This document shows, in pieces, positions 1-64,000 of a stretch of DNA of 64,000 bases (positions are counted from its first letter, which is position 1; each line of letters opens with the position of its first letter). The notes below the pieces were generated by a model. That model had not been told where the DNA came from and searched no databases. It saw nothing but the letters and a program-made list of their open reading frames with translations. A program made the translations under genes and the position numbers. The stretch lies in contig NZ_JAUSWH010000014.1 of the NCBI RefSeq assembly GCF_030815125.1, forward strand, positions 62,001 through 126,000, read 5' to 3'. Source of the stretch: Allorhizobium paknamense. GTDB lineage: Bacteria > Pseudomonadota > Alphaproteobacteria > Rhizobiales > Rhizobiaceae.

Positions 1-3000
1 GCGCGCAGCAGGTGTCCGCGCCCATTTCCGTCGTGCCGACGCTCAACAAGGAAGAGGTGCCCGAGGGCGTCGATCCGGTTGCGCAATCGCTGGCGCGCGC
101 CATTGCCCATGGCGCGGAGCTCCGCGAGGCCGCCGTCTTCGGCGCGCGCCGTGCGGAAATCGCACTGCCGGGCCTACCGCTGGAGAAGAGCACGATCAAG
201 CCGGACCCCACCAGTGACCGGGCCGATCTCTACGGCCGCTTCGGCGACAACACCTACCGCCTCAATGGCTGGCGGGTCGATCTGCAGGCTCCGCATTGGA
301 AAAACCATCTCGATGCCAAGCTTTTCCCGGATCTGGCCGAGCATGTGGTGGATGGCCGCGCCATCCTGCCTGGCAGCGGCTTCCTGGAGATCGCGCTTTC
401 GGCGGCTCGCGCCTATTACGCCACGGACGCACTGGAAATCGCCAATGTCGAGATCCTTCGTCCGCTGGAACTGAGCGACAGCCGCATGGTCGAACTTTCG
501 ACGCTGATGTCGCCGGAAACCGGCGATATCCAGATCCGCTCGCGCGAGCGCCTGAGCGATGACGACTGGACGCTGCATGCGGTCGCCCGCGCCCGCAAGC
601 TGACGGCATCGGAAGAGACCGAGCTTCCGGCCTTCGCCCTGACGAAGGAGCCCGTGGTTCTGGATGCAGAGGCGGCCTACCGCACGGCGCTGAGCTTCGG
701 CCTGACCTATGGCCCGCGCTTCCGCCTGCTCGACAAGGCCTTCCTGCATGGCGAGCGGCTCGTAGAGGTCTTCCTGCATCCGGCAGCCCCGCCCGGCCAT
801 CCGCTGGTGGAATTCAACCTCAACCCGATGAGCGTCGATGCCGTGTTCCACGGGCTCGTGGCGCTGTTCGACCGTTTGAGCGGCGAGCGGGGCGGCGCGC
901 CCTATATTCCGGTGCGCTTCGGCCGCGTCGTCAGCCGCAGCATGGGCGAGCCGGTGCATCGCGCCGTTATCGAAATCGAGCGGATCAGCCCCACCTCGAT
1001 CAAGGCACATTTCCATCTGTTCGGACAGGACGGAACACATCTTGCCTCGCTGAAGGAAAGCCGCTTCCGCCGCACCTATCTCAAGCAGCACAAGACGCTG
1101 GAAAGCCTTGCCTTCCACTACGAGGCCGTTCCAGTGACAGCGCTCGATGCGCGCCCGGCCGACGCCATGCGCCTGACGCTGTCCGCTCCGGAATGTTTCG
1201 GCGTCGCCCGCCAGGAGGCGGATAATGCGACGCTGCTGATTCAGGCCGCCACGCTCAGCGCCATTCACGGTCTAGCCGGGCTGTTGCAGAAGGACGGCAA
1301 GGTGCACTTTGCCGATCTTCCCGGACAGGAACGGCTGCGCGCCTTCCTGGCCAACAGTCTGCATCTTCTCGCCGATGCCGGTTTTGCCAGCTTCGAGAAT
1401 GGTCTCTGGTCCATCGATGCCGATGCGGGCCTGCCGCCGGTGGAAGAACTGTTACGGGAACTCTATCGCGATCATCCCGACCGCACGGTCGAGCTGGTGA
1501 TGATCAACGATGTCTTCCACGCCGTCGCAGACGCCATTGAAACCCAAGGCGAAGACCCGGATTTTCCGCTCTCCGAGGCAACCGTCGAGCATTTTGCGGT
1601 GCATGCGCCCCTGGCGCGGGCGCGCATCGACGCGCTGCTGGCAGCCCTGCAACAGGCCCTCGACGCCTTCGAGGCGGAGGAGCCCCCGCAGGTGCTGGAA
1701 CTGGGCGCCATTTCGGTGCATGTCAGCCGCAAGCTTTCGGAAGCGATCTGTCGCCAAGGCGGCATGCTGTCGATCTATGAGCCGGATGGCGGACGCCGTC
1801 GCAATCTTGAACTGGCCTTCGAGAACGATCCCGCCGTGCGGGTGCTGGGCGAGGCCGATCTCGACCGCCTGAACGGCATCGACCTCATCGTCAGCGGCAG
1901 TGAAGATCTGCGGGGATTGATCGAGGGCGACCAGCGCGTGCGGCTGGCCGCTGGAGCACTTGCCTCCGCCACCCGGCTTATAGCCGTGCAGCCCGCGCCG
2001 CAGGTCTTCGCCGATTTCGTCTTCGGTCTGGACGATGGCTGGTTCCTGGCGGGGGGACTGCCGGAATATCCCTTAAGCCGGATCGCCGATGCCGGAAGCT
2101 GGACGAAGCTTCTGGAAAATCTCGGCTTCGCCCCCGTCGAGGCAGAGGCCTTCGAGACAGCAGGGGGCAGCCTGATCGGGCTTGCCGCCTCGCGCGCCGG
2201 AACACAGAAGGCAGTCGATGCCGCCATCCTCTCTCATCTGAGCGGACCGGTGCTGGTGCTGCACGATGCGGCTGTGGAAACCTCGGCGCTGACGGCTGCC
2301 ACACAGGCGCTTGCAGGCGGCACCCTTCAACCTCTGGCGATGACCGGGGATGCGCAAACGGATGGTGAAAGGCTGAAAACGGCCTTCGCTGAGGCCGGAG
2401 AAGCGCTGGCCGGGGCCGTGTGGCTGGCCGCCGAGCCCGCAAAGGGCCTGGAGGCGGCGGCAAGCGATCCTTCGCTGCTGTTGCAAAACCGCGTCCTGTC
2501 ACTCAGCACGCTGGCGCTTGCCTGGAATGCCTGGCGCGAGGGCAAGGGCGAAAAACAGCTGAAGCTGGTTCTGGTGGCTCCGGGGGGTGCGCCGGTGACG
2601 GAAGGGGCAAGCCCGGTCAATGCCGGGCTCTGGACCTTCGCCCGCGTGCTGCGCAACGAATTCGACAGCCTCGACATGGGTGTTGTCGATACGGGACCTG
2701 CCCGCAACACCCCGGAAATCATGCTGGATCACGGCCTGAGATTGCTCTCGCAGGCCGCCAGCAATCGCGAATTCCTGGCCGATCCCGAAAGCGGCGCCTG
2801 GAAGGAACTGCGCGCCGTACCCGGCCCGCTTCCCCGCGCAAGCCGCCAGACGGTGTCCTACCCGGCGGCAACGATCCGCCAGCAGGTGCCCTCGCAAGTG
2901 ACCAGCATCCGCTGGGAAAGCACGACGGTTCCTGAACCCGGCCCCGAGGATGTCGTGGTCAAGACCGCGGCCACCGGCCTCAATTTCCGCGACGTCATGT

Positions 3001-5072
3001 GGGCCATGGGGCTTCTGCCGGAAGAAGCGCTGGAGGATGGCTTTGCCGGTGCCTCCATCGGCATGGAGTTTTCCGGCGAAGTCGTGGCCACCGGCAAGGC
3101 TGTCACCGATCTTCAGCCCGGCGACAAGGTCATGGCCATTGCCGCCAGCGCCTTTTCCACCCATGTGCGGGTGGACCGCGCAGGCGTGGCGAAACTGCCG
3201 CTCGGCGTCGATGCGGTAGCTGCCGCCACCATTCCGGTCGTTTTCCTCACCGCCTATTACGCCATGCACGAGCTTGGCCGCATCCGGGCGGGCGAAAGCA
3301 TTCTCATCCACGGCGCGGCAGGCGGGGTCGGCCTTGCGGCAATCCAGGTCGCCAAGCATTTCGGCGCCACGGTGATCGCCACCGCAGGGACCGAGGAAAA
3401 GCGTGCTTTCCTGCAAACGCTCGGTGCTGACCATGTCTTCGACAGCCGCTCGCTCGGCTTCGTGGAGGACGTGCTTGCCGTCACCGGCGGCGGGGGCGTC
3501 GATCTGGTGCTGAACTCGCTGTTTGGCGAGGCGATGGAAAAATCGCTGTCGCTGGTCAAGCCGTTCGGACGCTTCCTCGAGCTTGGCAAGCGCGATTATT
3601 ATGCCGACAGCAAGATCGGCCTGCGGCCTTTCCGCCGCAATATCAGCTATTTCGGCATCGATGCCGACCAGCTTCTGGTGTTGCAGCCCACATTGTCACG
3701 GCGGCTGCTCGGCGAGATCGGCCAGCTCTTCGAACAGGGCGTGTTCACGCCGCTGCCGTTCCGCGCCTTCGAGCATGACGAGATCGGCGATGCCTTCCGG
3801 CTGATGCAGAATGCCGGACACATCGGCAAGATCGTCGTCCTGCCGCCGGTTTCCGGCAAGGACAGCGTGGTTTCGGCAAAACCGGCCCGGCTGGCTCTCG
3901 ATCCCGATGGCATGCATCTCGTAATCGGCGGCATTGGCGGCTTCGGGCTGGCCGCTGCCGACTGGCTGGTGCAGCAGGGCGCGCGCCATGTGGCGCTCTC
4001 CACCCGCCGTGGCATTCCCGACGCCGAAACCGAGGCGGCCATCGCACGCTGGCGAAAGCTTGGCGTCACCGCCCATGTCCATGCCTGCGACGTCACCGAA
4101 GAGGCCGATGTGGAGGCCCTGCTGGCGAAGTTGCGCGCCGTCGCGCCGCTGAAAACGGTCATTCACGCCGCGATGGTTCTGGATGACGCCTTCATCAGCA
4201 ACCTCAATCGCGACCGCAACCGGCCGGTTATCGACGTCAAGGCGGCAGGCGCGGTGTTCCTTGACCGTCTGACGCGCCAGGACAGGCTCGATCACTTCAT
4301 CCTGTTCTCCTCCGTGACGACGCTGGTGGGCAGTCCGGGCCAGGGCAATTATGTTGCCGCCAACGGTTTCCTCGAAGGTCTTGCACGAGCCCGCCGGGCC
4401 GAAGGCCTGCCCGCGCTTGCGGTCGGCTTCGGCGCCATTGCCGATGCCGGCTATCTCGCCCGCAACAGCGAGATCAACGAGCGCCTGGGACGGCGCATCG
4501 GCAAGACGGCGCTGCAATCCCAGGAAGCTCTGGACAGCGTGGCCGCCTATCTGGCCCTGCAGCCCTTGAACGCCGATTCCGCCGTGGTGACGATTTCCGA
4601 TTTCGACTGGGCCACGGCCCAGTCGCTGAGAGTGATCCGTGAGGATCTGTTCGAAGTGGTCATGCGCCGCGTCGGGCAGATGACGGCAGGCACCGAAGGC
4701 GGCGAAATCGATCTGGTGGCGCTGGTGGAGGGCAAGGCCCCCGCGGCGGCGCAGGAGGCGCTGTTCGCCATCCTCGCAGGCGCCATTGCCGAAACGCTGC
4801 GCGTGCCCAAGGAAAGCGTGGGACTGGACAGCGTGCTGAAGGAAATCGGCCTGGACAGCCTGATGGCGGTGGAGCTCGGCATGAATTTCGAGCAGATGAC
4901 AGGCTTCGAAATTCCGCTGAGCAGCCTTGGCGATACTGCCAGCGTGGGCGACCTGACGCGGCGGCTTTACGAAAAAGTCAGCGCGCGAGGCCGCTCGGCA
5001 GGCGAAGACGGACCGGCAGAGGCAAAGATCATGGACGAATTGAGCCGCCGTCATACAAGCCAGGCGAGTTGA
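1..5072 (+). CDS. rkpA: RkpA-type polyketide/fatty acid synthase, C-terminal part (cut by window edge)
   Basis: This is the C-terminal part of a multidomain type I fatty acid/polyketide synthase. The frame is open to the left edge, so the KS and most of the AT lie outside. Counting from the first GTG at position 12, the domains are: the end of the AT and its linker (to about residue 60); a DH with an HxxxGxxxxP motif (His111); a weak methyltransferase-like stretch near 560-640 (VLELGAIS) whose glycine motif looks degenerate; an ER with the nucleotide loop IHGAAGGVG near 1100; a KR with GGIGGFG near 1301 and a Ser/Tyr-xxx-Asn active site; and an ACP with GLDSL, attachment Ser1616. A fully reducing set of this kind makes a saturated acyl chain. 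The following genes match RkpG and RkpH of the Sinorhizobium K-antigen region, so the product is inferred to be an acyl chain used in capsule assembly. The rkp assignment rests on domain order and neighbours. Confidence 0.82.
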   Translation, partial: AQQVSAPISVVPTLNKEEVPEGVDPVAQSLARAIAHGAELREAAVFGARRAEIALPGLPLEKSTIKPDPTSDRADLYGRFGDNTYRLNGWRVDLQAPHWKNHLDAKLFPDLAEHVVDGRAILPGSGFLEIALSAARAYYATDALEIANVEILRPLELSDSRMVELSTLMSPETGDIQIRSRERLSDDDWTLHAVARARKLTASEETELPAFALTKEPVVLDAEAAYRTALSFGLTYGPRFRLLDKAFLHGERLVEVFLHPAAPPGHPLVEFNLNPMSVDAVFHGLVALFDRLSGERGGAPYIPVRFGRVVSRSMGEPVHRAVIEIERISPTSIKAHFHLFGQDGTHLASLKESRFRRTYLKQHKTLESLAFHYEAVPVTALDARPADAMRLTLSAPECFGVARQEADNATLLIQAATLSAIHGLAGLLQKDGKVHFADLPGQERLRAFLANSLHLLADAGFASFENGLWSIDADAGLPPVEELLRELYRDHPDRTVELVMINDVFHAVADAIETQGEDPDFPLSEATVEHFAVHAPLARARIDALLAALQQALDAFEAEEPPQVLELGAISVHVSRKLSEAICRQGGMLSIYEPDGGRRRNLELAFENDPAVRVLGEADLDRLNGIDLIVSGSEDLRGLIEGDQRVRLAAGALASATRLIAVQPAPQVFADFVFGLDDGWFLAGGLPEYPLSRIADAGSWTKLLENLGFAPVEAEAFETAGGSLIGLAASRAGTQKAVDAAILSHLSGPVLVLHDAAVETSALTAATQALAGGTLQPLAMTGDAQTDGERLKTAFAEAGEALAGAVWLAAEPAKGLEAAASDPSLLLQNRVLSLSTLALAWNAWREGKGEKQLKLVLVAPGGAPVTEGASPVNAGLWTFARVLRNEFDSLDMGVVDTGPARNTPEIMLDHGLRLLSQAASNREFLADPESGAWKELRAVPGPLPRASRQTVSYPAATIRQQVPSQVTSIRWESTTVPEPGPEDVVVKTAATGLNFRDVMWAMGLLPEEALEDGFAGASIGMEFSGEVVATGKAVTDLQPGDKVMAIAASAFSTHVRVDRAGVAKLPLGVDAVAAATIPVVFLTAYYAMHELGRIRAGESILIHGAAGGVGLAAIQVAKHFGATVIATAGTEEKRAFLQTLGADHVFDSRSLGFVEDVLAVTGGGGVDLVLNSLFGEAMEKSLSLVKPFGRFLELGKRDYYADSKIGLRPFRRNISYFGIDADQLLVLQPTLSRRLLGEIGQLFEQGVFTPLPFRAFEHDEIGDAFRLMQNAGHIGKIVVLPPVSGKDSVVSAKPARLALDPDGMHLVIGGIGGFGLAAADWLVQQGARHVALSTRRGIPDAETEAAIARWRKLGVTAHVHACDVTEEADVEALLAKLRAVAPLKTVIHAAMVLDDAFISNLNRDRNRPVIDVKAAGAVFLDRLTRQDRLDHFILFSSVTTLVGSPGQGNYVAANGFLEGLARARRAEGLPALAVGFGAIADAGYLARNSEINERLGRRIGKTALQSQEALDSVAAYLALQPLNADSAVVTISDFDWATAQSLRVIREDLFEVVMRRVGQMTAGTEGGEIDLVALVEGKAPAAAQEALFAILAGAIAETLRVPKESVGLDSVLKEIGLDSLMAVELGMNFEQMTGFEIPLSSLGDTASVGDLTRRLYEKVSARGRSAGEDGPAEAKIMDELSRRHTSQAS

Positions 5073-5185
5073 AACAGGCCTTCCGGGGCGTGGTTTGACG
5101 ATTTGTCGTCGCAAATCGGTGCGTGCGCTGTTGCGCAACAGCAAAAAAAGCGTCACAACCGCGTGAAGCATGAAGAATTTTAAGA

Positions 5186-5226
5186 ATGTCCGGACCTGAT
5201 ACAAAAGCTGGTTTGAGTCCGGACAT
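5186..5226. promoter_or_regulatory. Inverted repeat of two GTCCGGAC palindromes upstream of rkpG
   Basis: ATGTCCGGAC (5186-5195) and GTCCGGACAT (5217-5226) are perfect inverted copies. Each contains the self-palindrome GTCCGGAC, and the centres are 29 bp apart. The pair lies in the 280-bp gap between rkpA and rkpG, about 130 bp before the rkpG start. The arrangement fits a regulator bound at two half-sites, but it could also be a transcribed hairpin. There is no T-run after it, so a terminator is unlikely. Confidence 0.45.
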
Positions 5227-5352
5227 GCAAAAGAACAATAAAACGCGTTTCGCACAAACGCGGAAACATTCGAATGTGGGCCGGGGGAACGGACGGACGA
5301 AGCGCCTTTTCGGGAAGAGAAAGGCCTTCATGGCAGGACAGGTTTGCTGCGA

Positions 5353-6729
5353 ATGAATGAAAACAAGCGTCAGGATCTTCTGGCCCGCATGCGCGGCCTC
5401 AAGCAGAATGTGGAGCAGGGCCGCCAGTCGCGCAGTGAACAACTGCAGCAAAGCGTGATCCGCAAGCAGCCGGATTTTGCCGATCTTCCGGAATACAAGC
5501 AGGTCAGGATGCAGGAAATGGCCAGCCAGCAACTTGGCATGGCCAATCCCTTCTATCGCGGCCATGAGGGCACGAGTGGTGCAACCGCGCTGATCGGCAA
5601 TCGCAGCTACGACAATTTCGCATCCTATGACTATCTCGGCCTGAACGGCGATGAGAGGGTGCAGAAGGCCGCCGCCCGCGCCATCGATCGCTATGGAATT
5701 TCCGCCTCCGCCAGCCGGGTCGTGGCCGGAGAGCGCACCATCCATGCCGAACTGGAACGGGCGATCGCCGAGAATTACCGCACCGAAGCCGCCGTGTGCT
5801 TCGTCAGCGGCTATCTCACCAATGTCGCGGCCATCGGCTGTCTGATGGGGCCGAAGGATCTCGTCATCCATGACGAGTTCATTCACAACAGCGCCCTGAC
5901 CGGCATCAAGCTGTCGGGCGCCAACCGCCGTCTTTTCAAGCACAATGACATGGCCGACCTGGAGCGGATCCTCTCGACCATCGCCCCTGCCCATGAGCGC
6001 GTGCTGGTCATCTCGGAAGGCATCTTCTCCATGGACGGCGATTTCGCCGACCTGCCGGGCCTGCTGGCGCTGAAAAAGCGCTTCGGCTTCTGGCTGATGA
6101 TGGACGAGGCCCATTCGCTTGGCGTGCTGGGCGAAACAGGACGCGGGATTTTCGAGCATTTCGGCCTTGATTCTGCCGACGTCGATATCTGGATGGGAAC
6201 CCTCTCCAAGACCACCTGCAGCTGTGGCGGCTATATTGCTGGCAGCGAGGCGCTGGTGACGCTCCTGAAGGCGCAGGCCGGCGGCTTCGTCTACAGCGTC
6301 GGCCTCGCGCCGGCTCTGGCGGCGGCGGCGCTCGAAAGCCTCGCCATCCTCAAGCAGGAACCGGCGCGCGTCCACGCTTTGCGCAATAACAGCCGGATTT
6401 TCCTGGAGCGGGCACGCCAGAAGGGGCTCGATACCGGGCTCAGCGAAGGCTATTCTGTCATTCCCGTCATCGTCGCGGATTCGCTCAGAGCCGTGGAACT
6501 CTCCAACCAGCTCTTCGAAGAGGGTGTGAACGCCCTGCCAATCATCTATCCCGCCGTCCCGGAGGGGCTGGCACGGCTGCGCTTCTTCATCACCAGCGCC
6601 CATAGCGAAGAGCAGATCCATCGTGCGGTCGATCTGACGGCGGAGCGGCTGTCGGCGCTTGTCCAGCGCAATTTCGGTATCGGTTCCATGGATGTACAGA
6701 GTATTCTGGCCGCCATGGCGGGCCGCTGA
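5353..6729 (+). CDS. rkpG: RkpG-like alpha-oxoamine synthase (PLP-dependent acyltransferase)
   Basis: A 458-residue PLP enzyme of the alpha-oxoamine synthase family (8-amino-7-oxononanoate synthase, serine palmitoyltransferase, 2-amino-3-ketobutyrate CoA ligase). These enzymes condense an acyl thioester with an amino acid and release CO2. Visible motifs are DEAHSLG at 251-257 (PLP-binding Asp and His) and the Schiff-base lysine Lys286 in GTLSKTTCSCGG. An N-terminal extension of about 70 residues precedes the usual core. The ATG at 5353 is preferred over the TTG nine bases upstream. It lies between a reducing synthase and a 3-ketosphinganine-reductase-like gene, which suggests that the acyl chain is handed from the RkpA carrier protein to this enzyme. 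RkpG of S. meliloti is described in the K-antigen cluster; the exact acyl and amino acid substrates cannot be read from sequence. Confidence 0.82.
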   Translation: MNENKRQDLLARMRGLKQNVEQGRQSRSEQLQQSVIRKQPDFADLPEYKQVRMQEMASQQLGMANPFYRGHEGTSGATALIGNRSYDNFASYDYLGLNGDERVQKAAARAIDRYGISASASRVVAGERTIHAELERAIAENYRTEAAVCFVSGYLTNVAAIGCLMGPKDLVIHDEFIHNSALTGIKLSGANRRLFKHNDMADLERILSTIAPAHERVLVISEGIFSMDGDFADLPGLLALKKRFGFWLMMDEAHSLGVLGETGRGIFEHFGLDSADVDIWMGTLSKTTCSCGGYIAGSEALVTLLKAQAGGFVYSVGLAPALAAAALESLAILKQEPARVHALRNNSRIFLERARQKGLDTGLSEGYSVIPVIVADSLRAVELSNQLFEEGVNALPIIYPAVPEGLARLRFFITSAHSEEQIHRAVDLTAERLSALVQRNFGIGSMDVQSILAAMAGR

Positions 6730-6736
6730 GGGCAAG

Positions 6737-7531
6737 ATGCGTCTTTTGCGGGCAGCACCGCTAACGCCTTCGCATGTCATCATCACCGGGGGATCCAGCG
6801 GCATCGGACTGGCGCTGGCAAGGCTCTATCTCGAGCGTGGAGCCAGCGTCACCCTCATCGCCCGTAGCGCAAAGCGCCTTCAAGAGGCGGCAGTGCTGCT
6901 CGGCAATGGGCCAAAGCTCGGCCATCAAAGCGCCGATGTGGCGGATTTTCAGGCTCTGACAGCCGCCATCGCGGCGGCCGAGAGCCAGCACGGCCCCTGT
7001 GACCTGCTGATCACCTCCGCCGGTGTCGTCCGCCCCTCGCCTTTGCAGGCCATGGATGTCACTGAGGCGCGCACCCAGATCGAAACCAATCTTCTCGGTA
7101 CGATCCATGCCGCGAAAATTCTCTGGTCCGGCATGGCGGACCGGGGTGGCCGGATGGTCTTCGTCTCCTCCGGCGCAGCCTTTATCGGCCTGCACGGCTA
7201 TGCCCCCTATTGTGCCTCGAAGGCGGCGCTGGTGGGGCTTGCGGATTCGCTGCGCCAGGAGGCCGCAGGCACGCGGCTTGGCATTTCCATCTGCTTTCCG
7301 CCCGATACCGATACCCCGCAACTGGCCGCCGAACTGCCGCTGCGCTCCCCGGAAGCGGAAAAGCTGATGGGCCGCGTCGCGCCCTGGTCAGCGGATGATG
7401 TGGCGACAGAAATCGACCGGCAGCTCGCACGCGGGCGCAGCGAGATCCATTTCGGCCTGACGCTCTGGTTTCTGGCGCGCTTCGGCTCGCTGGCCCGCCC
7501 CTTCATCTATCGCTTTCTGGCAGCGCGATAA
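6737..7531 (+). CDS. rkpH: RkpH-like short-chain dehydrogenase, 3-ketosphinganine-reductase type
   Basis: A 264-residue classical SDR. It has the NAD(P) loop TGGSSGIG near the N terminus and the catalytic Tyr158 and Lys162 in YCASK, with the Ser in VSSG before them. Residues 187-194 read FPPDTDTP, which closely matches the signature of 3-ketodihydrosphingosine reductases. A family match would mean reduction of the keto group of a long-chain alpha-oxoamine, the expected product of the RkpG-type enzyme just upstream. The start codon is 7 bp after the rkpG stop, so the two are almost certainly cotranscribed. An in-frame GTG/ATG reading from 6659 is possible but overlaps rkpG and adds 26 residues unlike the family. 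Confidence 0.82.
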   Translation: MRLLRAAPLTPSHVIITGGSSGIGLALARLYLERGASVTLIARSAKRLQEAAVLLGNGPKLGHQSADVADFQALTAAIAAAESQHGPCDLLITSAGVVRPSPLQAMDVTEARTQIETNLLGTIHAAKILWSGMADRGGRMVFVSSGAAFIGLHGYAPYCASKAALVGLADSLRQEAAGTRLGISICFPPDTDTPQLAAELPLRSPEAEKLMGRVAPWSADDVATEIDRQLARGRSEIHFGLTLWFLARFGSLARPFIYRFLAAR

Positions 7532-7537
7532 GCGCCG

Positions 7538-8917
7538 TCACGGATAAGCTTGAGGGTCGGGCTGCGATTGAAACGCTGCCCGCAGCTCCGCTTCATAGCG
7601 GAATATCGCACGTTCTGGAGCCGGACTGGAGGGCAGCATCGGCGGTGAGAACAGCCGCTCGGCCATGGCTTCCGCGCCATCGATCACGGATTGCCGGTCC
7701 AGAAAGCCACCGCGCACCTGTATCGTGCCGGTCATGGCACGCAACAGCGCCTGCAAGAGCGTGGCATCCGGCTGTTCCGGACGGGTCCAGAAGGTGGCGA
7801 GCGGCCCCTGATGTGTCAAGCCGGGAACGTCATAGATGGCAGGCGCCAGTGCAATGACCGGTCTGTTGGCCTGAAGCGCGGTCAGGCCTACGGTGGAGTT
7901 GACGGTCACCAGACCTTGCGACGCCGTGATCAAGGCGTCGAGATCGCCACCCTCGATGAAATCCACACGCTCGGCGACGCCGTGACGGCTGGCCATGGCG
8001 GCAATCCGGCTCTGCCAGCGGTTGAGGCCGTTGTCGATCGGATGCACCTTGAAAAGCAGCCGGACATCCGCCTCGGCATGGCGGGCAAAGGACGCCATGG
8101 TGGCTTCCATGATGGTCAGGAGATTGCCGGTCGGCGCATGGCGGCGGATCTGGTAATCCCCGGGAAGTTGCAGGGGAAACAGGAAAAAGCGCGGTTTCCT
8201 CCCCAGATAAAAATCCTGAAGCGCTGCGACATTTCGATGCCGCTTGCGCATCGTCAAGGCCTTGCCAATCCATCCCGCATATTCTACCGCTGGATGCACC
8301 GGCCCATGGGCGCGATAATGCGGATGCACCAGCCAGCCGAGAAGCACGTTCGGAACATGGAAGCTCAGATCATACAGCGCATAGGTCAAGAAACTGGCAC
8401 GATAGCGCCGCGACGTTTGCGCAGGCGGAGCGACCTTCGCCGCCAGCTGCCGGATCGCGTGCGGATCGGCTGGGAAGCAGGACTGGCTGGACATGCCGAA
8501 AGGCTCCAGCGTCAGCCAGTCGGGCCGCAGATAGCCATGCTCGAAAATATGCACGCGAAGGCCGAGCGAGCGGGCAAGCGCAATCGCTGCTGCATGTTTT
8601 TCCCGGCCATCGCCCAGCATCACCAGATCGGTGATGGCGTGCCGGTACAGAAAATCGTCAAGATAGGCCTTCCAATCCGTATCCGGGCCGCGATAGACAT
8701 GAATTGGCCACCTTCTCCAAAAAAGGATATCGCCCAGACAGACATTGATCTTGTGCACGCTGGCGCCACGGCGTTCCAGCGCGGCGGCGAGGTGACGCAG
8801 GAAGGGCGAGGCCGGGCCTTGCAGAAAAAGAAAATTGCGGGTCTCTGTCACGCTTTGTAAAGACTTGCTTAACGAATTGAAGGCTTCTGTGGTGTTTGGG
8901 TCATACGACAAAATCAT
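7538..8917 (-). CDS. rkpJ: KpsS/RkpJ-like capsule polysaccharide export/linker protein, copy 1
   Basis: A 459-residue cytoplasmic-type protein of the capsule synthesis family (KpsS, KpsC, LipB, RkpJ). E. coli KpsS and KpsC are known to act as Kdo transferases that build the lipid linker of capsule. Conserved blocks shared with the neighbouring divergent gene include FLQGP near the N terminus, HGYLRPDWLTLE, KVHPIDNGLNRW, and VNSTVGLTALQANRP followed by DVPGLTHQGPLATFW. The ATG at 8917 is chosen because the extra 34 residues from 9019 would run into the divergent gene. Its stop is 6 bp beyond the convergent rkpH stop. It is homologous along its length to the gene starting at 8971, so the two are probably a duplicated pair. 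Confidence 0.8.
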   Translation of the reverse strand: MILSYDPNTTEAFNSLSKSLQSVTETRNFLFLQGPASPFLRHLAAALERRGASVHKINVCLGDILFWRRWPIHVYRGPDTDWKAYLDDFLYRHAITDLVMLGDGREKHAAAIALARSLGLRVHIFEHGYLRPDWLTLEPFGMSSQSCFPADPHAIRQLAAKVAPPAQTSRRYRASFLTYALYDLSFHVPNVLLGWLVHPHYRAHGPVHPAVEYAGWIGKALTMRKRHRNVAALQDFYLGRKPRFFLFPLQLPGDYQIRRHAPTGNLLTIMEATMASFARHAEADVRLLFKVHPIDNGLNRWQSRIAAMASRHGVAERVDFIEGGDLDALITASQGLVTVNSTVGLTALQANRPVIALAPAIYDVPGLTHQGPLATFWTRPEQPDATLLQALLRAMTGTIQVRGGFLDRQSVIDGAEAMAERLFSPPMLPSSPAPERAIFRYEAELRAAFQSQPDPQAYP

Positions 8918-8970
8918 AACATGGCCTATAAGATGCCGCCGGAAAGTGTAAAAAGAGGGGTCGATTTCGC

Positions 8971-10332
8971 ATGACAGTGTCTGCTGCCGACAAGGCTGTG
9001 CTGTTTCTTCAAGGCCCACCCTCGATTTTCTGGACGGAATTTGCCAGGGCTTTCGAAACCGCAGGGGTCAAAACCCTGCATGTAAACTTCACCTTGGGCG
9101 ACCGGATTTTCTGGCGCAAGCGCGGCGCGAAGAATTATCGCGGTACGCTGAAGGGCTGGCCGCGCTATCTGCGCCAGTTGATCGAAAAGCACGGGATCAC
9201 CGACATCGTCTATTATGCCGACCGGCTGCCCTACCATCAGGAAGCGGCGCGCCTCGGCAAGGAGATGGGCGTTCAGTGTCACGCGGTGGAATGGGGCTAT
9301 CTCAGGCCCGACTGGATCACGCTGGAACGCGGCGGCATGGGCCGTTTCTCGCATTTCCCGAGCGACCCGCAGACCATTCGCGAGATCGCCGCCAAGGTTG
9401 AGCCCGCCGATGTCGAAGTGAAATATCCGCACACCTTCGGCCAGGAAGCCTTCAATGAGGTGATCTACAACCTCCTCAACTTCTTCGGACGCCCCTTCTA
9501 TCCGCTCTATACGGCAGACAAATATTACTCGGCGCTGGTGGATTACCTGCCGTGGCTGCTGAAATTCGGCAGCAAGGCCAAGACCTTGCCGGAGACCTTC
9601 CTGGAAGAGCACAACCAGGATTTCTTCGTGGTGGCGCTGCAATTGCAGAGCGATTACCAGATTAGAGCCAATTCCTCCTACCGGCATCTGAAGGACATGA
9701 TGCGGCAGGTGATTTCCTCTTTCTCACGGCATGCGAAGAAGAGCAGCCGCCTCGTCTTCAAGCAGCACCCGCTCGACAACGGGCTGGAGCGCTGGGACCG
9801 GCTGGTGGCCAGCATCAGCCGGGAATTCGGCGTGCAGGATCGCGTGCTGTTCATCGATGAAGGCAATCTCCACGCCATGCTGGACCACGCCAAGGGCGTG
9901 GTGGTGGTCAATTCCACCGTCGGCCTGCACAGCCTGCGGGCGCTGAAGCCCACCATCGTTCTGGGGGCGGCGGTGTTCGATGTGCCCGGCCTGACCCATC
10001 AGGGCCGCCTTGACGATTTCTGGAAAAAACCGCAGCCGGTGAATGCCGATCTGGCCGCCGATCTGGTCAAGGCGCTGGCAGGCACCATCCAGGTCAAGGG
10101 CGATTTCTTCAACCGCGAAGGCCGCAAGGCGGCCATCGATGCCATGGTGACGCGGATCGTCGAAAGCCGGGTCAACATGCCAGGTGCCTTTATCGACCCG
10201 CCGCCGCGCCTGTCCTGGGCCAAGGGCATCATTGCCAAGACCGGCACCGCCACCCAGCCGGCGCTCCAGCCGGAATGGGAAACCGATGCCGTGCCGGAAT
10301 TGGGCTATGCCCGGATCGGGCCATCCTCGTAA
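8971..10332 (+). CDS. rkpJ: KpsS/RkpJ-like capsule polysaccharide export/linker protein, copy 2
   Basis: A 453-residue homologue of the divergent copy. It shares LFLQGPPSIFW, EWGYLRPDWITLE, KQHPLDNGLERW, VNSTVGLHSLRALKP and DVPGLTHQGRLDDFWKKP, and ends with a distinct proline-rich tail. A good ribosome site (AGAGGGG) lies 9 bases before the ATG. Only 53 bp separate the two start codons, so both promoters must overlap. Family knowledge places these proteins at the step where a glycolipid linker is built or the capsule is prepared for ABC export. In S. meliloti only one rkpJ is described in the rkp-1 region, so which of the two copies is the functional RkpJ equivalent is open. A strong terminator follows. 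Confidence 0.8.
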   Translation: MTVSAADKAVLFLQGPPSIFWTEFARAFETAGVKTLHVNFTLGDRIFWRKRGAKNYRGTLKGWPRYLRQLIEKHGITDIVYYADRLPYHQEAARLGKEMGVQCHAVEWGYLRPDWITLERGGMGRFSHFPSDPQTIREIAAKVEPADVEVKYPHTFGQEAFNEVIYNLLNFFGRPFYPLYTADKYYSALVDYLPWLLKFGSKAKTLPETFLEEHNQDFFVVALQLQSDYQIRANSSYRHLKDMMRQVISSFSRHAKKSSRLVFKQHPLDNGLERWDRLVASISREFGVQDRVLFIDEGNLHAMLDHAKGVVVVNSTVGLHSLRALKPTIVLGAAVFDVPGLTHQGRLDDFWKKPQPVNADLAADLVKALAGTIQVKGDFFNREGRKAAIDAMVTRIVESRVNMPGAFIDPPPRLSWAKGIIAKTGTATQPALQPEWETDAVPELGYARIGPSS

Positions 10333-10354
10333 ATTCTGCGATATGGGATTTGAA

Positions 10355-10386
10355 AAAAGCGGCGGAGGGAAACCTACGCCGCTTTT
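10355..10386 (+). terminator. Rho-independent terminator after the second rkpJ-like gene
   Basis: AAAAGCGGCG (10355-10364) pairs with CGCCGCTTTT (10377-10386). An inner AGG/CCT closes on a GAAA tetraloop, and more T follows. It starts 22 bp after the stop codon. Confidence 0.8.
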
Positions 10387-10422
10387 GTCATTTTCGTCCA
10401 TCTTTTCAGGAAACCGGTTCCC

Positions 10423-10523
10423 GCATTTCCGGCGGAAAACCGGTTCCCACTTTTCCTGAAAATGCTCTCTTGTTTACGCATTTCCGGACGGAAAACCGGT
10501 TCCCACTTTTCCTGAAAATGCTC
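10423..10523. repeat. Family A palindromic repeat, two tandem copies
   Basis: Two near-identical units of about 45 bp (10423-10466 and 10478-10523) carry the core GGAAAACCGGTTCCCACTTT flanked by GCATTTCC and AATGC. A third half-copy lies just before at 10404-10421. The same unit recurs near 23143, 31733 and 37340 in this window. It is directly followed by a family B element, giving an A-A-B mosaic. Confidence 0.85.
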
Positions 10524-10622
10524 AAAGCATAATTCGACCGGAGTGAAACGAGGATCGATAAAATTATGCTTCAAAAATAAGCGTTAGAGTGCTGATCTGA
10601 TTCAATCAGATCAGCACTCTAA
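10524..10622 (+). repeat. Family B ~100-bp bipalindromic (RIME-like) element at the purH 3' end
   Basis: Palindrome 1 spans AGCATAATTCGACC to ATTATGCT. Palindrome 2 is a near-perfect hairpin around GATCTGATTCAATCAGATC with outer arms TTAGAG/CTCTAA. Three other full copies and one half copy occur in the window. The TAG stop of purH (complement of 10619-10621) is formed by the outer arm of this element. Confidence 0.88.
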
Positions 10623-12235
10623 TGCCGGAAATGCCGGATGCCGGTGAAGACCATGGCGACGTTGTGCTCGTCGGCGGCGGCGATCACCTCTGCATCCCGC
10701 ATCGAGCCACCCGGCTGGATCACGGCAGTGGCGCCAGCAGCAATCGCGGCCAGGAGACCATCGGCGAAAGGATAGAAGGCTTCCGAGGCCACCGCTGAGC
10801 CGCGCGTCAGCGGTTCGGAGAGGCCAAGCGCCTTTGCGGCATCCTCGGCCTTCTGGGCCGCGATCCGGGCGGAATCGACCCGGCTCATCTGGCCTGCGCC
10901 GATACCGGCGGTCTGGCCGTCCTTGGCATAGATGACCGCATTGGACTTCACATGCTTGGCGATTTTGAAGGCGAATTTCATGTCTTCCAACTCACTCGGC
11001 GTCGGTGCCCGTCTGGTGACGACCTTGAGGTCGAGGTCTTCCACCACGACATTGTCACGGCTCTGCACCAGCAGGCCGCCCGACACCGTCTTGGCGGTCA
11101 GGCCAGAAGCACGCGGATCGGCCAGCCCATCCGTTACCAGCAGACGCAGATTGGCCTTGCGGGCGATGATCGCCTGCGCCTCGTCCGTCACGCCGGGCGC
11201 GATGATGACTTCGGTAAAGAGCTTGACGATTTCCTCCGCCGTCTCGGCGTCAAGGATCTGGTTCAGCGCAATGATGCCGCCAAAGGCAGACACGCTGTCA
11301 CAGGCCAGCGCCCGGCTATAGGCATCCTTCAGGCTCTTGCCGACGGCCACGCCGCAGGGATTGGCATGTTTGATGATGGCGCAGGCCGGACCGTTTTCCG
11401 GCAGGAACTCGGAGACAAGCTCGAACGCGGCATCGGTGTCATTGATGTTGTTGTAGGAGAGTTGCTTGCCTTGCAGCAGGCGGGCGGTGGCAACACCCGG
11501 ACGCTTTTCGCCCGTCACGTAGAAACCGGCCTTCTGGTGCGGATTTTCGCCGTAGCGCATCTCTTCCTTCAGCAGGCCGCCCAGCACGCGGTGGCGCGGC
11601 ATGTCGATGGCCAGCGCCTCGGCAAACCAGTTGGAGATGGCGGCATCATAGGCGGCGGTGCGGGCATAGGCCTTGGCGGCAAACTGCTGGCGCAGGCTAT
11701 AGGGCGTCTGGCAACCATCCTTGTGCAGGGCGTCAAGCAGCGCCTCGTAATCGGAAGGATCGGTGACGACCGTTACATAGGCGTGGTTCTTGGCCGAGGC
11801 GCGGATCATGGCCGGGCCGCCAATGTCGATGTTTTCCACCGTGGTCGGGTAATCGCCACCAGCGGCACGAACTTCCTCGAAGGGATAGAGGTTGATGACG
11901 GCCAGATCGATGGCGCCAATGCCGTGCTTTTCCATGGCGGCAAGGTGATCGGCATCGTCACGGATGGCGAGAAGACCACCATGCACATTGGGATGCAGCG
12001 TCTTGACGCGGCCATCCATGATTTCCGGAAAGCCGGTGACCTCGGAAACGTCGGTGGCGGCAAGGCCAGCCTCGACCAGCGCCTTGTAGGTGCCGCCGGT
12101 GGAGAGCAGTTTCACGCCCATATCGGCCAGCGCCCGGGCGAGATCGACAATGCCCTTCTTGTCGGAAACCGACAGCAGCGCGGTCTTGATGCGCACTTTG
12201 TCTGGAGCGGGAATTTTCTTGGAAGCGACGGCCAT
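10619..12235 (-). CDS. purH: Bifunctional AICAR formyltransferase / IMP cyclohydrolase
   Basis: A 538-residue bifunctional purine enzyme catalysing the last two steps to IMP: formylation of AICAR, then ring closure. The N-terminal MGS-like cyclohydrolase domain starts with [18 protein letters not shown] and contains STGGT and TLHPNVHGG. The AICARFT domain carries [27 protein letters not shown] and [11 protein letters not shown]. The C terminus ends GIRHFRH, as usual. A good ribosome site (GGAGAGC) precedes the ATG. The TAG stop lies inside a family B repeat, so the element inserted exactly at the gene end. It is last in a same-strand run with a heparinase-like gene, rsmB and htpX. Confidence 0.97.
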
Positions 12236-12400
12236 GGATGCTCTCCGGTCAGGGCAATGACGCAGGATGGCCGAAAATCAACGCCTGTCTCCGGCACGAT
12301 CCCGCAGGACGAATGTGATGCCGCCCGCCTATCACAGCAGCGCTGAAGAAGAAACCGGCAAGAGACAGAAACCGGGGTCTTATCCTTTCGAGCCTTGGTA

Positions 12401-14074
12401 TTATCGGCGCTTGGAGAAGAACCACCAGATTTCCGGAGCTTCCAGCAGCAGTTCGATCTGCTCGCTCGGCTGGATGCCGGAAAGACCGGCAAAGAACACA
12501 TCCTCGGCGATGATGGGAAAGCCGGTGGGCGCGGAAAACACCCAGGCATCGCCGCCCGGGGCTTCCAAAAGGATGTTATGCTCATCCTCCTGGGTCAGCC
12601 GCACCTGCGGGTGGATGTGAAACCGCAGCATGGCGGCAGCAGGCAAGCCGCCCTTCAGCGCCTCGCCCTTTTCCGAGAGCAGCCGGTCATGGCCCACCAG
12701 TTTCGTACCGGTGGCGTTCAGCCGCAAATCCCGCTCATGCAGCACGCCGAAGCGCTTCAGATAGCCGTCATGCCGGGCGGAAAGCTGATCGCTCTCATCC
12801 TCGCCATTGCGGCGCAGAACCGCCACCTCGCTGACACCGCCGAGCATGACAGGGCCGAGCAGGCGCGATTTGGAGATGCGACAGGAGGATTTATCGCCCA
12901 GGATGAGTGTGGAATGGGCCGCAGTGGCGCGCGCCATCTGGCGGTAGCGCTCGCCCGCAAAGCGCGGCTGGCCGGAATTGACCACGAACCGGTGACGGCC
13001 AGCGGAAAATTCGAAGGAAAGGCAACCGGCATGGGCGCTGGCGCTCAATTCGCCTTGGGGAGACGGCCCGGTATCGGCAAGAACCACCGTTCCGCCTGCA
13101 CTCAAGCGCTGATAGCGGCTGTGCGGCAGGGCCTTGAAGGTCTGGCCACCACTTTCGTCATAGCGCAGCACCGACATCAGATCATTGGCCAGCGTGGCGC
13201 TGGCGCCGTTGAACAGCGCCAGATCGCCATCCTGATGGCGGAAGAAGCGCAGCGCCGGATACATGCGGTCGATGGTGGGAATGAGCCGCGTCGGCACGTC
13301 CTGACCGAGATTGACATAGGTCTGGCGCAGCGGCAGCAGATCGAACAGAATGCTGAGGGCTGCCTGCGGATTGCGCGAGACATGGCCGCCATCCGGCAGG
13401 ATCTGCCGTTCCAGTTCCAGGTCCAGCGCCCGCGAAGCTGCCCGGATGCGCCGGTCCGGGGCGGCCATGGCAAGGGCGGCCATGGCAAGGGCGATCTTCA
13501 GCTTCAGCCGCGGCAGGCCATCCGGGGCGTCCTTGGCGATGATGCGGGCGTGATGCACCTGCTGGCCGAGACTGCGCAGGAAGCGGCGATAGAACCCGCT
13601 TTCGCAATCCTGAAGCACCACCGGCGAATGGGAAAGCCAGGAAATGATCCGCTGGCCCAGCACCTCCGCCTCCCAGGCAATACCCCGGCGCTTGCTGTTC
13701 TGGCGCATCCAGCTATCGAGGATGAACCGGGCACGCGCTGCCGATTCCCGGGTGCGATGCGCCCGGATATGCCTGAGCCAGGAAAAGGAATGCAGCCGGG
13801 CGGCAAAGGCCTGCGAGGGCAATTCCAGCGTGAAGGGAGAGGCCTTGCCGAAATCGAGAATGCGCCCGGCCAGCGGAAAGCGGCCATCGAGGATCTCATC
13901 GGCCACATGCGGGTCCACCACGCGCAGATCCGTTGGCGCAACGAGCAGCTTGAGCCCGCGCTGCGGCAGGAACTGAGCTGTGCTTCGCGCCGTACGGCGG
14001 CCATAGCGTTTGGTGCGCCGCCATGCTTCGCTGAGATAAAGGGCGGGTAGAAACGGCCCCCTTTTCTTTGGCAT
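12401..14074 (-). CDS. Heparinase II/III family protein
   Basis: A 557-residue protein with an N-terminal alpha-helical toroid-like part and a C-terminal beta-rich heparinase II/III-like part (SFEFSAGRHRFVVNSGQ, AAHSTLILGDKSSCR). The family contains polysaccharide lyases, and the real substrate in rhizobia is not established. No clear signal peptide is seen, so location is uncertain. The ATG at 14074 is chosen because AGG lies 6 bases upstream; the ATG at 14080 and the TTG at 14092 have no usable spacing. It is transcribed between rsmB and purH. A perfect 15-bp tandem duplication (13460-13489) encodes AALAM twice. Confidence 0.82.
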   Translation of the reverse strand: MPKKRGPFLPALYLSEAWRRTKRYGRRTARSTAQFLPQRGLKLLVAPTDLRVVDPHVADEILDGRFPLAGRILDFGKASPFTLELPSQAFAARLHSFSWLRHIRAHRTRESAARARFILDSWMRQNSKRRGIAWEAEVLGQRIISWLSHSPVVLQDCESGFYRRFLRSLGQQVHHARIIAKDAPDGLPRLKLKIALAMAALAMAAPDRRIRAASRALDLELERQILPDGGHVSRNPQAALSILFDLLPLRQTYVNLGQDVPTRLIPTIDRMYPALRFFRHQDGDLALFNGASATLANDLMSVLRYDESGGQTFKALPHSRYQRLSAGGTVVLADTGPSPQGELSASAHAGCLSFEFSAGRHRFVVNSGQPRFAGERYRQMARATAAHSTLILGDKSSCRISKSRLLGPVMLGGVSEVAVLRRNGEDESDQLSARHDGYLKRFGVLHERDLRLNATGTKLVGHDRLLSEKGEALKGGLPAAAMLRFHIHPQVRLTQEDEHNILLEAPGGDAWVFSAPTGFPIIAEDVFFAGLSGIQPSEQIELLLEAPEIWWFFSKRR

Positions 14075-14195
14075 GACCATCCTGTCGGGCAAAGCCCTGC
14101 AAACTCAAAACAAAAAGATGAAATCCAACCCCCGGACATCCTTTGCAAAAAAGATGCCCATTGGACCATCAGTGACCAAATGCGTAAAAATTTCT

Positions 14196-15599
14196 TTAAA
14201 TTTTCAGCAGTTGGCAGGCGTAAAAGCCATCGAGACCGGAAGAATAGGGGTGCGGCAGGCTCAACATGGCCGGGGTGGTGCGGAATTCGCCTTCAGAACT
14301 GATGGCCTGTTCCAGACCCGGCCATTCCTGCCGGTCAAGCGGCAGGCGCTGAAAATCCGGATGATCGGCCAGAACCCGGGCCACCATCTCCTCGCCCTCC
14401 TTCGGATCGAGGGAGCAATTGGAGAAAACCAGCCTGCCGCCGGGATTGACCAGCGTCAGCGCATGGCGCAGCAGTTTTTCCTGAACGGTGGCGAGTTTTT
14501 CGATATCGGCGGGCCCCTTGGTGAACAGCACATCCGGATGCCGCCGCGTCGTGCCCGTGGAAGAGCAGGGGGCGTCGAGCAGAACGAGATCGAAGCCATG
14601 GCCGGGGTTGAAGTTCAAAAGGTCGGAATGCACCAGTTCGGCCTCGAAGCCAAGGCGATCGAGATTGCCCTTCAGCCGCTTCAGGCGGTTGGCCGATTGC
14701 TCGACGGCGGTCACCTTCGCGCCTTTCGCCAGCAATTGCGCCGTCTTGCCCCCCGGCGCAGCACAGAGATCGACAGCAGTCTTGCCCGCCACCTCGCCGA
14801 ACATCAGCACGGGAAGGGCGGCAGCCGCATCCTGCACCCACCAGGCCCCGTTCTCATAGCCGGGCAGCGCCGTGACCGAGCCCTCGAAAGCGGCAAGCCG
14901 CAGACTGCCATGGGGCAGGACATGACCGCCGAGCTTTTCGGCCCAACCACCGGCATCGGATTTGACGGTAAGATCAATCGCCGCCGGCAGCATCTGCGCC
15001 TCGGCAATGCGCCGTGCTTCCTCCGCACCATAAACGGCAGTGAGCCGGTTCAGGAACCAGTCCGGCACGCAAGGCAGGCTGCGTGTATCCTCGATCAGCG
15101 CCTGCTTTTCCCGGCCCATGCGGCGCAGCACGGCATTGACCATGCCGGCAAAGCGGCGGCTGCGGGGATCGCGATTGGCCTGCTCCACCGCCAGATCGAC
15201 GGCGGAGTGATCCGGTACGTCGAGATAGAGAATCTGGGCCGCCGCCGTCACGAGAAGATGGTAAAGCGAGCGGGCACCCGCGGGCAGCGGCGCGTCCAGC
15301 AACCCGTTCAGCATGGCCTCGATACGGGGAAGAAAGCGCAGCGAGGTGGTGACGATGGCACGCACCAGCCCGCGATCGGCTTCGCTCAAGGCGGTATAGG
15401 CCGGATTGCCATGCTCGCCATCCATCAGCCCGTCGAGCGAGACCTTCTTGTCCACCACCGCCGCCAGCATCTTGGCCGCCGCCATGCGCGCCTCAAGCCC
15501 GGGCTTGTCGGCATGGGAGGGCTCAACCGGCTGTTTCGCCTTCTGGCGATGCGGGGCAGGCCTGCCCTTCTGGCCGGGATGCTTCGTCTTCTCTTTCAA
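14196..15599 (-). CDS. rsmB: RsmB-type 16S rRNA (cytosine-C5) methyltransferase
   Basis: A 467-residue RNA m5C methyltransferase. It has a basic, low-complexity N-terminal tail, a NusB-like RNA-binding domain (to about residue 190), and a SAM domain with [14 protein letters not shown]. Both cysteines used by the family are present: the catalytic one in [11 protein letters not shown] and the release one in [15 protein letters not shown]. The start is a TTG overlapping the TGA of htpX (TTGA), which suggests coupled translation. An internal ATG at codon 39 is the fallback start. RsmB methylates C967 of 16S rRNA in E. coli; Fmu/Sun-type paralogues cannot be excluded. Confidence 0.85.
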
Positions 15600-16651
15600 T
15601 TCCAGGGTCCCTTCGGGGCTTGATCGTCCGGACCGCGTCCCGTCGAAGGGACGGATCGGGTCTTGCGGCGGGTCGTTTCCGCGCCCGCTCTATCACCCCA
15701 GGGGTTGGGCGTCGAGCTTTGCTGCGCATCCGAACCCCAGACACCATGGGCGCGGGGCGTTTCTTCTTGCCGGTGCGGCGGAGCGGCGGGGTGGGCAGCG
15801 ACATTGCTGCCGGTCTGGCGCGCAAACGCCTCCAGCGCGGCAATGCGGTTTTCGGTGTTGGGGTGCGTGGAGAAGAGATTGTCCATCCGCTGCCCGGAGA
15901 GCGGGTTGATGATGAACATATGGGCCGTGGCCGGGTGCTGCTCGGCGGCATAATTCGGCTGATGCGAACCGGCGATCTTCGCCAGCGCCGAGGACAGCCA
16001 GAGCGGATTGCCGCAGATTTCCGCACCGCGCCGGTCGGCGGCATATTCGCGGGTGCGGCTGATCGCCATCTGCACCAGCATGGCAGCAAAGGGTGCCACG
16101 ATCATCGCCACCAGCGCGCCGATCATGCTGCCGCCATTGCCGTTTTCATCCCGCCGCCCGCCGAAGAAGAAGGCGAAATTGCCGAGCATGGAAATCGCAC
16201 CCGCCAGGGTGGCGGTAATTGTCATGGTCAACGTATCGCGATGTTCGACATGCGCCAGTTCATGGGCCATGACGCCCGCGACCTCCTCCGGCGAGAGCGC
16301 CTGCAACAGCCCGGTGGAGGCGGCAACGGCGGCGTTTTGCGGATTGCGGCCCGTGGCGAAGGCATTGGGCTGCGGGTTGTCGAAAATGTAAACCTTCGGC
16401 ATGGGCAGATTGGCGCGCGCGCTCAACTCCTGCACCATTCGGTAGAATTCGGGAGCGGTGCGCTCATCCACCTCCTGGGCGCGATAGGCCGAAAGCACCA
16501 TGCGGTCGGAGTTCCAGTAGGAAAACAGGTTCATGCCGCCCGCAATCAAGAGGGCGATCATCATGCCGCCCTTGCCTCCGATCAGAAAGCCGACACCCAT
16601 GAACAGGGCGGTCATGAAGGCCAGCAACAGGGCGGTGCGCATGATGTTCAT
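15596..16651 (-). CDS. htpX: HtpX membrane zinc metalloprotease (M48B)
   Basis: A 351-residue inner-membrane M48 protease with two N-terminal membrane segments, the zinc motif HELAH (His130, Glu131, His134), a further hydrophobic pair after it, and the third-ligand region [10 protein letters not shown]. It degrades misfolded membrane proteins. The C-terminal tail of about 80 residues after [13 protein letters not shown] is low-complexity and longer than in E. coli HtpX. The ATG at 16651 has GGAG 7 bases upstream; the reading from 16816 would overlap the divergent gene. Its TGA overlaps the rsmB TTG. It is divergent from the SDH assembly factor gene. Confidence 0.95.
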
Positions 16652-16761
16652 GGGGCATCTCCAGTGGACGGTTCTTTTCACGCAGGCGGTGGTTTCTTCC
16701 TGCCGATGGCTTAGATATAGGGAATGCGAATGGATGCTTTCAATCTCCGGGAGATTTGTCC

Positions 16762-16965
16762 ATGACCGACGGTCACGACGAAACGCAGCAAACCGCCCCG
16801 CAAAAAGAGCTGTCACCGGCAGCCCGGCGCGCGCTGGATGAGGCTGAAGCCCGGCGCAAGGCCGAAAAGGCCGCCGCCATGCCGAAAGAAATCGGCGGGC
16901 GGGGCGGTGCTGATCCCGCCCGCTTCGGCGACTGGGAAATCAATGGCCGCGCCATCGACTTTTGA
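16762..16965 (+). CDS. DUF1674 / succinate dehydrogenase assembly factor 4-like protein
   Basis: A 67-residue protein with a charged Ala/Glu/Lys helix followed by the DUF1674 signature: [17 protein letters not shown] and a C-terminal GRAIDF. In eukaryotes and alphaproteobacteria this family (SdhAF4/Sdh8) helps assemble the flavinated SDH subunit. The ATG at 16762 follows GGGAG by 8 bases and is preferred over the TTG six bases upstream. It is divergent from htpX; the downstream gene has a separate start about 100 bp later. Confidence 0.85.
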
Positions 16966-17066
16966 CATTGCGAACCGGCGGCTGTGATTTCGCCGCAATT
17001 CATTCCGATGGAAGCCCCGATATGGTAGGGTCATTCCCCACCGAGATTCGCGGGCGCACCAGCTTG

Positions 17067-18515
17067 ATGGCTAAGGACGGGAGAATGAGGCAGGGAGGGC
17101 TGCGGGCATTATTGCTCGTGGCGGGCTTTGTCGCGACCTTCTCTCCGCTTGCGCGCGCTGAGGAACCGCAGCCACAACTGGCAGCGCCAGAGGCCGGTTC
17201 CCCCTCCCCGGCTTCGCCAGCCGGTCAGGCCGCACAAGCGCCCGCGCCGGTGGCAGACGATCCGGCGGCAGCGCTTCAGGCCAAACGCGATCAGGTTTCA
17301 AAGGAACTCACCGCACTTTCAGAGACGATGAAGCTCTCGACCGACAAGGCCGATGAGCTGCGGCGCAGCATCGACGCGTTGGACAAAAGCAGCGCCAGCC
17401 TGAAAGAAGCGCTGATCTCATCCGCATCCCGGCGCAAGGAGATCGAGCAGAAGATCGCCGACGGCGAAAAGAAGCTTGCCGATTACGGCGTGCGGGAAGA
17501 CGGCATCCGAAAATCCTTTCGCGCCCGCCGCGCCGTGCTGGCGGAGGTCTTGGGTGCGCTGGAGCGGATGGGCCGCAACCCGCCGCCTGCGCTGCTGGTG
17601 AAGCCGGAGGATGCGCTGGGCGCGGTGCGCACCGCCATTCTCCTGGGCGCGGTGGTGCCGGGCATGCGCAAGGAGACCGAAAAACTTGCCCACGACCTGC
17701 AGGAACTGGCCGACCTGAAAAAGGCGACGGAAACGGAGCGCGAGGCGATGACCGCGAGCCTGAAGAGCCGGCAGGAGGAAGAGGCCCGCATGGACATGCT
17801 GCTGGGCGAAAACGCCCGGCTCAGCGAAAAAAACAGCGCCGAACTTCAGGAGGAAACCCGCCGCGCCGAGGCGCTGGCGCAGAAATCCACCTCCCTGCAG
17901 GGGCTGATTTCCGGGCTGGAAAGCGAAATTGCCTCGGTGAAGGCGGCAGGCGAGCAGGCAAGGCTGGAAGAGCAGAAACGCCAGCAGATGACGGATGAAC
18001 AGCGGGAAAAGGCAAGGCAGGATGCGGAGGCCATGGTGCCCGATAAAAACCGCATTGCGCCCGCATTTTCCTTCGATGAGTTGAAGGGCAAGCTGCAATT
18101 GCCCGCCGTGGGTGACGTGCTGCGCCAGTTCGGCGATCCCGATGGAACCGGTCACGATGCCAAGGGCATGGTGCTGGCCACGGGGCCGGGGGCGGTGGTG
18201 ACGGCGCCTGCCGATGGCACGGTGGTCTATGCAGGGCAATTTCGCAGCTATGGCAAAATGGTGATCCTGAATACCGGCGAAGGCTATCACGTCATTTTGT
18301 CCGGCATGGACCGTGTGACCGGTCATGCCGGACAATTCGTGCTGTCAGGAGAGCCGATTGGTGTTATGGGTGAAAAGAGAGTGGCGAGCGCTGCCGCTTT
18401 CGCGCTGGAAACAGATCGCCCAACCCTTTACATAGAATTTCGCAAGGACGGCAACTCGGTTGATTCCCGACCATGGTGGGCGAAGGACGCCGGAAAGGTA
18501 CGCAATGATTCGTAA
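17067..18515 (+). CDS. envC: EnvC-like murein hydrolase activator (coiled coil plus degenerate LytM)
   Basis: A roughly 482-residue periplasmic protein. It has a signal peptide (LLLVAGFVATFSPLARA, then EEPQ), a Pro/Ala-rich linker, a long Glu/Lys/Ala coiled coil (about 75-330), and a C-terminal M23/LytM fold (VVTAPADGTVVYAGQF and GYHVILSG). The HxxxD and HxH zinc motifs of active M23 enzymes are missing, as in EnvC, so it should activate an amidase rather than cut peptidoglycan. Starts at 17067 or 17085 both give a signal peptide; the first gives a better basic n-region. Its last 11 bases overlap ctpA, so the two are cotranscribed and probably translationally coupled. Confidence 0.88.
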   Translation: MAKDGRMRQGGLRALLLVAGFVATFSPLARAEEPQPQLAAPEAGSPSPASPAGQAAQAPAPVADDPAAALQAKRDQVSKELTALSETMKLSTDKADELRRSIDALDKSSASLKEALISSASRRKEIEQKIADGEKKLADYGVREDGIRKSFRARRAVLAEVLGALERMGRNPPPALLVKPEDALGAVRTAILLGAVVPGMRKETEKLAHDLQELADLKKATETEREAMTASLKSRQEEEARMDMLLGENARLSEKNSAELQEETRRAEALAQKSTSLQGLISGLESEIASVKAAGEQARLEEQKRQQMTDEQREKARQDAEAMVPDKNRIAPAFSFDELKGKLQLPAVGDVLRQFGDPDGTGHDAKGMVLATGPGAVVTAPADGTVVYAGQFRSYGKMVILNTGEGYHVILSGMDRVTGHAGQFVLSGEPIGVMGEKRVASAAAFALETDRPTLYIEFRKDGNSVDSRPWWAKDAGKVRNDS

Positions 18516-19839
18516 GGCTTCTTTTATGGTGGTTGGCGCGCTGTTAGGCGCGACGGCAATGAGCGTCATCTATTCGGCCGGAGTGCCGGCCCAGGCGGCC
18601 AGCAATTCCACCTATAAGGAACTGGCGATCTTTGGCGACGTATTCGAACGCGTGCGTGCCCAATATGTAACGCCGCCGGATGAGAAGAAGCTGGTGGAAG
18701 CGGCCATCAATGGCATGCTGGCCTCGCTGGACCCGCATTCGAGCTACATGAATGCCGAGGAAGCGGCGGACATGCAGACCGAAACCAAGGGTGAGTTCGG
18801 CGGCATCGGCATCGAAGTCACGATGGAAGACGAGATGGTCAAGGTCATCACGCCCATCGACGACACGCCCGGCGCGCGCGCCGGCATCCTTGCCGGTGAC
18901 CTGATTTCCGAAATCAACGGCCAGCCGGTGCGCGGCATGCAGCTTTCCGACGCCGTCGAGAAGATGCGCGGCCCGGTCAACACGCCGATCAAGCTCACCA
19001 TTCTGCGCAAGGGCGCGGACAAGCCGATCGAGCTTTCCGTCACCCGTGAAATCATTCCGATCCGGGCCGTGAAGTCGCGCGTCGAGGGCGATGTCGGCTA
19101 TCTGCGCATCATCAAGTTCAGCGAAAAGACCTATGACGACCTGGAAGCGGCGATCAAGAAGATCAAGACCGACGTCCCGGCCGACAAGCTGAAGGGCTAT
19201 GTGCTCGACCTGCGCCTCAATCCGGGCGGCCTGCTCGATCAGGCAATCTACGTGTCGGATGCCTTCCTGCAGAAGGGTGAGATCGTCTCCACCCGCTCGC
19301 GCGATCCGGAAGATACCCGCCGCTTCAATGCCACCGCAGGCGACCTGACCGATGGCAAGCCGCTGATCGTGCTCGTCAACGGCGGTTCGGCCTCGGCCTC
19401 GGAAATCGTCGCGGGCGCCTTGCAGGACCTGAAGCGGGCAACGGTCGTCGGCACCCGCAGCTTCGGCAAGGGCTCGGTTCAGACCATCATCCCCATGGGC
19501 GACAAGGGCGCGCTGCGGCTGACCACGGCGCTCTATTATACGCCGTCCGGCAAGTCGATCCAGGGCACGGGCATCCATCCGGACGTGGTGGTGGAACAGC
19601 CGCTGCCGCCGGAATTGCAGGGCAAGGTGCGGGCGGAGGGTGAATCCTCGCTGCGCGGCCACATCCAGGGCCAGAGCGAAACGGAAGAAGGCTCCGGCTC
19701 CTTCGCCTATGTGCCGCCGGAAACCAAGGACGACGTGCAGCTCAACTATGCGCTCGACCTGCTGCGCGGCACCAAGACCGATCCGTCCTTCCCGCCGGAC
19801 CCGGCCAAGGCCGTGGTCGAGAACATGAAGAAGAAGTGA
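18505..19839 (+). CDS. ctpA: CtpA-type carboxy-terminal processing protease (S41)
   Basis: A 444-residue periplasmic serine protease. It has a signal peptide (MIRKASFMVVGALLG to VPAQA), a PDZ domain (about 85-165, with GIGIEV and GDLISEINGQPV), and an S41 core with the Ser-rich motif NGGSASASEI (293-301) and the catalytic lysine Lys322 in FGKGSVQ. It processes envelope proteins and peptidoglycan enzymes. The ATG at 18505 has GGAAAGG 7 bases upstream, inside the envC end. The pairing of an amidase activator with CtpA is conserved in alphaproteobacteria. A strong terminator follows. Confidence 0.95.
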   Translation: MIRKASFMVVGALLGATAMSVIYSAGVPAQAASNSTYKELAIFGDVFERVRAQYVTPPDEKKLVEAAINGMLASLDPHSSYMNAEEAADMQTETKGEFGGIGIEVTMEDEMVKVITPIDDTPGARAGILAGDLISEINGQPVRGMQLSDAVEKMRGPVNTPIKLTILRKGADKPIELSVTREIIPIRAVKSRVEGDVGYLRIIKFSEKTYDDLEAAIKKIKTDVPADKLKGYVLDLRLNPGGLLDQAIYVSDAFLQKGEIVSTRSRDPEDTRRFNATAGDLTDGKPLIVLVNGGSASASEIVAGALQDLKRATVVGTRSFGKGSVQTIIPMGDKGALRLTTALYYTPSGKSIQGTGIHPDVVVEQPLPPELQGKVRAEGESSLRGHIQGQSETEEGSGSFAYVPPETKDDVQLNYALDLLRGTKTDPSFPPDPAKAVVENMKKK

Positions 19840-19845
19840 TCCATA

Positions 19846-19876
19846 CAATGCCGGTTCTCACGAACCGGCATTTTTC
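19846..19876 (+). terminator. Rho-independent terminator after ctpA
   Basis: ATGCCGGTTC (19848-19857), loop TCAC, then GAACCGGCAT (19862-19871), followed by TTTTC. It begins a few bases after the stop codon and separates ctpA from the deacetylase gene. Confidence 0.9.
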
Positions 19877-19939
19877 TTGAACGGCGCGTTCGGCGCGGGC
19901 ATGGTCTGACCCATCGCAAAGCTGATTCGGGACAGAATT

Positions 19940-21112
19940 TTGGGCGTCGATCTTCACGCACCGCTGGGGCAGCAGGACCGGTCGCGCAAACGCCGCAACC
20001 GGGCATGGCAGCATGGTCTGTGGGCCGGCCTGCTCGGCCTCGGCGTGCTTTCGCTTTCCCTCTATACGGCCTTGCAGCCGGTGGCGCTCTCAAGCGTCGC
20101 TGCCCTTCGCGATCCCGGTCCCGCGCCCGAAAAGCCAGTGGTGCAGGACAAAGGCGCCATGCCGACCACCATCCAGCGCTCCCCCACCTCCGGCGCCAAT
20201 ATCCAGCGGTCCACACTGGCGGATGGCTCGGTCGTGACGACCTACAAGCCCGCCGCGCGGGACGGCAATGGTCCTGCGCTGATGAGCGCGAGCCGGATCG
20301 GTCAGGACCCGCGTTCGGCCACTCTTCCCAATCCTGACCTGCTGGAGGAAAGCCCGGTGGGCCGCCTGCCGGTGATCGGGCCGGACGGCCTGCGCCCGGT
20401 GGAGCAATATGCAAGGCCCTGGTCGGGCGCCCACGGCACCCGCATCGCCATTGTCGTCGGCGGCCTTGGCCTCAGCCAGACCGGCACCCAGAAGGCAATC
20501 AAAACACTGCCGGAGGAGGTGACGCTGGCCTTTGCCGCCTCGGGCAACAGCCTCAGCCGCTGGATGCAGGATGCGCGGCGCGGAGGCCATGAAATACTTT
20601 TGCAGGTGCCGATGGAACCGCTGGGCTATCCGGGCAACAATCCAGGCCGTGGCACGCTGCTGGTGGACAGGCAGGAGGCGGAGATCTTGCAGGAGCTGCA
20701 CCGCGCCATGGCGAGCATGACCAATTATACCGGCCTGATGAACTATATGGGAGGCCGTTTCCTCTCCAGCACGCAAGCCCTGGAGCCGGTGATGCGGGAC
20801 ATTGCCGGGCGCGGATTGCTGTTTCTGGATGATGGCGGCTCCGCCCAGTCGCTCAGCGACGGCGTCGGCAAGGCGCTGAACATGCCACATGCGACGGCGG
20901 ATGTGCTGCTGGACGACCAGTTGCAGGAGCAGGCCATTCTGAAACGGCTCGATGAGTTGGAACGGGTGGCAAAGCGCAATGGAGCGGCCATCGGCGTCGC
21001 CTCGGCCTTTGACGAAAGCATTGCCGCCATTGCCAAATGGGCCCATGAAGCCAAGGCGCGGGGCATTGAGATTGTCGGTGTTTCCGCCATTGCGTTGCAG
21101 GCGCAGGAATGA
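19940..21112 (+). CDS. Divergent polysaccharide deacetylase (YibQ/DUF610 family)
   Basis: A 390-residue protein with a cytoplasmic basic start, one membrane anchor (GLWAGLLGLGVLSLSLYTAL, about 26-46), a Pro-rich linker, and a divergent NodB-like domain from about 165 (TRIAIVVGGLGLS, EILLQVPMEP, NYMGGRF, LLFLDDG). The family is usually found beside envC and ctpA and is thought to act in the envelope, but its substrate is not known. The start is a TTG with GGGACAG upstream; no in-frame ATG precedes the membrane segment. It follows ctpA by 100 bp across a terminator. Confidence 0.85.
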   Translation: MGVDLHAPLGQQDRSRKRRNRAWQHGLWAGLLGLGVLSLSLYTALQPVALSSVAALRDPGPAPEKPVVQDKGAMPTTIQRSPTSGANIQRSTLADGSVVTTYKPAARDGNGPALMSASRIGQDPRSATLPNPDLLEESPVGRLPVIGPDGLRPVEQYARPWSGAHGTRIAIVVGGLGLSQTGTQKAIKTLPEEVTLAFAASGNSLSRWMQDARRGGHEILLQVPMEPLGYPGNNPGRGTLLVDRQEAEILQELHRAMASMTNYTGLMNYMGGRFLSSTQALEPVMRDIAGRGLLFLDDGGSAQSLSDGVGKALNMPHATADVLLDDQLQEQAILKRLDELERVAKRNGAAIGVASAFDESIAAIAKWAHEAKARGIEIVGVSAIALQAQE

Positions 21113-21147
21113 AGCTGTGTTTTTACGCTTTTCTCGGGACAATGCTC

Positions 21148-21292
21148 TAGGGTGTGTGGGGCTTCAGTTTTGGGGGAGGCGAAAACGGTGATTTTCGAGA
21201 ACCGGAGCGGAGTGTACTTGAGTACATGAGCACCGGAAGCGCAGGAAATTGCCGTTTGCAGCCCGCCCAAAGCTGAATACCCACACACCCTA
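21148..21292. repeat. 145-bp imperfect palindromic element
   Basis: The outer arms TAGGGTGTGTGGG (21148-21160) and CCCACACACCCTA (21280-21292) are perfect. Inner pairs include TTCAG/CTGAA, TTTGGG/CCCAAA and an ACGG/CCGT block. The centre is TGTACT-TG-AGTACA (21213-21226), whose midpoint coincides with the midpoint of the whole element. It fills nearly all of the gap before rppH, and a remnant of repeat A (near 21130-21149) abuts its left end. It occurs once here. Confidence 0.75.
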
Positions 21293-21311
21293 ATTTGAAA
21301 GTGAGACGGCT

Positions 21312-21830
21312 ATGACCCCCATCAAGGCAGAAGACCTTCCCTACCGCCCCTGTGTGGGTATCATGGTGCTGAACAGCCAAGGGCTTGTCTGGGCGGGACG
21401 GCGAATTCCGCTGGAGAATTCGGAATATGATGGCTCGCCGCAGCTCTGGCAGATGCCGCAGGGCGGCATAGACGAGGGCGAAGATCCGCTGGCGGCGGCC
21501 TATCGCGAACTTTATGAAGAAACCGGCATGCGCAGCGTGACTCTGCTGGCCGAAGCCCCCCGCTGGATCCATTATGACCTGCCGCCGCAATTGCTCGGCA
21601 TTGGCCTGAGAGGCAAGTATCGTGGCCAGACGCAGCGCTGGTTCGCCTTCCGCTTCGAAGGCGACGAAAGCGAAATCGCCATCAATCCTCCGCCCACCGG
21701 AGAGCATGCCGAATTCGACGCCTGGGCCTGGAAGCCGATGCGCGAATTGCCGGAGCTGATCGTGCCTTTCAAGCGTGCCGTCTATGAGCAGGTTGTCGAG
21801 GCATTCCGGCATCTCGACCCCACGGCGTAA
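21312..21830 (+). CDS. rppH: RNA pyrophosphohydrolase RppH
   Basis: A 172-residue Nudix hydrolase that converts 5'-triphosphate RNA to monophosphate and so starts mRNA decay. The Nudix box GX5EX7REUXEEXGU is intact at residues 51-73 (Gly51, Glu57, Arg65-Glu66, Glu69-Glu70). [11 protein letters not shown] and QLWQMPQGG are typical of RppH, and the length is normal. It lies 19 bp after the 145-bp palindrome. Confidence 0.95.
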
Positions 21831-21889
21831 TACGCCGGTCCTGAGGGGCTTTTCCGGGCTATATCCCAAAAATAAGCTTCCCTTCCCTA

Positions 21890-21993
21890 CTGCATAATTC
21901 CTTAAATCGGAATCGATTTAAGGCTAAAATTATGCAGCAGATTTAAGTGCTACAGCGTCCTTTGTGCGTTTGATAAAACGCACGGCGCTGTAG
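21890..21993 (+). repeat. Family CD ~104-bp bipalindromic element
   Basis: Palindrome C (21890-21937) runs from CTGCATAATTCC to ATTATGCAG around TTAAATCGGAATCGATTTAA. A short linker (CAGATTTAAG) leads to palindrome D (21950-21993), from CTACAGCG to CGCTGTAG with arms built on TGCGTTT and AAACGCACG. The same composite recurs at 37433 and, inverted, at 55936. Confidence 0.88.
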
Positions 21994-22018
21994 GGAACAA
22001 AAGCACCTGCCATACGTT
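21994..22018 (+). promoter_or_regulatory. EcfG/RpoE2-type promoter upstream of rpoH2
   Basis: GGAAC (21994-21998), a 16-base spacer, then CGTT (22015-22018). This matches the general-stress ECF sigma consensus of alphaproteobacteria, GGAAC-N18-TT. In S. meliloti rpoH2 is known to be under RpoE2 control, which fits. The -35 box abuts the end of palindrome D directly. Confidence 0.7.
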
Positions 22019-22103
22019 TCCTTGGCATCTTCGCAGGATTTTTATCCCGCAGAGATCCAAGCGGCATTCTGCTGCGTATATCAGACTGACGGAACATTTT
22101 AAC

Positions 22104-22155
22104 GGTGTGAAGGTGCTCACACCATGATGGGGTCAGCCGTCCGCATCGCGGACGG
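22104..22155 (+). promoter_or_regulatory. Two hairpins in the long rpoH2 leader
   Basis: GGTGTGA-AGGTGC-TCACACC (22104-22123) and CCGTCCG-CATCG-CGGACGG (22137-22155) are perfect 7-bp stems in the roughly 230-base leader between the predicted EcfG promoter and the rpoH2 start. The ribosome site itself (GGAGG near 22251) is not in either stem. Confidence 0.4.
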
Positions 22156-22259
22156 AAACCGGATCTGCGGGTGGATCAACCATCCCGTACGGTTTGCCAC
22201 CCCGTTTTGGTCGCCGCTCCCACTTCAGACGCCCTGCCCCGTTCCGAATGGAGGAAGCA

Positions 22260-23120
22260 ATGAATTCCGTGCAGGCAGACAAGAAGCTCATCAAGTTCGC
22301 CATGGCCGCGCCCTATCTGGAGCGGGATGAGGAGAAGGAACTGGCATTGCGCTGGAAGGATTCAGCCGACCAGAATGCCCGCAATCGCATTGCCCTTGCT
22401 CACATGCGCCTCGTCATCGCCATGGCCTCCAAGTTTCGTGGCTTCGGCCTGCCCTTGAGTGACCTTATACAAGAAGGTTACATAGGGCTTCTTGAAGCCG
22501 CGGCAAGGTTTGAACCTGCGCGCGATGTACGTTTTTCTACCTATGCCGGTTGGTGGATCCGCGCCTCCATGCAGGATTACATTCTACGCAACTGGTCGAT
22601 CGTGCGCGGCGGCACGAGTTCCTCGCAGAAAGCGCTGTTCTTCAACCTGCGCCGCCTTCGCGCCAAGTTGGCCCAGGGCGACCAGCGCCTGACCGATCAG
22701 GCCATTCATGAGGAAATCGCCACGGCGCTTGGCGTCAGCGTTGCGGATGTGCAAGCCATGGATGCCCGGCTTTCAGCCAACGACACCTCTCTTCAGGCCC
22801 CGGTTTCCCAGAACAACGGGGGGGACGGGATCGAGCGGCTGGACATGCTGGCCAGCGACGAGCCGCAACCGGACGAACAGGTGACAGACATGATCGACGG
22901 CGAGCGGCGCCTGCGCTGGCTGAAGGGCGCCATGAATCGTCTCAATGAACGCGAGACACGCATCATCCGCGCCCGCCGTCTGTCCGAAGATACCGCGACG
23001 CTTGAGGAACTGGGCAGCGAGCTTGGTATTTCCAAGGAGCGCGTCCGCCAGATCGAAACGCGGGCGTTGGAAAAACTGCGCCACGCGCTGGTCGAAGCCC
23101 ATCCCGAAATGGCGGGATGA
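22260..23120 (+). CDS. rpoH2: RpoH2-type heat-shock/stress sigma factor
   Basis: A 286-residue sigma-70 family factor of the RpoH group. Region 2 contains LIQEGYIGLLEAAARFEPARDVRFSTYA split over regions 2.1-2.4. The RpoH box QKALFFNLR is at 123-131, and region 4 has ELGISKERVRQIETRALEKLR. The ATG at 22260 follows GGAGGAAGCA, while upstream in-frame ATGs have no ribosome site. Rhizobia carry two RpoH proteins. The EcfG-type promoter upstream points to RpoH2, the general-stress relay, rather than RpoH1. An A-B repeat mosaic follows. Confidence 0.88.
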   Translation: MNSVQADKKLIKFAMAAPYLERDEEKELALRWKDSADQNARNRIALAHMRLVIAMASKFRGFGLPLSDLIQEGYIGLLEAAARFEPARDVRFSTYAGWWIRASMQDYILRNWSIVRGGTSSSQKALFFNLRRLRAKLAQGDQRLTDQAIHEEIATALGVSVADVQAMDARLSANDTSLQAPVSQNNGGDGIERLDMLASDEPQPDEQVTDMIDGERRLRWLKGAMNRLNERETRIIRARRLSEDTATLEELGSELGISKERVRQIETRALEKLRHALVEAHPEMAG

Positions 23121-23142
23121 GCAAACTTCCTTTCGGCGTTAG

Positions 23143-23187
23143 AGCATTTCCAGGAAAAGTGGAAACCGGTTTTCCGTCCGGAAATGC
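23143..23187. repeat. Family A palindromic repeat
   Basis: GCATTTCCAGG, then the AAACCGGTTTT core and GGAAATGC, is the same unit as at 10423. It precedes a family B element in an A-B order, as at 10478-10622. Confidence 0.85.
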
Positions 23188-23201
23188 GTAGAAACAAAGA
23201 G

Positions 23202-23302
23202 CTAGAGCGCCGATCTGATTGAATCAGATCGACCCTCTAACGTTTTCTTTTTGCAGCATAATCTTGATCATCCTCGTTTCACTCCGGTCGGATCATGCTC
23301 TA
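23202..23302 (-). repeat. Family B ~100-bp bipalindromic element at the M48 gene end
   Basis: Read on the minus strand it starts TAGAGCATGATCCGACC and ends GGCGCTCTAG. The reading frame that is open in the thiB and thiP copies is closed here by TGA (GGATGATC). Its outer arm provides the TAG stop of the M48 protease gene (complement of 23300-23302). Confidence 0.88.
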
Positions 23303-24817
23303 TTCCGAGACGATCTTGACCCGGCTTCCCGGCGGCGGCGTCTGGCCGACGGGAATGGCGTTCATGACGCGGAAAAGTTCAAGCTTCCGGTCGGTGCCCA
23401 TCATCCGCGATGACAGGGTGGCCAAAGTATCTCCCTGGCCCACGGTGATGACCCGCACACGCAAGGGCTTCAGCGTCTGCGCCTCCTGCGGCGTGATCCG
23501 CCGGAAGGTGCGGCGCAGTGTGTCCGCCGTCGATTGCAGTTGATCGCTGCCCTTCGGCACGGCGGTCAGGAAACGGAAGATCTGGTTGCCCAGCCGAATG
23601 ACGGTAATATCGAAATCCCAGCGATCCGCCGAGGCGCGGGCGGTGGCGGCCTCCATGCCGTTCACCGTGGTCTGTTGCACTGTTTCCGGCAACAGGCCGG
23701 TGACCCAGCCACTGGAAATATAATTGGTCAGGCTGCGGTTTTCGGTATCCGCCACGCCGTCGAAGCGGATGGCGACATCGCCGGGGCCGGTCGCCATCAC
23801 CGCTTCCACCTTGTTGTCGATCTGGAAACCGTCCGGCACATCGAAGCGGATGCCGAGCGTGCCGTGCAGGAAGGTCTGGCCACGCACATAGCCTTCCTGC
23901 GGACTGTCGCCATAGAGCAGACCGTCGATGCCGTCGAGGAAGTAATCCCGCCCCTTGTCGCCGGTGGACCCCTCGGGGCCGAAGGCGCGGGCATGGGCGC
24001 GGGCCAGTTCCACGCGCTGCGGCGTGGAAGGGTGGCTGGAAAGGAAGTCCATGCTCTGATCCGCTGTCGGATCGGTGGAATTGAAATGCTGGTAGGCGGC
24101 CATGGAATCCAGGAAGCGCGCCGCCGCATAGGGATCATAGCCAGCTTCGCCCAGAGTGCGGATGCCGATCATATCCGCCTGCAATTCCTGCTGGCGGGAA
24201 AAGGCCGCCAAGCGCAACTTGCCGCGCGCCAAAGCCTGCTTGCCTGCCAGATCGGAAGACAGCACCTCCGCCACCACGCGGCTGGCAATGACCTCCGCCT
24301 CTTCGCGGCGCTGCCGCTCAATGCCGTGATTGGCGGTGACATGCGCCATTTCATGCGAGAGCACTGCCGCCACTTCCGAAGCGTCATTGGCAAGCGCCAG
24401 AAGACCCCGGGTGACATAAAGATAGCCACCCGGCAGCGCAAAGGCGTTGATGGCGGGCGAATTCAGGATGGTGATGCGATAGGACTGTTTCGGATTTTCC
24501 GACACGGCCGTCAGCGCACCGGCAATCTTGGCCACCAGCCGTTCGGTCTTCTGATCGTGATATTCGCCGCCATAGCTTGCGACAATGCGCGGGTGCTCGC
24601 GGGCTCCCATCTGGGCACGCGGATCGTTCTTCTGCACCTGCTCGACGATCTGCGGCGTCGAGGAAGGCGAAACGCTGGCCTGATAGGATTGATCGAAAAG
24701 CGACTGGCAGCCACCCAGCGCCAGAATGAGCGCAAGCCCGCCAATCTGGCCCGCCCGGCGGTGGCGCAATGGCCAGCCAGTGCGTGACGCAGAATGCTGT
24801 GGTCCGGACAGGGTCAT
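23300..24817 (-). CDS. Periplasmic M48 metalloprotease lipoprotein (BepA-like)
   Basis: A 505-residue protein. It has a lipoprotein signal (LALILALGGC, Cys37), an M48 catalytic domain with HEMAH (His155, Glu156, His159) and the ligand region QELQADMIG, then a C-terminal part that ends in a LysM-like segment (VRVITVGQGDTLATLSSRM). The family (BepA/LoiP/YfgC) cleaves or assists outer-membrane proteins. It differs from HtpX, also in this window, by having a lipid anchor and no membrane segments. GAAAGGG precedes the ATG. The TAG stop comes from a family B repeat. It stands alone, convergent with rpoH2. Confidence 0.9.
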   Translation of the reverse strand: MTLSGPQHSASRTGWPLRHRRAGQIGGLALILALGGCQSLFDQSYQASVSPSSTPQIVEQVQKNDPRAQMGAREHPRIVASYGGEYHDQKTERLVAKIAGALTAVSENPKQSYRITILNSPAINAFALPGGYLYVTRGLLALANDASEVAAVLSHEMAHVTANHGIERQRREEAEVIASRVVAEVLSSDLAGKQALARGKLRLAAFSRQQELQADMIGIRTLGEAGYDPYAAARFLDSMAAYQHFNSTDPTADQSMDFLSSHPSTPQRVELARAHARAFGPEGSTGDKGRDYFLDGIDGLLYGDSPQEGYVRGQTFLHGTLGIRFDVPDGFQIDNKVEAVMATGPGDVAIRFDGVADTENRSLTNYISSGWVTGLLPETVQQTTVNGMEAATARASADRWDFDITVIRLGNQIFRFLTAVPKGSDQLQSTADTLRRTFRRITPQEAQTLKPLRVRVITVGQGDTLATLSSRMMGTDRKLELFRVMNAIPVGQTPPPGSRVKIVSE

Positions 24818-25084
24818 GGTCTGCCCTTTCCCGACGCGGTCTTCAACCCCCAGCCTGTCACTCGAACTCCTGTCTCCTGTTTCGCTGCGCTCCGCTTCAG
24901 AGCCGATCCCGGCGTTCTGAGCGGATACTTAACATCATATTATCGAATTGGATAAAACCGTGCTCGAAACAAGATGGAGTGATTGGATAAGAAATTATTA
25001 ATAACCGCCTCTTTTCGTGCGATCTGCCCCTATCGCATGCCAGTTGTCCACGTCCAAAATAAGGCTGCCGCTTTTTGGCTCCGG

Positions 25085-25807
25085 TCAGCTTTTTCCAAGA
25101 AAGCGTTGCACCTCAGGTACATCCCGCATTGCGAAGAATTGGTTCTGGGGCACGAGGAAATCAAGCCGCCCCTGCTGCAGAAAGGCCACCTCGTCGGCAA
25201 GAGCCGCGACATCCTGCGGATTATGCGTCACCAGCAGCACCGTGCTGGCGGTTTGACGCTGGAGGCTGAGCAACAACTCCCCCATTTCCGCCCGAAGCCC
25301 CGGATCGAGCGCGGCAAAGGGTTCGTCCAGAAGCAGGATCGGTTTTCTGCGCACCAGCGCCCGCGCGAAAGCCGCCCGCTGGCGCTCGCCGCCGGAGAGC
25401 GTGGCAGGCTTGCGCCGCTCATAGCCGGCCAGACCGACATCGCTCAGTGCCCGGCTGATGGAAGCCCGGTCCTCAGCGTCCAGTTTCAGGCCGGGATGGA
25501 TGCCAAGACCTATATTGGTGGCGAGATCGAGATGGGCGAAGAGGTTATTGTCCTGAAAGATCAGCGAGACTGGCCGAAGCCCGGGCAGCTGCGCGGTCAA
25601 ATCCGCACCGGAAAACAGAATACGCCCCCGGGCCGGGCGCTCAAACCCGGCAATCAGATTGATCAGCGTCGATTTGCCAGCACCGGAAGGGCCGGTGATG
25701 GCCGTGATGGCGTTGGGTGCAAAGCGGGCATCGAAATGAAAATCGCGCGCGCCCAGTTGCAATTCGACGCCTTCAAGGGCAAGCGCGTCTTTCTCCCGTT
25801 CGGTCAT
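25085..25807 (-). CDS. thiQ: Thiamine ABC transporter ATP-binding protein ThiQ
   Basis: A 240-residue ABC ATPase energising uptake of thiamine and its phosphates. Walker A is GPSGAGKST, the Q-loop IFQDNNLF, the signature LSGGERQRAAFARAL, Walker B ILLLDEPFAALDP, and the switch His lies in VTHNPQD. The ATG overlaps the thiP TGA (ATGA), so the two are coupled. ThiB and ThiP precede it and a TPP riboswitch controls the unit. Within the related iron, molybdate and spermidine families, thiQ is supported by the operon context. Confidence 0.93.
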   Translation of the reverse strand: MTEREKDALALEGVELQLGARDFHFDARFAPNAITAITGPSGAGKSTLINLIAGFERPARGRILFSGADLTAQLPGLRPVSLIFQDNNLFAHLDLATNIGLGIHPGLKLDAEDRASISRALSDVGLAGYERRKPATLSGGERQRAAFARALVRRKPILLLDEPFAALDPGLRAEMGELLLSLQRQTASTVLLVTHNPQDVAALADEVAFLQQGRLDFLVPQNQFFAMRDVPEVQRFLGKS

Positions 25808-27516
25808 CGCCGGTTCTCCCCCGCCCGTCCCGGCTGACCGATCAGCGTCAGCAGCAGGCACACCAGACCGAGCAACAGCGCCAGCCCATCCGCATCGGCG
25901 CTGCGGTAATGGCCGAGACGGCTGAAAATCAGCCAGGGCAACGTCGTCAGACGGTCCGCCCCGAAGAGGGCGACAGCGCCGAGATCACCGAGGGAAAGAG
26001 CCATGGCGAAGGACAATGCCGTCAGCAGCGGACGTTTCAGACCCGGCCAATCCACCCACCGCAGCCGGGAAAACCCGCTGAGGCCCAGGCTTTCCGCCAG
26101 CCGGTCATGACGGCGGTGATGAACATCCACGGCTGGTTGCAGCACGCGCATGGCAAAGGGCAGCGCCATCATCGCATTGATCAGAATGACGACCGGGGCC
26201 GCAAAGATGGCCACATTTCCGAAGCGCCTGAGCAGCAGGAACCAGCCGGTGGCAATCACGATGGCAGGCACAAGCAGCACCAAAGAGGAGGCAGCACCAA
26301 TCCCGGCTTTCAGCAGGCGGGCGGGCAGGCCCGAAGCCCGCGCCAGCGCGATGCGAGCGCGGCTGAAGGCGAAGCTGAGCAGCACCGCCACCAGACCGGA
26401 GGGAAGCGCAATGCCAAGGCTGACGGCGAGCGCCTGGTGAACGGCAGGATCGCTGAGCAGGCTGACAAGATTGGAGCGAAGGCCGGAGAGAAGGACCTGC
26501 GCCAATGGAGCCGCCAGAAACAGAAAGGCGAGACCCAGCCACAGCCCGTCCTTGAGCCTTGCAGACCAGCTTTCGCCATCGAACCGGCGCGTCGGACGCT
26601 GATCGGTCAGCCCCACCTCCGGCGGCGCGGGCCAGAGGGTCAGAAGCAGCAGCATGAGCGCCGTGACGGCAAGCTGAAGCGCGGCCAGCGCCACGGCCTG
26701 AGGCGGATCGAAATCGAACCGCAGTGCCTGATAGATCGCCACTTCCAGTGTGGTCGCGCCCGGCCCGCCGCCCAAAATCAGCACGAGGGTGAAGCTTGTG
26801 GCGCAGAGCATGAAGATCAGCCCGGCAATCCCCGGCAGAAGGCCGCTGACGGCTGGCCATTCGATCAAGCGGAAAATGGCGCGGCGGCGCATGCCGAGAC
26901 TTGCCGCCATCTGCCAATATTCCGGCGGCAGCCGTTCCAGTCCCGCCAGCATCAGCCGTGCGGCCAGCGGCATGTTGAAGAAGACATGCGCGAGCAGAAT
27001 TCCGGCAAGCCCGTAGATGCTCACCGGCGCCTGCACCCCCAATAATGCCAGCCCCTGATTGATGACGCCGTTGCGTCCCCAGATCCCCAGGAGGCCCAGC
27101 GCACCGATCAGCACCGGCAGCCCCATCGGCACCGCCATCAGCCGGATCAGCAGCAGCCTGCCAGGAAAACGCCGCTGACGCGCCAGGGACAGCGCCACCG
27201 GCAAGGCAAACACCACCGACAGCAGTGTGGACAGCAGCGCCTGCCACAGCGTGAAACGCAAAATGGAGAGCGTGGCGGGCGCAAGCACGGGCAGGCCATT
27301 CCCCGCCGTTTCCATCAGCAGGGAAGCAAGAGCAACACCGATGAAGAACAGGAGCAGGACAAGCCCGATCAGCCCCCCAAGTGCTGCGGCTCGCCCATGA
27401 GCGCTTTCCGATCTGACTGAATCAGATCGGCGCTCTAACGTTATATTTTTGAAGCATAATCTTGATCGTCCTCGTTTCACTCCGGTCGGATTATGCTCAT
27501 GCCGGAGGCCGGTCAT
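25804..27516 (-). CDS. thiP: Thiamine ABC transporter permease ThiP, with repeat-encoded N-terminal insertion
   Basis: A 570-residue fused permease with two BPD_transp_1 halves and about 12 membrane segments. It forms the channel of the ThiBPQ importer. The start ATG lies 3 bp after the thiB stop. Residues 1-6 are followed by about 33 residues (7-39/40) encoded entirely by a family B repeat and read as EHNPTGVKRG, then RLCFKN, then [11 protein letters not shown]. The first membrane segment (ALGGLIGLVLLLFFIGVALA) begins right after. No ATG, GTG or TTG in frame lies between the repeat and this segment, so translation has to cross the repeat, from the ATG or from a GTG inside it. The same peptide occurs in ThiB. 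Confidence 0.92.
   Translation of the reverse strand: MTGLRHEHNPTGVKRGRSRLCFKNITLERRSDSVRSESAHGRAAALGGLIGLVLLLFFIGVALASLLMETAGNGLPVLAPATLSILRFTLWQALLSTLLSVVFALPVALSLARQRRFPGRLLLIRLMAVPMGLPVLIGALGLLGIWGRNGVINQGLALLGVQAPVSIYGLAGILLAHVFFNMPLAARLMLAGLERLPPEYWQMAASLGMRRRAIFRLIEWPAVSGLLPGIAGLIFMLCATSFTLVLILGGGPGATTLEVAIYQALRFDFDPPQAVALAALQLAVTALMLLLLTLWPAPPEVGLTDQRPTRRFDGESWSARLKDGLWLGLAFLFLAAPLAQVLLSGLRSNLVSLLSDPAVHQALAVSLGIALPSGLVAVLLSFAFSRARIALARASGLPARLLKAGIGAASSLVLLVPAIVIATGWFLLLRRFGNVAIFAAPVVILINAMMALPFAMRVLQPAVDVHHRRHDRLAESLGLSGFSRLRWVDWPGLKRPLLTALSFAMALSLGDLGAVALFGADRLTTLPWLIFSRLGHYRSADADGLALLLGLVCLLLTLIGQPGRAGENRR
27399..27498 (-). repeat. Family B element inside thiP, in frame
   Basis: A 100-bp copy read from GAGCATAATCCG to GAAAGCGCTC. 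Compared with the purH-end copy, it has one extra base near AAAAATATAACGTTAGAG, which shifts the TAG of the intergenic copy out of frame and leaves an open frame through the whole element. Confidence 0.92.
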
Positions 27517-27519
27517 GAC

Positions 27520-28644
27520 CTATTTCGCCATGGCGGCCTGCCACTCCTCGATCCATTCCTTGCGGTGGGCAGCCACCTCCTCCGACGACATCAGGAAGGT
27601 CGTCTTCGGCTGGATCAGTTTGGAGAAGGCATCCGGCAAGGGCTGAGACGTCCGGGCCACCGGCATCATCCAGTTGTTGGTCGGAATTTCATCCTGAAAA
27701 CCGGGCGTCAACATGAATTTCAGGAAGTCGCGGGCAAGATCCTGATGCTTTGCGTCTTTCAGCAAACCAGCAACCTCGATCTGGATGTAATGCCCCTCGG
27801 AAAATTCGGCAGCCTTGTAGCGGTCGGTATTTTCGGACACCATGTGATAGGCGGGCGAGGTGGCATAGGAAAGCACCATCGGCGCTTCGCCCTTGGTGAA
27901 CAGCCCATAGGCTTCCGACCAGCCGGGCGTGACTGTCAGCACCCGGTTCTTCAGCTTTGCCCAGGCGGCGGGCGCATCCTTGCCATAGACCGACTTGACC
28001 CAGAGAAGCAGACCAAGCCCGGGGGTTGAGGTGCGCGGGTCCTCGATGACGATCTTCTGCGAGGGATCTCCCTCCACCAACTCCTTCAGGCTTTTCGGCG
28101 GGCTCTTCAGAGTCTGGCTATCATAGACCACGGCAAAGTGGCCGTAATCATAGGGCACGAAGACATCATCCTTGAAACCGCCCGGTACGCTGGCAGCCGA
28201 AACATCGATGCCATGCGGTGCGAAGAAGCCGGTTTTCTTTGCCTCTTCCGTCAGGCTGGTGTCCAGGCCCAGAACCAGATCCGCCTTGGTGGAGGCCCCT
28301 TCCAGCTTGAGGCGATTGAGCAGTGCCACGCCATCTTCCACGCCGACGAAATCGACCCGGCAACCGCAGGTCTTTTCAAAGCTCGCCTTGACCTTCGGAC
28401 CCGGTCCCCATTCCGAGATGAAGCTCTCATAGGTGTAGACGGTCAGGACCTTGTCTTCGGCGTCAGCGGCATGCGCCGTTCCAGAAAGCGCAGCAGCCAT
28501 GATGGCGGCAGTGATTTGGAGTGTACGGCGTAGAGCGCCTTTCGATCTGACTGAATCAGATCGGCGCTCTGACGGCTTATTTTTGAAGCATAATCTTGTC
28601 GATCCTCGTCTCGCTCCGGTCGAATTATGCTCTAGAAACATCAT
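27520..28644 (-). CDS. thiB: Thiamine-binding periplasmic protein ThiB, with repeat-encoded N-terminal insertion
   Basis: A 374-residue periplasmic binding protein (family 1, iron/thiamine type; [28 protein letters not shown]). It captures thiamine, TMP or TPP for ThiPQ. The start ATGATG has AAGGGGG 4 bases upstream. After three residues, exactly 35 codons (residues 4-38) are a family B repeat ([30 protein letters not shown]). The signal peptide ([21 protein letters not shown]) follows directly. The only in-frame start between repeat and signal core is an ATG inside the hydrophobic core, so the precursor must carry a basic extension of about 40 residues before the signal sequence. A TPP riboswitch lies about 50 bases upstream. 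Confidence 0.92.
28531..28635 (-). repeat. Family B element inside thiB, in frame (35 codons)
   Basis: A 105-bp copy with ends CTAGAGCATAATTCG and GGCGCTCTA. It has the extra base (AAGCCGTCAGAG) that removes the in-frame TAG found in the purH-end copy. Its orientation and frame relative to the host gene are the same as in the thiP copy about 1.1 kb away. Confidence 0.92.
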
Positions 28645-28696
28645 AGCCCCCTTGTTCAAATGGATCGTGGGATGAGGGCGTGTTGGATGACGCATC

Positions 28697-28777
28697 TAAT
28701 CCCTCCGCCGGTATGAGCCGGATCAGGTTCCGCGGGTTGGCTGGATGCCTCTCAGCAAGAAAACTTGCACCCCGTTA
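28697..28777 (-). promoter_or_regulatory. TPP riboswitch (THI element)
   Basis: On the minus strand the conserved blocks appear in order: GGGGTGC, GCTGAGAGG, ACCC, GAACCTGATCCGG, then ATACCGGCGGAGGGA. These are the P2/P3 and P4/P5 parts of the thiamine pyrophosphate riboswitch. It lies about 50 bases before the thiB start and should switch thiBPQ off when TPP is abundant. Confidence 0.97.
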
Positions 28778-28888
28778 GATATAAAGCTGATTTAGCGGCA
28801 GTGTATGGCGCTGGCAAGAGGCCCGCCGCAAGCAGCTAGGACCGGCTTCCCGGACCGAACGCCTCGGCCAAGAAAAAGAACTAAAATA

Positions 28889-28951
28889 TTTGCGTCAAAT
28901 TTGGCGCAAACGAGATATTTATTGACATTTGAACGGGAAGGCCGACCTATT
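28889..28951 (+). promoter_or_regulatory. Putative operator palindrome and promoter of the unrecognised gene
   Basis: A 22-bp palindrome (28889-28910) with arms TTTGCG and CGCAAA and one mismatched pair lies 11 bp upstream of TTGACA (28922-28927). CCTATT follows at an 18-base spacing (28946-28951). The start codon is about 40 bases further on. The layout suggests a regulated promoter. Confidence 0.45.
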
Positions 28952-28991
28952 GAACACTTCGCTTCCCGCATGTTCGATGGAGGAACATGAC

Positions 28992-29711
28992 ATGCCCCTG
29001 GAAAAACGCGAGATCGACTTCATCTGCAACAGTGTGCGCTTCGTCGGCAATCACACCGATCATGGCGGCACCTGGTCCGATCTGCAGATCATGACGCTGG
29101 CCAAGGCCAGAACCATGGACAAGGGCGGCCGGGCCGAGCATTACCTCAACCACTATCTTGAAGGCTCGGGCGAGCCCATCTACTTTTCGCTCCGCACCCT
29201 GATGGATGAAGACCCAGGCGTGCGCGCCCGCATCATCAGCACCATCAATGCGCTGCGGCGCGCAGGCGAAGGGGATGGTCGCAATGCCGCGATCCTGTCC
29301 TCGGTGCCGAAAGCGGGGCAGATCCCGATACCCCAGACCGTTTTCCAAAATCACGACTGGCAGTTCGCCACCGGTTCCTTGAATGTGAACTGGCGTTTCA
29401 TCGAAGAGATCAATCGAAACGGAACGAAGATGATGAAGGTGGAACTCTGGACCACCAATATCTATCGCTGGCATCCGACGGAAGGCCGGCGGACGCAATG
29501 CGTGCATCAGGCGGCGGTCAATCTTCAGCACCCTCAACAGGAAAGCTACTTTCCCATGGATGACCGCATTCATGGCAGCGGCATGGTTCCGGGCATGGTC
29601 TGGCCGGATTTTTCGAAAAAGAAGACCACGAATTACAAGGCAGCCAAGGATTTTCCGATGATCGCCAAGCCGGAAGCTGTGTTGATTCCAAAGACGGCGC
29701 CGTATCGCTGA
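28992..29711 (+). CDS. Unrecognised protein, 239 residues
   Basis: I do not recognise this family. The protein is soluble-looking, with no signal peptide or membrane segment. It is rich in Trp, Asn and His in the second half, with a notable stretch YRWHPTEGRRTQCVHQA near residues 158-174 and before it HDWQFATGSLNVNWRF. GGAGGA lies 7 bases before the ATG at 28992, and an in-frame ATG at 28977 is less well placed. Codon use and GC resemble the neighbours. It has its own predicted promoter with a 22-bp palindrome upstream, sits divergent from the riboswitch-controlled thi operon, and is closed by a perfect 16-bp palindrome (element C). Confidence 0.75.
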   Translation: MPLEKREIDFICNSVRFVGNHTDHGGTWSDLQIMTLAKARTMDKGGRAEHYLNHYLEGSGEPIYFSLRTLMDEDPGVRARIISTINALRRAGEGDGRNAAILSSVPKAGQIPIPQTVFQNHDWQFATGSLNVNWRFIEEINRNGTKMMKVELWTTNIYRWHPTEGRRTQCVHQAAVNLQHPQQESYFPMDDRIHGSGMVPGMVWPDFSKKKTTNYKAAKDFPMIAKPEAVLIPKTAPYR

Positions 29712-29729
29712 AAGGAACACAAGGCTTTT

Positions 29730-29777
29730 CTACTGCATAATTCCTAAATCGATTCCGATTCAGGAATTATGCAGTAG
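29730..29777. repeat. Family C palindrome alone (half of a CD element)
   Basis: CTACTGCATAATTCCT (29730-29745) and AGGAATTATGCAGTAG (29762-29777) are perfect inverted copies with a 16-base loop. This is the C half of the CD element without D. It lies 18 bp after the stop of the unrecognised gene and may act as its terminator. Confidence 0.85.
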
Positions 29778-29846
29778 GCAGTGGCACAAAATCACCAACC
29801 GGGGCATGATGGGGGACGCGATTCCCTTCACGGCCAAACATTCTTG

Positions 29847-31622
29847 ATGAGCGCATCCAAACTCCCGGTTTTAGACGAGGCTGCCAACCCACCCGATTTA
29901 ACCTTCGGCGAACAATTGCGCATGGCCGGGCAATCCTTCTGGGCAAGCCGGGTTCGCGGTCGGCTCATCCTGCTCTCGATTGCGCTTCTGGCGGTCATCC
30001 TGCTTTTGACCTATGGGCAGATCCTGCTCAACCGCTGGAACCAGCCCTTTTACAACGCCCTGGAAAACCGGGATCTGCCTGCCTTTTGGCAGGAACTCAG
30101 GAATTTCTTCTTCATCGCCGCCTTCCTGCTGGTGGTCAATGTGGCGCAAACCTGGTTCAGCCAGACCACGGCGCTTTACATGCGCGAAGGCCTGGCGCGC
30201 GACATGGTGGATCAGTGGCTGAAGGGCCGCCGCGCCTACCGGCTGTCCGTGTCGAGCCCGCTCGGCGTCAATCCGGACCAGAGGCTGCATGAGGATGCGC
30301 GCAAACTGGCCGAAACCACCACGTCGCTGACCATCGGGCTTTTGCAATCCACCATCCTGCTCATCAGCTTCATCAGCGTGCTCTGGCAGATGTCGGGCGA
30401 CTTTTCGATCCCGCTGTTCGGGCATCAGATCGCCATTCCCGGTTACATGGTCTGGGGCGCGCTGATCTATGCCGGAGGGGCAGCAGCGGCCTCCAATATT
30501 GTCGGCGCGGCGCTGACACGCATCAATGCCGACCGCTATGCGCGGGAGGCGGAAATGCGCGCCGCCCTGATGTGGACCAATGAGCATCTGGAACCGATTG
30601 CCCTCGCCCGGGGCGAGGCGGTGGAGTTGCGGGCCATCCACGCCACCATCGACAATGTGCTCAAGGTGATCTGGAAGCTCGCCATGGGGCTGACCAATCT
30701 CACCTGGGTTTCCGCCGCCTTTGGCTGGCTGGCGCTGATCGTGCCGGTGCTGATTGCTTCGCCTGCCTATTTCTCCGGAACCATGACCTTTGGCGGGCTG
30801 ATGATGGCGGCTTCGGCCTTCACCCAGGTCTATACGGCGCTGCGCTGGTATATCGACAATTTCGGAGCCATTGCCGATTGGAAGGCCACGCTGCTCAGGG
30901 TCATGGTGCTGCGGGCGGCGCTGACGGAACCGGCGCTGACGGAAGATTGCGCCGGGCAGATCGTCGTGGAGCCCGGCAAGCCGGGCGAGCTTGCCTTCGA
31001 GGATGTCTATATCCGCACACCGAGCGAGGCGGAGGCTCGGTGGGGCGGCTATCATATCCGCGAGGAAGCACCGGTCATCCACGCTGGCGAGCGGGTGATG
31101 ATCAACGGCGACCCCGGCGTCAACCGGCGCCAGTTCTTCAATGCCATGGCCGGGCTCTGGCCCTATGGCGAGGGGCGGATCGTGCTGCCGGAAGAAGACC
31201 ATATCCTCTTCCTGCCTCAGACACCCTATATGCCCGAGGGCCGGCTGATCGATATCCTTGCCTATCCCGAGGAGGTTGCGGCCTACCGGGAAGAGGATGC
31301 GCTCGCCGCCCTGAAAGCCGTCAAGCTCAGCCGTCTTGCCCCGCTGCTCAAGGACCGCAAACGCTGGGACCGGGTGCTGGACAAGGAGGAGCAGATGGCC
31401 CTCACCTTTGCCCATCTCCTGCTGCGACAGCCGAAATGGGCCGTGTTCAACGACGTGCTGGAAGGCCTGGAACCGGAAACCGTCAAGGTTCTGACCGGCA
31501 TTATGCAAAGCCTCGACCAGACCACCCTGATCTATCTCGGCCGCTCCCAGGCCTTTCTCGAGGCGCTTTCACCGCGGGTGCTGCATCTGGAACGGATGGA
31601 TGTGCCGGTGCCGGAGGTTTAA
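29847..31622 (+). CDS. SbmA/BacA/YddA-like ABC transporter with degenerate ATPase domain
   Basis: A 591-residue fusion of an ABC_membrane_2 (SbmA/BacA-type) membrane domain and a C-terminal ABC-like domain. The membrane part has at least five hydrophobic segments (first near 32-52, LILLSIALLAVILLLTYGQI) and the SbmA/BacA-like NRWNQPFYNALENRD. The nucleotide domain has lost its catalytic motifs. The P-loop reads GDPGVNRRQ (421-429; Lys to Arg427, Ser/Thr to Arg428), the signature LDKEEQ (511-516) replaces LSxGEQ, and Walker B/Asp-Glu is FNDVLEGLE (534-542). ATP hydrolysis is therefore doubtful. Related proteins import peptides or modified cofactors. Start choice is uncertain (ATG 29847 or GTG 29781). 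The TAA stop is formed by the edge of an FE repeat. Confidence 0.85.
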   Translation: MSASKLPVLDEAANPPDLTFGEQLRMAGQSFWASRVRGRLILLSIALLAVILLLTYGQILLNRWNQPFYNALENRDLPAFWQELRNFFFIAAFLLVVNVAQTWFSQTTALYMREGLARDMVDQWLKGRRAYRLSVSSPLGVNPDQRLHEDARKLAETTTSLTIGLLQSTILLISFISVLWQMSGDFSIPLFGHQIAIPGYMVWGALIYAGGAAAASNIVGAALTRINADRYAREAEMRAALMWTNEHLEPIALARGEAVELRAIHATIDNVLKVIWKLAMGLTNLTWVSAAFGWLALIVPVLIASPAYFSGTMTFGGLMMAASAFTQVYTALRWYIDNFGAIADWKATLLRVMVLRAALTEPALTEDCAGQIVVEPGKPGELAFEDVYIRTPSEAEARWGGYHIREEAPVIHAGERVMINGDPGVNRRQFFNAMAGLWPYGEGRIVLPEEDHILFLPQTPYMPEGRLIDILAYPEEVAAYREEDALAALKAVKLSRLAPLLKDRKRWDRVLDKEEQMALTFAHLLLRQPKWAVFNDVLEGLEPETVKVLTGIMQSLDQTTLIYLGRSQAFLEALSPRVLHLERMDVPVPEV

Positions 31623-31724
31623 AGCACGTTGCGGCTTATCAGCCTCATGAAACGTGCTTTAAATTCTTGTTTTAACGCATGTCGTTATCGCAAAACCGCT
31701 GCACACTTTTGCGCGACATGCTTT
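31620..31724 (+). repeat. Family FE ~105-bp bipalindromic element
   Basis: Palindrome F has AAAGCACGTT (31621-31630) pairing with AACGTGCTTT (31651-31660), with an inner GGCT-TATC-AGCC. Palindrome E (31677-31721) runs from GCATGTCGTTATCGC to GCGCGACATGC. The linker is AATTCTTGTTTTAAC. A second full copy is at 34351 and a lone E at 61171. The left edge (TTTAAAGC) supplies the stop codon of the transporter gene. Confidence 0.88.
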
Positions 31725-31732
31725 AGAGCATT

Positions 31733-31775
31733 GTCCCGAGAAAAGTGGGAACCGGTTTTCCGTCCGGAAATGCTT
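31733..31775. repeat. Family A palindromic repeat (variant)
   Basis: GAGCATTGTCCCGAG then AAAAGTGGGAACCGG and TTTTCCGTCCGGAAATGC. It is the A unit with a variant arm shared with the copy at 37340. It lies 8 bp before the uup stop. Confidence 0.85.
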
Positions 31776-31782
31776 TAAGGGA

Positions 31783-33612
31783 TTACCCCTCCAGCTCCTC
31801 GCGCAGCATTTCCAGCTCAAGCCATTCCTCTTCCATGCGGGTCAGGCTGTCGCGTAGCTTTTCCAGCTCGGCGGCCAGCTTGTTGAAGGTCGCAGGATCC
31901 TTGGTGAAGAGAGTGGGATCGGCCATTTTCGCCTCGCGGGCGGCAATGTCCTTTTCGGTCTTTTCCATCTCTTTCGGCAGGTTTTCCAGCGCAAATTTCT
32001 GCTTGAAGGAGAGCTTGGCCTTGCCCTTGCCGCTCTGATCGGCAGGCTTGGGGCTTGTCGCCTCCACCTTGGCTTTTTCCGCTTTTTCCGCCCGCTTGCG
32101 CTCGTCCTCCGCCCCCTTGCGCTGGGCCAGCATGTCGGAGTAACCGCCCGCATATTCGATCCAGCGGCCATCCGGCTCCTCCGGATTGGCCGGCGCGATG
32201 GTCGAGGTCACGGTACGGTCGAGGAAGTCACGGTCGTGGCTCACGAGAATGACCGTGCCGGAATAGCCGGCGACGATTTCCTGCAACAGATCCAGCGTCT
32301 CGATGTCGAGGTCGTTGGTCGGCTCGTCGAGGATCAGCAGGTTGGAGGGCTTGGCCATGATCCGGGCCAGCATCAGCCGCGCCCGCTCGCCGCCGGAGAG
32401 GTTGCGGATGGGCGTGCGGGCCTGTTCCGGCTGGAACAGGAAATCCTTCATATAGCCGGTCACATGCTTCTGCTCGCCATTGACCAGCAGGTTTTCGCCG
32501 CGCCCGTCGGTCAGATAATGCGCCAGCGAATCATCCGGGTTAAGGTCTTCGCGCTTCTGGTCAAGCACGGCAATGTCGAGATTGGTGCCGAGCTTGATCG
32601 TGCCGCTGTCGGGCTCGAGCTGGCCGGTCAGCATTTTCAGAAGCGTTGTCTTGCCCGCGCCGTTCGGGCCGATCAGGCCGATGCAATCGCCGCGATGCAC
32701 GCGCAGCGAAAAGGGTGCGACAATCACCCGTTCGCCGTAGGATTTGGTGATCTTCTCCGCCTCGATCACCAGCTTGCCGCTTTCCTTGCCTTCGGTGGCG
32801 CTGGCCTGAATGGTGCCCTGCGGCCCCTTATGGCCGCGATAATCGGCGCGCATCTGCTGCAACTGCCCCAGACGGCGCATATTGCGCTTGCGGCGCGCCG
32901 TCACCCCGTAGCGCAACCAGTGCTCCTCCCGCTCGATGGCCTTGCCGAGCTTGTGCTGGGCCAGTTCCTCCTCCTCCAGCACCTTGTCGCGCCATTCCTC
33001 GAAATGGGCAAAGCCGCGATCGAGCCGCCGCGATGTGCCGCGATCCAGCCAGACGGTGGCGGTGGAGATTTTTTCCAGAAAACGCCGGTCATGGGAGATC
33101 AGCACCAGCGCGCTGCGTGTCTTTTGCAACTCACCTTCCAGCCATTCGATGGTCGGCAGGTCGAGATGGTTGGTCGGCTCGTCCAGCATCAGAATGTCCG
33201 GTTCCGGCGCCAGAACCCGGGCAAGAGCTGCCCGGCGGGCCTCACCGCCGGACAAGCTTTTCGGGTCTTCCTGCCCGCTCAGCCCCAGATGCGACAAAAG
33301 ATAAGTGACGCGGTAAGGATCATCCCCCGGCCCGAGCCCCGCTTCCGCATAGGCCTGAACGGTGGTGAAACCGGCAAAATCGGGTGCCTGCTCCAGATAG
33401 CGGATGGTGGAGGAGGGATGGCGGAACACCTCGCCAGACTGCGCCTCCACCAATCCGGCAGCAATTTTCATCAGCGTCGATTTGCCAGAACCGTTACGGC
33501 CGACAAGGCAGATGCGGTCTCCCGGCTCCACCTGCAGGTTTGCGCCATTGAGAAGCGGCGTGCCGCCGAAAGAGAGGAAGATGTCATCGAGTTTCAGAAT
33601 GGGCGGGGCCAT
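31783..33612 (-). CDS. uup: ABC-F family ATPase, Uup-like
   Basis: A 609-residue soluble protein with two ABC ATPase domains and no membrane part. Domain 1 has GRNGSGKST, LSGGEARRAALAR and MLDEPTNHLD. Domain 2 has GPNGAGKTT, LSGGERARLMLAR and ILDEPTNDLD. An inter-domain linker of basic residues (RKRNMRRLGQLQQMRADYRG) and a C-terminal Lys/Glu coiled coil (about 525-609) are typical of Uup. ABC-F proteins act on ribosomes or, for Uup, also in DNA-related processes such as transposon excision. The start lies 4 bp after the thiN stop, so they form an operon. Confidence 0.9.
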   Translation of the reverse strand: MAPPILKLDDIFLSFGGTPLLNGANLQVEPGDRICLVGRNGSGKSTLMKIAAGLVEAQSGEVFRHPSSTIRYLEQAPDFAGFTTVQAYAEAGLGPGDDPYRVTYLLSHLGLSGQEDPKSLSGGEARRAALARVLAPEPDILMLDEPTNHLDLPTIEWLEGELQKTRSALVLISHDRRFLEKISTATVWLDRGTSRRLDRGFAHFEEWRDKVLEEEELAQHKLGKAIEREEHWLRYGVTARRKRNMRRLGQLQQMRADYRGHKGPQGTIQASATEGKESGKLVIEAEKITKSYGERVIVAPFSLRVHRGDCIGLIGPNGAGKTTLLKMLTGQLEPDSGTIKLGTNLDIAVLDQKREDLNPDDSLAHYLTDGRGENLLVNGEQKHVTGYMKDFLFQPEQARTPIRNLSGGERARLMLARIMAKPSNLLILDEPTNDLDIETLDLLQEIVAGYSGTVILVSHDRDFLDRTVTSTIAPANPEEPDGRWIEYAGGYSDMLAQRKGAEDERKRAEKAEKAKVEATSPKPADQSGKGKAKLSFKQKFALENLPKEMEKTEKDIAAREAKMADPTLFTKDPATFNKLAAELEKLRDSLTRMEEEWLELEMLREELEG

Positions 33613-33616
33613 GGGC

Positions 33617-34270
33617 TCAAGCTCCGGTCAGGTCATAGGGGCGGGCAAGGATGACGGCATCACCGCTTGCAAGCGAGAGCGTCACGGCGCCTTCCGCCAC
33701 GTTGGAAATGGTGCGGGACGAGCCGAAGGGCAGCTCGAAATTCTGGAGGGGGTAGCGCGCACCCGCTATAGAAAGCCCTTTCAGCTCGGAAAAACCCAGA
33801 ACGGAAAACAGCGATGCGGGCGGCAGATCAAGCGTCATTGGCTGCGCGGAAAGAAGCGGCCATGCCTCCTCCTCGCCGGAGGTGAGATGGACATCGAGGC
33901 CCTGATTGGCAAGGGTCACGGACAGGATGAGATGCATCAGCGCCTGGTCGGACCGCTCGCCCCCCAACGCACCCACCAACACAAGCCGGGTCGCGCCGCG
34001 GCTAAGCGCCTCTTCAATAGCGATTTCGCCATCCGTCAGGTTTTTGCGGGGCGGATGCGCCTGACGCGGAACATCGGCAAAATCATCCTGCGACAGATCC
34101 TCGGAACTGTCGAAATCACCAACCCACAGTTCCGGCTTCAACCCGAGCGGCAAGGCGTGGCGCATGCCGCCATCGGCAGCGATGACACGGCTTCCGGCAA
34201 TCGCGGCCTCAAGGCGCGGCGTAACACGGACAGGCCCGCCGAGCAGAATGGTGAAGGTGCTTTCGTTCAT
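33617..34270 (-). CDS. thiN: Thiamine diphosphokinase
   Basis: A 217-residue thiamine pyrophosphokinase that converts thiamine to TPP with ATP. Motifs: ADGGMRHALPLGL, WVGDFDSSED, NLTDGEIAIEEAL and GALGGERSDQALMHL, where the family usually has GxRxDH. The ATG at 34270 is chosen; the reading from 34297 adds nine residues with no ribosome site. It completes the salvage route that begins with ThiBPQ 6 kb away, but no riboswitch is seen before it. It is cotranscribed with uup. Confidence 0.9.
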   Translation of the reverse strand: MNESTFTILLGGPVRVTPRLEAAIAGSRVIAADGGMRHALPLGLKPELWVGDFDSSEDLSQDDFADVPRQAHPPRKNLTDGEIAIEEALSRGATRLVLVGALGGERSDQALMHLILSVTLANQGLDVHLTSGEEEAWPLLSAQPMTLDLPPASLFSVLGFSELKGLSIAGARYPLQNFELPFGSSRTISNVAEGAVTLSLASGDAVILARPYDLTGA

Positions 34271-34350
34271 GGCCCTGCCATAGCCTATCTCGGGCAAAAA
34301 GCAAAAGCCAAGCCTCGTGAACCCTGCCGCATAGAGCGGCTTCTCACCTC

Positions 34351-34453
34351 TAAAGCCCGTTGCGGCTTATCAGCCTCATGCAACGTGCTTTACGTTCTTG
34401 TTTTAACGCATGTCGTTATCGCAAAACCGCTGCACACTTTTGCGCGACAAGCT
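34351..34453 (+). repeat. Family FE bipalindromic element, second copy
   Basis: F (TAAAGCCCGTTGCGGC to CAACGTGCTTTA) and E (34408-34452) are in the same order, orientation and spacing as at 31620. It fills much of the gap between thiN and the LuxR gene. Confidence 0.87.
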
Positions 34454-34528
34454 TCAGGTTTCCCTGTGGCGGGGGCAGCCACCAGAAAACCGGGCAAGGC
34501 CATCTTGCAGTGGCAGGATCATCGCGTG

Positions 34529-35263
34529 TTAGTTGATCAGCCCCAGGCGGATCGCCAGCGCCACCATGTGCTGGCGGTTCTTGGCGTTCAGCTTGTCCTG
34601 CAACTCGTTCACATACCAGTCGACCGTATGATTGGAGATGTCCAGCATGCGGCTCATCTCGTTCGAGGTCATGCCGTCACCGAGATAGTTCAGGATCTCA
34701 AGCTCGCGGCGTGTCAGACGGGCATCCGCCTTGGGAAGCGTGGGCAGGGAGGCACCGGAAAGACCGACCATCGCCCAGAAGACGCATTTGGCAACACTGT
34801 CGAACAGCATGATCTCCAGCGGCGACAATTCCAGAGGCCGTCCACCGATACTCATATTGCCGAGCAGGCCGCCGCGTCCGTGGATGGGAAAGACATAACC
34901 GTCTTCCAGCCCGACGCGCTGGGCCTCAACCATCATGCGCTGCATGCGCTTGAAATGCGGATCTTCCTTGAAGGCCATCAGCGCATCGCTCCAGCGGAAA
35001 GGCAATTGCGCCTGCGCGAGATAGCGGATCGTCGGATCGATCAGCACGAACTTCTTCGCCACATAGACCTGCGGCCATTTTTCCGGCCAGCGCCCGGCCA
35101 GAACCAGCGACAGCGGATTCTGATCCGGCTTCGGCGTGCGCACAAGGCCATAGAAATCGACATTATAGGCGCTCAGCAGCTTTTCGAACTCCTGAACAAG
35201 CTCTTCCTGCGTTCGGCAGCCCTGCGAAACGATCATGAATTGCAATAAATGATTAACGCTCAC
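34529..35263 (-). CDS. expR: ExpR-like LuxR-family regulator with acyl-homoserine-lactone-type domain
   Basis: A 244-residue quorum-sensing-type regulator. The ligand domain keeps the residues conserved in AHL receptors: Trp63-xxx-Tyr67, Asp76-Pro77, Trp91 and Gly118. The C-terminal LuxR HTH (about 178-240) has TRRELEILNYLGDG, ISNHTVDWYV and KLNAKNR. No luxI is present in the window, so it may be a solo receptor. In S. meliloti expR lies next to ndvA, the same position as here, and controls exopolysaccharide and motility. The symbol therefore rests on synteny plus family, not on a sequence comparison. It is divergent from ndvA across 259 bp. Confidence 0.75.
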   Translation of the reverse strand: MSVNHLLQFMIVSQGCRTQEELVQEFEKLLSAYNVDFYGLVRTPKPDQNPLSLVLAGRWPEKWPQVYVAKKFVLIDPTIRYLAQAQLPFRWSDALMAFKEDPHFKRMQRMMVEAQRVGLEDGYVFPIHGRGGLLGNMSIGGRPLELSPLEIMLFDSVAKCVFWAMVGLSGASLPTLPKADARLTRRELEILNYLGDGMTSNEMSRMLDISNHTVDWYVNELQDKLNAKNRQHMVALAIRLGLIN

Positions 35264-35410
35264 ATTTCCCCCAATCGAAATCGGCTAATGAGCCAAAAAC
35301 TGCAAAAAATTAACGGGTCCCGTGCATCCACCTGGCATCGTTAATCTTATGCGTGCGTTAATGCTCCCATCCAAGATTTCGCACCCTATGTCACGGATAA
35401 AGAATGACCC

Positions 35411-35443
35411 TACGGAAAATTACGAGGGAAAACCCTCGCCGTA
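35411..35443 (+). promoter_or_regulatory. Nested hairpin upstream of ndvA
   Basis: CGAGGG-AAAA-CCCTCG (35423-35438) is enclosed by TACGG (35411-35415) and CCGTA (35439-35443) with a 7-base bulge on one side. It lies 80 bp before the ndvA GTG in the expR-ndvA gap, and no T-run follows. Confidence 0.35.
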
Positions 35444-35522
35444 TAGGCAGCGTTCAGGTTCGTCCCATTAAAATAGTGGGCAAATCGGTAAAATCACCGA
35501 AAAACATGGAGAGCTACAAAAA

Positions 35523-37274
35523 GTGTCCCTCTTCCAAATTTATTGGCGAGCCTTGCAATATCTTGGCGCCTATCGCCTGAAGGTCAGCATCGTCGTTGCC
35601 GCCAACATCATCCTGGCGGTGATCACGATTGCCGAGCCCATCCTGTTCGGCTGGATCATCGACGCCATTTCGGCCGGCAAGCCGGTGACCGACATTCTGC
35701 TCATGTGGGGCGGCTTCGGTATTTTCAACACCATCGCCTTCGTGCTGGTGGCGCGAGAGGCCGACAGGCTTGCCCATGGCCGCCGCGCCAGCCTGCTGAC
35801 GGAAGCCTTCGGGCGCATCATTTCCATGCCGCTCAGCTGGCATCACCAGCGGGGCACGTCGAACGCCCTGCATACCCTGCTGCGCGCCAGCGAGACCCTG
35901 TTCGGGCTCTGGCTGGAATTCATGCGCACGCATCTGGCCACCGCCGTGGCGCTCGGCCTTCTCATCCCCACCGCCTTTTCGATGGACGTGCGGCTGACCC
36001 TGGTGCTCCTCGTGCTCGGCCTGATCTATGTCGTCATCGGCAAGACCGTGATGAACAAGACGAAGGATGGCCAGGCTTCGGTGGAAACCCACTACCACAC
36101 CGTCTTTTCGCATGTCAGTGATTCGATCAGCAATGTTTCCGTCGTTCATAGCTACAACCGTATCGATGCGGAAACCAAAGCCCTGAAAAAATTCACCGGT
36201 GAATTGCTGGATGCACAATATCCCGTTCTCGACTGGTGGGCTATCGCAAGCGGGTTGAATCGTATTGCCTCCACTGCATCCATGCTGATCATTCTGGTCA
36301 TCGGCACGCTGCTGGTGCAGCAGGGTGAATTGCGCGTCGGCGACGTGATCGCCTTCATCGGCTTCGCCAACCTGCTGATCGCCCGTCTCGACCAGATGCG
36401 GCAGTTTTCCACGCAGATCTTCGAGGCCCGCGCCAAGCTTGAGGATTTCTACACGCTGGAAGATTCGGTTCAGGAGCGCGAAGAACCCAAGGGTGCACGC
36501 GATCTCGGCCAGGTGCGCGGCGATGTCGAATTCCGTCACGTCTCCTTCGATTTCGCCAATACCACCCAGGGCGTGAAGGACGTGAACTTCACGGTCAAGG
36601 CCGGACAGACCATCGCCATTGTCGGCCCGACGGGCGCTGGCAAGACGACGCTGGTCAACCTGCTCCAGCGGGTGCACGAGCCGCAGGCCGGCCAGATCCT
36701 GGTCGATGGCGTCGATGTAACGACCGTGACCCGGCAATCGCTGCGCAACTCGATTGCCACCGTCTTCCAGGATGCCGGGCTGCTGAACCGCTCGATTGCC
36801 GACAATATCCGCCTGGGCCGGGAAAACGCCTCGGATGACGATGTGGCGGAAGCCGCCGCCGCCGCTGCCGCGACCGACTTCATCGAAAGCCGTCTCAACG
36901 GTTTTGAAACCCAGGTGGGCGAGCGCGGCAACCGGCTTTCCGGCGGCGAGCGTCAGCGAATCGCCATTGCCCGCGCCATCCTCAAGGATGCGCCGATCCT
37001 GGTGCTGGACGAAGCGACCAGTGCTCTGGACGTGGAAACGGAAGCGCGGGTGAAAAATGCCATCGACCGGCTGCGCCGCGATCGCACCACCTTCATTATC
37101 GCCCACCGGCTGTCGACGGTGCGGGAGGCGGATATGGTGCTGTTCCTCGACCATGGCCGCATCATCGAAATGGGCAGCTATGACGAGTTGAGCGCCAAGG
37201 GTGGCCGTTTTGCAGCCCTCCTGCAGACGAGCGGCCTGCTCAAGGAAGATGAGAAGATCGCCATCCGCGCCTGA
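35523..37274 (+). CDS. ndvA: Cyclic beta-1,2-glucan exporter NdvA/ChvA
   Basis: A 583-residue half-size ABC exporter with an N-terminal membrane domain (six predicted segments within about 20-300) and an ATPase domain. Walker A is GPTGAGKTT (368-376), the signature LSGGERQRIAIARA, Walker B ILVLDEATSALD, and IAHRLSTVREAD the H-loop. As a dimer it exports cyclic beta-1,2-glucan to the periplasm, needed for osmotic adaptation and plant attachment or infection. The start is GTG with GGAG about 12 bases upstream, and the N-terminal LFQIYWRALQYLGAY matches the family. The synthase ndvB is 1.9 kb downstream. Confidence 0.96.
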   Translation: MSLFQIYWRALQYLGAYRLKVSIVVAANIILAVITIAEPILFGWIIDAISAGKPVTDILLMWGGFGIFNTIAFVLVAREADRLAHGRRASLLTEAFGRIISMPLSWHHQRGTSNALHTLLRASETLFGLWLEFMRTHLATAVALGLLIPTAFSMDVRLTLVLLVLGLIYVVIGKTVMNKTKDGQASVETHYHTVFSHVSDSISNVSVVHSYNRIDAETKALKKFTGELLDAQYPVLDWWAIASGLNRIASTASMLIILVIGTLLVQQGELRVGDVIAFIGFANLLIARLDQMRQFSTQIFEARAKLEDFYTLEDSVQEREEPKGARDLGQVRGDVEFRHVSFDFANTTQGVKDVNFTVKAGQTIAIVGPTGAGKTTLVNLLQRVHEPQAGQILVDGVDVTTVTRQSLRNSIATVFQDAGLLNRSIADNIRLGRENASDDDVAEAAAAAAATDFIESRLNGFETQVGERGNRLSGGERQRIAIARAILKDAPILVLDEATSALDVETEARVKNAIDRLRRDRTTFIIAHRLSTVREADMVLFLDHGRIIEMGSYDELSAKGGRFAALLQTSGLLKEDEKIAIRA

Positions 37275-37339
37275 TCCCGCGGTGAAACCATCTCGGTATT
37301 TCACGGAAATACTGAAACGCTTTCATTCTTTGTTTTTAC

Positions 37340-37385
37340 GCATTTCCGGACGGAAAACCGGTTTCCACTTTTCTAGGGACAACGC
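37340..37385. repeat. Family A palindromic repeat
   Basis: GCATTTCCGGACGG, AAAACCGGTTT, CCACTTTTCTAGGGACAACGC. It lies between the convergent ndvA and M20 genes, 65 bp after the ndvA stop. Confidence 0.85.
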
Positions 37386-37432
37386 TTTAGGGGCGAGGGG
37401 GTCCGTTGCCATTGGCGGCGGGCCCTCTTTTA

Positions 37433-37533
37433 CTGCATGATTCCTTAAATCGGAATCGATTTAAGGCGAAAATCATGCAGCAGATTTAAAGCATTACAGC
37501 GCCGTGCGTTTTATCAAACGCACGGCGCTGTAA
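37433..37533 (+). repeat. Family CD bipalindromic element, second copy
   Basis: C spans 37433-37480. D is a perfect hairpin: arms TTACAGCGCCGTGCGTTT (37494-37511) and AAACGCACGGCGCTGTAA (37516-37533) with a TATC loop. It ends 2 bp before the stop codon of the convergent M20 gene and could terminate either gene. Confidence 0.9.
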
Positions 37534-37535
37534 TG

Positions 37536-38699
37536 TCACGCCTTCTTCAGGAAATCTTCCGCCAGTTCCACCCAGAAGCTGACGCCGAGGGGGATGATCT
37601 CGTCGTTGAAATCATAGCGCGGATGATGGAGCGGCGGATCGTTCTCGGTCTTTGCCGTTCCAAGCAGGAAAAAGGTGCCGGGGCGCTCCTGCAGCATGAA
37701 GGAGAAATCCTCGCTGCCCATGATCGGACGCTCCATATCGCGCACCTTGTCCTCCCCGGCAAAGCGGCGTGCCAGGTTGCGCACATAATCGGTCTCGGCC
37801 TTGTGATTGATCGTCGGCGCATAGCCGCGCTCGTAATCGATCTCGACACTGAGCCCATAGCTTGCCGCCTGCCCTTCCACGACGGCGCGGATACGCCTTT
37901 CCAGCTCGTCACGCACCTCCGGCGTCAGCGCCCGCACGGTCACGGCCATTTCCGCCTTTTCCGGAATGACATTGCTGGCAACGCCGGCGTTGAAAGCGCC
38001 GACGGTGATGACGGCGGATTCGAGCGGATGGATATTGCGGGCAACGATGCTTTGCAGGGCAAGAACGATGCTTGCTCCGGCCAGAATCGGATCGGCGGCA
38101 GCCTGCGGCTCGGCACCGTGACCGCCGCGCCCGATGACGGTGATCTTGCACTCATCGGCAGAGGCCATCATCGGCCCTTCGCGGAAGACGAAGTGGCCGA
38201 AGGGAATGGAGGGGTCGTTGTGCAGGCCGAAGACGGCATCGCAGGGGAAGCGTTCGAACAGCCCGTCCTTGATCATCAGGTGGGCGCCCGCGTAATTTTC
38301 CTCCGCAGGCTGGAAGATCAGGTGGATCGTCCCGTCGAAATTACGCCGCTCTGCCAGGATTTTTGCAGCACCCATCAGCATGGCGGTATGGCCGTCATGG
38401 CCACAGGCATGCATGAGGCCGGGATGCAGGCTCTGATAGTCGACGCCGGATTGCTCGTGGATCGGCAGGGCATCGAAATCGGCACGAAGCCCGATGGCGC
38501 GGCTGGAGTTTCCATTTCTGAGAGTTGCCACGAGACCGGTGGTGGCAAGGCCGCGGGTCACCTCATATCCCATCTCCACCAGCCTGGAGGCGACGAAATC
38601 GGATGTCTTGACCTCCGAAAGCCCAAGCTCCGGGTGCTGATGCAGATAGTGCCTGTAGGCAACGACGTCAGGCATGATGTTCGGCTGGTGGATGGACAT
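37536..38699 (-). CDS. M20 amidohydrolase (hippurate hydrolase/N-acyl-amino-acid deacylase type)
   Basis: A 387-residue cytoplasmic metal-dependent amidohydrolase of the M20D group (HipO, AbgA/B, IAA-amino-acid hydrolases). Metal-binding motifs: HACGHDGHTAML, QPAEEN (catalytic Glu), and GLHNDP, with HHPRYDFND at the C terminus. LRADFDALPI is typical. The ATG at 38699 has AAGGA upstream. Substrates in this family are N-acylated or benzoylated amino acids and cannot be narrowed further. It lies between ndvA and ndvB on the opposite strand. Confidence 0.9.
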   Translation of the reverse strand: MSIHQPNIMPDVVAYRHYLHQHPELGLSEVKTSDFVASRLVEMGYEVTRGLATTGLVATLRNGNSSRAIGLRADFDALPIHEQSGVDYQSLHPGLMHACGHDGHTAMLMGAAKILAERRNFDGTIHLIFQPAEENYAGAHLMIKDGLFERFPCDAVFGLHNDPSIPFGHFVFREGPMMASADECKITVIGRGGHGAEPQAAADPILAGASIVLALQSIVARNIHPLESAVITVGAFNAGVASNVIPEKAEMAVTVRALTPEVRDELERRIRAVVEGQAASYGLSVEIDYERGYAPTINHKAETDYVRNLARRFAGEDKVRDMERPIMGSEDFSFMLQERPGTFFLLGTAKTENDPPLHHPRYDFNDEIIPLGVSFWVELAEDFLKKA

Positions 38700-39208
38700 G
38701 GAAAAAGCGATCCTTGGGAGGGAAAGGGGCGGCCGCAAAGGCAGACAAGTCTGGCATTTGTTCAGCTTGGGTTCAAGCTCGGCAGGGCAATGTGCCGCCC
38801 TTGAACTCCAAAGGACCCGCCTGCTCCATGGTGAATGAAGCCTTAACGGTTTTCTGCAACAAGGATGGCATGCACGCTACGATGACAGGTTTTCGCCGCT
38901 TGGCTACAGGATTGTCCTTCCCCCTGCACGGGCTTGATTCCGGCCCGCTTTGCCGGAGGCTGGCCGCAAAAGGGCTGATTCGCCTCGGCAAGCCGGATGG
39001 TCATCTTGAAAAGCCCTGCGGAAAGGCCAGTATTACTGATCGACCGTCGCAAGCCCTGCCAAACGCCCCGCCCATCATGCGGCGCGGTCAGACGATGACC
39101 CGCCAAAATTTTTCTGTTCGGAGCCGGAAAGCGACATGACCGAGTTTTGACACCACGTTTCGCTCCGACCCACTCCATTCACTCCCGCTGGTAACAGATA
39201 CGAGAGCC
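38700..39208. other. 509-bp gap upstream of ndvB, no convincing gene
   Basis: The gap holds the divergent upstream regions of the M20 gene and ndvB. An open frame (38714-39139, plus) exists, but it has no family resemblance, odd composition and no ribosome site. No palindromic repeat of families A-F is present, which is unusual for a gap of this length in this window. Confidence 0.6.
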
Positions 39209-42200
39209 ATGTCTTCAACCATTACGCCCACTGCCGCGCCCAAAGACGCCGAGAGCAAGATCCTCGATTACAACGATTCGATCCGCGCTCCCTATCTCAC
39301 AATCGATGAATTGCGGGACAAGGCAAGGACGCTGGCCACCGAACCGCTGAAGGAATTGCCGGGCTATTCCGCCTTCGATTTCATCGCCCGCCACAAGGAA
39401 AACGAACGCGAGATCCTTCGCGTTTACCGCACCGTGGCCGTGGATGTGGAAGCAGGCGCGACAATTACGCCCGCTGCCGAATGGCTGCTCGACAACCACT
39501 ACATCATCGAGGAAGCGATCCAGGAAGTTCGCCGCGACTTCCCGCGCAAATTCTATAACCAGCTGCCGATGATCAGGTTCAACGGCGTGGAAATCCCGCG
39601 CGTGCTGGCGCTGGCCTGGACCTATGTGGCCCATACCCACAGCACCGTGACCCGGGAAACCCTGACGGCGCTGGCCGAGGGCTACCAGTCGGTGCAATCG
39701 CTGGAAATCGGCGAGTTGTGGGCCTTGCCTTCCATGGTGCGCTTCGTGCTGGTGGAAAATCTCCGCCGCATCTCCACCCGTGTCGAGCGGTCACGCCAGA
39801 TGCGCCGCAAGGCCAACGAGGCGGCGGATGAGGTGATTCGCCTGAATGACGAGACCGCCTGCGCCAGCTACCTGAAGACGCTGGAGCCGGTCGCCTCCGA
39901 CAATACCTTCGCCACGCAGTTCCTCTATCGCCTGCGCAATGGCTCGCAGACCTCCGCCATGGCGATCGAATGGCTGGAAAAGCATCTGGAAGCGGCTGGC
40001 CGCACGCCCGAAGAGGCGATGACCGCCGAGCATAACCGGCTGTCTTCCGGCAATGTCAGCATGGGCAGCATCATCAAGGGGCTGCGCACCATCGACGACA
40101 CCGAATGGTCGGTGTGGGTCGAAGAAGTCAGCCATGTCGACAAGATCCTGCGCAATCACAGCGACTATGAGGCGCTGGATTTCGGCTCGCGCAACAGCTA
40201 CCGCACCACCATCGAAAAGCTCGCCCGCCGCTCCGACAAGACGGAGCTGCAGATTGCCCAGGCCGCCATCGACCTGTCGCAGCAGGCGGCAGCAGCCTCC
40301 GGCGAAGGCGGGCTCGATGCGCCCTCCAATGTCGGCTCCTTCCTGGTGGGGGACCAGCGCGAAGTGCTGGAAAAGGCCATCGGCTACAATGTGCCTTTCC
40401 ATGTGTCGTTCACCCGCGCCTTCAAGCGGCTGCACTGGCTGGCCATTGCCGCGCCGGTGCTGGCGCTGACGGCGCTGGCGCTGCTGATCATCGCAGGTTA
40501 CCTCGGCAATGCCGGTCTTTCGGTGCCGGTCATCATTCTTCTGGTGCTGCTGTTTGCGCTTCCGGCCTCGGAAGGCGCCACGGGCCTGTTCAACACGCTT
40601 GTCACCTTCATCATGAAACCCGCCCGTCTGGTGGGCTACGAGTTCAAGGAAGGCATTCCAGAGGACGCGCGCACGCTGGTGGCGGTGCCCTGCCTGATTT
40701 CCAAGCGTGACCATGTGGACGAACTGGTCCGCAATCTCGAAGTCCATTATCTCACCAATCCGCGCGGCGAGGTCTATTTCTCGCTGCTCAGCGACTGGCC
40801 CGACAGCAAGGTCGAAGAGACCGAAGCCGATATCGAGGTGCTGGACTATGCCAAGCGCGAGATTGCCGCGCTGAACGCCCGCTACAATGACGACGGCAAG
40901 ACGCGCTTCTACCTTCTGCACCGCCGCCGCCTCTACAATCCCCAGGAAGACTGCTGGATGGGCTGGGAGCGCAAGCGCGGCAAGCTGCATGAGCTGAACC
41001 TGCTCTTGCGCGGCGACAAGGACACCTCCTATCTGCCGGGCGCCAATATGGTGCCGGAGGGCGTGCAATATGTGATGACGCTGGATGCCGATACGCGCCT
41101 GATGCGCGATGCGGTGACCAAGCTGGTCGGCAAGCTCTACCATCCGATCAACCGTCCGGTGCATGATGAAAAGACGGGCCGCGTCATCAGCGGTTACGGC
41201 ATTCTGCAGCCGCGTGTGACGCCGTCGCTGACCACGGGCAAGGATGCCTCTGTCTTCCAGCGCGTCTTCTCGATCAATCGCGGTCTCGATCCTTACGTCT
41301 TCACCGTCTCCGACGTCTATCAGGACATTACCGGCGAAGGCACCTTCACCGGCAAGGGCCTCTATCACGTCGATGCCTTCGAACGCGCCATCAAGGGCCG
41401 GATCGATGAAAACACCATTCTCAGCCACGACCTCCTCGAAGGCTCCTTCGCCCGCTGCGCGCTGGTGACGGATGTGGAACTGGTGGAGGATTTCCCCACC
41501 CGTTACGAGGTGGAAATCTCGCGCCAGCATCGCTGGGCACGGGGCGACTGGCAGCTCCTGCCCTATATCTTCGATCCGAGCCGGGGCATTACCGCCCTTG
41601 GCCGCTGGAAGATGGTCGATAACCTGCGCCGGTCGCTGACCCCTATCGCCTGGTTCGGCGCGTCCGTCATCGGCTGGTTCGTCATGGACCCGATGACCCT
41701 GCTGATCTGGCAATTGCTGCTGATCTTCAGCCTGTTCGTCGCGCCCACCATTTCGCTGATCAATGCGCTGGTGCCGCGCCAGACCGATATCGTGCCGGCA
41801 GCCCATTTCCAGTCGCTGTGGAACGATGCCAAGGGCGCCAATGCCCAGGTGGCGCTGCGGATCGTCTTCATTGCCGACATGGCCTGCATGATGGCCGATG
41901 CCATCATCCGCTCGGCCTACCGCCTGACCGTCAGCCGCAAATTCCTGCTGGAATGGCGCACCGCCGCCTCCATCCAGTCGGTGGCGCAGGGCAGCATCCT
42001 GACCTATTACAAGACCATGCGCTATGCGCCGGCCCTGGCGATTGTCGCCTTTGCGCTGGCCTTTTCGATTGCCGGCTACGGCGCGCTCATCGCCCTGCCC
42101 TTCACGCTGATGTGGGTGCTGTCGCCGGTGATCGCCTGGTATGTCAGCCAGTCGGCGGAAACCGAAGACCGCCTGTTCGTGCCGGAAGAAACCGTGCAGG

Positions 42201-45200
42201 AACTGCGTCTCATCGCCCGCCGCACATGGCGTTATTACGAGACCTTCGCCAATGCCGGGGAACATTTCCTGCCGCCGGACAATTTCCAGGAAACGCCGGA
42301 ACCGGTCGTGGCGCGGCGCACCTCGCCCACCAATATCGGCGTCTATCTGCTGTCCATCGTCTCGGGCCGCCATTTCGGCTGGCTGAGCTTCGAACAGACG
42401 CTGGAAAAGCTGGAACAGACCATCGGCACCGTCGAGAAGATGGACAAGTTCCGGGGCCATATCTACAACTGGTACCACACCGACACGCTGAAGCCGCTCG
42501 GCAACCGCTATATCTCGGCGGTGGACAGCGGCAACCTCGCCGGTCACCTGATCGCCGTGTCATCTGCCTGCCGCCATTGGGCGGAAGCGCCCTCGGCGCA
42601 TCTTCAGGGCAATCTGGACGGCATCGGCGATGTCGGCGCCATCCTGATGGAAACTCTGAAGGAACTGCCGGACGACCGCAAGATGGTACGGCCGTTGCGC
42701 CGCCGCCTGCATGAGCGCATCGTCGGCTTCAACAACGCTCTGGCTGCGGTCAAGCGCGAGCACGAATTCGCAACCATCCGCGTCATCAACCTGGCGGTTC
42801 TCGCCCGCGACGTGCTGAAGCTCGCGCAGAACCTGCATCACGAGGTGCGTTCCGACAAGACCACGGAAATCACCCGCTGGTCGGAATCGCTGGTGGCCGT
42901 CTGCGAAGCCCATATCGCCGATGCATCCTTCGACCTCTCCAATATCGAGCCGCTGCGCCAGCGTCTGGCGAGCCTGCGCGACCGCGCCCGCAATCTCGCC
43001 TTCTCGATGGATTTCGCCTTCCTGTTCCGCAAGGAGCGGCGTCTGCTGTCCATCGGCTACCGTGTTGAAACGATGGAGCTGGACGAGGCCTGCTACGACC
43101 TTCTGGCATCGGAAGCCCGCCTCACCTCGCTGTTTGCCATTGCCAAGGGCGACCTGCCCACCGAGCACTGGTACAAGCTGGGCCGTCAGGTGGTGCCGAT
43201 CGGCTCCAAGGCCGCGCTCGTCTCCTGGTCGGGCTCGATGTTCGAATATCTCATGCCGCCACTGGTCATGCAGGAACGTCATGGCGGCATCCTGAACCAG
43301 ACGAACAATCTGATCGTCAAGGAACAGATGAACCACGGCAAGCGGCTGAACATCCCCTGGGGGATCTCGGAAGCGGCCTTCAACGCTCGCGACCATGCGC
43401 TGGCCTATCAGTACACCAATTTCGGTGTGCCGACGCTGGGCCTGAAGCGCGGCCTCGGCCAGAACGCGGTCATCGCCCCTTACGCATCGATCCTCGCCAG
43501 CCAGTACGATCCGAAGGCGGCGGCGGAAAACCTGCGCAAGCTCAGGGCGCTCGGCGCGCTTGGCCAGTACGGTTTTCATGATGCGGTGGACTTCACCCCC
43601 ACCCGCGTGCCGAAGGGCAAGCCCTGCGCGGTGGTCTACAACTACTATGCCCACCACCACGGCATGTCGATCGCGGCCATCGCCAACGTCACCTTCAACG
43701 GCCTGCTGCGGGAACTCTTCCATGCCGATCCGGTGATCGAAGCCGCCGAACTGCTGCTGCAGGAAAAGGCGCCGCGCGAAATTCCGGTGATGAGCGGCAA
43801 ATACGAGCCGCAGACCCCCGGCAAGGGCCAGGCCGACCTGATGCGTCCGGAAGTGCGCACCATCACCGATCCGCTCTCCAAGGATCGCGAACTGGTGCTG
43901 CTCTCCAACGGCCATTACTCGGTGATGCTCACCGCCACGGGCTCCGGCTTTTCGCGCTGGAATGGCCTTGCCGTCTCGCGCTGGAAGGCGGACCCGACGG
44001 AAGACCGCGCCGGTACCTTCATCTTCCTGCGCGATACGGCGTCAGGCGAATGGTGGTCCACCACCGCCACGCCGCGCCGGGCCGCGGAGGAAAAGACCCG
44101 CGTCGTCTTCACCGACGACAAGGCCGAATTCTCCAAGACCGTGGGCGACATCACCTCCACCGTCGAATGCGTCGTCGGCACCGAGCATGATGCCGAAGGC
44201 CGCCGCGTGACGCTGCTGAACACTGGCACGGAAGACCGCTTCATCGAAGTGACCTCCTATATGGAACCGGTGCTCTCCAGCGACGACAACGACAATGCCC
44301 ATCCGGCCTTCTCGCGCATGTTCGTGAAGACCGAGCTTGGCCGTCGCGGCGATGTGATCCGCGTCGAGCGCAACAAGCGGTCGCCGGGCGATCCGAATGT
44401 CTGCGTCGCCCATCTCGTGTCGGATGATTCCGGCTCGGGCCGCGCCACGGAATTCGAGACCGACCGCTACCGCTTCATCGGCCGTGGCCGCACGCTGGCC
44501 ACTGCCGCCGCCTTCGATCCGGGGGCAACACTCTCCGGCACCGATGGCTTCACGCTGGACCCGATCGTGTCGCTGCGCCGCGTCGTGCGCGTTCCGGCGG
44601 GCAAGAAGGTCAGCCTCGTCTACTGGACGATTGCCGCACCGAGCCGTCAGGAAGTCGATGCCGCCATCGAGCAGTATCGCCACGCCGAGGCCTTCAACCA
44701 GGAAATGCTGCATGCCTGGACCAGAACCCAGGTGGAGATGCGCCATATCGGCATCACCTCGCAGCAGGCTGCCGCCTTCCAGCATCTGGGCCGCTATCTC
44801 GTCTATCCGGACATGCATCTGCGCGCCGATCCGGAAACCGTCCGCGCCGGTCTTGCCTCGCAATCGGCGCTGTGGCCCAACGCGATCTCGGGCGATTACC
44901 CGATGTTTGCGCTGCGCATCAACGACGAGATGGACACAGAAGTCGTCAAGGAGGCGCTGTCTGCCCAGGACTACCTGCAACGCCATGGCGTCGTGGCCGA
45001 TCTCGTCATTCTCAACGAGCGGGCCGAATCCTACGCGCAGGACATGCAGCATGCGCTGGAACAGCTGGCCGAAGGGCTGAAGCACAAGCAGGCCGAAAAC
45101 GGCATGCAGCATGTCTTCACCGTTCGCCGTGACCTGATGGACGATAGCGGCTGGAATGCCGTTCTCGCTGCCGCCCGCGTGGTGCTCCATGCCCGCAACG

Positions 45201-47710
45201 GCAAGATTTCCGATCAGGTCACGCGTGCTGCCGAACTCTTCGCCGCCCCGCGCGGCGCGGAAGCGACGGAAGCCGACTGGTATCCGCCGGTGCCGAGCGT
45301 TCAGGTCAATGACGATGCCCCCGTGATCACCATGGATGGCAGCGATCTCGATTTCTGGAACGGCTATGGCGGCTTTGCCGACGAAGGACGCGAATATGTC
45401 ATTCGTCTGGCGCCCGGCCAGTCTACCCCGCATCCGTGGATCAACGTCATTTCCAATGACAATTTCGGCTTCCACGTTTCTGCGGAAGGTGCAGGCTTCA
45501 CCTGGAGCAGCAACTCGCGTGACTACCAGCTGACGCCCTGGAGCAATGATGCCGTCACCAACCGCACCGGCGAGGCCTTCTATGTGGCCGATCTGGAGAG
45601 CGGCGAGGTGGTCAGCCCGATCCAGGCCGCAAGCAACCGCCGCGATGCCGGTTTCGAAACCCGCCATGGCCTGGGCTACTCGGTCTTCAAGACCGAAGCC
45701 GCCGATCTGGCCGTGGAACTGACCGTGACCGTCGATCAGGAAAAGCCGGTGCGCTTCACAAAGCTTGCCGTGCGCAACACCGGCTCTGCGCCGCGTCGCC
45801 TGCGCTCCTATGGCTATGTGGAATGGATTCTCGGCAACAACCCGCAAAAAACCACGCCCTTCGTGCTGACCTCGAAGGACGAGGACAGCGGCGCGTTGTT
45901 TGCGACGAACCCCTACAGCATCGATTATTCGGGCCGTATCGCCTTCTTCTCCGGCGTGGAGCAGGCCTCCGGCTTTGCCTCCAGCCGCCGGGAATTCATC
46001 GGTCGGCATGGCTCCATTCAGATGCCACAGGCGGTGGCACGCGGTGCGCGTCTCTCCGGTTCCATCGATCCGGAAGGCGATCCCTGCGCGGCTCTTGCCT
46101 TCGACATCGAGCTGCAGCCGGGCGAGGAAAAGACCATCACCCTGATCATGGGCGATGCAAAGACGGCGGAAGAGGCCCGTGGCCTCATCGCCGAAGCCAA
46201 GGCCAAGGGCTTTGCCGCCGCATTGGCTGAGGCCAAGGGCTTCTGGAGCGACTTCACCGGCCATATCAAGGTGAAGACCGGCGACAAGGCCTTCGACCAC
46301 ATGGTCAATCACTGGCTGCCCTACCAGACGCTCGCCTGCCGTATCAAGGCGCGTGCCGGCTTCTATCAGGCCTCGGGCGCTTACGGCTTCCGCGACCAGT
46401 TGCAGGACAGCCTTGCCTTCCTCACCACCCGCCCGGAACTGGCGCGCCGCCAGATCCTCAACGCCGCCTCCCGCCAGTTCAAGGAAGGCGACGTGCAGCA
46501 TTGGTGGCTGCCGCATAATGGCGCGGGCATCCGCAGTACCATTTCGGATGACGTGGTGTGGCTGGGCTATGCCATCCATGCCTATGTCACCTCGACGGGT
46601 GAAAAGTCGCTGCTGGATGAGGAGGTAAGCTTCCTCGACGGCCCGACGCTGGCGCTTGGCCGCCACGATGCCTTCTTCAAGCCGGATATTTCGGACGAGA
46701 AGGCGCCGCTTTACGAACATGCCGCCCGGGCGCTGGACCTTGCCGTCAGCCGCACCGGCACCAACGGCCTGCCGCTGATCCTTGGCGGTGACTGGAATGA
46801 CGGCATGAACCGCGTCGGCGTGGCCGGTCGGGGGGAAAGCGTCTGGCTGGGCTGGTTCCTCGCCAATGCGCTGACCCTCTTCCTGCCCTTTGCCGAGGAG
46901 CGCAAGGACGGCGAACGCGTCAAACGCTGGAAGAAGCATCTGGAAACGCTGAAGGCGGCGCTGGAAAAGGCGGGCTGGGATGGCGAACACTATCGCCGTG
47001 GCTATTTCGACGACGGCGACCCGCTGGGCTCCGACCAGTCCGACGAATGCCGCATCGACGCCATTGCCCAGTCCTGGTCGGTTCTCTCGGGCTTTGCCGA
47101 GCCGGATCGCCAGCAGAAGGCCATGGATGCGGTGGAAAAGCGCCTCATCGATGACGAGGCAGGCATTGTCCGTCTGTTCACGCCAGCCTTCGAAAAGAGC
47201 CGTCAGGATCCGGGCTATATCAAGTCCTATCCGCCGGGCGTGCGCGAGAATGGCGGCCAATATACCCATGCCGCCATCTGGACCGGTCTGGCGCTGGCCA
47301 AGCTCGGCCGCACCGACAAGGCGTGGAAGGTCTTCTCCATGCTGAACCCGGTTCACCATGCCGAGACCACCGAAGCTGCCGATGTCTACCGTGTCGAACC
47401 CTATGTGGTTGCCGCTGATATCTATGGCGGCCCCGGCTATCAGGGCCGTGGCGGCTGGAGCTGGTATACGGGCTCGGCAGGCTGGCTCTATCGCTTCGCG
47501 GTCGAAGGCTTCCTCGGCATTCATCGCGAGGGCGAAAACCTGGTGGTCAAGCCCGCCCTGCCCGCCGGCATGGAGGCCTATGAGGCGGAGGTGACCGTGA
47601 ATGGCAAGGTGATCGCCCTCAAGGCCAGCCGTGCTGGCGATGGCTACAGCGTCACCGCCAATGGCGCGCCGGTAGACGGCGGTACGGAAGGCTTCCGTGT
47701 CAGTCTCTGA
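39209..47710 (+). CDS. ndvB: Cyclic beta-1,2-glucan synthase NdvB/ChvB
   Basis: A 2833-residue inner-membrane enzyme, full length for the family. It makes cyclic beta-1,2-glucan from UDP-glucose by protein-linked initiation, elongation, length control and cyclisation. The layout: an N-terminal cytoplasmic part, membrane segments near 410-470, a GT84 glycosyltransferase domain with TLDADTR (about 626) and RQHRWARGDWQ (about 772), more membrane segments (about 815-975), then two large carbohydrate-binding/GH94-type modules. The last has GGDWNDGMNRVG with the likely general acid Asp2531, used for chain-length control by phosphorolysis. The product leaves through NdvA. The ATG follows a weak GAGAG. 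A strong terminator ends the gene. Confidence 0.97.
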   Translation: MSSTITPTAAPKDAESKILDYNDSIRAPYLTIDELRDKARTLATEPLKELPGYSAFDFIARHKENEREILRVYRTVAVDVEAGATITPAAEWLLDNHYIIEEAIQEVRRDFPRKFYNQLPMIRFNGVEIPRVLALAWTYVAHTHSTVTRETLTALAEGYQSVQSLEIGELWALPSMVRFVLVENLRRISTRVERSRQMRRKANEAADEVIRLNDETACASYLKTLEPVASDNTFATQFLYRLRNGSQTSAMAIEWLEKHLEAAGRTPEEAMTAEHNRLSSGNVSMGSIIKGLRTIDDTEWSVWVEEVSHVDKILRNHSDYEALDFGSRNSYRTTIEKLARRSDKTELQIAQAAIDLSQQAAAASGEGGLDAPSNVGSFLVGDQREVLEKAIGYNVPFHVSFTRAFKRLHWLAIAAPVLALTALALLIIAGYLGNAGLSVPVIILLVLLFALPASEGATGLFNTLVTFIMKPARLVGYEFKEGIPEDARTLVAVPCLISKRDHVDELVRNLEVHYLTNPRGEVYFSLLSDWPDSKVEETEADIEVLDYAKREIAALNARYNDDGKTRFYLLHRRRLYNPQEDCWMGWERKRGKLHELNLLLRGDKDTSYLPGANMVPEGVQYVMTLDADTRLMRDAVTKLVGKLYHPINRPVHDEKTGRVISGYGILQPRVTPSLTTGKDASVFQRVFSINRGLDPYVFTVSDVYQDITGEGTFTGKGLYHVDAFERAIKGRIDENTILSHDLLEGSFARCALVTDVELVEDFPTRYEVEISRQHRWARGDWQLLPYIFDPSRGITALGRWKMVDNLRRSLTPIAWFGASVIGWFVMDPMTLLIWQLLLIFSLFVAPTISLINALVPRQTDIVPAAHFQSLWNDAKGANAQVALRIVFIADMACMMADAIIRSAYRLTVSRKFLLEWRTAASIQSVAQGSILTYYKTMRYAPALAIVAFALAFSIAGYGALIALPFTLMWVLSPVIAWYVSQSAETEDRLFVPEETVQELRLIARRTWRYYETFANAGEHFLPPDNFQETPEPVVARRTSPTNIGVYLLSIVSGRHFGWLSFEQTLEKLEQTIGTVEKMDKFRGHIYNWYHTDTLKPLGNRYISAVDSGNLAGHLIAVSSACRHWAEAPSAHLQGNLDGIGDVGAILMETLKELPDDRKMVRPLRRRLHERIVGFNNALAAVKREHEFATIRVINLAVLARDVLKLAQNLHHEVRSDKTTEITRWSESLVAVCEAHIADASFDLSNIEPLRQRLASLRDRARNLAFSMDFAFLFRKERRLLSIGYRVETMELDEACYDLLASEARLTSLFAIAKGDLPTEHWYKLGRQVVPIGSKAALVSWSGSMFEYLMPPLVMQERHGGILNQTNNLIVKEQMNHGKRLNIPWGISEAAFNARDHALAYQYTNFGVPTLGLKRGLGQNAVIAPYASILASQYDPKAAAENLRKLRALGALGQYGFHDAVDFTPTRVPKGKPCAVVYNYYAHHHGMSIAAIANVTFNGLLRELFHADPVIEAAELLLQEKAPREIPVMSGKYEPQTPGKGQADLMRPEVRTITDPLSKDRELVLLSNGHYSVMLTATGSGFSRWNGLAVSRWKADPTEDRAGTFIFLRDTASGEWWSTTATPRRAAEEKTRVVFTDDKAEFSKTVGDITSTVECVVGTEHDAEGRRVTLLNTGTEDRFIEVTSYMEPVLSSDDNDNAHPAFSRMFVKTELGRRGDVIRVERNKRSPGDPNVCVAHLVSDDSGSGRATEFETDRYRFIGRGRTLATAAAFDPGATLSGTDGFTLDPIVSLRRVVRVPAGKKVSLVYWTIAAPSRQEVDAAIEQYRHAEAFNQEMLHAWTRTQVEMRHIGITSQQAAAFQHLGRYLVYPDMHLRADPETVRAGLASQSALWPNAISGDYPMFALRINDEMDTEVVKEALSAQDYLQRHGVVADLVILNERAESYAQDMQHALEQLAEGLKHKQAENGMQHVFTVRRDLMDDSGWNAVLAAARVVLHARNGKISDQVTRAAELFAAPRGAEATEADWYPPVPSVQVNDDAPVITMDGSDLDFWNGYGGFADEGREYVIRLAPGQSTPHPWINVISNDNFGFHVSAEGAGFTWSSNSRDYQLTPWSNDAVTNRTGEAFYVADLESGEVVSPIQAASNRRDAGFETRHGLGYSVFKTEAADLAVELTVTVDQEKPVRFTKLAVRNTGSAPRRLRSYGYVEWILGNNPQKTTPFVLTSKDEDSGALFATNPYSIDYSGRIAFFSGVEQASGFASSRREFIGRHGSIQMPQAVARGARLSGSIDPEGDPCAALAFDIELQPGEEKTITLIMGDAKTAEEARGLIAEAKAKGFAAALAEAKGFWSDFTGHIKVKTGDKAFDHMVNHWLPYQTLACRIKARAGFYQASGAYGFRDQLQDSLAFLTTRPELARRQILNAASRQFKEGDVQHWWLPHNGAGIRSTISDDVVWLGYAIHAYVTSTGEKSLLDEEVSFLDGPTLALGRHDAFFKPDISDEKAPLYEHAARALDLAVSRTGTNGLPLILGGDWNDGMNRVGVAGRGESVWLGWFLANALTLFLPFAEERKDGERVKRWKKHLETLKAALEKAGWDGEHYRRGYFDDGDPLGSDQSDECRIDAIAQSWSVLSGFAEPDRQQKAMDAVEKRLIDDEAGIVRLFTPAFEKSRQDPGYIKSYPPGVRENGGQYTHAAIWTGLALAKLGRTDKAWKVFSMLNPVHHAETTEAADVYRVEPYVVAADIYGGPGYQGRGGWSWYTGSAGWLYRFAVEGFLGIHREGENLVVKPALPAGMEAYEAEVTVNGKVIALKASRAGDGYSVTANGAPVDGGTEGFRVSL

Positions 47711-47745
47711 AGCATGTCCAGAAAAATCTGAATGGCATAAATGAC

Positions 47746-47777
47746 AAAAAAGCCGGTCTCGCGACCGGCTTTTTTTT
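47746..47777. terminator. Bidirectional Rho-independent terminator between ndvB and the MFS gene
   Basis: A-run, AGCCGGTC (47751-47758), loop TCGC, GACCGGCT (47763-47770), T-run. With A on one side and T on the other it can serve both convergent genes. The MFS stop codon TAA lies at the end of the T-run. Confidence 0.93.
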
Positions 47778-49155
47778 ATGGTTTGTTTGCCGGATAGGGC
47801 GTTCGCAGCAAAAGCACCAGCCCGGTCACAAGAAAGACCAGCAGGCTTGCCATCCCGGCCCGGGCCGATCCCAGGCTGGCGGTGATGATGGAGAAGGACA
47901 GCGTCGCCATGAAACTGGTGGCCCGGCCCGAGAGCGCATAGATGCCGAAATAGCGGCCCGCCTCCTCGGGTTTGATGCTGCGCGCCAGATAGGATCGGGA
48001 TGAAGCCTGCACCGGACCGAAGGCAAGGCCGATCAGCACGCCATAGAGGATATAGACCTTCTCCGCCGGAGTGCCGAACAGGCTGCCGGAACTTTCGGTG
48101 GAGAGCGGCAACAGGCCGAAGGCCGTGAAGGACAGGCCCGTGGACACAATGCCGACCGTGGCAATGATCAGCAGCACAAGGCTGATCACCACCATGGTCT
48201 TGGACCCCAGCGCTGCATCGAGGCGGCTGGCGACGAGGCAGCCGAAGATCGCCACCACGTTGAGAATGATTCCGTAAATGCCGATTTCCATCGTGGACCA
48301 GCCGAACAGGCCAGCCGCGAAGACACCGCCGAGGATCAGCAGGCCGTTGACGCCATCCTGATAGATCATCCGGGCGATCAGAAAGCGCAGAATGCCATGG
48401 CGCTGCCGTACCTCGCGCCAGGTGGCCACCAGATCGGCAAATCCCTCGCGCACGGCGCGGCGGAGCGGCTCACCCTTTTGCCGGTCCGGGGTGAAGAGAA
48501 ACATCGGCAGAATGAAGAGAAGGTACCAGGCCGCGGAAATGGGTCCGGTGATGCGGGCATCCTCGCCCAGTTTCCCATCAAGGCCGAAGATCGGCGCGTT
48601 GCCGAGAATGGTCTTGCCCGTTTCCGGGCTGGCGGCGATGAACAGCACGACGGCAATCAGCACGATCATGCCGCCAAGATAGCCAAGCCCCCAGGCGGTG
48701 TTGGAAAGCCGCCCGACATCCTTCGGCGCCACCAGCGTCGGCATCATCGAATCGTTGAAAACAATCGAAAATTCCGCCGCAATCGAGGCCAGGCTGAAGA
48801 GGATCAACGGCGGCAGCATGGGTGAACCGGGCGCTGCCTGCCAGAGCAGCGAAAGCGAGACGATCTTGATTATGGCAAAGAAAGCGATCCACGGCTTTCG
48901 CGAACCGCTGCGATCGGCAATCGACCCCAGAACCGGCGACAGCAAGGCGATGACGACGGAAGCCGCCGTCGCCGCATTGCTCCAGGCCGCCTGCGCCCCC
49001 ACCGGATCACTGGTGAAGCGGGAGGCGAAATAGGGCCCGAAGATGAAGGTGGTGACCACCGTGAAAAAGGGCTGGGCTGCCCAGTCGAACAGCATCCAGC
49101 CCCAGATGCCCGCCTTGCCGGCAGGCTTCACCCCCGTTTGAAAAGCTTGTGTCAT
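47776..49155 (-). CDS. MFS transporter, UMF1 (vacuole effluxer Atg22-like) family
   Basis: A 459-residue permease with about 12 membrane segments. It begins GIWGWMLFDWAAQPFFTVVTTFIFGPYFAS, split across the first segment, and has the MFS loop GSIADRSGSRKPWI. The WxxFDWAxxPF start is typical of the UMF1/Atg22-like group, whose fungal members export amino acids from the vacuole; the bacterial substrate is unknown. It lies 45 bp after glutamate dehydrogenase on the same strand and probably shares its mRNA. Its ribosome site and AUG lie in one arm of a 13-bp hairpin (49154-49195). The ATG at 49155 follows CAGGGAC. Confidence 0.87.
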   Translation of the reverse strand: MTQAFQTGVKPAGKAGIWGWMLFDWAAQPFFTVVTTFIFGPYFASRFTSDPVGAQAAWSNAATAASVVIALLSPVLGSIADRSGSRKPWIAFFAIIKIVSLSLLWQAAPGSPMLPPLILFSLASIAAEFSIVFNDSMMPTLVAPKDVGRLSNTAWGLGYLGGMIVLIAVVLFIAASPETGKTILGNAPIFGLDGKLGEDARITGPISAAWYLLFILPMFLFTPDRQKGEPLRRAVREGFADLVATWREVRQRHGILRFLIARMIYQDGVNGLLILGGVFAAGLFGWSTMEIGIYGIILNVVAIFGCLVASRLDAALGSKTMVVISLVLLIIATVGIVSTGLSFTAFGLLPLSTESSGSLFGTPAEKVYILYGVLIGLAFGPVQASSRSYLARSIKPEEAGRYFGIYALSGRATSFMATLSFSIITASLGSARAGMASLLVFLVTGLVLLLRTPYPANKP

Positions 49156-49195
49156 GTCCCTGCCGCCCAATTTGAAGGATGTGCGGCAGGGACAT
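49154..49195 (-). promoter_or_regulatory. Hairpin enclosing the MFS ribosome-binding site
   Basis: Perfect 13-bp arms ATGTCCCTGCCGC and GCGGCAGGGACAT with a 16-base loop lie between the glutamate dehydrogenase stop and the MFS start. On the mRNA the second arm contains the Shine-Dalgarno (CAGGGAC) and the first two bases of the AUG. Confidence 0.6.
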
Positions 49196-49200
49196 TGGCA

Positions 49201-52200
49201 TTACGCCTTCACCTGCGCAACATCGGTGAGCAGGCTTGCGGCCACGGTAAAGCGCGAGAGCGTCGGATCGCCTTCACTGAGCGCAATCAACTCGCTGCCG
49301 AGACGATTGATCCTGAGCGCATCCGCCGCCCGCCATGCGGCCACGGCATCTTTTGCACCGCCATGCTCGGTGAGTGCGTTGACGACGATGGCGCGCCGGG
49401 CGGAGAGAATGAAGTCCAGGCTGCGCAGCAGTGCCAGACTGTCATAATGGTCATTGGTTGTGATCCGCTCCACCTGCGACAGCAGACGGCCAATGCGGAA
49501 GATCTGGGTGACGGAATGATAGCTTTCCGCCGCCTTCTGCAGCGAGGCCCCTGCCCGCTCGGCGACCGCCATGATATCCGGCACCACCGGCAGAGCCTTG
49601 AGATCGGCAATATCCCGCGCCAGATCTTCCGGCACACCCTTTTCCACCATGGCCGCGGCATCGGCGGCGATGGCGCCGGCGAAATCCTCCGGTGTCACGC
49701 TGCGGCTGATGCCACGATAGCTGCGAACCGCCGCCTTCACCTTTTTCACCGCCTCGCCGAGATCACCGGCGGCCACCGCCGTATCCACTGCAAGCTTGGT
49801 AAAGGCGCGGTAGACCGTTTCGATCCGCGCATAAAGGTCGTTCTGCACGTCACCGGAAATCTGCCCGTCCAAGGCATCGATCCGGTCCCAATAGGCGGGC
49901 AGATCCAGCCCGTCGCGGGTGACGAGTGCCGCCTTGACGATGACATCCGGCCGCGCGCCGGTGGCATCGGCCATGCGGACGATGAAGCCCGGCCCGCCAC
50001 GGTTGATGACGTGATTGGCCAGAAGCGTGGCGATAATTTCCCGCCGCAGCCGGTGACCGGCAATATCGGCGGCGTGGGCCTTGCGCATTTTCTTCGGGAA
50101 ATAGCTTTCCAGAATGGCGGCGCAATAAGGCTCGTCCGGCAGGCTGCTGTCCACCAGATCGTCGAAGAGGGAAATCTTCGCATAGGAGAGCAGCACGCCG
50201 ATTTCCGCACGGGTCAATGCCTTGCCCGCCACGTAACGCTCGGCCAGCGCCGCATCGTCGGGCAGGGTCTCCACCTTGCGGTTCAGCCGGCCGGAGGTTT
50301 CCAGCACCGTCATCAGGCGGGAAAGGTCTTCCCGATTGGCTACACCCTGTCGTTCGGTAAGCGAAATCGCCAGCGATTGCAGATAGTTGTTGCGCAGCAC
50401 CAGCTCCGCCACCTCATCGGTCATCGAGGCCAGCAGCTTGTTGCGGGCGGCCATGTCCAGCCTGCCGGACGTTACCGCCGTCGAAAGCGCGATCTTGATA
50501 TTGACCTCCACGTCGGACGAATTGACGCCCGCCGAATTGTCGATGGCGTCGGAATTGCAACGCCCGCCCTTCAGGCCGAAGGCAATACGACCTTTCTGGG
50601 TGACGCCAAGATTGGCGCCCTCGCCGATCACCTTGGCGCGCACCTCGTCCGCCGTGACGCGGATGGCGTCATTGGCGCGGTCGCCCACCTCCAGATCGGT
50701 TTCGGAAATCGCCTTCACATAGGTGCCGATACCGCCGAACCACAGAAGATCGACATCGGCCTTCAAAATTGCCGTCATGATCTCGAACGGCGTCGCCACG
50801 GTCTTTTCAAGGCCGATGGCGGCGGCAGCTTCCTTCGTCAGCTTCACGGATTTTTCCGTGCGGGAGATGATCATTGCGCCCTTGGAGAGCGTCTTGCGAT
50901 CGTAATCCTGCCAGCTCGAACGCGGCAGGGCGAACATGCGCCTGCGCTCGGCAAAGGATTTCTCCATGTCTGGATCGGGATCGATAAAGATATCGCGGTG
51001 ATCGAAGGCGGCAATCAGCCGGATCTTGCGCGACAGCAGCATGCCGTTGCCGAACACGTCGCCGGACATGTCGCCTACGCCCACCACGCTGAAGGGCGTG
51101 GTCTGGATATCGACATTGATTTCCCGGAAATGCCGCTTCACCGCCTCCCAGGCGCCGCGCGCGGTAATGCCCATCTTCTTATGGTCATAGCCTGCCGAAC
51201 CGCCGGAAGCGAAGGCATCGTCCAGCCAGAAGCCCGCCTCGCGCGCCAGACCGTTGGCGGTATCGGAGAAGGTGGCCGTGCCCTTGTCGGCGGCGACGAC
51301 GAAATAGGGATCGTCGCCATCCAGCCGCACCGTATCGGCGGGTGCGATCACTTCGCCTTCGCGGATATTGTCGGTGATCGACAACAGGGTGCGGATATAG
51401 GTCATATAGGCTTCACGCCCCAGCCGCAGATACTCCTCGCGATTGGCGGGGCTTGGCAGCTGGCGCGGGTAGAAGCCGCCCTTGGCCCCCACCGGCACGA
51501 TCACCGCATTCTTCACCTGCTGCGCCTTCACCAGGCCCAGTACTTCGGTGCGGTAATCCTGCGCACGATCCGACCAGCGCAGGCCACCGCGCGCCACCTT
51601 GCCGAAGCGCAGATGCACGCCCTCCACCTCCGTGCCGTAAACGAAGATTTCCCGGAAGGGACGCGGCTCGGGCAGGCCATCCAGCAATTGCGGATCGAAC
51701 TTGAAGGCCAGCATCGGCTTGATGCGCTGACCATTGCCCTTCTGGAAGTAGTTGGTGCGCAAGGTGCTGTCGATGGCATTCTGGTAGCGGCGCAGAATGC
51801 GGTCTTCATCGAGGCTCGGAACGGCGGCCAGCGCCTCCTCGATCTCGCCGCGCAACTCCGAAAGCCGCTTCATCCGCGTCTTGTCTGAGAGTTTCGGATC
51901 GAAGGATTGCAGGAAGAGCCTGACGAGCAACGCGGCGATGGCCGGATATTTGCTGAGCGTTTCGGCCATGTAAGTGGCGGAGAAAACCAGGCCGCCTTGC
52001 CGGAGATAGGCTGCATAGGCCCGGAGTACCGCAACTTCAGCCACCGACAACCCGGCATTCAGCACCAGCCGGTTGAAGGCATCATTGTCCACCACGCCTG
52101 CAAAGGCGGCGAGGAAAGCCTCTTCCACGGCGGGCGCCTGATCCGTGAGACTGAAGCTGCCGCCAGCGCGCAGGCCAAGCTCCATATCATGCAGCACCAC

Positions 52201-53958
52201 CCTTTGCGGCGCTCCGTTCCGTAAGGAGACAGCGAGATCGAAGGTACGTTCGCTGACGACGTTGAAGCCGAGATTTTCCAAAAGCGGCACACGCCGCGAC
52301 AGCGGCAGATGCTCGCCCGCGTGGAAGACCTTGAGGTAAAGCGCCTGGCGCTCGCCATCCTGGCGCTGGTGGAAGGCAATGGACACGGAAGAGCCGTTCA
52401 GGCAATCGGAGACATGGGCGAGGTCCGCCACGGCCTCTTCCGGCGAAAACGCCTCTTCGAAGGCCTGGGTCACCATCAACTGCGGCGCGCCCTCGGGGGC
52501 CAGCGTGCGGAAACGGTCTTCCCAACGGGTGGTGATGGCCTTGACCGCCTCTTCCAGCCTTGCCTGCGGTATACGCGGGGTCTTGCCCTCCGAACGGCCA
52601 ATGATGAAATGCACCCGCGCCACGCCGCCTTCCGGGAAGGCCGGATAATAGGCGGAGACGCGGCCGTCATAGGTCTCCTTGAAGTAATTGCCGATGCGCT
52701 CGCGGATCAAGGAGTTGTATTCCTCACGCGGCACGAAGACCAGCAGCGAGACGAAGCGGTCGAAATGGTCGATGCGCGGCAGCACCCGCACGCGAGGCCG
52801 CTCGGCTAGATCGATGATCTGCTCGCAGAAGCGCGCCAGAAGCTCGGCATCGATCTGGAAGAGATCGTCGCGCGGATAGGATTCCAGCGTGTTCTGCAGC
52901 AGGCGTCCGGAATGGCTGAGAGGATCGAAGCCGAAATGGCTGACCACCTTCTCCGCCTTGGCGCGCAGGAGCGGAATGTGATTGACCGAACCGGTATAGG
53001 CGGTGGCGGTAAACAGCCCGACGATACGCAGCTCGCCCACCACCTTGCCGTTCTCATCGAAGCGCTTGACGCCGACATAATCCATATAGGCGCGGCGATG
53101 CACCACGGATTTGACGTTGGCCTTGGTGACGATCAGATCATCGGGCCCCTGCAGGAAGGCCAGGATTTCCGGGGTGGTGGTCACCTGATGGCGGCCCTGG
53201 CGCAGCACCAGCACATCGGGATCGGAGAGAATGCCGAGGCCCCTGCCCTTGCCGCGCTCGACCGTCGCCTTCGGCCCTTCGCCGGAATAGACATATTCCC
53301 GCATGCCGAGGAAGGTGAAATTGTCGTTGCGCAGCCAATGCAGGAAGGCAAGCGATTCCTCCCGCTCCGTCTTGCGGCGCAGGGCTGGCTGGGCGGAAAG
53401 CTCGGCAATGGCGGTATCGAGAAGCGACAGCATGGGCTGCCAGTCGGTATAGGTCTTCTGCACTTGCGCGAGCACGGCGCGCAGCCGAGCGGCGAGCCCT
53501 TCCGCCTGCTCGGCCGAGAGTGGCGCCAGATGCAGCTGGATATAGCTGATGCGCTTGGCGGGATCGGTATCCTGCTCGGCCAGAACGAAGCTGTCGCCTT
53601 CCGCAACGAGGATGGGGTGAACGGCCAGATGAATATCACGGAATTGGCTCGTAACCTCGCCCATGACCGAGTCGTAGAGAAAGGGCTTGTTACGATCGAC
53701 GATGGACAAGACACTGAGCGGACCGCTGGCGATGATGCCTTCGACCGGCTCGATGACGATCTGCGCGGTCTCGCCGTCCCAGCGGGCAAGATCCTGTCTG
53801 GCGCGCCGCGCCGCCTCTGCCAGCATGGCGGGCGTATAGCTTTGCAAATCATCATTGCTGGCCCGGCCAAAGAGCACTTCCGGGTCCACGCCGCCATTGC
53901 CATTGGAGCGGGCGTCGGCAAACAACTGCTCCCTTTTAACCCGCTTTGCTACCACCAT
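49201..53958 (-). CDS. gdh: NAD-specific glutamate dehydrogenase, large (GDH-180 type)
   Basis: A 1585-residue enzyme of the large class of NAD-dependent glutamate dehydrogenases. It oxidises glutamate to 2-oxoglutarate and ammonia in catabolism. The length is normal for the family. N-terminal ACT-like regulatory segments precede a catalytic core in the second half with KVARGGLRWSDRAQDYRTEV split by its active-site region, then NAVIVPVGAKGGF and FGNGMLLSRKIRL. An ATG with GGGAGGCTGACA upstream starts the gene. The downstream MFS permease may be a partner. The 368 bp upstream are AT-rich and probably hold the promoter. Confidence 0.95.
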   Translation of the reverse strand: MVVAKRVKREQLFADARSNGNGGVDPEVLFGRASNDDLQSYTPAMLAEAARRARQDLARWDGETAQIVIEPVEGIIASGPLSVLSIVDRNKPFLYDSVMGEVTSQFRDIHLAVHPILVAEGDSFVLAEQDTDPAKRISYIQLHLAPLSAEQAEGLAARLRAVLAQVQKTYTDWQPMLSLLDTAIAELSAQPALRRKTEREESLAFLHWLRNDNFTFLGMREYVYSGEGPKATVERGKGRGLGILSDPDVLVLRQGRHQVTTTPEILAFLQGPDDLIVTKANVKSVVHRRAYMDYVGVKRFDENGKVVGELRIVGLFTATAYTGSVNHIPLLRAKAEKVVSHFGFDPLSHSGRLLQNTLESYPRDDLFQIDAELLARFCEQIIDLAERPRVRVLPRIDHFDRFVSLLVFVPREEYNSLIRERIGNYFKETYDGRVSAYYPAFPEGGVARVHFIIGRSEGKTPRIPQARLEEAVKAITTRWEDRFRTLAPEGAPQLMVTQAFEEAFSPEEAVADLAHVSDCLNGSSVSIAFHQRQDGERQALYLKVFHAGEHLPLSRRVPLLENLGFNVVSERTFDLAVSLRNGAPQRVVLHDMELGLRAGGSFSLTDQAPAVEEAFLAAFAGVVDNDAFNRLVLNAGLSVAEVAVLRAYAAYLRQGGLVFSATYMAETLSKYPAIAALLVRLFLQSFDPKLSDKTRMKRLSELRGEIEEALAAVPSLDEDRILRRYQNAIDSTLRTNYFQKGNGQRIKPMLAFKFDPQLLDGLPEPRPFREIFVYGTEVEGVHLRFGKVARGGLRWSDRAQDYRTEVLGLVKAQQVKNAVIVPVGAKGGFYPRQLPSPANREEYLRLGREAYMTYIRTLLSITDNIREGEVIAPADTVRLDGDDPYFVVAADKGTATFSDTANGLAREAGFWLDDAFASGGSAGYDHKKMGITARGAWEAVKRHFREINVDIQTTPFSVVGVGDMSGDVFGNGMLLSRKIRLIAAFDHRDIFIDPDPDMEKSFAERRRMFALPRSSWQDYDRKTLSKGAMIISRTEKSVKLTKEAAAAIGLEKTVATPFEIMTAILKADVDLLWFGGIGTYVKAISETDLEVGDRANDAIRVTADEVRAKVIGEGANLGVTQKGRIAFGLKGGRCNSDAIDNSAGVNSSDVEVNIKIALSTAVTSGRLDMAARNKLLASMTDEVAELVLRNNYLQSLAISLTERQGVANREDLSRLMTVLETSGRLNRKVETLPDDAALAERYVAGKALTRAEIGVLLSYAKISLFDDLVDSSLPDEPYCAAILESYFPKKMRKAHAADIAGHRLRREIIATLLANHVINRGGPGFIVRMADATGARPDVIVKAALVTRDGLDLPAYWDRIDALDGQISGDVQNDLYARIETVYRAFTKLAVDTAVAAGDLGEAVKKVKAAVRSYRGISRSVTPEDFAGAIAADAAAMVEKGVPEDLARDIADLKALPVVPDIMAVAERAGASLQKAAESYHSVTQIFRIGRLLSQVERITTNDHYDSLALLRSLDFILSARRAIVVNALTEHGGAKDAVAAWRAADALRINRLGSELIALSEGDPTLSRFTVAASLLTDVAQVKA

Positions 53959-54326
53959 TGTCAGCCTCCCCGACTGTCTGGATACCGTTCATAACTGTGA
54001 ATGAACAATGCTTGCGAAACTCTATAGGTTTTTTTGCGAATCATGCATTTCGAGCCTGTTTTACGCTTTTCACCCGGGTTTGCGACCGAATTTGGCCGAA
54101 AATTTCGGAAATTTTTGTCGAACAGAAGCCAAAACGCGTCAAAATTCCGAAAAAATCACGAAAATGGGTCAGCCCCCATGACGCTTTCGACAGCCGCCGC
54201 AAAGACTGATATGCAAGCTGTCAAGAGGGTGACATGATTATTTTAGAAAGAAGGATGCCGAACCGCGGCACGAACGTCCAGCAGCCGGCAACCCATTGAG
54301 AACCTGTCCAAGGGAAAGCATTGTCC
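53959..54326. other. 368-bp divergent intergenic region gdh / pdxY
   Basis: AT-rich compared with its surroundings. It contains a palindrome CCGAAAATTTCGG (54096-54108), related CCGAA-type words nearby, and a small hairpin TGCCG-AACCG-CGGCA (54256-54270). No gene or family A-F repeat is seen. Promoters for both flanking genes must be here, but none matches a consensus well enough to place. Confidence 0.5.
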
Positions 54327-55235
54327 ATGAGCACTGAAACGCGCGGCGGAGCCGTCATTTCCATTTCCAGCCATGTCATTCGCGGCTCCGTCGGCAACCG
54401 CGCCTCGGTCTTTGCGCTGGAAAGCCTCGGCTTTCCCGTCTGGTCGATGCCCACCGTCGTGCTGCCCTGGCATCCGGGGCACGGACGCTCGACGCGCATG
54501 GTCTTTCCCGACGATCTGTTCGAGAGTGCGGTGAACGATCTGATCGCGGCGCCCTGGGCGGGCGAAGTGAAGGCGGTGATGACCGGCTATTTCGGCGCTC
54601 CTGCCCAGCCAGCCGCCGTGGCCCGGCTGATCCGGCACCTGAAAGAGCGCAATCCGGACCTGATCTATCTCTGCGATCCGGTCATCGGCGATATGAGCGG
54701 CCTTTACGTGCCGGAGGCAACAGCCATTGCCATTCGCGATCACCTTCTGCCGCTTGCCAGCGTCGCCACGCCCAACCGGTTCGAATTCGCCTGGCTGACG
54801 GGAGAAACCTTTTCCGACAACAGCGCCATCATCAAGGCCGCCGCCAGGATCGGTCTGGATCGTCTGGTGGTGACCTCCGCCTTTCCGATGATGGCCAACA
54901 GCATCGGCAATCTGCTCATAGAAGGCAAGACAGCCGTGCTTGCCGAGCACCGCGCCGTGGACCGGGCGCCGAACGGGCTTGGCGATCTGTTTTCGGCGCT
55001 GTTTCTGGCGCATCTGATGGGCAAGCCGCAAGAGGAGGCGCTACGGCTTGCCAGTGCCAGCGTGTTCGAGATGCTGCAAAGGACGGTCAAGCGCCAGGGT
55101 GATGAATTGGCCCTGGAAAGCGAACGCGAAAGCCTGGTGGCACCTCTGGCCCCGGTCTCTCTCAGAAGGCTGGTGGTGCCGGGTCCACACCCCCGGGAAA
55201 GTCAGGAGATTGCCAAGCCTGCTGCATCGCGCTAA
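54327..55235 (+). CDS. pdxY: Pyridoxal kinase PdxY/PdxK
   Basis: A 302-residue ribokinase-fold kinase that phosphorylates pyridoxal to PLP in vitamin B6 salvage. Motifs: SSHVIRGSVGNRAS at the start, LCDPVIGDMSG, TPNRFEFAWLTG and the catalytic-Asp region NGLGDLFSALFLAHL near residue 219. AAGGGAAAG lies 8 bases before the ATG; the TTG two codons upstream is less likely. The C-terminal 30 residues are Pro/Arg-rich and variable. The carbonic anhydrase gene starts 8 bp after the stop, so they are cotranscribed. Confidence 0.92.
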   Translation: MSTETRGGAVISISSHVIRGSVGNRASVFALESLGFPVWSMPTVVLPWHPGHGRSTRMVFPDDLFESAVNDLIAAPWAGEVKAVMTGYFGAPAQPAAVARLIRHLKERNPDLIYLCDPVIGDMSGLYVPEATAIAIRDHLLPLASVATPNRFEFAWLTGETFSDNSAIIKAAARIGLDRLVVTSAFPMMANSIGNLLIEGKTAVLAEHRAVDRAPNGLGDLFSALFLAHLMGKPQEEALRLASASVFEMLQRTVKRQGDELALESERESLVAPLAPVSLRRLVVPGPHPRESQEIAKPAASR

Positions 55236-55243
55236 TTCAGGCC

Positions 55244-55885
55244 ATGCAAAATTTTCCAACCTCCCTTCTCACCGGTTATCGCAGCTTCATGACCGGCCGT
55301 TATGTCGATGAGCGGGACCGCTATCGCCATCTGGCCGAACAGGGACAGAAACCGCAGACCATGGTCGTCGCCTGTTGCGATTCGCGAGCGGCGCCGGAAA
55401 CGATTTTCGATTGCGGGCCGGGGGAGCTTTTCGTCCTGCGCAACGTGGCCAACATGGTGCCGCCCTATGAGCCCGACGGCCAGTATCACTCCACCTCCGC
55501 CGCCCTGGAATTTGCCGTCCAGAGCCTGAAGGTAGAAGACATCATCATCATGGGGCATGGCCGCTGCGGCGGTATCCGTGCCGCGCTCGATCCCAATGCC
55601 GAGCCGCTGGCCCCCGGCGATTTCATTGGCAAGTGGATGAACCTCGTGCGCCCCGCCGCCGAGCAGATCCAGAATGCATCCGTTCTGACCGATACCGAAC
55701 GCCAGACCGCCATGGAGCGGATCTCCATCCGCAATTCCATCGAAAATCTGAGAACCTTCCCCTATGTGCGGGCGCTGGAGGAAGAAGGAAAATTGAAGAT
55801 CCACGGCGCCTGGTTCGACATTTCCAACGGCGAATTGTGGATCATGGACCCGGAAAGCCTGGATTTCAGGCGGCTTGATCCGTGA
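55244..55885 (+). CDS. Beta-class carbonic anhydrase
   Basis: A 213-residue zinc enzyme that interconverts CO2 and bicarbonate. The zinc ligands Cys44, His105 and Cys108 (ACCDSRAAPE and GHGRCGG) and the Asp46-Arg48 dyad are present, and RNVAN is conserved. It supplies bicarbonate for carboxylases and growth in air. It follows pdxY by 8 bp. A mosaic of half B, D and C repeats follows the stop. Confidence 0.95.
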   Translation: MQNFPTSLLTGYRSFMTGRYVDERDRYRHLAEQGQKPQTMVVACCDSRAAPETIFDCGPGELFVLRNVANMVPPYEPDGQYHSTSAALEFAVQSLKVEDIIIMGHGRCGGIRAALDPNAEPLAPGDFIGKWMNLVRPAAEQIQNASVLTDTERQTAMERISIRNSIENLRTFPYVRALEEEGKLKIHGAWFDISNGELWIMDPESLDFRRLDP

Positions 55886-55890
55886 AATAT

Positions 55891-55935
55891 TGCATAATGC
55901 GACCCGAGTGAAACGAGGATCGATAAAATTATGCA
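55891..55935 (+). repeat. Half of a family B element (palindrome 1 only)
   Basis: GCATAATGCGACC, AGTGAAACGAGGATCG and ATAAAATTATGC match the first palindrome of B. The second palindrome is absent and an inverted CD element follows at once, so this is a chimera of two element families. Confidence 0.85.
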
Positions 55936-56043
55936 CTACAGCGCCGTGCGTTTTATGAAACGCACAAAGGACGCTGTAAGACTTTAAATCTGCTGCATAA
56001 TTTTATCCTTAAATCGATTCCGGTTTAAGGAATTATGCAGCAG
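55936..56043 (-). repeat. Family CD bipalindromic element, inverted copy
   Basis: D (55936-55979) then linker ACTTTAAATC then C (55990-56043), the inverse of the order at 21890 and 37433, as expected for one unit in reverse orientation. It ends 2 bp before the holA stop. Confidence 0.87.
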
Positions 56044-56045
56044 GA

Positions 56046-57083
56046 TTACCGGCTGCGGCGGGCTGATTGCAGCGTCACGGCCAGCAGCGTTTGCAGCGCA
56101 ATCGTGTCTTCGAGGCTTGCCTGCCTGCGGGTGGAGAGAATGGCGCCTTGCAGGCGTTTCATTTCCTGGGCGAGCGCCTCGGACGTCCAGACGCGCAGTG
56201 CCTTTTCGATCAGCGGCTTGCGCTTGAAATGAATGCTTCGCCCCAGGGTCTGCATGACCTGGGCCGGTTGCAGTTTCTTTTCCTCGGCCTCCAGGCGCAT
56301 CACGTCCAGTTGCTGGAACTGCCTGAGACAGGCCTGCAGAACAAGGAAAATCGGCGTCTTCGACGTGGTGATCTTCTGCACGGCATGCAGCAATTGATCG
56401 GCATTGCCCGAGAGAACCGCATCCACCGCCTCGTCGGTGGAGATGGCGCTGGCGTCGCCGATGATCGCCTCCACATGCGCCTCATCCACCACCGCCTCCT
56501 CCTGGCAATAGAGCAGCAGTTTGCTGATTTCATTGCGCGAGGCGCGGCGGTCGCCGCCGAGGCTTTCCAGGAGCAAGGCGCGCGCATCGGGCGTCAGTCG
56601 CTTGCCCGCTGCGGCAAATTCCGCATCGATCAGCGCATTCAGGGCCCGCGCATCGTCCTGATAGCAGGGGATGACGGCGACACTGCGCGCCTCGCCGGCC
56701 TTGCGGGTGGCGGAGGTCTTTTTCAGATCCCCGGCTTCGAGAATGAGATAGCTGCCCTCCGGGGGCGCTTCGGCAAGGATCTTCAGCCCGTCGGCCACGC
56801 CCTTCTCATTGGCGACACCCTTGACCCAGATGAGCTTTTCGCCACCGAACAGGCCGAAGGCATTCATCTCGTCCAGCAACCGCCCGGGATCGGACTGGAT
56901 GTCGTGGCTATCCAGCTTGATGACGGAAAAAGGATCGTTGAGATCGACGCCAGTGGCTTTGGCAATCAGCGCGGCGCGCTCGGACACCAGACCGACATCC
57001 GGACCGTAAATGAGAAACAGCCGGTAATGCCGGGCGGAGGATTTCAGGAATCCATCGAATTCATGGGACTTGATTTCGGACAT
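56046..57083 (-). CDS. holA: DNA polymerase III subunit delta
   Basis: A 345-residue clamp-loader subunit that opens the beta clamp. It has the usual three-domain layout with an AAA-like N-terminal region lacking a real P-loop (FLIYGPDVGLVSERA), the clamp-contact region (NAFGLFGGEKLIWVKG), and a helical collar domain at the C terminus. ATG at 57083; four residues further upstream are not needed. It follows lptE by 57 bp in the order leuS-lptE-holA, which is common in bacteria. Confidence 0.92.
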   Translation of the reverse strand: MSEIKSHEFDGFLKSSARHYRLFLIYGPDVGLVSERAALIAKATGVDLNDPFSVIKLDSHDIQSDPGRLLDEMNAFGLFGGEKLIWVKGVANEKGVADGLKILAEAPPEGSYLILEAGDLKKTSATRKAGEARSVAVIPCYQDDARALNALIDAEFAAAGKRLTPDARALLLESLGGDRRASRNEISKLLLYCQEEAVVDEAHVEAIIGDASAISTDEAVDAVLSGNADQLLHAVQKITTSKTPIFLVLQACLRQFQQLDVMRLEAEEKKLQPAQVMQTLGRSIHFKRKPLIEKALRVWTSEALAQEMKRLQGAILSTRRQASLEDTIALQTLLAVTLQSARRSR

Positions 57084-57140
57084 GCCGTGCCTCACCCATG
57101 GTGGCGGCCAGTTTTCGCAAAAATGGCCGCCGCTTCCGGC

Positions 57141-57659
57141 TTACTTTGAAAGGATGGCGGCAAGATCCGCCGTGATCAACTCGGCCAATTCCTGGGCGGC
57201 GCGGTTTTCGCCGTCACGCTTGGCGCGCAGCTTGGCGAATTCCTGCGAGGGGAAATCCACCAGCGCCACCGCCTGACGATGGGCGATGCGCAGGATGGAA
57301 CCATCCGAGGCCTTCTTCAGCGTGTAATCGGCGCTGACCACGACGCGACCGGCCGTCGCCTTGTCGGAGGTGCGGTCATAGAGCACGTCCTGCGTTTCGG
57401 CCTGGACGTTCAGGTCCACCAGATACTCCGGATGCGCCGGTTCGCCCTGGCCACCGGCCGCCAGGAAGATCAGGCGATTGCGGACTTCCTGACCGACGCG
57501 GTCCTTGGCGGCGGAAAAGGAAATCGAGGCGAGCATGCGGCGCGTGCCTTTGTCCTCGCTGTAGAGCGGGCGCACCTGGCATCCGGCGGCGACAGAGAGA
57601 AGGCCGAAAGATGCCAGCAGCATGGAGCGGCGGGTCAGGTTGGAGCGGTCAGACGACAA
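57141..57659 (-). CDS. lptE: LPS-assembly lipoprotein LptE
   Basis: A 172-residue outer-membrane lipoprotein that plugs LptD for LPS export. It has a lipobox SVAAGC (Cys27), then CQVRPLYS, and the length fits alphaproteobacterial LptE. The start is most likely the TTG at 57659, which overlaps the last 11 bases of leuS. The next in-frame ATG (57623) would leave only a short n-region before the signal core and is the alternative. Sequence conservation in this family is weak, so operon position (leuS-lptE-holA) is important evidence. Confidence 0.87.
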
Positions 57660-60276
57660 TGTTCACAATCCTTTGCGGAACCACGATAATCTTCTTCGGA
57701 CTCTGGCCTTGCAGAATGGCCTGCACGGCCTCCAGACCCAGCACCGCTTCCTGCACGGTATTCTGATCCGCGTCGCGGCTGATTGTCAATTCCGCACGCT
57801 TCTTGCCATTGATCTGGATGGGAAGCGTCACGTCGTTTTCCGCCACCAGTTCCGGATCGAAGGCAGGCCAGGACGCCTTGGCGACGATGCCGTCCTTGCC
57901 GAGCGCTGCCCAGCATTCCTCCGCCAGATGCGGCGTCATCGGCGCGATGATCTGGATGAGGATTTCCGTGGCATCGCGAACGGCAGCGGTGAAGGCGGCA
58001 TCTGTCTTGCCGGCGGCAACCTGCGTCAGCGGATTGGCCAGGGCATTGACGAATTCATAGATGCGCGCCACGGCCTTGTTGAAGGCGAGCTTGTCGAGAT
58101 CGCCCTGCACGGCGGCCAACGTCTTGTGCGCGACCTGCGAAATCGCCCTGCCCTCACCTTCCCTGGCGGGAGCGGCGGCCACGGAGTTCAACGCCTCCGC
58201 TGCTTCCGACACCAGACGCCAGACGCGCTGGACGAAGCGATGCGCGCCTTCGACGCCCGCTTCCGACCAGATCACGTCACGGTCCGGCGGAGAGTCGGAC
58301 AATACGAAAAAGCGGGCGGTATCGGCGCCGTAGGAGCCGAGAATGTCATCGGGATCGACGACATTCTTCTTGGACTTGGACATCTTCTCGATGGAGCCGA
58401 TGGCCACTTCCTCGCCGGTGGTCAGCAGATAGGCCTTGCGGACCCCCTCCACTTCCTCGATGCGGATATCGGCAGGGGCAACCCATTGCGCCGTCAGCCC
58501 CTCGCCCAGACGATAGGTTTCATGCACCACCATGCCTTGAGTGAACAGGCCCTTGAAGGGCTCGCTCATGTTGACATGGCCGGTTTCACGCATGGCGCGG
58601 GTGAAGAAACGCGAATAGAGCAGGTGCAGGATCGCATGCTCGATACCGCCGATATACTGGTCCACCGGCAGCCAGCGATTGGCCACCGCCGGGTCCGTCG
58701 GGTTGTCTTCCCAGGGCGCGGTGAAGCGGGTGTAATACCAGCTGGAATCCACGAACGTATCCATGGTGTCCGTCTCACGACGGGCGGGCTTGCCGCAGCA
58801 GGGGCAGTTGACGTGCCGCCAGGTGGCATGGCGGTCCAGCGGGTTGCCGGGCACATCGAAGGTCACGTCATCCGGCAATTTCACCGGCAGGTCCTTCTTC
58901 GGCACCGGCACCACGCCGCAGACTTCGCAATGAATGACCGGGATGGGGCAGCCCCAATAGCGCTGGCGCGAAATGCCCCAGTCACGCAGGCGGAAGTTCA
59001 CCTTGCGCTCACCGACCGGCTCGTTGCCGAGGGTCATTGCCGTCAGCCTGTTCGCCACGGCCTCAAAGGCTTCCGTAGTGGTCATGCCATCGAGGAAGCG
59101 GGAATTGATCATCACGCCGTCGCCGTCATAGGCGGTATCGCCCACGGTGAAGCTTGCGGCATCGCCATCCTTCGGCATGACGACCGGCACCACCGGCAGA
59201 TCGTATTTGCGGGCGAAATCCAGGTCGCGCTGGTCGCCGGAGGGGCAGCCGAAGATCGCGCCCGTGCCGTAATCCATCAGCACGAAATTGGCGACATAGA
59301 CCGGCAGCTCCCAGGACGGGTCCAGCGGATGGCGAACCTTGATGCCGGTATCGATCCCCTTCTTCTCCGCGGTTTCGAGGGCGGCGAGCGAGGTTCCGGC
59401 ACGGCGGCATTCATCGCAGAACTCGGCGACAGCCTGATTGCCTTCGGAGACAGCCTTGGCCAGCGGATGATCGGCGGCAATCGCCAGGAAGGAGGCGCCA
59501 AACAGCGTATCGGGCCGGGTGGTATAGACCTTCACATCGGTAAAGCCCGCCGGGGCATGGCCCGCCACTTCCCAGCGCACGGTCAGCCCTTCCGAACGGC
59601 CGATCCAGTTCTTCTGCATCAGCCGCACTTTTTCCGGCCACTGGTCCAGCGTGTCCAGTGCGTCAAGCAGGTCCTGGGCAAAATCGGTGATCTTGAAGAA
59701 CCACTGCGTCAGTTCGCGCTGCTCCACCAGCGCGCCGGAGCGCCAGCCACGGCCATCGATGACCTGTTCATTGGCCAGCACCGTCTGGTCCACCGGGTCC
59801 CAGTTGACCTTGGACTGCTTGCGGTAGACGAGGCCCTTCTCCATCATGTCGATGAACAGCGCCTGCTGGCGGTGGTAATACTCAACGTCGCAGGTGGCAA
59901 ACTCCCGCGACCAGTCCAGCGACAGCCCCATGGACTTCAACTGGCTGCGCATGGTGGCAATGTTCTGGTAGGTCCAGTCCTTGGGGTGGACCTTGTTCTG
60001 CATGGCGGCATTTTCGGCGGGCATGCCGAAAGCATCCCAGCCCATGGGATGCAGAACATTATAGCCGCGGGCGCGTTTGTACCGGGCGACGACATCGCCC
60101 ATGGCGTAGTTGCGCACATGGCCCATGTGGATGCGCCCCGACGGGTAGGGGAACATCTCAAGCACGTAATATTTCTCGCGCGGATCGCTGTTATCGGTTT
60201 CGAAAACCTTGGCCTCGGCCCATTTTTCCTGCCAGCGAGGTTCCGCATCGCGCGGATTGTAACGTTCTGTGCTCAT
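57649..60276 (-). CDS. leuS: Leucyl-tRNA synthetase
   Basis: An 875-residue class Ia synthetase, full length. The HIGH-type motif is HMGH at 50-53 ([10 protein letters not shown]), followed by a CP1 editing domain in the middle ([12 protein letters not shown], the Thr-rich site, and later DGDGVMIN), zinc-like cysteines ([10 protein letters not shown]), and the KMSKS motif at 631-635. It charges tRNA-Leu. The ATG is divergent from the yggS-like gene. The end overlaps lptE. Confidence 0.98.
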
Positions 60277-60409
60277 GGGAATGCGTGTCCGGACTGCTTT
60301 ATCGATGAGGCTGGACCTTCACCATGAAAAGCAGGAAGCGTCAAGCTTTGCGGGGCTTGCCTTTTCATGTCGCTGCCGCAAAAAGGAAGCAAAAGGAACG
60401 GGTGTGACC

Positions 60410-61069
60410 ATGAGCATTGAAGAAAGACTGGACGAGGTAAAGGCAAAAATCCGGCTGGCGGAGGAGGAAGCAAACCGCGATCCCGGCTCCGTGGAGCTGG
60501 TGGCCGTGTCCAAGACCTTCGACGCGGACACCATTCGCCCTACCCTCGTCCATGGCCAGCGCGTCTTCGGCGAAAACCGCGTGCAGGAAGCGCAGGGCAA
60601 ATGGCCTGAGCTGAAAGCCGCGTTCGATGGCGTGGAACTGCATCTGATCGGCCCGCTGCAATCCAACAAGGCAGCCGATGCCGTGGCGCTTTTCGATGTG
60701 ATCGAGACGGTGGACCGCGAAAAGATTGCCCGGGCGCTTTCCGAGGAAATGCTGAAGCAGGGCCGGCATCCGAAGCTTTATGTGCAGGTCAACACCGGCA
60801 ACGAGCCGCAAAAGGCGGGCATCGCACCGGAAGAGACGGTGGCTTTCGTGGGCCTCTGCCGCAATGATCTCGGCCTTTCCATCGAAGGGCTGATGTGCAT
60901 TCCGCCGGTGGATGAAAATCCCGGCCCGCATTTTGCGCTGCTGGAAAAGCTGGCGCGGGAATGCGGCCTCGACAAACTCTCCATGGGCATGTCCGGCGAC
61001 TATGAAACGGCGGTGGCCTTCGGCGCGACCAGCGTGCGGGTGGGATCGGCGATTTTCGGCAGCCGCTGA
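60410..61069 (+). CDS. yggS: YggS-type pyridoxal-phosphate homeostasis protein
   Basis: A 219-residue PLP-binding protein with an alanine-racemase-like barrel and no known catalysis. It balances free PLP and amino acid pools. Motifs: VAVSKTF with PLP lysine Lys35, FGENRVQEAQGKW, LHLIGPLQSNK, VNTGNEPQKAG and MGMSGDYETA. AAAAGGAACGGG precedes the ATG at 60410. It is divergent from leuS; pdxY, another B6 gene, is 5 kb away. Confidence 0.95.
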   Translation: MSIEERLDEVKAKIRLAEEEANRDPGSVELVAVSKTFDADTIRPTLVHGQRVFGENRVQEAQGKWPELKAAFDGVELHLIGPLQSNKAADAVALFDVIETVDREKIARALSEEMLKQGRHPKLYVQVNTGNEPQKAGIAPEETVAFVGLCRNDLGLSIEGLMCIPPVDENPGPHFALLEKLARECGLDKLSMGMSGDYETAVAFGATSVRVGSAIFGSR

Positions 61070-61170
61070 CGGCTGTTGTTCCCGAGGCTCATTTTCAATG
61101 ACCCTTGGGAGAGGCCCCATGCTTTCGTCGGGCTTCTGATGTTCCGCGCACTCCGCTACCATTATCCTCA

Positions 61171-61229
61171 AGCATGTCGCGCAAAAGTGTGTAGCGGTTT
61201 TGCGATAACGACATGCGTTAAAACAAGAA
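61171..61229 (-). repeat. Family E palindrome alone (half of an FE element)
   Basis: AGCATGTCGCGCAAAAGTG to GCGATAACGACATGCGTT with the AAAACAAGAA linker is the E half of FE in reverse orientation, with no F half. It lies just upstream of prpE. Confidence 0.85.
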
Positions 61230-61260
61230 CCTAGAGGTGGAAGCGTGGTGGGAGGATCAT

Positions 61261-63189
61261 GTGGAGAGCCGTTATCATCAGACCTATCAGGCCTTTCAGG
61301 CCGATGCAGAGCAGTTTTGGGCCAATGAAGCCCGGCGCATAGACTGGTTCAAGGAGCCAGAGCAGGCCTTTGCGCCGGAGCTTGGCGTTTACGGACAGTG
61401 GTTTCAGGGCGGAGAAACCAATGCCTGCCACAATGCCATCGACCGCCACATCGCCGCCGGTCGCGGCGCGGAAACCGCAATCCTTTACGACAGCCCGGTG
61501 AGCGGCAGGAAGCAGCGCTTTACCTATGACGAGGCGCTGGCCGAGATTACCGCCATCGCCGCCGTGCTTCTCAGCCACGGTGTGAGCAAGGGAGACCGGA
61601 TCATCCTCTACATGCCGATGATCCCGCAGGCGGTGTTTTCCATGCTGGCCTGCGCGCGGATCGGGGCGGTGCATTCGGTGGTGTTCGGTGGCTTCGCCGC
61701 CAGCGAGCTCGCCACCCGTATCGATGATTCCAGGGCGAAGGCAGTGATTTCCGCCAGTTGCGGGCTGGAGCCGGGGCGGATCGTGCCCTATAAGCCGCTG
61801 CTCGACCAGGCCATCGATATGGCCAGCCATAAACCGGATGTGTGTTTCGTGCTGCAACGGGACGAACTGCATGCAGCGCTTCGCTACAGCCATGGCGATT
61901 GCGATCTGGGGCAGGCGATCGAGCATGAAAAGGCGCTGGGCACGGCAGTCCCCTGCACAGCGGTCGCGGCAACCAATCCGCTCTATATCCTCTACACCTC
62001 CGGTACGACCGGCCAGCCCAAAGGCGTGGTGCGCGATACCGGCGGCTATCTGGTGGCGCTGGCCTGGACCATGGAGGCACATTATGGCATGCGTCCCGGC
62101 GAGGTCTTCTGGACCGCCTCGGATATCGGCTGGGTGGTCGGGCATTCCTATATTGTCTATGGGCCGCTGATCGCCGGAAACACCACCATCATCTATGAGG
62201 GCAAGCCGGTGGGAACTCCGGATGCGGGTGCCTTCTGGCGCGTGGTCGAGGAGTATGACGTCAAGGCGCTGTTCACCGCCCCCACCGCCTTCCGCGCCAT
62301 TCGCCGGGAAGACCCGGAGGGAGAGTTCATCCGCACCCATAATCTTTCCGGGCTTCGCGCTCTGTTCCTCGCTGGCGAAAGAGCCGATCCGGAAACGTTG
62401 AAATGGGCGGAAAGACAGCTTGGCGTTCCGGTGATCGATCATTGGTGGCAGACGGAAACTGGCTGGGCGATTGCGGGCAATCCGCTGGGTCTCGGGGCGC
62501 TGCCCGTCAAGCACGGTTCGCCCTCGGTCCCGATGCCCGGCTACCGGCTGGAGGTGCTGGATGATGCAGGCCATGCCGTTGCAGCGGGGACGCTGGGCAA
62601 TCTGGTGGTAAAGCTGCCGCTGCCGCCCGGCTGCCTGGTCAGCTTCTGGAATGCCGACCAGCGGTTTCGCGATGCCTGTCTCAGCGAGTTTCCCGGCTAT
62701 TACAAGACCGCAGATGCGGGGCTGATCGATGAGGACGGCTATGTCTTCGTCATGGCGCGGACCGATGACATCATCAATTGCGCCGGGCACAGGCTTTCTA
62801 CCGGGGCCATGGAGGAAGTCTGCGCCATGCATCCCGATGTGGCGGAATGCGCGGTGATCGGCGTTGCCGATGCGCTGAAGGGACAAGTGCCCTGCGGCTT
62901 CGTGGTGCTGAAACGCAATGTCACGCGGGATGCGCAAATCCTGTCGCGGGAGATCATCCAGCTGGTGCGGGATGAAATCGGCCCGGTGGCGGCCTTCAAG
63001 ACGGTGATGGTGGTGGAACGCCTGCCCAAGACCCGGTCTGGCAAGATCCTGCGCGGCACCATGCAGAAAATTGCCGATGGCCTGCCGTGGAAAATGCCCG
63101 CCACCATAGACGATCCGGCTATCCTGGACGAGATCAGCCTTGTTCTCAGCCAGCACGGCCATGGAAACACCTGCCCCGCCGTGGCCTGA
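61261..63189 (+). CDS. prpE: Propionyl-CoA synthetase-like acyl-CoA synthetase
   Basis: A 642-residue AMP-forming acyl-CoA synthetase of the acetyl/propionyl group. It activates propionate, or another short acid, to the CoA ester. Motifs: the AMP-binding P-loop YTSGTTGQPKGVV, DHWWQTETGW, and the C-terminal lysine in LPKTRSGKILRGTM. SDIGWVVGHSYIVYGPL is typical of PrpE. The GTG at 61261 is chosen because GGAGG lies 5 bases upstream; the GTG at 61237 has no ribosome site and abuts a repeat. Acetate versus propionate preference cannot be decided from sequence. Confidence 0.88.
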   Translation: MESRYHQTYQAFQADAEQFWANEARRIDWFKEPEQAFAPELGVYGQWFQGGETNACHNAIDRHIAAGRGAETAILYDSPVSGRKQRFTYDEALAEITAIAAVLLSHGVSKGDRIILYMPMIPQAVFSMLACARIGAVHSVVFGGFAASELATRIDDSRAKAVISASCGLEPGRIVPYKPLLDQAIDMASHKPDVCFVLQRDELHAALRYSHGDCDLGQAIEHEKALGTAVPCTAVAATNPLYILYTSGTTGQPKGVVRDTGGYLVALAWTMEAHYGMRPGEVFWTASDIGWVVGHSYIVYGPLIAGNTTIIYEGKPVGTPDAGAFWRVVEEYDVKALFTAPTAFRAIRREDPEGEFIRTHNLSGLRALFLAGERADPETLKWAERQLGVPVIDHWWQTETGWAIAGNPLGLGALPVKHGSPSVPMPGYRLEVLDDAGHAVAAGTLGNLVVKLPLPPGCLVSFWNADQRFRDACLSEFPGYYKTADAGLIDEDGYVFVMARTDDIINCAGHRLSTGAMEEVCAMHPDVAECAVIGVADALKGQVPCGFVVLKRNVTRDAQILSREIIQLVRDEIGPVAAFKTVMVVERLPKTRSGKILRGTMQKIADGLPWKMPATIDDPAILDEISLVLSQHGHGNTCPAVA

Positions 63190-63195
63190 AGACGG

Positions 63196-63221
63196 TGGCG
63201 GCGGCTTTCAAGCCCCCGCCA
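63196..63221. terminator. GC-rich hairpin between convergent prpE and hydrolase genes
   Basis: TGGCGGCGGCTT (63196-63207) and AAGCCCCCGCCA (63210-63221) form a 12-bp stem with one mismatch and a two-base loop. There is no T-run, so termination is only suggested by its position between two stop codons. Confidence 0.4.
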
Positions 63222-63231
63222 CGTCCCGTGG

Positions 63232-64000
63232 TCAGCCCTTGATAAAGGCCAGAAGATCGGCATTCAGCACATCGGCATTGACGGTCAGCATGCCGTGCGA
63301 GAAGCCCGGATAGGTCTTCAGCGTCCCGTTCTTCAGAAGCTTGACCGACTTGTGAGCCGATGCGGCAATGGGAACGATCTGGTCGTCTTCGCCATGGAGA
63401 ACAAGCGTAGCGACGGAAATCGCCCTCAGGTCTTCGGTCTGATCGGTCTCGGAGAAGGCCTTGATGCCATCATAGTGAGCCTTTGCCCCACCCATCATGC
63501 CCTGGCGCCACCAATTCTGGATCACGCCCTCCTGAACCGTGGCGCCATCGCGATTGAAGCCGTAGAAGGGACCTGCCGGAACATCGCGGAAAAACTGCGC
63601 ACGGTTGGCCGCCAGGGCGGACCGGAAACCGTCAAACACTTCCATCGGCAAGCCTTCAGGGTTGGAGGCCGTCTTCAGCATGATCGGTGGAACGGCAGAG
63701 ACCAGAACAGCCTTGGCGGTACGGCCCGAGGGCTCGCCATGCTTTGCGACATACCGGGCAACTTCGCCGCCGCCTGTCGAGTGACCAATATGGACCGCAT
63801 TCTTCAGATCCAGCGCTTCGACCACGGCAAAGGCATCGGCGGCGTAATGGTCCATGTCATGCCCTTCCGAAACCTGGGCGGAACGGCCATGGCCACGGCG
63901 GTCATGAGCAACGACGCGGAACCCCTTGGAGAGGAAGAACAGCATCTGCGCATCCCAGTCATCGGACGAAAGCGGCCAGCCATGGTGGAACATGATCGGC
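63232..64000 (-). CDS. Alpha/beta hydrolase, non-haem chloroperoxidase type (5' end beyond window)
   Basis: About 256 residues are visible; the frame continues past the right edge, so the N terminus is missing (family length about 275). It has an alpha/beta hydrolase fold with the nucleophile elbow GHSTGG, acid residue in HGEDDQIVP, and His in GFSHGM. The oxyanion strand HHGWPLSSDDWDAQ and DRRGHGRS are typical of cofactor-free haloperoxidases and related esterases. Haloperoxidase activity in this family is usually a side reaction of perhydrolysis; the natural substrate is unknown. The ATG at 63991-63993 is internal, since homologues continue upstream with a short strand before HHGW. Confidence 0.87.
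   Translation of the reverse strand, partial: PIMFHHGWPLSSDDWDAQMLFFLSKGFRVVAHDRRGHGRSAQVSEGHDMDHYAADAFAVVEALDLKNAVHIGHSTGGGEVARYVAKHGEPSGRTAKAVLVSAVPPIMLKTASNPEGLPMEVFDGFRSALAANRAQFFRDVPAGPFYGFNRDGATVQEGVIQNWWRQGMMGGAKAHYDGIKAFSETDQTEDLRAISVATLVLHGEDDQIVPIAASAHKSVKLLKNGTLKTYPGFSHGMLTVNADVLNADLLAFIKG

Follow-up and report, generated by a model that had tools for sequence, protein, structure and literature searches.

The window, that is, the whole 64,000-nucleotide stretch of Allorhizobium paknamense DNA analyzed here, belongs to a 5.33-Mb draft genome of 46 contigs and carries a thiamine transport locus on its minus strand. A TPP riboswitch aptamer (28683..28784; Rfam RF00059, 72 bits against a gathering score of 54.3) is followed by thiB (27520..28644, start at 28644), thiP (25804..27516, start at 27516), and a thiQ-like gene (25085..25861). 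thiB and thiP encode the substrate-binding protein (374 amino acids including an insert) and the permease (570 amino acids, also including an insert) of a thiamine ABC transporter and score above the cut-offs of TIGR01276 and TIGR01253, respectively. The best NCBIfam match of the ATP-binding protein encoded next downstream is TIGR01277 (thiQ), with 231.5 bits, which is below the cut-off of 245.05. When the relatives of ThiB were ranked, the closest ones with names included Allorhizobium terrae, Agrobacterium vitis, Rhizobium oryziradicis, and Allorhizobium taibaishanense, and a Rhizobiaceae metagenome assembly ranked ahead of them.

Directly after their start codons, thiB and thiP contain the same palindromic element in the same orientation and the same frame, which confirms what had been read from the sequence alone. 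The thiB copy (28531..28634, minus strand) lies between the ATG at 28644 and the signal peptide; it is bounded by TA on both sides and measures 104 bp with both TA included, a net gain of 102 bp or 34 codons. The sequence-only reading had given 105 bp and 35 codons, and its in-frame insert stands with the net length corrected, since 35 counts both CTA codons. The thiP copy (27397..27500, minus strand) lies between the ATG at 27516 and the first membrane helix, is flanked by AT instead of TA, and also adds 102 bp or 34 codons. Both reading frames are otherwise intact, with no frameshift or stop over 374 and 570 codons. Further copies lie at 23203..23302 (minus strand; a shorter subfamily, net 98 bp) and 10526..10622 (plus strand; net 97 bp, with the spacer one base shorter), and these are closed in the thiB frame by TGA and TAG, respectively, as previously claimed; a partial copy at 55892..55934 (plus strand) covers consensus bases 6-48. 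The window thus holds four near-full copies compared with 0.89 expected (Poisson P = 0.013). No match to the element was found in the thiQ-like gene in the window search, and the element matched no Rfam family above its gathering score, the TPP riboswitch alone reaching threshold in the window. The 5′ regions of thiB and thiP with the element fold better than shuffled sequences (z of −2.57 and −2.42), and the strong hairpins of thiB begin about 12 nt after the start codon.

Copies, ends, and distribution of the repeat

In the genome, 77 matches to an internal 27-mer were found with up to three mismatches, compared with none for the reversed control, and the repeat is therefore not a product of chance. 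The 388 kb fetched around the copies contained 74 near-full copies (at least 85 of 106 consensus bases), the remainder of 89 BLAST hits after removal of 15 partial copies shorter than 85 bp; five further copies (L342-L346) stand outside every count. The consensus, about 104 bp long, has the ends TTAGAGC..GCTCTAA and terminal inverted repeats and is without a transposase. TA is present on both sides of 53 of the 74 copies, consistent with a 2-bp target duplication, and TTAA and CTAA are the commonest targets (38 of these 53). With one TA counted, the net addition is 102 bp in 48 copies and 98 bp in 12 of the 74. The repeat has the TA ends, short length, high copy number, and inverted ends of TA-flanked, non-autonomous bacterial MITEs. 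A single IS630-family DDE_3 search found an IS630-type element in the same genome with TAGAGCGC at both ends; this candidate has eight terminal bases in common with one end of the repeat and nothing further.

The repeat is not confined to this genome. Replicons of Sinorhizobium fredii NGR234 and S. sojae match it over its full length with 89.6% identity. Plasmids of Agrobacterium, Sinorhizobium, Rhizobium, and Allorhizobium carry related copies, and versions that are mosaic or partial were found in Bartonella, Ochrobactrum, Shinella, Asticcacaulis, and Novosphingobium.

The copies show a relation to the ends of genes. For 22 of the 74, one terminal TA falls within the stop codon that ends a predicted gene, and this gene closes with the TAG of the element, compared with 128 of the 1940 available non-coding TA in the background (P = 1.3e-9); in a context-matched comparison, 17 such sites were seen among 53, with 4.6 expected. 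These gene ends are predictions of a hexamer gene caller on the 388 kb around the copies. When the codon was rebuilt without the element at 23 gene ends, on the assumption of a TA duplication, it was TAA in 16, TAG in five, and TAC, which is not a stop, in two. The excess of stop-codon sites may reflect counter-selection of insertions elsewhere. In the annotated plasmid pAt of A. tumefaciens, two convergent genes both terminate inside one copy, and in Rhizobium sp. ACO-34A, Novosphingobium, Asticcacaulis, and Shinella there are genes with their ends in a copy or in a relative of the element.

Reading frames through the element

The consensus is free of stop codons in two of the six combinations of orientation and phase, namely, sense with TA at codon positions 2-3 (xTA) and antisense with TA split across positions 3-1 (T/A), and a copy with TA at positions 1-2 meets an immediate TAG. 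Among the 49 copies with a net length divisible by three, the sense frame is open in 41 and the antisense frame in 46. The five in-gene cases that we found use the allowed placements alone: thiB (CTA), thiP (CAT, with AT replacing TA), a fhuD-like gene (TTA), and an MFS transporter gene (TTA) are read in sense, and a moxJ-like gene is read in antisense (T/A). It had been argued that both in-gene copies carry a one-base difference that removes a TAG. This is wrong, because the thiP copy retains GTTAGAG, read as ACG TTA GAG, and most length-matched copies are open anyway; openness being the default (41/49), a lost TAG is unnecessary as an explanation. We found no support for the idea that the element has been selected to stay open: 661 of 2000 consensus shuffles have two or more open placements, so that two are not unusual.

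Sequence comparisons support an in-frame reading not only in thiB and thiP but in three more genes, five in total. The earlier reading had proposed a search of this genome for other ORFs that run through the element, and such a search found one, a gene for a fhuD-like binding protein (L133, G000:C12:56915). Its start codon precedes the insert, and the insert is followed by what we take to be a twin-arginine-type signal. In all 19 orthologous loci shown, the aligned ATG is followed by a short leader without an insert, and the proteins begin with MS[AP][DE] in 17, including MSAD in 13, with MFAD in one, and with MPAE in one. The gene for a moxJ-like binding protein (L162), from another genome of the genus (G020), scores above the cut-off of TIGR03871. 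Four relatives were aligned from among 15 other loci that match; all four lack exactly 102 bp, or 34 codons, and these uninserted relatives have the upstream ATG. In the moxJ-like copy one flanking TA is changed, which makes it, with thiP, an exception to the TA flanks. The third gene encodes an MFS transporter on the Bartonella plasmid HY328 (L203), and its 102-bp insertion is gene internal. The right part of this insertion corresponds to the element and the left part to another module; HY329 is identical to HY328 over the 110 bases compared, and both other homologues aligned, which come from other strains (HY406 and HY761), have an empty site. The empty sites of the moxJ-like and MFS genes hold a single TA. 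The MFS insert separates the two halves of the protein, a position that suggests the central loop, a cytoplasmic segment in MFS transporters.

Of the five in-frame insertions, four fall among the first 13 codons of genes whose products are exported or membrane proteins, with a binomial P of 1e-5 under a uniform 13/340 model, which serves as a rough yardstick. The net charge of all five inserts is positive (+3 to +8), compatible with a location on the cytoplasmic side. Selection for 5′ sites had been one of the explanations offered for thiB and thiP; with four of the five sites found in such a position, it fits as tolerance, not as benefit.

In this genome, 3 of the 74 copies (thiB, thiP, and fhuD-like) were found to be read through in frame. 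With a minimum of 60 flanking codons, 24 sense and 14 antisense frames run open through the element; apart from those of thiB and thiP, 17 sense and 7 antisense frames were translated, and the remaining 5 and 7 have 61-108 flanking codons. Sorted by eye and by hexamer score, the translated frames other than fhuD-like are seemingly non-coding or antisense or belong to genes that start after the element, such as a radical-SAM-like and a glutathione-reductase-like gene (named by eye). The hexamer caller placed 68 of the 74 copies in intergenic regions and six in overlap with a gene, namely, the fhuD-like gene, thiP, and four genes on the opposite strand. The thiB copy was among the 68, with the start of thiB called 29 bp after the element, and the fhuD-like start was called at an in-frame ATG inside the element. 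The predicted 3′ ends of the four opposite-strand genes reach 18-22 bp into the element, which would give them short element-encoded C-terminal tails. In other genomes, copies with long open frames (more than 100 or more than 120 codons) or supplied loci were read, and the five cases are a lower bound. In a genome with about as many copies (G007, 71 peptide matches), none of the copies read was a clear in-gene case, which weighs against the reading as tolerance; an antisense frame there that leads into a signal-peptide protein (L339) was set aside for its plausible GTG start after the element.

The earlier reading had asked whether the thiB and thiP inserts are missing from orthologues, and in those examined they are: none of the 109 orthologous loci compared, all of which match both gene bodies, contains the element. 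These loci comprise sets of 29 and 80 that overlap as genomes. The comparison for thiB and thiP is by orthologue alignment, and base-exact empty sites cover the moxJ-like and Bartonella MFS genes only. In the orthologues, ThiB begins immediately ahead of the signal peptide and ThiP immediately ahead of the first helix, which is where the element splits the leaders here, and the starts upstream of the insert have counterparts in the orthologues of both genes. The thiB start codon at 28644 is preceded by AAGGGGGCT, with a Shine-Dalgarno-like AAGGGGG before the ATG.

Probable independent insertions, rival explanations, and related elements

We consider it very probable, judging from these sequence comparisons, that thiB and thiP each received an independent insertion of a MITE-like element behind the start codon and that the inserts are translated as tolerated 34-residue extensions. 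The element would be a non-autonomous, TA-targeting MITE of Rhizobiaceae and their relatives that moves by transposition, is left with TA on either side, and typically lengthens the site by 102 bp, and its length and sequence would make it readable in two of the six placements. In thiB and thiP, it would have landed separately, each time just behind the start codon in the cytoplasmic leader, and its positively charged peptide would be tolerated by proteins that are still exported and functional, with a nearly neutral effect. Leaders before an export signal or a helix may belong to the few positions that can take up 34 additional residues with little damage.

It is unlikely that the element is only a 5′ leader from which no peptide is made, with translation starting after it (at codon 49 in thiB) or reinitiating. 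The automatic caller did favor a downstream thiB start, the in-frame ATG in the fhuD-like copy would allow a similar start, and the hairpins close behind the thiB start codon might hinder initiation upstream. However, codon 49 is the sole later ATG before the mature ThiB and falls within the hydrophobic core of its signal peptide, which a start there would destroy; the 11 residues that remain as a leader are too few for Sec export. In thiP, the repeat is followed by no start codon until the end of the first hydrophobic segment. The claim that no start follows the repeat before the hydrophobic segment in either gene needs this correction for thiB. Moreover, the upstream starts match those of orthologues, the moxJ-like insert is exactly 34 codons with its upstream ATG in uninserted relatives, and a start after the gene-internal insert of the Bartonella MFS gene cannot yield a whole protein. 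The possibility that the inserts have been retained as useful, with hairpins or a leader peptide tuning transporter synthesis under the TPP riboswitch, is suggested by the presence of the element in two genes of one riboswitch operon and by the favorable folding of both regions, but we regard it as quite improbable: the fold follows from the palindrome and is present in intergenic copies too, and the thiB and thiP inserts were seen in one genome only. Several differences of these copies from the consensus change amino acids, and the in-gene copies therefore give no sign of peptide conservation.

Slightly less probable still is that thiB and thiP are young pseudogenes broken by the insertions. 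Although 34 foreign residues beside a signal peptide could abolish export, both otherwise intact frames match their protein families, and the insertions are phase correct in all five cases found. Furthermore, the thiB insertion is probably not recent, because the copy has 10 differences from the consensus and at least seven from any other copy of its length class, although the source copy may account for part of this divergence; even so, the 374 and 570 codons have acquired neither a frameshift nor a stop. The spread of a copy between thiB and thiP by gene conversion, as proposed before, or by local duplication would account for neighboring genes with the element in the same orientation and frame and for the richness of the window in near-full copies, but it is highly improbable and finds no support in the copies themselves. 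They differ at 13 of 100 interior positions; with ties included, thiP ranks 28th of 47 among the neighbors of thiB and thiB 35th of 47 among those of thiP, the nearest copies lie elsewhere (7 differences from thiB and 5 from thiP), and the flanking dinucleotides differ (TA versus AT). The two copies appear to have been inserted independently. It is mildly surprising that one operon holds two of the three in-frame copies found in the genome.

In-frame palindromes have been reported from Rickettsia and Wolbachia, and fusions of MITEs with genes from enterobacteria and Coxiella (PMC2229807, PMC10969869, PMC2759123, PMC5896051). According to the accessible text of these and related papers, the Rickettsia and Wolbachia elements (RPE and WPE) are palindromes of about 100-150 bp that are also intergenic and stand in frame in conserved genes (PMC2229807, PMC10969869, PMC3767692). 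The resemblance to RPEs noted earlier is supported as far as a mobile palindrome translated in frame in five genes is concerned; the argument from the loss of TAG in both copies falls away. The present element would work like an RPE, a proposed likeness in mode of action that makes no claim to common descent. In contrast to R. conorii, where nearly half of the RPEs are reported in ORFs, 3 of 74 copies were found in frame here, and the present element is TA flanked, with four of the five in-gene sites in leaders before a signal peptide or first helix. Enterobacterial RU/ERIC elements are also MITE-like, ERIC/RU-1 having TA ends, and are described in in-frame fusions, some beside predicted signal peptides (Delihas 2007, PMC2759123), but they have another sequence and other hosts. 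Several of the RU/ERIC loci described there concern C-terminal extensions, hypothetical proteins, or an element that makes up part of the predicted signal, whereas the element studied here leaves an existing signal intact and shifts it 34 codons downstream.

Among rhizobial repeats, compared by description only, RIME and the AB and C palindromes of Sinorhizobium are likewise repeated and structured and have been called mosaic, and RIME is counted among intergenic repeats in the available text of PMC2573895. Bru-RS1 and Bru-RS2 of Brucella, a member of the same order, are palindromic repeats of 103-106 bp, also compared by description (PMC2267715, PMC10800456), with a location code I in PMC2267715 that we take as intergenic. 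The supply of stop codons has a precedent, because the ends of GTAG-tagged REP elements often give flanking genes a TAG stop, and some of these elements are described as wholly intragenic (PMC3733652); REPs, however, are 20-40 bp long, compared with about 104 bp for the present TA-flanked element with its usual addition of 102 bp. In a search by titles and the beginnings of abstracts, outside which most subscription papers fell, we recognized no report of the element inside rhizobial or Bartonella genes. A 2024 review, as far as its accessible text goes, regards changes of proteins by MITEs in other prokaryotes as conceivable (PMC10969869).

A more far-reaching view, which we hold to be doubtful, is that the element has a reading-frame-safe design instead of being an accident: its length is divisible by three, either orientation offers an open frame, and each end supplies a TAG. 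Its mosaic subfamilies in Rhizobiaceae and Bartonellaceae would then be kept because of this property and would extend the leaders of transport proteins time and again. If this were true, the element could occupy a stop codon with no extension of the gene and a leader ahead of a signal with no disruption of it. As far as sequence evidence goes, protein-coding palindromes can now be placed in Rhizobiaceae genomes and on a plasmid of Bartonella; in two of the cases, filled and empty sites correspond to the exact base. The start codons of genes that bear the element may be misannotated, which calls for caution. Together, the rule of two placements, the sites before export signals, and the sites in stop codons would give a simple, testable account of where the element settles.

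A candidate mobiliser and a neighbouring palindrome

An IS630-type element of about 1056 bp lies on contig C32 of the A. paknamense genome (locus L327, 1375-2430) and carries TAGAGCGCGTCC at both ends. Its open frames fall in two phases, one of which matches the DDE_3 transposase domain. TAGAGCGC is common to this element and to one end of the palindromic repeat, and the IS630-type element is a possible mobiliser. At 29731-29776 the window holds another short palindrome, with TA on either side (TACTGCATAATTCC..GGAATTATGCAGTA), and sequence resembling its end adjoins some copies of the main element in the same genome (C9:193644, C4:297779, and C11:157710), as if the two families inserted side by side.

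Modular copy in Bartonella

The copy in the MFS transporter gene on the plasmid of Bartonella sp. HY328 (L203, about 1438-1543) has the same right module as the main element and a different left module, yet its net addition is exactly 102 bp, which suggests that modules are exchanged in mosaic fashion while length remains constant.

Copies at gene boundaries

In 22 of the 74 copies in A. paknamense (for example, C4:134421 and C9:31020), the element occupies the stop codon of a predicted gene, which it restores in the form TAG; this count is several-fold higher than the available TA sites would predict. On A. tumefaciens pAt (L201, 1501-1606), a single copy terminates two convergent annotated genes. 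In the element-rich genome G007, an antisense-frame copy (L339, C8 near 161027-161137) lies upstream of a signal-peptide protein, whose predicted start is ambiguous, before or after the copy. Four predicted A. paknamense genes on the other strand enter the element for 18 to 22 bp before their stop (C9:31020, C18:88, C16:95745, and C3:261266), so the last few residues of these predicted proteins would be element-encoded.
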